Shown: piece by piece, positions 1-27,272 of the stretch
How the letters are laid out: each line of letters begins with the position of its first letter
Numbering within the stretch: position 1 is the first letter of the stretch
Source: a virus
IMG/VR virus record: IMGVR_UViG_3300012954_002008
Coordinates: 1-27,272 of that record
Direction: 5' to 3' (one strand)
Length of the DNA stretch: 27,272 nt
Position numbers and translations under genes: made by a program
The notes under the pieces: generated by a model
Told to the model about the DNA's origin: nothing
Seen by the model: the letters and a program-made list of their open reading frames with translations, nothing else
Database searches by the model: none

Positions 1-2
1 CT

Positions 3-3000
3 TTTATTCCTATTGTTGGAGATACAGTACAAGATAACGACACACTTGCAACGGCAGAAGTTGCAGGAGTAGAAAAACTGTTCAATACTTTAAGACTGTG
101 GGTTAAAAATGTTAATGGTACTTGGAAGTTTGGTTCACAGAACAGCGACATTTCAAGTTTAAGTATTAACGGTGGTTCACAAGGCCAAGGCGTTGTAAGA
201 CTTGTTGGTACAATTAATACAAGACATTTAGAATCAGATACAGCAGGTCCGATTATTGTTGTAGATAGAGGAACAAACTTAACAGTAGGTTCAACAAGAA
301 CATTACAAGGATTTGAATACTGGATTTATGACAGTGTAGAACAGTCAGGTATCGCAAGAGATGCAAATCCACCAAGTAATACTAATAATGATTGGCAAAG
401 AGTTTACAATATTACTGCAAACAATGCCGGTGTTGCAAGTGCATTTACAAGACAAGGTGCATACGCAATTTTTGAAAGAAATACAAGTAATTTCTACAAC
501 TTGCATAACATTTATATTATGCCTGATGCACAAAGCAGTAGACACTTAGGTGCAAAAGTTGAAATGGTTACACACAATGACGGAACTTATACTGCTTACT
601 TGTTAAGCAAAGGTAACGGAACGTTTAATCAACCAGGCAGAATCAATGTTATAAAATATGATAGAATTAACGGTTGGATTTTAGGACAAGATGTAGATTA
701 CAAAGGCGACTTTAGTGAAACTGTAACATACAGACAAGGTGAATATGTAAAATACCTTGGATTAATTTATCAAGCACAAACAAATATTATTGCAAGTGCA
801 TGGAACGAATCAAATTGGACAGTAGTTACAGAAGGTCTTGATCTAAATGGTTACTTGCCAAATGATACAGGATTTATTATTGGTGATGATAGTGCTATTC
901 AAAACAATAACTTATATGAGTTTGGTACAGAATACGGAATTAGCAGTGATGGAGAAGTATTAGCAACTATTGTCAAGTATGGTGATGCTATAGATAGTTC
1001 CATTAATACACCGAAGTTAGCAATTTACAGAAAAGTATTAGGACACTTCCTGTTTAGTCAAGTAATTGATGCTTATGCGGCAGACATTGGCTTTGGAAGT
1101 TCTGTAACAGTTTCCAATGATGGTAGATTTGTTGCAGTAGGTGCTCCTAAATATAGCGATCAATATGTAAATCAAGGTACAGTATTCATTTACGAAAGCA
1201 TTAACGGCACATTTGAAATGGTACAACACTTAACTGGACCTAAAGGAATTGCAAATGAGAAGTTTGGTACTGTTGTTAAGTACGGAACTGATAGACTTGC
1301 AGTACATTCAGCAGGTGGTGACCTTACAAGCATTACAGAATTTGATGGAGGCATAACAGCATTTGATAATGGAACTACATTATTCAATACATCATTAATT
1401 GATACTGGTGAAGTTTTTGTTTACGAACTGTTAGGTAACAGATATGTGTATGCAGACAAGTTAGAATTTGCAGATAGCAAAGCATTATACTTTGGTAAGA
1501 CAATGTTTATTAATGGTAACCACATTTATGTTGGTATACCTTCTTACAAGAGAGATGATAACAACAGTAGAGGAACTATATTAGATTATAGATCAACTCC
1601 TAATACTAAACTATGGGAAAAAATTAGATCTGCAAGACCATTAGTTGACCTAAGTAGATTCAAAGGTATTAGTTTATACAATAAAAATACAAATCAAGTT
1701 ACAGAATATATTGACTACATTGATCCTGCACAAGGAAAAATTGCAGGAACGGCTGAAACTGAATTATCATTCAAAACAACTTATGATCCGTGTACATATA
1801 ATATAGCAACTGATACAACAGTTGTAAAAGATGAAACTATGTTTAACACAACTGACAATGTTGGTAAGTTATGGTGGGATATTGACGCTGTAAGATTTTT
1901 AAATCCATACAGCAATACAGGAAACATCTTTACTACAAGTAACACAATGAACGAAGTGTTCCCAGGAACAGAAGTTGAAGTTTATGAATGGGTTGAAAGC
2001 ACATTACTTCCAAGCGAGTGGGATGAAGAAGCAGATACAGAAACTGCTTTGGCGCAAGGTATTAGTGGTAAATCTAAATACGGTGACAATGCATACAGTA
2101 CAAGACGTGTATATGATGAAGAAGCACAGAAGTTTACAACTTTCTACTATTACTGGGTAAGAAATAAGAAAACTACTCCAGACGTACCAGGCAGAACTTT
2201 AAGTGCCGCAGATGTTCAAGAATTAATTAGAGATCCATCAGGTGCAGGACTAAAATTTGCAACTATGCTTGATAAGAATGAGTGGACTTTACATAACTTA
2301 CAAAGTTCTATCACAGGAAATGATACAGTTCTTAAGTTTGCGTATTGGAACATTAATGAAACTGACAAAAATGTACATAATCAATACAAAATTATTACAG
2401 ACGGGTTAGCAACAAGTCTTCCTAAAACAGATTTAGAATTAAAATGGTTTGATAGTTTAATTGGCTTTGATAATCAAGGCAGACCTGTTCCAGATAGACT
2501 ATTGACTGAAAGAGATAGATATGGTATTTTAAATGATCCAAGACAGTCTATCTTTGTAAACAGAATTGAAGCATTAAAACAACTTATTGAAAGAACAAAC
2601 AGTGTTCTTAAGCAAAATATATTAATTGATGACTTTGATCTAAGTGATTTCCAAAGCAATGATGCTATTCCAACTTTAGCATCAAGAAGATTTGACTCAG
2701 AGATTGACAGTGATAGAGAATTAAGTTTTGTACCAGTAGGTAGATTGAAACAAGCAACAATTAATTTAACTATCCAAGACGGTAAAATCCTAAGAGCAGA
2801 TATTACTGAACAAGGTTACGGTTATAAAACAGTACCAACAACACAAATTACATCAAACACAGGTGAAGGTGCTGTTATTGAACTTACAATGAACAATGTA
2901 GGACAGATACAAACAGCAACAGTTGTTAAGAGTGGTAATAACTATGCACAAACAGATACAATCAGAGTTAGACCGTTTACAGTTCTTACAACAATAGATG

Positions 3001-6000
3001 AAAGTTACGCTAACAAGTGGTCATTATACGAATATGTAGGTGGCGAACAAACTTGGAATAGAATTAAGAGTCAAAGATATGACGTAAAACCTTATTGGTC
3101 ATATGTTGATTGGTATGCTACAGGTTACAATGAACTAACAAAAGCAGACTTTGTAATTAATGAAACGTATGAATTAGAATCATTAGAGGATTCATTCAAC
3201 AGTATTGTTAAAATTAACAATGTAGGATCAGGCGGTTGGTTATTATTACAAAAGATTGACGATCAAGCAGATGTAGACTATACAATAAATTATAGAACTA
3301 TTGGTAGACAAAATGCAACAATACAATTATCAAAATCATTGTATGATTACAGTGAAGACTTAATTGGTTATGACTCATTTGGTTATGATGACAGTGCATT
3401 TGATATACAACCAATTGATGAAATGCGTATTATCTTAACAGCGTTAAGAGATAAAATATTTGTTGACGAACTTGCTATTGAATATAACAAATTATTCTTT
3501 GCACAAATGCGTTATATCTTATCAGAACAAAAATTTGTAGACTGGATGTTTAAAACTTCATTCATCAAAGCAAAACATAATCTTGGTAAACTAAGAAAAG
3601 ACATTACATTTAATAATGACTTCTTAGAAAGTTATGAGGAGTATGTAAAAGAAGTTAAACCATACAAATCTAAAATTAGAGAATACCTAAGTACATACGA
3701 AGGTGATGAAAAATCAGAAAACATGGTTACTGACTTTGACTTACCACCATTCTACAGCGACACAGCAGGAAGAATTGTACCACAAACAGTTAGAGTTGTT
3801 AATGATGAAATAGTAACATCATCTAACATTACAAGTTATCCAAGCAAACATTGGGTAGACAATGCAAGTTTCCAAATTAAACAGGTTGATGTTTTTGATG
3901 CAGGTAGTGGTTATGAAAATGCACCAGGAGTAGAATTTGTAGGCGGTGGCGGAACAGGAGCCAAGGCAACAGCGTATGTTGGCGGTGGTAAAATTACAGA
4001 GATTAAAATAGACAATCCAGGAACAGGTTATGTTTCTGCACCAACAGTAGTGCTTAACGGCGCAGTAGCAGATGGCGGCAAGACTGGTAGAGCAAGTGCA
4101 ATCATAGGTAATACAAATTTAAGAACTACACACATGAATGTTAAGTTTGATAGAGTTACAGGAACGTTCTTTATTACAACACTTGCTGAAACAGAAACGT
4201 TTGTAGGTACAGGTGGCAAATATAACTTTAAGTTAAAATGGCCAATGGATATTAAGAGCGACCAAGTAACAATTACAGTTGGCGGATCAGAAGTATTACA
4301 AAGCGGATACACAGTTTCAAACATTGACGACAGTGTAGGTAGAACACATGGACGTAAAATAGGACAAGTTACATTTACAAATCCTCCTGCTAACAACAGT
4401 GCAATATCAGTTTCTTACAGAAAAGACATTTCAATGTTAACTGCACAGGATAGAATTAACTTATTCTACAATCCAACTACAGGAATGTTAGCAAATGACC
4501 TTGGACAATTATTAGACGGTATTGACTACGGTGGAGTTCAAGTTAAGAGTTTTGACTTTGGTGGCGGTTCAGGTTGGAGTGCAGAAGGTTGGTTCACAGG
4601 TGCATATGATTCATACGATAATACATACGAAGATGAAGTAATACGTTTAGACGGAAGTACAATTAGTGTAACACTTTCTAAGCCATTAGAAAATGGTGTT
4701 GAATATAATGTTTACTTGAATGGCACAAGAATTGATGATCCAAACTTCCCAGGTAGTCCAACTAATCCAAATGCAAGATGTACTACACTTACTGGTGACG
4801 GAACAACAACAACTATATTCCTTGACAATGATGGATTAGATATTAATGGTGCTAATAGTCCAAGCAATGGCGATGTCTTGATATTTAGAAAAAATACAAG
4901 TGATGGTTCTTTTGTTCCTGATCCAAGAGCATATGACACATTAGTTACAGGCGGCGACTTGGCATACTCAAGTGCAACAGGTATTAATCCAGAAGATATT
5001 AATATTGACGGTGACGGATTTGTAACACAATTAACAAGTAAAGGTCCGGAAGAACAAGTTCCAGGACAAGTACTTGATACTCTTGATATGAAAATTTATG
5101 ATAGAGTAGGAAGTGGTGCAAGTATTATAGAAAGCACATCATACATTGGTAATGGTGGAAAAACAGTATTCAAGTATAACGGTCAACCGCAAAGCAAAGA
5201 TGCATTAATTGTTAAGATTGATAATATCATTCAATTACAATCTGCATACACAGTTGATTACAAAAACAAAACTATTACAATGACTGCACCAGCATTGAAC
5301 GCAAGAGTAAACATTATTACAATGAGTGGTAACGGTGATAAGATTCTTGACTTAGATACATTTACAGGTGACGGATCAACAATACAGTTTGTTACAAATG
5401 TTGACTGGAGAGAAGACATTAATAGTATTGTAACTGTTAACGGAGAGAAACCTTCTTACGTATTAGAAACTACAGACAGTTCATACGATACTGCCAACAA
5501 AGCAGTAATTACATTTGGTGCGGCACCGGCGGCTGACGCAGTAATTAACTTTGGAATATATGCAAGTGATGCCCAAACATTTAGTGAAATTAAAACAGAC
5601 AACTTGGTTGCAGATGGAAGTAGTGCGTCATACGAATTAAGTGTGACACCATTCAGTAGTTTACCTGCAAGTCATAATATAATTGTTAGAGTTGGTGACA
5701 ACATTCTAAACGCAGGTTACAATGAATCATTTATAATTGACAACAGAGTAGAATATCAATTACGTAACTGGCAACAACCAGGAGGTACATTAGGTGCTGA
5801 TGATATTATTGTATTACTAAATGGTAATCAATTAACATATACTTCAGACTTTATTTTCCGTCCAGCAAACTCAAGTATTGAAATATTTGAGAACGTTGCA
5901 ATCCCAGGTGCTAAACTTGATATATTTGTAACAACAGATGGTGAATATACTGTTAGCGGTAACGTTATAACATTAGATACTGTTCCAGCAATAGATACTA

Positions 6001-7019
6001 AGATTAAAGTTACACACTTTAGTAAACACGATGTACAACAGATTGATCGTAAGAACTTTGATATTGTTACAAGAACTACTATTGACTTTGAAAGTGCGGC
6101 AGACATTGAGTACAATCACTTACTTGCAGGATTAATTAAACTTGAAAGACAAACAGTTGATGCTGAATATGTATGGATTGTTGTAAACGGTAAGTTACAA
6201 ACACCAAGTGTTGATTACAAAGTTACAGATGATCAGTTATTTGTAAGAATGGCTAACCCATTAAATGCAAATGATGTTGTTGAGATTATACAGTTTGCTG
6301 AAACAGGACCAACAGTTAGCAAGTTTGGTTGGAGAGTATTCAAAGATATGCTCAATAGAACAGTATATAAACGTCTTGGAGATAACAATAAATATAGACT
6401 AATACAAGATCTTAAGCCGTTTGATAAAGAAATTAAAGTAGATAACCCAGATAGTATGTTTATTCCAGATAAAACTACCAATACTCCGGGTGTTATTTTC
6501 CTTAACGGTGAACGTATTGAGTATATGGTTAAGGACGGAAACAGTTTAACACAGTTACGTAGAGGTACTTTTGGTACTGGTGTTAAAGATTTACACGAAA
6601 CAGGTGCTGAGATCTTTGATCAAGGCTTCCAACAAACTGTTCCATATCAGGATCAGACACTGGTAAACACATATATTGGTGATGGAAGTACAACAGATTA
6701 CTTGTTAGATTGGACACCAAGCAAGGGTGTTGATGAGTTTGAAGTGTTTGCAGGCGGAAAACGTCTGAGAAAACGTAGTATTGCTATGTTTGACCCAACA
6801 GTTGGTCAAGATAGTCCAGAAGGTGATATTACAGCACAAGCAGAATTTAGTGTTTCTGGTAACACATTAACATTAAATACAGCACCAGCGGACGGTGTTA
6901 GGGTAACAGTAATCAGAAAAGTTGGAAAAACTTGGAATGATAAAGGAAAAACATTAGGAAAGACAAAAAATGCAATAGCACAGTTCTTAAGAGCTGAAGA
7001 GGTTGACTTACCTAAATAA
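3..7019 (+). CDS. Giant virion structural protein, 5' end outside window
   Basis: The frame is open from the left edge to TAA at 7017-7019, giving at least 2338 residues. The TTG at 501 is only an internal codon. From left to right I see: a segment at about 700-840 resembling a type 5/12 carbohydrate-binding fold (YRQGEYVKYLGLIYQA, then a conserved Trp); FG-GAP-like propeller repeats at about 930-1590 (FGSSV..DGRFVAVGAP..GTVFIYE, FGKTMF..IYVGIPSY); Gly-rich GxGY..AP beta units at about 2750-2980 and 3900-4070; a helical domain at about 3420-3760; then several copies of a 70-100 residue beta module (GDGST..F..VNG..YTV..ITF..AP) from about 4200 to 6930. An RRGTFGTG motif near 6560 recalls phage tail proteins. 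It is probably a tail or baseplate-associated fibre or spike acting on the outside of the virion; its T4 equivalent is unclear. The composition is ordinary for the window. Confidence 0.85.
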   Translation, partial: FIPIVGDTVQDNDTLATAEVAGVEKLFNTLRLWVKNVNGTWKFGSQNSDISSLSINGGSQGQGVVRLVGTINTRHLESDTAGPIIVVDRGTNLTVGSTRTLQGFEYWIYDSVEQSGIARDANPPSNTNNDWQRVYNITANNAGVASAFTRQGAYAIFERNTSNFYNLHNIYIMPDAQSSRHLGAKVEMVTHNDGTYTAYLLSKGNGTFNQPGRINVIKYDRINGWILGQDVDYKGDFSETVTYRQGEYVKYLGLIYQAQTNIIASAWNESNWTVVTEGLDLNGYLPNDTGFIIGDDSAIQNNNLYEFGTEYGISSDGEVLATIVKYGDAIDSSINTPKLAIYRKVLGHFLFSQVIDAYAADIGFGSSVTVSNDGRFVAVGAPKYSDQYVNQGTVFIYESINGTFEMVQHLTGPKGIANEKFGTVVKYGTDRLAVHSAGGDLTSITEFDGGITAFDNGTTLFNTSLIDTGEVFVYELLGNRYVYADKLEFADSKALYFGKTMFINGNHIYVGIPSYKRDDNNSRGTILDYRSTPNTKLWEKIRSARPLVDLSRFKGISLYNKNTNQVTEYIDYIDPAQGKIAGTAETELSFKTTYDPCTYNIATDTTVVKDETMFNTTDNVGKLWWDIDAVRFLNPYSNTGNIFTTSNTMNEVFPGTEVEVYEWVESTLLPSEWDEEADTETALAQGISGKSKYGDNAYSTRRVYDEEAQKFTTFYYYWVRNKKTTPDVPGRTLSAADVQELIRDPSGAGLKFATMLDKNEWTLHNLQSSITGNDTVLKFAYWNINETDKNVHNQYKIITDGLATSLPKTDLELKWFDSLIGFDNQGRPVPDRLLTERDRYGILNDPRQSIFVNRIEALKQLIERTNSVLKQNILIDDFDLSDFQSNDAIPTLASRRFDSEIDSDRELSFVPVGRLKQATINLTIQDGKILRADITEQGYGYKTVPTTQITSNTGEGAVIELTMNNVGQIQTATVVKSGNNYAQTDTIRVRPFTVLTTIDESYANKWSLYEYVGGEQTWNRIKSQRYDVKPYWSYVDWYATGYNELTKADFVINETYELESLEDSFNSIVKINNVGSGGWLLLQKIDDQADVDYTINYRTIGRQNATIQLSKSLYDYSEDLIGYDSFGYDDSAFDIQPIDEMRIILTALRDKIFVDELAIEYNKLFFAQMRYILSEQKFVDWMFKTSFIKAKHNLGKLRKDITFNNDFLESYEEYVKEVKPYKSKIREYLSTYEGDEKSENMVTDFDLPPFYSDTAGRIVPQTVRVVNDEIVTSSNITSYPSKHWVDNASFQIKQVDVFDAGSGYENAPGVEFVGGGGTGAKATAYVGGGKITEIKIDNPGTGYVSAPTVVLNGAVADGGKTGRASAIIGNTNLRTTHMNVKFDRVTGTFFITTLAETETFVGTGGKYNFKLKWPMDIKSDQVTITVGGSEVLQSGYTVSNIDDSVGRTHGRKIGQVTFTNPPANNSAISVSYRKDISMLTAQDRINLFYNPTTGMLANDLGQLLDGIDYGGVQVKSFDFGGGSGWSAEGWFTGAYDSYDNTYEDEVIRLDGSTISVTLSKPLENGVEYNVYLNGTRIDDPNFPGSPTNPNARCTTLTGDGTTTTIFLDNDGLDINGANSPSNGDVLIFRKNTSDGSFVPDPRAYDTLVTGGDLAYSSATGINPEDINIDGDGFVTQLTSKGPEEQVPGQVLDTLDMKIYDRVGSGASIIESTSYIGNGGKTVFKYNGQPQSKDALIVKIDNIIQLQSAYTVDYKNKTITMTAPALNARVNIITMSGNGDKILDLDTFTGDGSTIQFVTNVDWREDINSIVTVNGEKPSYVLETTDSSYDTANKAVITFGAAPAADAVINFGIYASDAQTFSEIKTDNLVADGSSASYELSVTPFSSLPASHNIIVRVGDNILNAGYNESFIIDNRVEYQLRNWQQPGGTLGADDIIVLLNGNQLTYTSDFIFRPANSSIEIFENVAIPGAKLDIFVTTDGEYTVSGNVITLDTVPAIDTKIKVTHFSKHDVQQIDRKNFDIVTRTTIDFESAADIEYNHLLAGLIKLERQTVDAEYVWIVVNGKLQTPSVDYKVTDDQLFVRMANPLNANDVVEIIQFAETGPTVSKFGWRVFKDMLNRTVYKRLGDNNKYRLIQDLKPFDKEIKVDNPDSMFIPDKTTNTPGVIFLNGERIEYMVKDGNSLTQLRRGTFGTGVKDLHETGAEIFDQGFQQTVPYQDQTLVNTYIGDGSTTDYLLDWTPSKGVDEFEVFAGGKRLRKRSIAMFDPTVGQDSPEGDITAQAEFSVSGNTLTLNTAPADGVRVTVIRKVGKTWNDKGKTLGKTKNAIAQFLRAEEVDLPK

Positions 7020-7022
7020 ATA
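7015..7022 (+). promoter_or_regulatory. T4-type late promoter element, AATAAATA (7/8)
   Basis: AATAAATA matches the T4 late consensus TATAAATA at seven of eight positions and overlaps the stop codon of the giant protein. If T4 spacing holds (element at -13 to -6), the transcript starts near 7028, giving a leader of about 13 nt. That leader contains an AGGA ribosome-binding site at 7030-7033, seven bases before ATG 7041. AT-rich DNA gives near matches by chance; the position between two genes is what supports this one. Confidence 0.5.
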
Positions 7023-7040
7023 CAAATGTAGGAAACATAA

Positions 7041-7655
7041 ATGACAGATAACATATTAGACAAAAACGGAGTGTTAGTGCAAGGTCACATTAAGATCTTT
7101 AACCCCGAAACGGACGAAATTTTCATTGATAAACGCAATGCAATTCACTATGAGAATATGAGTATTGCTTTGGCAGAATCCCTTGCAAACGCAGGACAGG
7201 GATTTGTGTACGAAATGGCGTTTGGAAATGGTGGTACAAGTGTTGATCCTACAGGCATTATTACATACCTAACTCCAAATAGCACAGGTACAAACGCAAG
7301 TTTATACAACCAAACATATAAGAAGATTGTTGATGATCAAAGCGTAAACAACGTTGATCCAAACAGAAACAAAATTGAAACAAGGCACGTTACTGGTACT
7401 AACTACACAGACATTATTGTACAGTGTTTGTTAGACTACGGTGAGCCAAGTGGACAAGAAGCAAATGACACAGCAACAGATACTGAAAACCAGTATGTGT
7501 TTGACGAATTAGGATTATTAAGTTACAGTCCAACAGGACAAGGTAGATTATTAACACACGTTGTATTCCACCCTGTACAAAAATCATTGAATAGATTAAT
7601 TCAAATTGATTACACTGTTAGAGTACAAAGTTTAACTGGTTACAACGAGGGATAA
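7041..7655 (+). CDS. Phage virion structural protein, 204 aa
   Basis: A soluble, beta-rich protein with no signal peptide or membrane segment. The N-terminus (about residues 10-35) reads as a beta-hairpin (HIKIFNPETDEIFIDKRNAIHYENM). The C-terminal part has a pattern I associate with conserved small structural proteins of marine T4-like phages: FDELGL, then LLTHVVFHPVQKSLNR, then a beta strand ending in YTVRVQSL. The start is supported by AGGA seven bases upstream and by a late-promoter-like element at 7015-7022. It lies between the giant protein and the fibres and ends three bases before the next gene, so it is probably a baseplate or fibre-attachment component. That family memory is unverified and I cannot name a T4 gene. 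Confidence 0.75.
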   Translation: MTDNILDKNGVLVQGHIKIFNPETDEIFIDKRNAIHYENMSIALAESLANAGQGFVYEMAFGNGGTSVDPTGIITYLTPNSTGTNASLYNQTYKKIVDDQSVNNVDPNRNKIETRHVTGTNYTDIIVQCLLDYGEPSGQEANDTATDTENQYVFDELGLLSYSPTGQGRLLTHVVFHPVQKSLNRLIQIDYTVRVQSLTGYNEG

Positions 7656-7658
7656 TAG

Positions 7659-9722
7659 ATGGCATATACTATTAACTATACCGACATTACTAATAAGGGT
7701 AGTATTGCTATCGAGGATAACACTACCGATACATCTACTTCATTACAGATTCCAGGTAGGTTTACAACAGATTACGGTGCGTTAATTGGTCAAAACTTTT
7801 TACAACTATTAGAAAACTTTAGTAATAGTTCAGCACCAGCAAGACCAGTTGAAGGACAACTATGGTATGATACTTCCATTGGTATTAACATTCTTAAAAT
7901 TTATGATGGTACTAACTGGATTGAAGCCGGCGGATTAAAACGTGGCGACTCAGCACCAGACGTAGCAAATTCAGTTGCAGGTGACTTATGGACAGATACA
8001 GATAACCAACAGTTATATTTGTTTACAGGTTCAGGTTGGATTTTAGTAGGTCCAGAATTTAGTGATGGATTAGCGGCAGGTGTAAGACCAGCAACTATCA
8101 CAGGTACTGACAATATTAATTACACAGCATTGAAAGTTGAGATTGGCGGTAAGGTTGTTGCAATTTATGCCACAAGTGCATTTACTCCAAAGGCAACCAT
8201 TGCAGGCTTTTCAACAGTAAATCCAGGATTTAATTTAAGTTCAGCAGATATTACAGGTGCAGGCGTAGGAAAATATTACGGTGTATCAGAGAAAGCAGAA
8301 AACTTAATTGTAGGTTCAACTACAGTAGCGGCATCAAACTTTTTAAGAGGTGACGTTGCAAGTATTTCAAATGCAAGTTTACAAATTAAAAATAACATAG
8401 GTGTTAGCATTGGTAGTGATGCTGTTGTTCAAATAGGTATTGAAGGACAGAATGCTATTATCTCAAATAATACATCAGGTGCAAACATTGATTTAAGAGT
8501 TAACAATGCAGGAAACTTACAACCTGTATTAAGAATTGACTCAACACAAAAAGTTGGTATTAACAACTTATCGCCAGCAGAAGCATTAGACGTAACAGGT
8601 AATGCTATTGTATCAAACAATCTTGTTATTAATGGTATTGCAGAAGCAGTTAACACTGGAACAGGTGCAATTACTACAACAGGTGGTATTGGTATTGCAA
8701 AGAGTGCGAGAATAGGAAACAGTTTAGAAGTAGGTGGTACAACTACATTAGGTGATACAGTATTACCAGACACTTCAAACACAGTTAACATTGGTAGTTC
8801 AACATTAAAGTTTGCAGAAATTAATGCAAACACTGTAAAAGCAAACTTGGTAGGTAACGTAACTGGTACAGTTACAGGACGTTCAGGAAGTTCAGATAAA
8901 CTTGCTTCAAGAACAACATTCCAAATTTCAGGTGATGTTACAGCACCGCCAGTTATTTTTGACGGACAATATAGTGCGCCAGGCGAAACTACACTTGTTA
9001 AAGAATTTGATATTAGTATCAACAGTACATTTATTACAAACAAAGAATCAGTACCAACATCAAGATTTGATGACGAATTCCTTGTTAACAGAGTTAACGA
9101 TGAAAACGGTAGTGGAACAGGTATTAAGAAACTTTCAAGAAGTAACTTGTTTAGTGCTTTACCAGTTAACCCAGTTGGACTTATTACACCATATGCAGGT
9201 AATGCCGCAACAGTGGCATTATTAAATGGTTGGTTGTTATGTGATGGTAGTGAAGTGTTTATTGTTGATTGGCCAGAACTTTATGATGTTATTGGTACAT
9301 CATTCAAGGCTAATCCTGCATTAGGTAAATTTGCGTTACCAGACTTACGTGGTAGATTCCCACTTGGTATGGATAACATGGGTACAACAGCAGGACCGGC
9401 AAACAGAGTTACAGATGAAAACGCTGATACGATTGGTGGAACAGCAGGTGTTGAGAAGAAACAAATTCAAGTTGACGAACTACCAGAACACGAACACGAT
9501 ATGCGTGGACCAAGTGGAACACAATATTACGCAACAAGAGATGTACAAGGTGCACCAGTAGATGCAGATGCTACAGTGGCAGACGCACCGCAAGGTACAG
9601 ATGCAGGACAAAAGTTTCCATTCTCAGGTGGAGTGGTAAGCAACACAGCAGTTGGGCAAGACTTTAATGTAATGAACCCGTACTTGGCAATTAACTATCT
9701 AATTTATGCGGGGGCAAAATAA
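7659..9722 (+). CDS. Tail fibre with C-terminal phage tail-collar domain, 687 aa
   Basis: Residues 1-130 form the module shared with the next two genes: MAY-INxTD start, QNFLQLLENF, then GQLWYDT..LKIYDGTNW near 66 and a second copy GDLWTDT..LYLFTGSGW..VGP near 108. The middle (about 140-500) is a repetitive beta-rich shaft with Gly, Asn, Thr and Val in short strands. About residues 504-575 are a clear phage tail-collar domain: PVGLITPYAG, GWLLCDGSEV, FALPDLRGRFPLGMD. A HEHD motif near 611 and the ending NPYLAINYLIYAG are typical of collar-domain fibres, including T4 short tail fibre gp12. The protein probably trimerises and binds the host surface. A GAGGG ribosome-binding site lies just upstream; the gene overlaps the next by one base. 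Confidence 0.9.
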   Translation: MAYTINYTDITNKGSIAIEDNTTDTSTSLQIPGRFTTDYGALIGQNFLQLLENFSNSSAPARPVEGQLWYDTSIGINILKIYDGTNWIEAGGLKRGDSAPDVANSVAGDLWTDTDNQQLYLFTGSGWILVGPEFSDGLAAGVRPATITGTDNINYTALKVEIGGKVVAIYATSAFTPKATIAGFSTVNPGFNLSSADITGAGVGKYYGVSEKAENLIVGSTTVAASNFLRGDVASISNASLQIKNNIGVSIGSDAVVQIGIEGQNAIISNNTSGANIDLRVNNAGNLQPVLRIDSTQKVGINNLSPAEALDVTGNAIVSNNLVINGIAEAVNTGTGAITTTGGIGIAKSARIGNSLEVGGTTTLGDTVLPDTSNTVNIGSSTLKFAEINANTVKANLVGNVTGTVTGRSGSSDKLASRTTFQISGDVTAPPVIFDGQYSAPGETTLVKEFDISINSTFITNKESVPTSRFDDEFLVNRVNDENGSGTGIKKLSRSNLFSALPVNPVGLITPYAGNAATVALLNGWLLCDGSEVFIVDWPELYDVIGTSFKANPALGKFALPDLRGRFPLGMDNMGTTAGPANRVTDENADTIGGTAGVEKKQIQVDELPEHEHDMRGPSGTQYYATRDVQGAPVDADATVADAPQGTDAGQKFPFSGGVVSNTAVGQDFNVMNPYLAINYLIYAGAK

Positions 9723-11806
9723 TGGCATATCAGATTAATAAAACAAACGGCGACTTACTTGTAAATCTTGTAGACGGACAAGTAAACACACAAACAACTG
9801 ATATTTCATTAATTGGTAGAAATTATTCAGGCTTCGGTGAAAGCATTAACGAAAACTTTGTTAAGATGCTTGAGAACTTTACTAACACACAAGCACCAGC
9901 AACTCCACTAACAGGACAGTTATGGTATGACAGCGGCGAAGCAAGATTAAAATTATATGATGGCGCACAATTTAAAAGTGCAGGTGGTCCAATTGTAAGT
10001 CCTACACAACCACAAATGGTTACAGGCGATCTTTGGATTGACAATCAAAACAATAAATTATATTTTTACGATGGAACAGATTTAGTACTTGTTGGTCCTG
10101 ACTTTTCAACATCAGAAGGAACTTCAGGTTTTACAACTGAAACAGTTTTAGATACAACGCAGTCAAACAGAACACTTGTTAATTTAAACGTTGGTGGACA
10201 AAAAGAAGCAATACTTTCAAATATTAGATTTACACCTAATTCAGCAAATCCTATTACAGGAATTACAGGAGCAGTTGAAAAAGGTATTAATGTAATTGAT
10301 GATGACTTTAAGTTTCACGGAACAGCAACTTCGGCAGATACAATTATTAACGCACAAGGCGTTAAGAAAAACGCATCACAGTTTATGCCTACAGATGCTA
10401 ACGCAACTTCAAATGGTACTATCAGCACAATTAACAACGGTGGTATTACAGTAGGACCAGAAGATAATATTAACATTGGTATTGTTGCAAATCAAACAAT
10501 AATTGCAAACCAAGTTAGAGATAGAAACTTAGATATCCAAGTAAGAAAAGCAAGTGGTGCAACTTCAGCAATTAAAGTTGATACAGCAAATAGTTACTTA
10601 GGTATTTTCAAAGCATCACCTACAGCAACACTTGACGTTGGCGGTAGTGTAAAAATTGACGGCGACTTAACAGTTAGTGGTAACACTTTTAGCACAGACG
10701 TTGATAACTTAAGAATTAAAGATAAAAATATTGAACTTGCTATTACAAGTGATAGTACAGTATTACCAGATGCAGATGTTAATGATGCAGGTATTATTGT
10801 TAAAGCAAATCCAGACGACAAAGAATTTATTTGGAAACTGGCAACAAACGCATTTACATCAAACGTATTTTTTGATTCAACAGCAGGTTATAAGATTAAC
10901 GGCAACACAGTTATATCAGGTACAACATTAGGAACAATTACAAGTGCTCCACAAATGCAAACACTTGGTACACTTACAGCATTAGGTGTTGACAACGTTG
11001 AAGTTGATGGACAGAAAGTTTCATCAAACGTAGGTAACTTACAACTTGAAGCCGCAACAGGCGTAATTGAAATACTTAACACTAATAAGATTTCAGGATT
11101 AGGTGAACCAGTTGCAGGATCAGATGCGGCAACTAAAAATTATGTAGATACTGCTATTGACGGCGAAGGCGTTGCAATGGCACTTGATATCACAGGCATG
11201 GGTTACAATGCAGGTGCAGGAGGCGGAGCGGCCTTTGGTGCTAAACTTGTTACACTGCTTGAGGAGATTGTTCCATCAAGTACAAAGGTAAACGGAACAC
11301 AAGCAAAAATTCATGCAACTGACCAAACATCAGCAAGTGCTACATTGACAGCAAGTGCGTTGAATACAGGGTTAGATGAAACTACAGTAGCAGTTGATAA
11401 AACAGTTACAGTAGCAACAAGAACAGTTGCGTCTATTACTAAAGGTGTATTAACCATCTTAACATTAGATGCAGTTCATGGATATGATGCAGGACGTAAT
11501 GTAACAATTTCGGGTGCATTAGGAGTTACAGCAATTAATGGTACATACGCTATTAATAGGATTGTAAGTTCAACAGAAATAGAAATAAACTTAGATACAA
11601 GCAGTGAAGTTGGTACATATACAGCGGATAGTGCGAGTGTATCGAGGGTAACAGAAACAGGGCAGGAAAACGAGACCGTACTAAAAGATGTACAGTTTAG
11701 TGACGTAACAGGATCGGTTTCACTAACAGTTGACAGATACGTATTAACATGTACTGTAACTGGTGGTGCCTGGGTTTATACCAGCGGAGTAAGTTCGACG
11801 GTATAA
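9722..11806 (+). CDS. Tail fibre paralogue with a distinct C-terminus, 694 aa
   Basis: The N-terminal 130 residues match the flanking fibres: ENFVKMLENF, GQLWYDS near 65, GDLWIDN near 102, LVLVGPDF. The shaft follows, including DGDLTVSGNTFSTD near 320 and ATKNYVDTAI near 470, a linker motif common in phage fibres. The C-terminus differs from its neighbours: an HGYDAGRNVTISGA..INGTYAI..I segment near 587-630 looks like an Ig-like beta domain, and the protein ends in beta strands with VYTSGV. There is no collar domain. The start codon shares one base with the upstream TAA, and GGGGG just upstream serves as ribosome-binding site. It is probably a second receptor-binding or connector fibre. Codons in the last 60 residues (agg, ggg, tcg, gcg) are unlike the shaft. 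Confidence 0.85.
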   Translation: MAYQINKTNGDLLVNLVDGQVNTQTTDISLIGRNYSGFGESINENFVKMLENFTNTQAPATPLTGQLWYDSGEARLKLYDGAQFKSAGGPIVSPTQPQMVTGDLWIDNQNNKLYFYDGTDLVLVGPDFSTSEGTSGFTTETVLDTTQSNRTLVNLNVGGQKEAILSNIRFTPNSANPITGITGAVEKGINVIDDDFKFHGTATSADTIINAQGVKKNASQFMPTDANATSNGTISTINNGGITVGPEDNINIGIVANQTIIANQVRDRNLDIQVRKASGATSAIKVDTANSYLGIFKASPTATLDVGGSVKIDGDLTVSGNTFSTDVDNLRIKDKNIELAITSDSTVLPDADVNDAGIIVKANPDDKEFIWKLATNAFTSNVFFDSTAGYKINGNTVISGTTLGTITSAPQMQTLGTLTALGVDNVEVDGQKVSSNVGNLQLEAATGVIEILNTNKISGLGEPVAGSDAATKNYVDTAIDGEGVAMALDITGMGYNAGAGGGAAFGAKLVTLLEEIVPSSTKVNGTQAKIHATDQTSASATLTASALNTGLDETTVAVDKTVTVATRTVASITKGVLTILTLDAVHGYDAGRNVTISGALGVTAINGTYAINRIVSSTEIEINLDTSSEVGTYTADSASVSRVTETGQENETVLKDVQFSDVTGSVSLTVDRYVLTCTVTGGAWVYTSGVSSTV

Positions 11807-11807
11807 C

Positions 11808-11815
11808 GATAAATA
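11808..11815 (+). promoter_or_regulatory. T4-type late promoter element, GATAAATA (7/8)
   Basis: GATAAATA lies two bases after the preceding stop codon, in the 33-base gap before ATG 11840. T4 spacing would start the transcript near 11821. The leader would carry AAGGGG at 11825-11830, the ribosome-binding site for the third fibre, inside a four-codon ATG-AAG-GGG-TAA minicistron that is probably incidental. Confidence 0.55.
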
Positions 11816-11839
11816 CTAACAATGAAGGGGTAATATACT

Positions 11840-13318
11840 ATGGCATACATTATTAACAAAACCGACGGTAGCCAGATTGCAGTAGTTGAAGACGGTACAG
11901 TCAATCAAACTACTGATCTTAAACTTGTTGGTAAAAATTACGCTGGTTATGGCGAGATTCAGAACGAAAACTTCGTTCATTTGCTTGAGAATTTCTCAAG
12001 TGCGAATGCTCCGTCCAGAGCAATCAGCGGACAACTTTGGTTTGACTCAGGAACGAGCAAATTAAAGTTCTATGACGGAACAAAATTTAGAACAACTGGT
12101 GGAGCAGAAGTAAGTGCAAGTCAACCATCAGGACTAACTGAAGGTGACTTTTGGTGGGATAACGCAAACAATCAGTTGTATGCGAACACTGGTGCAGGCT
12201 TTGTACTAATTGGTCCACAATCACAAGGTGCTACAGTTACATCATTTGTAACTGATTCAGTAACAGACATTGCAAATGTACAAAGAACAGTAATCAAAGG
12301 TACTATCAATGATGAAGTAGTAGTGGTATTAAGTGCCGCTGACTTTACAATCGACGGAACTGTCCCTAACAATGCCATAACAGGGTTCGACGTTATTCAT
12401 CAGGGTATGACTTTAAAGAATACTACTAATGCACAACAAGGTGTTACTTCAACAGGACATAGATTCTGGGGTACAGCAACAAACGCAGATAAATTAGGCG
12501 GACGTTCAGCAAGTGAATATGTTGTATCAATTCCAGGACAAGAAAGTTCATTTAACGAAGTTGTAAGATTTGCAGATGCAGGATTTACAGTTGGTGATTC
12601 AAATGACTTATCAGTTAAAATTGAAAACGGAAACCAAGCAGTTATTAGTAACGATGTTGGTACTGTAATTAGATTTAAAGTTGATAATGCATCAGCACAA
12701 TCAACAGAGCCAGTACAAATTAAAGCAGAGGGTATTTTCCCAGGTGCTAACAATACATTTGGAATTGGTTCAAGTGCTTTAAGATTCTCAGACATGTGGG
12801 CAACTACATTTAATGGTACGGCAACTTCTGCTAACGCAATGGTTGTTGGATCAAACAACAGAACAGCAAGTACTTCAGCAACTAACGACACAGTAGCAGT
12901 TAGAGATTCAAGCGGTGACTTGTTTGCTAACAACTTCCAAGGTGTTGCAAGTTCGGCAAAATACGCTGACTTGGCAGAGAAATATACTACAGACGATCAG
13001 TATCCAGTAGGAACTATTATGACAATTGGTACAGATGAAGGTAGTGAAGCAACTTGGTGCCCAATGACAGGGATGCCAATTGGTGTTATTAGTACTAAAC
13101 CAGCATACTTAATGAATGCAGACGCAGAAGGACAAGCGATTGCACTTAAAGGTAGAGTACCAGTAAGAGTTATGGGACCTGTAAACAAAGGTGACAAACT
13201 ATACGTAGGTGCTAACGGTACTGCACAAAAAGCAGACGAAGGCGACTTGGTTGGTATTGCTTTAGAATCAAATGATAGACACGAAGAAAAATTAGTTGAA
13301 GCGTTCTTGAAAGTATAA
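11840..13318 (+). CDS. Tail fibre paralogue, 492 aa, with conserved C-terminal domain
   Basis: This is the shortest of three fibre paralogues. The common module is clear: MAYIINKTDG, YAGYGEIQNENFVHLLENF, GQLWFDSG near 64, GDFWWDN near 102, FVLIGPQ. A short shaft follows, with GIGSSALRFSDMWA and FNGTATSANA motifs. About residues 374-492 form a compact domain: KYADLAEKYTTDDQYPVGTI, then GVISTKPAYLMN, GRVPVRVMGPVNKGDKLY, and LVEAFLKV at the end. I recall this type of C-terminus in tail-fibre-like proteins of cyanophages, but its function is not known to me. The protein is likely virion-exposed and involved in adsorption. The start is fixed by AAGGGG upstream and by alignment of the N-terminus with the other fibres. 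Confidence 0.85.
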   Translation: MAYIINKTDGSQIAVVEDGTVNQTTDLKLVGKNYAGYGEIQNENFVHLLENFSSANAPSRAISGQLWFDSGTSKLKFYDGTKFRTTGGAEVSASQPSGLTEGDFWWDNANNQLYANTGAGFVLIGPQSQGATVTSFVTDSVTDIANVQRTVIKGTINDEVVVVLSAADFTIDGTVPNNAITGFDVIHQGMTLKNTTNAQQGVTSTGHRFWGTATNADKLGGRSASEYVVSIPGQESSFNEVVRFADAGFTVGDSNDLSVKIENGNQAVISNDVGTVIRFKVDNASAQSTEPVQIKAEGIFPGANNTFGIGSSALRFSDMWATTFNGTATSANAMVVGSNNRTASTSATNDTVAVRDSSGDLFANNFQGVASSAKYADLAEKYTTDDQYPVGTIMTIGTDEGSEATWCPMTGMPIGVISTKPAYLMNADAEGQAIALKGRVPVRVMGPVNKGDKLYVGANGTAQKADEGDLVGIALESNDRHEEKLVEAFLKV

Positions 13319-13331
13319 GAGGAAGTAACAA

Positions 13332-14252
13332 ATGGCAATAATTACAGCGGCAAGATATAACTCGTTACAAGCAACAGTTGAAAACGTAATGGGTAATGGT
13401 GCAGGTCAGTTCGGTTATGGACAGACTTTAGCGTCATCACAGGTTGCGGCAGACACTGTAATTGATTCAGGACACATGTCCACACTTTACACAGATTTAA
13501 TTAATGCAAGAGTACACCAAGTAGGTAGTGTTCCTAATTCAGTTGCAACGGTAAGTGCAGGTGATGTTATTGAGGAAGATGCTACAGACACAGGTACTGC
13601 AAGAGGTATTTTACAATACGAAGATTTAGCAAGTACGGTTGAAACTGACAAAGCATTAATTTATACTGCTGATACTTCACAAAGTACAATCACTGCAAAC
13701 AAAACAAACAGTTCATCTACTAATGCATGGGCAGGAGTACGTGACCATGTTGTTACAGTAACGTTTGCAACAGCAGATGCACGTAGACACTTTTTTAATG
13801 CAGGCGGTGAAATTAGATTTACTGCTGACTTAGATCCAGCGGCTTCAAATGGTAAGAACAACGATTGGAACTCATTGTTAGCAAACATGGGAACAGTTAC
13901 ATTTAAATCAAATAACTGTCCATCATTAGGTTCAAGTCCAGGAACAAGTTTCAATATTGGTAACTTTGACATGACTGCTACAGACCAACTTGTATTCCAA
14001 AAAGATGGTACAGGTGTATATGCAGAAAACGATTACAATATTAAAGCAAAAGAACTTAATTCAACTACAATACAGTTTACTATTCAATTTAGAGATGATG
14101 ACGTAGGTGATGACACAAACAACGATGGTGCATTCAACCCACAAGATGAATCAGTAACAGGTACATTACAAAGTGTGGTTGGCGAAAGACTACCTACAGG
14201 GTCAAGAGTTTCTTTAACTTCCCCAACATTTAATACCACAAATACTCTTTAA
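13332..14252 (+). CDS. Probable virion structural protein, 306 aa
   Basis: AGAGGAAG lies just before the ATG, 13 bases after the third fibre. The first 70 residues have the pattern MAIITAARYNSLQ..V..VMG, YGYGQ, HMSTLYTDLINARVHQVG. I associate this with a conserved structural protein of marine T4-like phages. The rest is a beta sandwich-like region with VRDHVVTVTFATADARRHFFNAGGEIRF near 138-165, a Trp-containing NNDWNSLL, and a C-terminal acidic stretch with alternating Asp and Asn (DDDVGDDTNNDG near 263-274) that could bind calcium. There is no signal peptide or membrane helix. Location suggests a fibre- or baseplate-linked component; I cannot assign a T4 name. Confidence 0.75.
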   Translation: MAIITAARYNSLQATVENVMGNGAGQFGYGQTLASSQVAADTVIDSGHMSTLYTDLINARVHQVGSVPNSVATVSAGDVIEEDATDTGTARGILQYEDLASTVETDKALIYTADTSQSTITANKTNSSSTNAWAGVRDHVVTVTFATADARRHFFNAGGEIRFTADLDPAASNGKNNDWNSLLANMGTVTFKSNNCPSLGSSPGTSFNIGNFDMTATDQLVFQKDGTGVYAENDYNIKAKELNSTTIQFTIQFRDDDVGDDTNNDGAFNPQDESVTGTLQSVVGERLPTGSRVSLTSPTFNTTNTL

Positions 14253-14265
14253 TACCTTAGTACGT

Positions 14266-14273
14266 AGTAAATA
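14266..14273 (+). promoter_or_regulatory. Possible late promoter element, AGTAAATA (6/8)
   Basis: AGTAAATA matches TATAAATA at six of eight bases and ends exactly five bases before ATG 14279. No Shine-Dalgarno sequence is visible between them. With T4 spacing the first transcribed base would be the A of the start codon. The same geometry occurs at the perfect element at 22303-22310 on the other strand. The match is weak by itself. Confidence 0.3.
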
Positions 14274-14278
14274 TTACT

Positions 14279-14623
14279 ATGGACGAGAAACTATCAAAAG
14301 CCTTAGAATTTGGAAACTATTCTGCAACTCTTAATAACCAAAGAAGAATGTTGAAAGAAAAGTTTGCTACAGAGTCAATGTATTTCTTTGCAGGTGGACA
14401 ATTTACAATTAATAAAGAGTTGATTAACTATGTTTACACATTACAATCAACAGAGCAAGATTCATTTGTATTAATTGATGATACAGATACTCCGATCTTA
14501 ATTGAAGACATATCAGACTTTTACAATAATATTACAGACAAATATTATGTTGCACTAAACAACTATCACAAAGATTACAGCAAACTTGAAAAGAGTAGAT
14601 CTGTAGACGGATTGGTGGAATGA
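14279..14623 (+). CDS. Conserved marine-phage protein of unknown function, 114 aa
   Basis: A small, acidic, largely helical protein with no membrane segment. The visible pattern is KALEFGNYSATLNNQRRML, then FAGGQFTI..ELINYVYTL, then FVLIDDTDTPILIED, and a helical tail with YYVALNNYHKDYSKL. I recall similar small proteins next to tail genes in marine T4-like phages, always hypothetical, and do not assign a role. The start at 14279 is preferred because the N-terminal pattern begins there, although no ribosome-binding site is present. The stop overlaps the next start (ATGA), so translation of the glycosyltransferase downstream is probably coupled to it. Confidence 0.65.
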   Translation: MDEKLSKALEFGNYSATLNNQRRMLKEKFATESMYFFAGGQFTINKELINYVYTLQSTEQDSFVLIDDTDTPILIEDISDFYNNITDKYYVALNNYHKDYSKLEKSRSVDGLVE

Positions 14624-15441
14624 GCAGTGGAGTATTACTATTTGCATTTAATAATGAGCAAGTGGATTATGTATCACAGGCTCAGTACCTTGCAAAAAGA
14701 ATACGCAAATATTTAGACTTACCAACTACACTTGTAACAGATGACGTAGAACGTGTTGTAAAATTTTACAACGGAAAAGAAGTGTTTGACGAAATTCTTT
14801 CTTCGTCTATAGAACAAAAAAATCACAAAACATATCACGACGGAAGTTTATCTAAAAAAGTATTAGAGTTTAAGAACTTTAATAGAAGTGATAGTTACGA
14901 TATAAGTCCTTATGATAGAACTCTTGTGTTAGATACAGACTACATTATAAGTAACGACTTACTTGCACAAGCAATGAAGTTACCACATGAACTAATGATG
15001 TATAAAGACAGTATGGATATTAGTGGTTGGCGTGATACAAGTGAGTTTAAATTAATTAGTGAAACATCAATAGACTTTTGGTGGGCAACTTGTATTATAT
15101 TTGATAAGTCAGAACGTAATAATGCTTTCTTTGATCTTGTAAAACACATAAAGAAAAATTACGAACACTATCGTAATCTATATCAAGTTACAACAACAGT
15201 ATTTAGAAATGATATTGCATTTAGTATTGCAAATAACATCATGGGTTATACAAAAGAACTGCCGGGCAAAATGGTTTACAGCACAGGCAAAGATATATTA
15301 CAAAAAATTAAAGACGATGAATTAACTCTGCTTGTTGAAAAACAAGATCGTGTAGGAGAATATACACTAATAAAATCAAAAGGTATAAATTTGCATGTAA
15401 TGAATAAGTTTAGTTTAGGAAGGGAGATTACAAATGCCTAA
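14620..15441 (+). CDS. GT-A fold glycosyltransferase-like protein, 273 aa
   Basis: The N-terminus has the layout of a nucleotide-sugar glycosyltransferase: strand VLLFAFN, helix with YVSQAQYLAKRIRK, then LPTTLVTDD. The metal-binding DxD motif is Asp105-Thr106-Asp107 in LVLDTDYI, after FDEIL and the segment SPYDR. Further on, SIDFWWATCIIFDKS (about 150-164) and VTTTVFRNDIAFSIA (about 190-204) form the acceptor side. The protein is cytoplasmic and probably transfers a sugar to a fibre protein or a lipid- or glycan-bound acceptor; donor and acceptor cannot be read from sequence. It overlaps the upstream gene by four bases and the next gene, a paralogue with the same architecture, by eight. Confidence is good for the fold, low for substrate. 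Confidence 0.75.
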   Translation: MSSGVLLFAFNNEQVDYVSQAQYLAKRIRKYLDLPTTLVTDDVERVVKFYNGKEVFDEILSSSIEQKNHKTYHDGSLSKKVLEFKNFNRSDSYDISPYDRTLVLDTDYIISNDLLAQAMKLPHELMMYKDSMDISGWRDTSEFKLISETSIDFWWATCIIFDKSERNNAFFDLVKHIKKNYEHYRNLYQVTTTVFRNDIAFSIANNIMGYTKELPGKMVYSTGKDILQKIKDDELTLLVEKQDRVGEYTLIKSKGINLHVMNKFSLGREITNA

Positions 15442-16249
15442 TTTTACTTTCCTTGCACAGAACAGTGAATACAATTACATACGTCAAGCAGAATTATTAG
15501 CATTAAGCATTAGGAAAACTAATCCAGATAGTAAAATTTGTTTAATTACCAACGATGATGTAGAACAAAAAGAATTGTTTGATGACATTGTACCTATACC
15601 ATGGGAAGATAAAGCAGAAGAACACAAGTGGAAAGTACAAAACCGTTGGAAGATTTATCATGCTTGTCCATATGATGAAACTTTTGTATTAGACACAGAC
15701 ATGATTGTATGTCATGACCTAACACACTGGTGGAGCCTAATGCAAAATTACGAAGTTTTTTACACAACAAACGTTACAGATTATAAACAAAGTAAACTTA
15801 ATGTAACATATTATAGAAAAATGTTTGAAGCAAACAACTTACCAGACATTTATGTTGCACTACACTATTTTAAGAAGTCTGACTTCGCAAAAAAGTTTTA
15901 TGAAGCGTTAGAATACACAATGAAAAATTGGGAAGAGTGTTATACAAAGTATGCACCAAAGAAAATGCAAAAGATTGCCAGTGTAGATGTATGTACAAGT
16001 ATTGCAATTAAGATGTTAGGTGTAGAAAACAAAGTTACAAACAAGACTTTAGCATTTCCTACGTTCGTTCATATGAAGCCTTATGCACAAACTTGGAATA
16101 CACAAACAAAGAAGTGGCAAGATCGTGTAGGTTGTTTTGTTAATGACGATGCACAGTTAAGAGTAGGCGGGCATTTACAAGACACGGTGTTTCATTATAC
16201 TGAAAAAGATTTTACGGATAGATTTTATGACAGATATGCACAAAGATGA
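15434..16249 (+). CDS. GT-A fold glycosyltransferase, paralogue of preceding gene, 271 aa
   Basis: The architecture matches the gene before it: FTFLAQNSEYNYIRQAELLALSIRK, CLITNDD, then the metal-binding Asp87-Thr88-Asp89 in FVLDTDMIV. Residues 60-80 (EDKAEEHKWKVQNRWKIYHA) and the later FHY..D end are likely donor and acceptor contacts. GGAAGGGAG upstream is a strong ribosome-binding site even though the gene starts inside its neighbour. Two adjacent paralogues suggest transfer of two successive sugars or two acceptor sites. This is the better of the two matches to a glycosyltransferase. No membrane helix or signal peptide is seen, so it acts in the host cytoplasm. Confidence 0.8.
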   Translation: MPNFTFLAQNSEYNYIRQAELLALSIRKTNPDSKICLITNDDVEQKELFDDIVPIPWEDKAEEHKWKVQNRWKIYHACPYDETFVLDTDMIVCHDLTHWWSLMQNYEVFYTTNVTDYKQSKLNVTYYRKMFEANNLPDIYVALHYFKKSDFAKKFYEALEYTMKNWEECYTKYAPKKMQKIASVDVCTSIAIKMLGVENKVTNKTLAFPTFVHMKPYAQTWNTQTKKWQDRVGCFVNDDAQLRVGGHLQDTVFHYTEKDFTDRFYDRYAQR

Positions 16250-16790
16250 AGTACAAACATATATAGAGTTTGATCCTAAGACTGGAAACATTCAAACTAT
16301 TACTTCCTATCCTCAGAACCAACACATAGAAGTTAATCCTGATGATGTAAAAGGATTATTAGATGGATCAGAAAACTTCTTACACTACAAAGTACAGTTC
16401 AATCCAACTTCAACTATGTATGAACTTGTCAATGTGTATGATGAAGAACGTTTCGAATACAATGTACACAACAGCATATACAAAGTACCTACAGATATTG
16501 AAGCAGACATTAATATTATAAAAAATTACAAAACAAAAACATGGCAACTACAGTTTGGCAAACTATTTTCCAAAACATTAGAAAAGAATAGTGTAACATT
16601 ACAAACTGTTAAAAATTTTAGCGTAGTTGCCAAGAACGATCCTTATAAACTACATAGAACATTACGATTTAATTTAGCAGATACAAATTTAGACTTGCAA
16701 TTTGATCAAGATGATGCTATAATAACACAATACGACTTATATACTAACAAGTTGTTCAACAGTTACAGCACAGGAGTCATTAATGATTAA
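16227..16790 (+). CDS. Unknown protein, 187 aa, within glycosyltransferase cluster
   Basis: I do not recognise a named family. The N-terminus YIEFDPKTGNIQTITSYP looks like paired beta strands, followed by EVNPDDVKGLLDGSENFLHYKVQFNP and a beta-rich half with KTKTWQLQFGKL and FSVVAKNDPYKLHRTLRFNL. It has no cysteine cluster, membrane helix or obvious catalytic motif. The start may be 16227 or the ATG at 16236; both lie inside the preceding gene (overlap 22 or 13 bases). It ends eight bases inside the next glycosyltransferase. It could be a scaffold, an acceptor protein or a small virion protein. Codon use matches its neighbours. Confidence 0.6.
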   Translation: MTDMHKDEVQTYIEFDPKTGNIQTITSYPQNQHIEVNPDDVKGLLDGSENFLHYKVQFNPTSTMYELVNVYDEERFEYNVHNSIYKVPTDIEADINIIKNYKTKTWQLQFGKLFSKTLEKNSVTLQTVKNFSVVAKNDPYKLHRTLRFNLADTNLDLQFDQDDAIITQYDLYTNKLFNSYSTGVIND

Positions 16791-17670
16791 GATTGCAGAA
16801 CAAGATATCATTTTTTTAAGTTACGATGAGCCTAATGCTGAAGAAAACTGGGCAGACTTAAAAAGAAAAGTGCCGTGGGCAAAACGTGTACATGGTGTAG
16901 AAGGTTCAGATGCCGCACACAAGGCATGTGCAGACTTATCTGAAACTAAACACTTCGTTACAGTTGACGGAGACACTATTGTTGATCCTAAATTTATAGA
17001 AGTAGTATTAGACTTAGACAAGTTAGGCGTAGATGATGACTATCAGTTTAGTTGGTGTGGTAAGATTGACGTCAACGGACTAATGTACGGTAACGGTAGT
17101 TTAAAAATGTGGACTAAAGAGTTTGTTAAGAATATGAAAACTCATGAAAACACAGACGGTTCTGATGATACACAAATAGAATTCTGTTACTTTGACAACT
17201 ATTATCAACTAAACGAAAATTATAGTAAAAGTATTATTACTGCTACTCCACACCAAGCATGGCGAGCAGGATTTAGAGAAGGTGTTAAGATGTCATTGGA
17301 TAGAGGAACACCTATTAATGACTTGAAAGAGTTATGGTGGCAGAATTATCATAGATTATTAGTCTGGATGATGGTAGGTGCAGATGTTGAAAACGGTTTA
17401 TATAGCATTCTTGGTGCAAGGCAAGGTTGTTATAAAACAATGTGTACAGAATGGGATCATACGCAAACAAGAGATTTTTTATACTTAAATAAACTGTGGG
17501 AAGAAAGCGATTTTCACAGTGGTAATGTTGTGGACCGTATTACAGATATAGGAACTTTAATTAGAAATGAATTAGATGTTCCTCTTGCAGTACATCCATA
17601 TGATAATGAACAAAGTGAATTTTTTAAAACTGTTTACAAAAATAGTGATAGGGTGATTAGACGAAAATGA
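16783..17670 (+). CDS. Glycosyltransferase-like protein, SYxEPNAxENW type, 295 aa
   Basis: The signature begins at residue 9 (IIFLSYDEPNAEENW) and is followed by KVPWAKRVHGVEG, HKACADLS and a DxD-like motif at Asp62-Gly63-Asp64 (FVTVDGDTIVDP). This matches a GT-A nucleotide-diphospho-sugar fold. Other likely functional stretches are GNGSLKMWTKEF near 104, HQAWRAGFREGVKM near 153-168, and WMMVGADVENG near 195. The gene at 24379 shares the signature, the W-x2-F-RE-kinase-like spacing (WRGAFRE there) and the VGAD motif, so the two are paralogues. I recall this family from marine phages, annotated as putative glycosyltransferase without proven substrate. AGGAG upstream supports the start. It overlaps the downstream membrane-protein gene by four bases. 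Confidence 0.75.
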   Translation: MIKIAEQDIIFLSYDEPNAEENWADLKRKVPWAKRVHGVEGSDAAHKACADLSETKHFVTVDGDTIVDPKFIEVVLDLDKLGVDDDYQFSWCGKIDVNGLMYGNGSLKMWTKEFVKNMKTHENTDGSDDTQIEFCYFDNYYQLNENYSKSIITATPHQAWRAGFREGVKMSLDRGTPINDLKELWWQNYHRLLVWMMVGADVENGLYSILGARQGCYKTMCTEWDHTQTRDFLYLNKLWEESDFHSGNVVDRITDIGTLIRNELDVPLAVHPYDNEQSEFFKTVYKNSDRVIRRK

Positions 17671-17912
17671 AAATTAGGTACTATCGAAATATTAAGGGGT
17701 GGCGTTGGTTAGGATTTTTTCTTGCCATGGCATCTGCTTATATTTTAAGTAGTGGTAATCCTGACTACCAGGTTATGGGTTGGAGTGTTGCATGTTTCAG
17801 TTGTGGCATTTGGATTTACATGGGTTGGAAAGACGGAGATACACCACGTGCATTGATGGAACTGTTTTATTTGGTACTTGCTATACGTGGAATTATTAAC
17901 TGGATTCAATGA
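17667..17912 (+). CDS. Small three-helix membrane protein, 81 aa
   Basis: After a basic N-terminus (MKIRYYRNIKGWRW) I see three hydrophobic segments at about residues 13-29, 36-52 and 62-79, separated by an NPDY turn and a GWKDGDTP loop. The positive-inside rule puts the N-terminus in the cytoplasm. I recall near-identical small proteins in marine T4-like phages, always of unknown function; the size and topology loosely resemble half-size transporters of the PnuC/SWEET kind, but no substrate motif is present. It overlaps the glycosyltransferase gene upstream and the radical SAM gene downstream by four bases each, so it is translated with them and may be a membrane partner of one. Confidence 0.7.
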   Translation: MKIRYYRNIKGWRWLGFFLAMASAYILSSGNPDYQVMGWSVACFSCGIWIYMGWKDGDTPRALMELFYLVLAIRGIINWIQ

Positions 17913-19276
17913 GCGAAGTAGAAAGAATAAAGCAGATAATGCCAGAGGTCGATAAGATCTCTCCTACTTTCTGCTTGGCTAAATGGCACCACGTAACAAT
18001 ATATTTGCAAACAGGAGAAACACACAGTTGTTATCACCCAGCACCACATAAGATTCCGCTTGAAGGATTAATTGACAATCCAAGTCAACTACATAATACA
18101 CCGCAAAAGAAACAAGAACGTAAACAAATGCTTGAAGGCGAAAAGCCAAGCGGTTGTCAGTACTGTTGGAATATTGAATGTATGGGTAAGGACTATATTA
18201 GTGATAGACATATTAAAACAGCAAGTATATACACACCTAAACGTATTGAAGAAATAAAAAGCAATCCATGGGATTATAATATTAATCCAGAATACATTGA
18301 AATAAATTTTAGTAATGAATGTAATTTTAAATGCGGTTACTGCCATCCTAAGTTTAGCAGTAGATATTATAACGAAATTAAAAAAGAAGGTCCATATACA
18401 GATGTATCTGCACACCGTAATGACATTGATTGGTTTGAATTATATGAAGAAGAAACTAATCCTTATGTAGAAGCATGGTGGAAGTGGTGGCCAGAAGTTA
18501 GTAAGACACTAAACATCTTACGTGTTACAGGCGGCGAACCTTTAATGCACAAAAGTACTTGGCGTTTGTTTGACGAACTTGAAGCAAATCCTAAACCACA
18601 TATTCAAATTGAAGTAAACAGTAACATGGGTGTTAAGGAATCTCTTGTACACAAACTTGTAGAACGTGTAAAAGAACTTAAAGCAAAGAACTGTATAAGA
18701 AGTTTCAAACTATACACAAGTATAGATACTTGGGGACCTAAAGCAGAATACACAAGACGTGGATTAGATATTGAACTATGGGAAAAGAATTTAGATTACT
18801 ATCTAACTGAACTTGGTTATCCTGTAACGTTTATGATTACATTTAACTTGTTTGCTGTAACAAGTTTTGATTTATTGCTTAATAAAATACTTGAATGGCG
18901 TAAGAAGTACACAAGATCTAATGCAGGTGTACAATGGCAAAACATTAGATTTGATACTCCTTATCTAAAAGAGCCAATACAGTTTGACATGAACATATTA
19001 CCTAAGGATCAGTTTGTTCCGTACATGACAAGGCACCTACAGTTTATCGGAGACAACGTTGATGACAATGACCGCCATAAGTTTAGTTTGTTGGAGTATG
19101 AGCGTTTTAGACGTGTTGTAGACTATATGCGTACAACTACTTACGATGATAAGAAGTTAGCAATAGGACACAAAACTTTTTATAATTGGTTTACACAATA
19201 TGATAAACGTAGCGGTAGTAGTATTGTTAAAACTTTTCCAGAACTTAAAGAATTTTATGATTCTTGTAGATCTTAG
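17909..19276 (+). CDS. Radical SAM enzyme with N-terminal Cys cluster, 455 aa
   Basis: The radical SAM core carries the cluster cysteines Cys138, Cys142 and Cys145 (CNFKCGYC) and the SAM-contacting GGEP at about 208-211. Unusually, a second group of cysteines precedes the core: Cys22, Cys41 (THSCYHP), Cys83 and Cys86 (CQYC), with Cys91 close by, enough to bind an auxiliary Fe-S cluster. Such auxiliary ('twitch'-type) clusters usually follow the core. The TIYLQTGETHSCYHP pattern is one I recall from marine-phage twitch-domain radical SAM proteins. The reaction is not predictable; relatives modify peptides, sugars or cofactors. It ends in TAG and runs 32 bases into the 3' end of the opposite-strand glycosyltransferase gene. 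Confidence 0.85.
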   Translation: MSEVERIKQIMPEVDKISPTFCLAKWHHVTIYLQTGETHSCYHPAPHKIPLEGLIDNPSQLHNTPQKKQERKQMLEGEKPSGCQYCWNIECMGKDYISDRHIKTASIYTPKRIEEIKSNPWDYNINPEYIEINFSNECNFKCGYCHPKFSSRYYNEIKKEGPYTDVSAHRNDIDWFELYEEETNPYVEAWWKWWPEVSKTLNILRVTGGEPLMHKSTWRLFDELEANPKPHIQIEVNSNMGVKESLVHKLVERVKELKAKNCIRSFKLYTSIDTWGPKAEYTRRGLDIELWEKNLDYYLTELGYPVTFMITFNLFAVTSFDLLLNKILEWRKKYTRSNAGVQWQNIRFDTPYLKEPIQFDMNILPKDQFVPYMTRHLQFIGDNVDDNDRHKFSLLEYERFRRVVDYMRTTTYDDKKLAIGHKTFYNWFTQYDKRSGSSIVKTFPELKEFYDSCRS

Positions 19277-20264
19277 AAGCAAGAATTTGATTGTGTGTTA
19301 ACACATCATTCATTTCATTTAACATTTCTTTACAGTCATCAATACTTAATAACTTAATGCTATCTAACAAGTAACGTATTTTGTTCATACGTTTTGTATG
19401 ATCTTCTTCAGTATCGTAACTTTCGTCCCAAGTAAATGTTTTAAATCCTAACTCACGAATGTATTCTAATGTATAAGGTGGTGCAACGCAAACAAAAGGA
19501 CGTTTATGTATCATTGCGTTAACAGTTTTCTCACTAAAGTTTCCTGTAGGCTGATAGAAACGTGTTTCGTTTGCCACAACGCAAAAACTTTTTTCATAGT
19601 AAGCAGATAAACTTGCTGGTCCGTTTAGTTGTCCTATAGGCCATTTTTTATGTGCAGGGTCTACACTTTGTAATTCTGTATCAATGCTTAATGCTGGATC
19701 ACTAAATGCCCAACTATAGTAACCTGGTGTATCTTGTAAATGTTCTATTATCAAACGTCTGTGTAAACTATAACGCCAATTAGGACAAATAAAGTGTTTA
19801 TCAATATTGTTGTTAACATTAACAATACCGCCGTTAAATTGATTGCGTAAAAATATATCAAAACATTTAAGTTCAAACGGATAGTAATCTATATGTTTGT
19901 TTACATTATAATCACAAGTGTATACAGTAATTTCTGCATTTAGTTTTTTACTAAATTCTAAAATGCTGTCTAATTCATCAGCACGTAATTTTTCTCCGCC
20001 TTGAAATTCGCTAAAGAAATCTCTGTTATGCTTTTTACCATCTTCGTATAATGTTAATGGTTCGTACAAATATATGTTAAGTTTTTTAAGTTTCTTTACC
20101 ATTTTAGGAGTAAGAGGAAACTTATCAAAGTCTATATTATTTGTACCTGTGTATATAATAAAAGGATCTTTAGGAAACCAATGTTCAAACAGTTCAGTAA
20201 ACATTGAACCTAACTTTGTAGATTTTACAGGAAGGTTACCCCAGAATATATCTTGTTTGAACAT
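19245..20264 (-). CDS. Probable glycosyltransferase, exostosin/fucosyltransferase-like C-terminus, 339 aa
   Basis: Last gene of the minus-strand operon. The C-terminal half has the sequence pattern of nucleotide-sugar transferases with a GT-B-like fold: FCVVANETRF, then FSEKTVNAMIHKRPFV near 243-258 and YIRELGFKTF near 268-277. That is the FSEKT..P..PF..LGF arrangement seen in exostosin- and GT10-like enzymes. A basic segment CPNWRYSLHRRLII near 160-173 may contact phosphate groups. It would use an activated sugar in the cytoplasm, and its place after three sugar-modifying genes makes it the likely transfer step. The start shares one base with the upstream stop (TAATG), implying coupled translation. 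Alternative: a non-catalytic relative; substrate unknown. Confidence 0.65.
   Translation of the reverse strand: MFKQDIFWGNLPVKSTKLGSMFTELFEHWFPKDPFIIYTGTNNIDFDKFPLTPKMVKKLKKLNIYLYEPLTLYEDGKKHNRDFFSEFQGGEKLRADELDSILEFSKKLNAEITVYTCDYNVNKHIDYYPFELKCFDIFLRNQFNGGIVNVNNNIDKHFICPNWRYSLHRRLIIEHLQDTPGYYSWAFSDPALSIDTELQSVDPAHKKWPIGQLNGPASLSAYYEKSFCVVANETRFYQPTGNFSEKTVNAMIHKRPFVCVAPPYTLEYIRELGFKTFTWDESYDTEEDHTKRMNKIRYLLDSIKLLSIDDCKEMLNEMNDVLTHNQILASKIYKNHKIL
19260..19286. terminator. Inverted repeat at convergent gene ends, possible bidirectional terminator
   Basis: ATTCTTG (19260-19266) and CAAGAAT (19280-19286) can form a 7 bp AT-rich stem with a 13-base loop holding an AGATCT palindrome. It sits where two convergent genes overlap, where a bidirectional terminator is expected. 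No clear U-tract follows and the stem is short, so the call is weak. Confidence 0.25.
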
Positions 20265-20758
20265 TACCAGTAAGTGCCGGTGATTTGTAAAGTGTATCTT
20301 GGATCAACTCCAATGTTGCTGGCCGCATGTGGAGTATCAGGTTGCCATAAAACATATTCACCTGCCTTCCAATTTACAAATGCTTTACTATCTACTTCAA
20401 AGTAGTGTCCTGGTTTCCAGTCTTCTAAGAAAACAATAGCACGTCTTACTTCGTCACGCTTTTTATTAAACACTTTACAATATGTATTATAATGATCAAC
20501 GTGTGTAGGCATGATATCTAACGTATCCATTTTATAAAATACAAAACCAGGATTATGTAAATTAAGTAATTGTGCTACTTGAATTGCATAGTCAGGCATT
20601 GGATTACGACTGTCATACATTTTGCCTGTTGTATTTTCATGCGTATAGCCTTGCTTACGCCAAGTGTCAGACTCTGCACCTGTAATAGGTTGTCTAACGT
20701 AATTGAAGTATTTGTATCCTTCGTCCCATATTACAGGACATTTACCTTTAGTCCACAT
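20264..20758 (-). CDS. 2OG-Fe(II) oxygenase-like protein, 164 aa
   Basis: A compact double-stranded beta-helix protein. The iron ligands would be His86 and Asp88 (THVDHYNTY) and His144 (DTPHAASN), with Arg154 (RYTLQIT) placed to bind 2-oxoglutarate. The strands between them, AIVFLEDWKPGHYFEV and GEYVLWQPDTPHA, fit the fold, and the HxD..H..R spacing is typical of small phage and prolyl/asparaginyl-hydroxylase-like dioxygenases. It probably hydroxylates or oxidises a small molecule or a protein residue. Here it sits between an amidinotransferase and a glycosyltransferase, so a sugar intermediate is a reasonable guess. It overlaps the upstream gene by 11 bases and the downstream by one. The length is at the short end of the family but the core is complete. 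Confidence 0.75.
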   Translation of the reverse strand: MWTKGKCPVIWDEGYKYFNYVRQPITGAESDTWRKQGYTHENTTGKMYDSRNPMPDYAIQVAQLLNLHNPGFVFYKMDTLDIMPTHVDHYNTYCKVFNKKRDEVRRAIVFLEDWKPGHYFEVDSKAFVNWKAGEYVLWQPDTPHAASNIGVDPRYTLQITGTYW

Positions 20759-21716
20759 CTCTTTTTGTATCCAATGTTACGCAGTGAAATCCACCGCCAA
20801 GTGTACGTTGATGTCGCATTGGTAACATAGCACACTCTATTCCGTGGTGCTCAAGAAGGTGTCTTAGATCCTCTTGGTGTTCTTCTAATGCAACTAACTT
20901 TGTATTTACACTAAACAAGTTCATGTTAATCCATGTACTTGCATTACACCATTTAGGATAGTGTCCAATGTCTACAGGTTCAGGACACCATATAATATCC
21001 CAATTTCTAAATGGCTCAGGTAAGTCTTCTCTTACTTTTATTCTACTTGGATTAACAAGTAATAATCCTTCACGTAAAAATGCAACAGTACTGTCAATAT
21101 GCATGTAACTATAAACATTTTGTAATAGGTTTACTTTAGCAGTAGCACCTAAGGCACCTTGTAATAAATTTGCACCTAACTTGTTTGCACTATTACTAAC
21201 CAAGTATAACAGTTGGTCGTTTGCACGAATTATATTCGCGGCATCAAAAGCAGGACTGTATTCATTAAGTGCTAAAATATCTTTATTGCCAATACATTCT
21301 TTGTTGTATAATTGACTTTCGTTGAAGCAACGTATTTCTTTTGGATTATCTAAATGATCTTCAAATGCTCTCCACTCGCCTTTTCTTGCACGTATAGGCA
21401 TTGGTGTAGCAAGTGTTAAGTTACCATGTATAAACACACTGTCTCGAGGACAGTAATTATAGTAATGACAATCTGTTTTCTCTGGACGTACAACTTCTAC
21501 ACTTTCTGCTTGTAAAAATTTTACAAATGTTTCTAAGTCTTCATTTGCTTCTTCAATAACTTTACTTGGATAAGGACCTTTGATAATTTCTGTTTCGTCT
21601 TTTTTATCTGCAAAATTAACACAACGTAAACTAATATCTATATCATAAGGTATCTTGGCTTTGTCTGCAATGCCAACAATTACTTTTCTAAGTTGTCCCC
21701 ATTCGTTTGTGTTCAT
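20748..21716 (-). CDS. Amidinotransferase, glycine/inosamine type, 322 aa
   Basis: The fold is the pentein family, in which an amidino group is moved from arginine to an amine through a cysteine thioester. Conserved features appear in order: Arg91-Asp92 (CPRDS), Asp158 (PAFDAAN), His206 (YMHIDST) and Cys312 (GGGFHCVTLD). Asp158, His206 and Cys312 align with the Asp-His-Cys triad of glycine amidinotransferase, whose motifs are FDAAD, HID and FHC. The ending right after the catalytic cysteine, TLDTKRDVD, is normal for the family. Arginine deiminases share the triad, but the MHIDST and FHCVT forms favour transfer. The preceding gene makes an amine by transamination, so the acceptor may be an amino sugar. 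It overlaps its neighbours by 4 and 11 bases. Confidence 0.85.
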   Translation of the reverse strand: MNTNEWGQLRKVIVGIADKAKIPYDIDISLRCVNFADKKDETEIIKGPYPSKVIEEANEDLETFVKFLQAESVEVVRPEKTDCHYYNYCPRDSVFIHGNLTLATPMPIRARKGEWRAFEDHLDNPKEIRCFNESQLYNKECIGNKDILALNEYSPAFDAANIIRANDQLLYLVSNSANKLGANLLQGALGATAKVNLLQNVYSYMHIDSTVAFLREGLLLVNPSRIKVREDLPEPFRNWDIIWCPEPVDIGHYPKWCNASTWINMNLFSVNTKLVALEEHQEDLRHLLEHHGIECAMLPMRHQRTLGGGFHCVTLDTKRDVD

Positions 21717-22297
21717 TTAAAAACCTTCATGTCAGGAAGATATGGATAATCATTACTGCTCCATTCCTTTGTTGGTTCAGTAACGTTTTCTAATTTTTCA
21801 ATACCAAGTTGTGCAGTTTCTGGAGTCATATAATAATGATATCCTATGTATTGAATGTCTTGTTCGCCCCATGGCTTATCATCTGTTCTACCATCATGTG
21901 CCATTGCTTTTAATACTGCATAGTCTGTTTCATTAGGACATAATATTGCACCGCCTCTACCTAAACTTAACATTTTCTTATGTTGAAAACTTAAACACTT
22001 ATAGGTATTAGGCATATAACTATTACGTTTGAAACTAACAGCACCGTCTATAATTCTTGTACCACCTAATACATATTCTTCTGTCCAAGAAGCATCAACA
22101 AACTCCCAATCAATGTTTAACTTCATTAATGTAAATGGAATACTAATATACGTTCTTGTAGGTATCTTTACGTGGTTAGGCTTTAGATATCGTAAGCAAA
22201 GTTCAATAGAATGGGTGCAACTATCCGTTGCTACGGCAAATGGTGCATTATAATACTCTGCAATGCGTTTTTCGAACTCTTTCACGGTTTCAAACAT
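21713..22297 (-). CDS. Minimal DegT/DnrJ/EryC1/StrS-type aminotransferase, 194 aa
   Basis: A PLP-dependent sugar aminotransferase-like protein. Numbering from the upstream ATG at 22303, I see a phosphate-binding DSCTHSIEL at 27-35, an Asp86-Gly-Ala motif that would pair with the PLP ring nitrogen, and SFQHKKMLSLGRGGAI at 105-120. Lys110 aligns with the catalytic lysine of SFHPTKN, and GRGGA with the conserved GEGGA (Glu replaced by Arg). The family is normally 370-400 residues with the lysine near 185, so both ends and the C-terminal domain are shortened; I recall other marine-phage members this short. I chose ATG 22297, not 22303, because the late promoter covers 22303-22310; 22297 leaves no leader. 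The ATGA overlap couples it to the amidinotransferase. A non-catalytic role is possible. Confidence 0.75.
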   Translation of the reverse strand: MFETVKEFEKRIAEYYNAPFAVATDSCTHSIELCLRYLKPNHVKIPTRTYISIPFTLMKLNIDWEFVDASWTEEYVLGGTRIIDGAVSFKRNSYMPNTYKCLSFQHKKMLSLGRGGAILCPNETDYAVLKAMAHDGRTDDKPWGEQDIQYIGYHYYMTPETAQLGIEKLENVTEPTKEWSSNDYPYLPDMKVFK

Positions 22298-22302
22298 ACA
22301 CA

Positions 22303-22310
22303 TATTTATA
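22303..22310 (-). promoter_or_regulatory. Perfect T4-type late promoter element TATAAATA for minus operon
   Basis: Read on the minus strand, 22310-22303 is TATAAATA, an exact match to the T4 late consensus recognised by the phage gp55 sigma. I noticed no other exact match in the window. Five bases separate it from ATG 22297, which is where T4 spacing would put the first transcribed base, so the mRNA would have essentially no leader. It is well placed to drive the four-gene operon ending at 19245. Confidence 0.7.
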
Positions 22311-22394
22311 TGCGTAGTTAATAAGTAATAGTGTGAGTGAAATTATTAAATTATCCGTATGGTCTGAAAAATATCAAAATATTGGAGAGAACGC
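22311..22394. other. Divergent intergenic region
   Basis: Eighty-four AT-rich bases separate the minus operon from the plus-strand dehydrogenase. For the plus strand I see a strong ribosome-binding site GGAGAG (22384-22389) five bases before ATG 22395, but no late-promoter match. The plus promoter is therefore not identified; AT-rich stretches such as TTATTAAATTAT could serve an early or host-type promoter. No hairpin stands out. Confidence 0.35.
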
Positions 22395-23579
22395 ATGAAC
22401 ATAGGATTTATAGGAGTCGGTAAACTCGGAATACCATGTGCAGAAGAAATAGTCAAAAAAGGTCATACAGTTTTTGGTTATGATACTGCTAAAATTACCA
22501 GCGAATTAATTATACAAAAACCTACAATCAAAGATGCAGTAACTGGTGCAGACATTGTGTTTGTTGCAGTACCAACACCGCATCACGAAGACTATGACGG
22601 TAGACGTCCTACAAGTCATTTACCACCAAAAGATTTTAATTACGATATTGTAAATGATGTTCTTGAAGAAGCAGACATGCATATGACAAAGGATCAATTG
22701 CTTGTTCTTATCAGTACAGTATTACCAGGTACAACACGTAGAGAATTTGTACCACGTGTTACACATACACGTTTTGTATATAACCCATATCTAATTGCAA
22801 TGGGTACTGTAGGTTGGGATATGATTAATCCTGAGATGGTAATGATAGGAACTGACGATGGTAGCGAAACAGGTGACGCAAAACAATTAAAAGAATTTTA
22901 TCAAAGCATTATGGAAAATGATCCACGCTATGTTATAGGAACATATGACGAGTGTGAATGTATCAAAGTGTTTTACAATACATTTATTTCTACTAAATTA
23001 AGTTTTGTTAATATGATTCAAGATGTTGCACAACGTCAAGGTAACATTAATGTTGACGTAGTAACAAAAGCCTTAGCAGAAAGTACACAACGTATAATGA
23101 GTCCTGCATATATGACAGCAGGCATGGGCGATGGCGGCAGTTGCCACCCAAGAGATAATATTGCTTTACGTTACATGGCAAAAGAATTAAATTTAGAATA
23201 TGATATCTTTGATAACATTATGAAAGCAAGAGAAATACAAGCAAAAAATCTTGCAAAGTTTGTTGTTGAAACAAAAAAGAAATATGGCGGTAGCATTTTC
23301 TTAAATGGTATATCATACAAACCAGGCGTACCTTACATTGACGGAAGTTATGCACTGCTTGTTGATCACTATGTTAAGGAACTTGGACACAGTATGATTT
23401 ACATTGATCCACTTGCAAGTGAAATGCCAAGTAGCCAAGTAAGCCTTGGAGGTATTATTTTACTTGCACACCCAACTCCATACTTAGATTACTCAACAGA
23501 CTCAGTGTTTATTGATCCGTGGAGAAAAATGAAACCTGATCCTAAGTATCTTGTCATACAATACGGAAACACAAGATAA
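22395..23579 (+). CDS. UDP-glucose/GDP-mannose dehydrogenase family protein, altered active site, 394 aa
   Basis: The three-domain layout is intact at normal length. The NAD site is GVGKLG at residues 7-12, Asp30 ends the second strand, and VAVPTP sits near 57. Lys191 and Asn195 (KVFYN) align with catalytic Lys and Asn of UDP-glucose dehydrogenase, and Cys250 with Asp254 in GGSCHPRD align with the thiol nucleophile and its aspartate; the usual Lys before that Asp is Arg253. The PEFL motif that supplies a catalytic Glu in the family is NPYLIAM here (residues 130-136). The reaction may therefore be a single oxidation, or use an unusual substrate. GGAGAG upstream gives a clear start. The stop overlaps the next start by one base. 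Confidence 0.85.
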   Translation: MNIGFIGVGKLGIPCAEEIVKKGHTVFGYDTAKITSELIIQKPTIKDAVTGADIVFVAVPTPHHEDYDGRRPTSHLPPKDFNYDIVNDVLEEADMHMTKDQLLVLISTVLPGTTRREFVPRVTHTRFVYNPYLIAMGTVGWDMINPEMVMIGTDDGSETGDAKQLKEFYQSIMENDPRYVIGTYDECECIKVFYNTFISTKLSFVNMIQDVAQRQGNINVDVVTKALAESTQRIMSPAYMTAGMGDGGSCHPRDNIALRYMAKELNLEYDIFDNIMKAREIQAKNLAKFVVETKKKYGGSIFLNGISYKPGVPYIDGSYALLVDHYVKELGHSMIYIDPLASEMPSSQVSLGGIILLAHPTPYLDYSTDSVFIDPWRKMKPDPKYLVIQYGNTR

Positions 23580-24391
23580 TGTTTTACACAAAGGATCAAC
23601 CGTTACTGTACTTTCCTGAGATAGCAGGTAAAAGTTTGCACTGGTATTGTGGTGACGATTTAGTAAACTACAGTCAGTACAACAAAGAAGGTTGGGAATA
23701 TTATAATACTGCTGATAAGTTAGAATACAACTTTAACAGTCTTGGATATCGTACAAAAGAATTAACGGGTCTTAATAACGATTATATTTTAGTGTTCGGG
23801 TGCAGTTATACTGAAGGCGTAGGTTTATACGAACATCAAATATGGTGTAATAAAATTAGCAAGATGTACGGTATAGACGTAATAAACTTAGCCAAAGCAG
23901 GTACAGGACCTGATATTGTTGCGTTAAATACACAATTATTCATAAAGAACAAATTTGTACTTCCTAAATGCGTCTTAATTCAATGGCCACACTCGTCGCG
24001 AAAAAGTTTTGCATACGTTGAAAGGAAGTTATTTACTAACACAATAAGATTAGAAGATAGAAATATTAACTTTGTTCCAGACGGAACTGAAGAAGAATAC
24101 GAGATGATGGACTCAGTTTGGTATCATAAACGCTGGGCTCATGAAGAAGGACAAATGAATTATGAGAATTTGTATCATCTAAATAGTGTAAACAATATAT
24201 GGAACGCACTTGGTGTGCCTGTACATAATTGGACATTTCAATCAGACTTTAAAACAAAGTATGACAAGGATATGGTACAAACAGTAAAAACAAAGATGAC
24301 TGGTCGTGCAAGAGATATGGCTCATGACGGAGAAAGCATACACAACCAAGTTGTCGCACAAATAAAGGATAAAGTAAAATGTATGATATAG
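23579..24391 (+). CDS. SGNH/GDSL-like hydrolase, 270 aa
   Basis: The four blocks of an SGNH hydrolase can be traced. Block I is FGCSYTEGVGL with Ser76 as nucleophile, block II is the Gly of NLAKAGTG near 108, block III falls near IQWPHSSRK (about 134-142) without a clear Asn, and block V is Asp246-x-x-His249 in ARDMAHDG. Upstream, residues 17-40 (GKSLHWYCGDDLVNYSQYN) are a pattern I recall from marine-phage members. Such enzymes remove or move acyl groups on glycans or lipids, so O-acetyl trimming of a surface sugar is plausible. No signal peptide is seen. It starts one base inside the upstream gene and ends 13 bases inside the next. Confidence 0.75.
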   Translation: MFYTKDQPLLYFPEIAGKSLHWYCGDDLVNYSQYNKEGWEYYNTADKLEYNFNSLGYRTKELTGLNNDYILVFGCSYTEGVGLYEHQIWCNKISKMYGIDVINLAKAGTGPDIVALNTQLFIKNKFVLPKCVLIQWPHSSRKSFAYVERKLFTNTIRLEDRNINFVPDGTEEEYEMMDSVWYHKRWAHEEGQMNYENLYHLNSVNNIWNALGVPVHNWTFQSDFKTKYDKDMVQTVKTKMTGRARDMAHDGESIHNQVVAQIKDKVKCMI

Positions 24392-25068
24392 TCTTCATAA
24401 GTTACGGCGAACCAAACGCTGATGAAAACTGGAAACATATTAAGCAAATGTTTCCTATGGCAAAACGTGTAAAAGATGTTAAAGGTTTACATCAAGCACA
24501 CATTGCCGCGGCTAAAAAATGTTTTACAAAAATGTTCTGGGTTATTGATGCTGATGCAGAGTTAATGCCAGACTTTGATTTTAATTTTGAGGTTTCCGAG
24601 TGGGATTTAGAAACAGTTCATGTATGGCGAAGTATAAATCCAATCAACGACTTGGAATACGGGTATGGAGGTGTTAAGTTATTACCGCGATCACTCACAC
24701 TGAACATGGACACTTCCATGCCCGACATGACTACAAGTATCAGTGATAAGTTCAAAGCAATGCCAGAGATAAGTTGCGTAACAGGATTTAACACTGATCC
24801 TTTGAGTACTTGGCGTGGAGCATTTAGAGAATGTGCAAAATTAGCAAGTAAAACTATTCCAGGACAAGTAGATGAAGAAACAGAGAAGCGTTTAGAAACA
24901 TGGCTTACTGTTGGTGCTGACAGACAGTACGGAAAGATTGCAATGCACGGAGCGGCATGTGGTAAGCAATTTGGAGAACACTATAGAGGCAATGTAGAAG
25001 CACTTGCAATGTTAAATGATTTTGATTATTTAGAAGAGGAGTTTAATGAACACAAAGATTCCTTTTAA
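24379..25068 (+). CDS. Glycosyltransferase-like protein, SYxEPNAxENW type, 229 aa
   Basis: This is the paralogue of the gene at 16783. The start reads MYDIVFISYGEPNADENW, with AKRVKDVKGLHQAHIAAAKK and an Asp57-Ala58-Asp59 metal motif (FWVIDADAEL). Later landmarks match the longer relative: GYGGVKLLPR near 94, WRGAFRECAKLA near 144-155, WLTVGADRQYG near 174. It is about 65 residues shorter, mostly in the middle and C-terminal region. AAGGATAA lies just before the ATG. It is followed at 25046 by a radical SAM gene, the same pairing as at 16783-19276. The probable role is transfer of a sugar to a protein or glycan; the acceptor is not known. Confidence 0.75.
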   Translation: MYDIVFISYGEPNADENWKHIKQMFPMAKRVKDVKGLHQAHIAAAKKCFTKMFWVIDADAELMPDFDFNFEVSEWDLETVHVWRSINPINDLEYGYGGVKLLPRSLTLNMDTSMPDMTTSISDKFKAMPEISCVTGFNTDPLSTWRGAFRECAKLASKTIPGQVDEETEKRLETWLTVGADRQYGKIAMHGAACGKQFGEHYRGNVEALAMLNDFDYLEEEFNEHKDSF

Positions 25069-26005
25069 GGATATTGTCAGCCTTGGACAAAAGACAATGC
25101 TGGATACTAATCTATTCAGCGTTAGTTGGATCCTCGGCAGGTTTTGTAATTACAAGTGTAGTTACTGTTGGCCTTATGCTAACACTGACAAGCCAGATTA
25201 TCAGGAATTAGAAATTTATAAAACATCAATAGATGAAATTAAGAAACAAGCAAAAGCAAATGGCTTTGACAAGTTTCATTTTAGTTTTAGTGGAGGAGAG
25301 CCTACAGCATACAAAGGCTTTTTAGATTTAGTTAATCACTATGAAGATTATGAAAGTGAATACCTAAGCATACACATGACAAGTAATTGTAGTCCAGCAA
25401 AGAAATGGTGGAAGAAGTTTTTAGATGTTACAGATGTTATGGATAGAAGAAGTATTACAGCAAGTTTTCATGCAGAATTTGCAAATGAAAAAGAATTCGG
25501 AGATAAACTTTTGTATCTCCAAGACGAAGGTGTACTTGTAACTATTAATCAAGTTATGGTACCCGAACTATGGGAGGAATATTATGCCAGAAGTAAAAGA
25601 TTTATTGAACGGGGTTTACACGTTACTCTTAAGCCTCAGTCTGATCCTACCGCTTCTTTTGTGGTTGATGGTTATACCGAGGAACAAAAAGAAATATTGC
25701 GTACCGAAAGCGAACAATCGGTCCATCAAGTATCGCTCAAAGATGTTAATGGAGTAGAATACAGTATTGACCAAGCAGAAAGATTAAATGCTTTTGGTTT
25801 TAATAAATTTAAAGGTTGGGAATGTAATAGCGGATATCAAAGTTGCATAATTAGAAACAACGAAGTTAAACGTAGTTACAGTTGCCATGATACACCATTA
25901 GGAACACTAACTGAAGGGTTCAGTTTGTTTAATAAGCCAATGCCTTGTATTACACCAAGTTGTGTAAGCAGTGCAGATAGCAAAATACCAAAGAGAAAAA
26001 TATGA
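25046..26005 (+). CDS. Radical SAM enzyme with C-terminal Cys cluster, 319 aa
   Basis: Cys34, Cys38 and Cys41 (CNYKCSYC) bind the radical SAM [4Fe-4S] cluster and GGEPT at 83-87 contacts SAM. The C-terminal 60 residues hold five cysteines, Cys260, 267, 280, 301 and 306, in WEC..SC..YSC..PC..SC order, a SPASM-like arrangement that could hold an auxiliary cluster. Enzymes of this layout often modify peptides or act in sugar-derivative pathways; the substrate cannot be read here. AGAGGAG before the ATG supports the start, and it overlaps the glycosyltransferase by 23 bases. A stretch near 25560-25740 uses codons (acc, tcg, ctc, cgg, ccc) rare elsewhere in the window. Confidence 0.85.
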   Translation: MNTKIPFKDIVSLGQKTMLDTNLFSVSWILGRFCNYKCSYCWPYANTDKPDYQELEIYKTSIDEIKKQAKANGFDKFHFSFSGGEPTAYKGFLDLVNHYEDYESEYLSIHMTSNCSPAKKWWKKFLDVTDVMDRRSITASFHAEFANEKEFGDKLLYLQDEGVLVTINQVMVPELWEEYYARSKRFIERGLHVTLKPQSDPTASFVVDGYTEEQKEILRTESEQSVHQVSLKDVNGVEYSIDQAERLNAFGFNKFKGWECNSGYQSCIIRNNEVKRSYSCHDTPLGTLTEGFSLFNKPMPCITPSCVSSADSKIPKRKI

Positions 26006-26754
26006 AAATAGGAATAGCAGGATACGGATATGTAGGCAAAGCCATTGCTGAAAGTATGAAACACAAATATGAAGTTATGATTAATGATCCGGCACTTGGT
26101 CATAAGGATAGTCTTAAAGAAGTACAAGCACTTATAGTCTGTGTAAGCACACCTCGAAGTTCAGCAGGGTATTGTGTAATGGATAATGTGTATCAAGTAA
26201 TAGAAAAAGCATCTAACGAGATTCCTATACTAATTAAAAGCACAATTAGTCTTGAAGGTTGGCGTATGCTTAAAGATACTTTCCCTGAAAAAGAAATAAC
26301 ATTCAGTCCAGAGTTTTTAACTGCCGCAAATGCAACTCAAGACTTTGCAAACACACAACAAGTTTTACTTGGCGGCGATAACACACACTTTTGGTCAGGA
26401 TTTTTTGTAGACTTACTTGGAACTATTGATGTAAAGATAGCAAATCCAGAAGATCTTGTTTTAGCCAAGTATGCACGTAACAGTTATCTTGCATTAAAGG
26501 TTACATACTTCAATCAATTGAAAGACGTATGTGAAAAAGCAGGTGTAGACTTTGAACAAGTAAGGAAATATGTTGCAGATGACTCTCGTATAGGATACAG
26601 TCATACTAATGTAACAAAAGAACGTGGCTACGGCGGGCATTGTTTGCCTAAAGACGTAGATGCATTCTTACATCAAGCGAAAGGATATAATACTGAACTT
26701 TCACTGCTTGAAGAAGCAGTTAAATATAATAGTAAGATTAGAAATGAAAATTGA
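26002..26754 (+). CDS. UDP-glucose dehydrogenase family protein, two-domain form, 250 aa
   Basis: The NAD site is GYGYVG at residues 7-12. Catalytic residues look canonical: Glu104 in SPEFL, Lys156 and Asn160 in KYARN, Cys214 and Asp218 in YGGHCLPKD. The protein stops shortly after the central helical domain, so the C-terminal nucleotide-sugar domain present in full-length enzymes (390-450 residues) is missing. A related family member at 22395 is full-length but has a changed active site. Either this short form acts alone on a simpler substrate or it borrows a domain from a partner. It overlaps the radical SAM gene by four bases and the methyltransferase gene by 11. Confidence 0.8.
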   Translation: MKIGIAGYGYVGKAIAESMKHKYEVMINDPALGHKDSLKEVQALIVCVSTPRSSAGYCVMDNVYQVIEKASNEIPILIKSTISLEGWRMLKDTFPEKEITFSPEFLTAANATQDFANTQQVLLGGDNTHFWSGFFVDLLGTIDVKIANPEDLVLAKYARNSYLALKVTYFNQLKDVCEKAGVDFEQVRKYVADDSRIGYSHTNVTKERGYGGHCLPKDVDAFLHQAKGYNTELSLLEEAVKYNSKIRNEN

Positions 26755-27272
26755 TATTCAAGATATTAAGTTCTGGATGGACGCAATTCGCAATAGCGAA
26801 GATAAAGATCGTACATTAGAAACTTTCTGGGGTGGCCAAATACAATCTAAGTTATGGTTGATTGAAACTATCGCTGAAAAAAACAAAATGATCCGAAATG
26901 CTGAAATTGTTATACATGGAGGATGGAATGGTTTGTTAGCAAGTATGCTATTCAACAGTGAAATAGGTATTAAGAAAGTTATAAGTGTTGATGTTGATCC
27001 TGTATGCAAAGAAATTGCAACTACAGTAAACAAGAGATACGAAATGGAAGGTAAGTTTGAAGCAGTAACCTGCGATATGGTAGATTACGAATACAAAGCA
27101 GAACCATACATTGTAATTAATACAAGTTGCGAACATATTACACAAGACAAATACAAAAAGTGGTTAGCAAAAGTTCCTGATTCAGCACAAGTTATTGTAC
27201 AAAGTAATGACTACTATGAATTAGAAGAACATATTAACTGTTGTAAGAACTTAGAACAGTTTGCAAGACGAA
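26744..27272 (+). CDS. Class I SAM methyltransferase-like protein, 3' end outside window
   Basis: An ATG at 26744, inside the end of the dehydrogenase gene, opens a frame that runs without a stop to the right edge (176 codons seen). Residues 1-45 are helical with a TLETFWGGQIQSKLWLIE pattern. The SAM-binding loop is IVIHGGWNGLLASMLF at about 57-72, followed by VISVDVDPVCKEIA with an acidic residue at the end of the second strand, FEAVTCDM, and VINTSCEHI. I recall this HGGWNG family from marine phages, with unproven substrate. A sugar, glycan or protein methylation step would fit the cassette. Confidence 0.75.
   Translation, partial: MKIDIQDIKFWMDAIRNSEDKDRTLETFWGGQIQSKLWLIETIAEKNKMIRNAEIVIHGGWNGLLASMLFNSEIGIKKVISVDVDPVCKEIATTVNKRYEMEGKFEAVTCDMVDYEYKAEPYIVINTSCEHITQDKYKKWLAKVPDSAQVIVQSNDYYELEEHINCCKNLEQFARR

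What the first reader, a model, noticed from the sequence alone, without database searches (positions are those of the whole stretch)
19245..22310. Candidate phage guanidino-sugar operon: aminotransferase, amidinotransferase, 2OG oxygenase, glycosyltransferase
Four genes on the minus strand, with 4, 11 and 1 base overlaps behind a perfect late promoter, form a logical order: make an amine (DegT/StrS type), add an amidino group from arginine (Asp158-His206-Cys312 triad), oxidise (HxD..H..R), transfer. In streptomycin synthesis a StrS-family aminotransferase and the amidinotransferase StrB1 make a guanidino-cyclitol by this pairing. A late-expressed phage operon that would give a cationic guanidino-sugar, to decorate fibres or host glycan, is to my knowledge not described. 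Order and motifs are seen; the pathway is inferred.
Basis: partly seen in the sequence, partly recalled or inferred. Interest (0 to 1): 0.78.

Follow-up and report, generated by a model that had tools for sequence, protein, structure and literature searches.

The report
Phage guanidino-sugar cassette with half-size aminotransferase
Many aquatic phages carry a set of enzymes that looks built to make an amino sugar, cap it with a positively charged guanidino group as in streptomycin synthesis, and attach it to something, using an aminotransferase only about half the usual size.

Summary
In detail: four minus-strand genes with 4-, 11- and 1-base overlaps behind the window's only TATAAATA. AmT has its full catalytic triad and forms a clade with StrB1, apart from GATM and HsvA. 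The aminotransferase is about half a DegT enzyme (194-196 aa), yet its model (pLDDT 94) fits sugar-nucleotide aminotransferases, and PLP lysine and aspartate are kept in 151 of 151 distinct relatives. It was not found in 694 bacterial genomes of two phyla. Of 65 distinct phage AmT loci, 61 have the mini-aminotransferase, 57 the oxygenase-like gene, 58 a glycosyltransferase of one of two kinds. In five loci oxygenase and glycosyltransferase are one polypeptide, in four directly after AmT. In sister phages the mini-aminotransferase sits beside GDP-mannose-4,6-dehydratase-like, formyltransferase or sugar-acetyltransferase genes instead, which argues for a 4-amino-sugar product. Best reading: a guanidino sugar is made and transferred; activities, sugar and acceptor are inferred. 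A cyclitol-type dehydrogenase showed once in 33 records, weakly: StrB1-like chemistry, not a streptomycin pathway. Ten open-access literature searches found no such phage pathway.

The parts
21713..22303 (-). Mini-AT: half-size DegT/StrS-type aminotransferase (196 aa from the first ATG; 194 aa from the conserved start at 22297). PLP lysine K110, aspartate D86, S105.
   Evidence: Pfam PF01041 3.5e-16; model pLDDT 94.4, pTM 0.90; VIA Z 19.2, 187 residues, 2.5 A to WlaRG; K110/D86/S105 in 151 of 151
20748..21716 (-). AmT: StrB1-type L-arginine amidinotransferase, 322 aa, triad D158-H206-C312
   Evidence: PHROG 25854 3.2e-32; PDB profile best 1bwd StrB1 361 bits vs HsvA 222, GATM 212, SxtG 204; residues; tree
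20264..20758 (-). 2OG-Fe(II) oxygenase-like protein, 164 aa, H86-x-D88...H144...R-Y
   Evidence: motif in 92 of 92 distinct relatives; weak Pfam PhyH and Asp_Arg_Hydrox in 4 of 16 members each; the S-SCSM2R relative (32%) is annotated 2OG-Fe(II) oxygenase family protein; fused to the GT in five loci
19245..20264 (-). GT-B-fold glycosyltransferase-like protein, 339 aa
   Evidence: no Pfam, PHROG, NCBIfam or PDB sequence hit, no tblastn match in 50,697 phage records; model pLDDT 84, pTM 0.86; VIA Z 10.7 T4 BGT, 10.6 TarM, 10.5 phage HY126 GT
22303..22310 (-). TATAAATA, T4-type late promoter element (consensus recalled), ending 5 nt before the conserved mini-AT start codon
   Evidence: only exact copy in the window, 3.8 expected; same place in diverged relatives

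Best explanation
The operon is a phage cassette for making and attaching an N-amidinated (guanidino) amino sugar. Step 1 (inferred): the mini-AT, a PLP enzyme reduced to about half a DegT enzyme, turns a host-supplied or phage-supplied 4-keto nucleotide sugar into the 4-amino sugar. Step 2 (chemistry supported by active-site residues, acceptor inferred): AmT takes the amidino group from L-arginine through Cys312 and caps that amine as a guanidino group, the place that some other phages would cap with formyl or acetyl. Step 3 (inferred): the 2OG oxygenase oxidises the sugar or its acceptor. Step 4 (fold shown, activity inferred): the GT-B enzyme, or GT25-like enzymes in other phages, transfers the product. 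Steps 3 and 4 are likely coupled, as they are one polypeptide in some phages. Likely acceptors are tail fibres or other virion proteins, or the host surface glycan; tail genes lie about 6 kb away on the same fragment.
For: AmT: triad and arginine-binding positions D92, D208 and R225 kept in 50 of 50 phage rows, S260 in 49; clade with StrB1, 100/97; profile much closer to StrB1 than to GATM, HsvA or SxtG. Mini-AT: PDB profile hits at E<=1e-6 are one sugar aminotransferase and three GDP-perosamine synthase sequences; fold match over the whole model. Linkage: of 66 distinct AmT loci (CP220 included) AT in 61. Contig-wide, AmT records without AT are CP220, fragments of 11.2 kb or less, and one 57-kb record with AmT at its very end; mini-AT occurs without AmT in 15 of 17 records, some over 500 kb. 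This one-way dependence fits AT before AmT. Neighbours of mini-AT in 151 distinct loci: AmT 73, GMD-like 50 (4 with a formyltransferase), NeuD/PglD-type acetyltransferase 3, none of these 25 (example proteins). Oxygenase near AT: 66 of 73 AmT loci with fusions counted, 0 of 50 GMD loci, 2 of 28 others. Oxygenase-GT fusions, four of five directly after AmT. Tail and virion genes on the fragment.
Against: No activity, product or virion glycan has been measured. AmT-linked and GMD-linked mini-ATs fall on different sides of the tree (the AmT-side fork has only 82/65 support), so the keto sugar used next to AmT may not be GDP-4-keto-6-deoxymannose; gmd is on 3 of 32 AmT-bearing records searched and the keto-sugar source for the window is unknown. 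A first mini-AT profile (17 rows) also hit the cyclitol aminotransferase BtrR at 4.3e-7 and BtrR is in the Foldseek list, so profiles do not separate sugar from cyclitol. Mini-AT lacks most of the C-terminal domain and about 45 residues of the large domain. D+3 after the PLP aspartate is V in 130 of 151, and the GYNYR asparagine is H in 135 of 151 (roles recalled). 2OG and GT identities rest on motif, fold and other phages' annotations. Loci were picked by similarity to chosen queries, so proportions are not natural frequencies; GMD, formyl and acetyl partners were called from one or two seed proteins each.
Confidence: 0.62

Rival explanations
1. AmT amidinates a non-sugar amine (free amino acid, polyamine, or a lysine side chain of a phage or host protein), for example to make guanidinoacetate or homoarginine; the sugar genes are neighbours in a general host-interaction island.
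For: HsvA (a polyamine amidinotransferase, recalled) and GATM share the catalytic triad. PMC11360552 (passages read) reports GAMT of creatine synthesis enriched in ocean viruses. Campylobacter phage CP220 carries a distant AmT among radical-SAM genes with no mini-AT.
Against: AmT groups with StrB1, not GATM or HsvA. It is tied to the mini-AT and oxygenase in dozens of differently ordered loci and with two sequence-unrelated glycosyltransferase clusters.
Confidence: 0.17
2. The mini-AT is not an aminotransferase: the truncated PLP fold is a dehydratase, an epimerase or a non-catalytic partner, and AmT uses an amine made by the host.
For: About half the enzyme is missing, including most of the C-terminal domain; GYNYR and D+3 positions are altered; the PLP dehydratase ColD shares the fold.
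Against: K110, D86, S105, G117 and G118 are kept in 151 of 151; ColD has His in place of the PLP lysine (recalled; entry titles name H188). Formyl and sugar-acetyl transferase genes next to mini-AT in some sister phages suggest an amine product.
Confidence: 0.15
3. The cassette hypermodifies phage DNA: the GT resembles T4 beta-glucosyltransferase and would add a guanidino sugar to a hydroxymethylated base.
For: T4 BGT and a phage GT are among the top three VIA rows for the GT, but tied with many others (Z 10.7 to 9.1).
Against: PF00303 (thymidylate synthase; dCMP hydroxymethylase belongs here by recall) in only 2 of 20 AmT- or AT-bearing records, absent from 246- and 249-kb ones; other hydroxymethylation routes were not searched. 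The GT is replaced by GT25-like enzymes in many loci.
Confidence: 0.06

Closest known systems
Streptomycin pair: StsC-type DegT aminotransferase plus StrB1 inosamine-phosphate amidinotransferase
   Same: An aminotransferase makes an amine that a StrB1-clade amidinotransferase caps with the amidino group of arginine (pathway recalled). On a Streptomyces plasmid a full-length DegT gene and a StrB1-like gene stand two genes apart, with a gene annotated streptomycin biosynthesis protein between them.
   Different: The phage AT is half-size; phage AmTs are their own clade with a shorter stretch before PRD; almost no trace of a cyclitol-forming dehydrogenase; an oxygenase and a glycosyltransferase are part of the set.
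GDP-perosamine synthase and N-acyl-perosamine pathways (Gmd, Per, formyl or acetyl transferase; pathway recalled)
   Same: Among the nearest PDB relatives of the mini-AT; mini-AT sits next to gmd-like, formyltransferase or NeuD/PglD-type acetyltransferase genes in sister phages.
   Different: In the window's clade the presumed capping enzyme is an amidinotransferase and no gmd-like gene is nearby.
Campylobacter Firehammervirus (CP220, CPt10) radical-SAM/amidinotransferase module, PMC2853527 (passages read)
   Same: A phage with a pentein amidinotransferase near genes noted as nucleotide-diphospho-sugar transferase folds.
   Different: 25-28% identity, far branch, no mini-AT in the 177,534-base genome.
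Synechococcus phage S-SCSM2R (PQ898602)
   Same: Carries AmT (63%), mini-AT (53%) and the oxygenase (32%) in one cluster, annotated inosamine amidinotransferase, 3-amino-5-hydroxybenzoic acid synthase and 2OG-Fe(II) oxygenase family protein.
   Different: GT25-like enzymes in place of the GT-B; genes interleaved with a radical-SAM and a glycosyltransferase gene.

Membership tests
StrB1-type (inosamine-phosphate) amidinotransferases | Asp-His-Cys triad and arginine-binding residues (GATM roles recalled) | tested here: met
   D158, H206, C312, D92, D208, R225 in 50 of 50 phage rows, S260 in 49
StrB1-type (inosamine-phosphate) amidinotransferases | Groups with StrB1 apart from GATM and HsvA | tested here: met
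   100/97 for phage+StrB1-like; phages are a 100/100 clade beside, not inside, the StrB1 rows; a plasmid protein annotated glycine amidinotransferase lies with CP220 instead
StrB1-type (inosamine-phosphate) amidinotransferases | Acts on scyllo-inosamine-4-phosphate | not testable with these tools
   needs an enzyme assay
Streptomycin-type guanidino-cyclitol pathway | Inositol/Gfo-Idh-MocA dehydrogenase forming the keto-cyclitol (role recalled) | tested here: not met
   PF01408 in 1 of 33 records, partial and barely over cut-off; records are mostly fragments and the host could supply it
DegT/DnrJ/EryC1/StrS aminotransferases | Family profile, PLP lysine and aspartate, fold of the large domain | tested here: met
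   59.8 bits vs cut-off 19.8; 151 of 151; Z 19.2 over 187 residues
DegT/DnrJ/EryC1/StrS aminotransferases | Full length, about 360-445 aa with C-terminal domain (chain lengths) | tested here: not met
   194-196 aa; 72 of 79 representatives are 192-208 aa; filed as a half-size variant
2OG-Fe(II) oxygenases | HxD...H facial triad and basic residue | tested here: met
   92 of 92 distinct proteins
2OG-Fe(II) oxygenases | Curated family profile over cut-off | tested here: inconclusive
   best PhyH 0.003 and Asp_Arg_Hydrox 0.0044, each in 4 of 16 members; PDB profile best 0.25 to AtsK
GT-B glycosyltransferases | GT-B fold | tested here: met
   Foldseek best 1.4e-4 glycosyltransferase C; VIA Z 10.7-9.1 over 215-273 residues, rows shown are glycosyltransferases or glycan synthases, GT-B by recall
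GT-B glycosyltransferases | Membership of a named sequence family, or activity | tested here: inconclusive
   no Pfam, NCBIfam, PHROG or PDB sequence hit
Glycine amidinotransferase (GATM) | Groups with GATM | tested here: not met
Arginine deiminase/DDAH | Closest relatives are ADI or DDAH | tested here: not met
   PDB profile: DDAH chains at E 0.33-0.81, no ADI chain at E<=10. Weak superfamily-level Pfam hits exist: ADI in 2 of 16 members (best 2.5e-4), DDAH in 1

The most novel reading that the evidence does not exclude
Phages have evolved a half-size nucleotide-sugar aminotransferase not seen in the bacterial genomes sampled. Its amine is capped by exchangeable enzymes (formyl, acetyl or amidino transferase), and one large aquatic lineage uses the amidino cap, with a coupled oxygenase-glycosyltransferase, to coat virions or host cells with a cationic guanidino sugar: a class of phage glycan for which I found no description.
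Probability: 0.45. Interest if true: 0.85.

Novelty: new variant of a known kind. Interest (0 to 1): 0.74.

Why it matters
If true, viruses make a permanently cationic sugar by borrowing aminoglycoside-type amidino chemistry, on fibres or host glycan where charge could alter adsorption, superinfection or grazing. The half-size aminotransferase would be a natural minimal PLP enzyme, useful for asking how much of the DegT fold catalysis needs. The different capping partners make it a natural series for testing what the cap does. The 524 IMG/VR stretches that encode an AmT relative and one cultured cyanophage make it directly testable.

Tried and rejected
Arginine deiminase and GATM readings of AmT: not supported by profile scores and tree. 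DNA hypermodification: PF00303 in 2 of 20 records. Full streptomycin or cyclitol pathway: PF01408 weak in 1 of 33; the aminotransferase profiles alone do not exclude a cyclitol (BtrR among the hits). Perosamine as the sugar in the window itself: not concluded, since GMD-linked and AmT-linked mini-ATs separate on the tree and gmd is on 3 of 32 AmT-bearing records (G008, G047, G758). Split origin of the short AT (other half elsewhere): set aside, because relatives are the same length. Ten literature searches found no such phage pathway; only passages were read, in PMC11360552, PMC2853527, PMC8226683 and PMC5513705; the rest were seen as listings. PDB search with one L017 ORF: nothing. The VIA list for the GT does not single out one GT-B family.

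Empty bacterial searches: the mini-AT profile at E<=1e-15 hit 0 of 398 and 0 of 296 genomes from two phyla (Pseudomonadota and Actinomycetota by the centre genomes), and nothing in five bacterial genomes at E<=1e-5. No bacterial genome with a known match served as control; the same profile did hit 8 of 15 viral records. Other phyla, Cyanobacteria included, were not searched.

Rows dropped before counts: only the best 80 loci per scan were kept; viral loci were dereplicated at 95% identity (66 AmT and 79 AT representatives, 151 AT); the locus of the window itself (L027) was left out of these, CP220 (L002) of the 65-locus tables, and loci L167-L184; tree rows were thinned from 50 to 25 phage AmTs and from 151 to 88 mini-ATs; rows of unusual length were left out of alignments A5 and A6.
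Full report
What is there. Four minus-strand genes, AT (21713-22303), AmT (20748-21716), a 2OG-oxygenase-like gene (20264-20758) and a GT (19245-20264), overlap by 4, 11 and 1 bases. At lower coordinates, on the plus strand, lie tail and virion genes: a Collar domain at 7659-9722 and PHROG tail, baseplate and virion-structure matches between 3 and 13318. The single TATAAATA of the window ends 5 nt before the conserved mini-AT start at 22297. Exact copies are expected 3.8 times by chance, so the argument rests on its conserved place: it is exact in 10 of 86 distinct upstream stretches, with one-letter variants in others, and not seen in the cyanophage-type loci, where AT lies inside a longer operon. 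Some rows of that scan began at an upstream start, so copies can have been missed.

The amidinotransferase. A profile of 56 rows (49 phage, 7 bacterial) hits StrB1 (1bwd) at 361 bits against 222 for HsvA, 212 for GATM and 204 for SxtG (a first profile with 16 phage rows gave 268, 193, 190 and 166). D158, H206, C312, and the positions of GATM D170, D305 and R322, are invariant in 50 of 50 phage rows; that of S355 is kept in 49 (the roles of the GATM residues are recalled). In a maximum-likelihood tree of 43 rows the 25 phage rows are one clade (100/100) that joins StrB1 and StrB1-like bacterial proteins (100/97), while GATM, HsvA and three plasmid proteins form another group (100/99). CP220's amidinotransferase lies far away on a long branch, beside a plasmid protein annotated glycine amidinotransferase. 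Arginine deiminases were not in the tree; against them stands the PDB profile search, while Pfam's ADI profile gives weak hits to 2 of 16 members.

The aminotransferase. It passes the Pfam DegT cut-off (59.8 vs 19.8 bits) but is 194-196 aa. The model from 62 phage sequences has pLDDT 94.4 and pTM 0.90. It aligns over its whole length to sugar-nucleotide aminotransferases (Z 19.2, 187 residues, 2.5 A, WlaRG), spanning residues 28-317 of a 359-residue chain, so about 100 residues are skipped and the chain end is missing. The separate profile pieces place a loss of about 45 residues in the large domain (my reading); the rest falls in the C-terminal domain. PDB profile matches at E<=1e-6 are one sugar aminotransferase and three GDP-perosamine synthase sequences; the earlier 17-row profile hit more DegT enzymes, the cyclitol aminotransferase BtrR among them (4.3e-7). 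K110, D86, S105, G117, G118, R139 and Y158 are kept in 151 of 151 distinct relatives. It was not found in 694 bacterial genomes of two phyla at E<=1e-15; the same profile hit 8 of 15 viral records.

The other two. The 2OG-like protein has HxD-x(50,66)-H-x(8,14)-[RK]Y in 92 of 92 distinct relatives but no curated family above cut-off. The GT has no sequence family; its model (pLDDT 84, pTM 0.86, residues 188-212 poor) is of GT-B fold. In L090, L105, L208 and L249, and in L263 cut by the locus end, an oxygenase domain and a GT domain of these families are one ORF. Four of them directly follow AmT; in L263 a separate GT stands between; in L249 and L263 some 830 bases lie between AT and AmT.

Linkage. 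Among 66 distinct AmT loci, 61 have AT and 57 the oxygenase. Without CP220 (65 loci), 35 have GT25-like genes (grouped by BLAST; of two members put to Pfam one hit GT25 and one hit nothing), 23 the window's GT-B kind, 58 either; AT, AmT and oxygenase share a strand in 52, and the window's four-gene order is in 17. Contig-wide, the record of L166 does have an AT; AmT records without AT are CP220, records of 5.4, 8.1, 8.4, 9.5 and 11.2 kb, and one 57-kb record whose AmT starts at its second base. Conversely 15 of 17 records with a mini-AT but no whole AmT in the locus have no AmT match, among them records of 160, 195, 595 and 642 kb. So AmT goes with the mini-AT but not the reverse, as expected if the mini-AT makes AmT's substrate.

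What the mini-AT makes. Two more scans brought the set to 151 distinct mini-AT loci. Within 6.5 kb of the AT, 73 have AmT, 50 a GDP-mannose-4,6-dehydratase-like gene (34 directly adjacent on the same strand; four loci also with a formyltransferase), 3 a NeuD/PglD-type acetyltransferase, 25 none of these. The example dehydratases score 392-401 bits against NCBIfam's gmd cut-off of 415, just below it, and far over Pfam's GDP_Man_Dehyd cut-off; the formyltransferase passes Pfam Formyl_trans_N, with ArnA its best NCBIfam match below cut-off; of two acetyltransferases one passes the NeuD model (168.5 vs 160.8) and one falls just short (155.0). No AT locus has both AmT and the dehydratase that near; L135 has both but no AT on its 8.4-kb record, and three AmT-bearing records carry gmd elsewhere. 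Eight of 65 AmT loci have another epimerase/dehydratase-like gene, a possible keto-sugar source. The oxygenase (fusions counted) is near 66 of 73 AmT-linked, 0 of 50 GMD-linked and 2 of 28 other mini-ATs. The tree separates the two classes (5 changes each against about 25 in shuffles), though the fork holding the AmT side has only 82/65 support. Fisher's p of 3e-27 ignores kinship and is not to be taken as a probability. The reading: mini-ATs make 4-amino sugars; some are formylated or acetylated or left bare, and one lineage feeds AmT.

Who carries it. The T4-like capsid family Gp23 is over cut-off in 8 of 49 records and photosystem genes in 10 of 49 (the 49 include a few AT-only records). 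The GT25-like type is thus at least partly cyanophage; two relatives of the window's type (G003, G006) have Gp23 and no photosystem gene was seen in them, but they are fragments. The window's own record is a virus record of 27,272 bases.

Known or not. GenBank already names the single genes in S-SCSM2R, and CP220's paper notes a putative glycine amidinotransferase among radical-SAM genes (PMC2853527, passages). I found no paper that describes the linked AT-AmT-oxygenase-GT set or a guanidino-sugar in phages; searches: open-access library only. Hence: new variant of a known kind (phage nucleotide-sugar/glycan cassette with StrB1-type chemistry and a half-size DegT enzyme).

Shown and inferred. 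Shown: gene order, residues, predicted folds, tree position, recurrence, fusions, alternative neighbours. Inferred: enzyme activities, the sugar, the reaction of the oxygenase, the acceptor, late expression.

Noticed in passing
L102:7963-9564 and 14 other AmT loci: A carbamoyltransferase (Pfam C-terminus 3.5e-52) is part of the cluster in 15 of 65 AmT loci, so the same glycan may also be carbamoylated.
   Followed up: partly
window 17909-19276 and 25046-26005: Two radical-SAM genes flank the island; radical-SAM-like clusters occur in 34 of 65 AmT loci. Their role is open.
   Followed up: partly
window 22395-23579 and 26002-26754: Two UDP-glucose dehydrogenase-like genes; a UGD-like gene is in 29 of 65 AmT loci. 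The second (250 aa) lacks a match to the C-terminal domain.
   Followed up: no
window 19245-19276: The GT gene and the convergent radical-SAM gene overlap tail to tail by 32 bases.
   Followed up: no
L017:88-1107(-) and L017:4372-5454(-): Two ORFs (340 and 361 aa) weakly like AmT (45 and 62 bits; the tblastn pieces lie in its C-terminal part), without Pfam hits; the second has no PDB hit. Possible diverged penteins.
   Followed up: partly
L060: Carries three AmT-like ORFs (213, 43 and 452 bits) and two mini-ATs, one cut by the locus end; the 341-aa AmT-like protein is closest to StrB1 in the PDB (3.8e-46).
   Followed up: partly
L021:5331-6008 and the same place in L018, L019, L041, L046: A gene that looks like an SGNH/GDSL hydrolase (by eye; the L018 counterpart has no Pfam hit) is inserted between AT and AmT.
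   Followed up: partly
L096:1311-2033 and six other loci: A sulfotransferase-like gene (Pfam 4.1e-7 for the L096 member) is in 7 of 65 AmT loci.
   Followed up: no
L175:6588-8429 (Paraburkholderia mimosarum): A bacterial AmT relative (41%) lies near a NodU-like carbamoyltransferase (recognised by eye).
   Followed up: no
L029:5989-6633 (Flavobacterium phage immuto): This phage has both a full-length DegT enzyme (399 aa) and a mini-AT directly before a NeuD/PglD-type acetyltransferase.
   Followed up: partly
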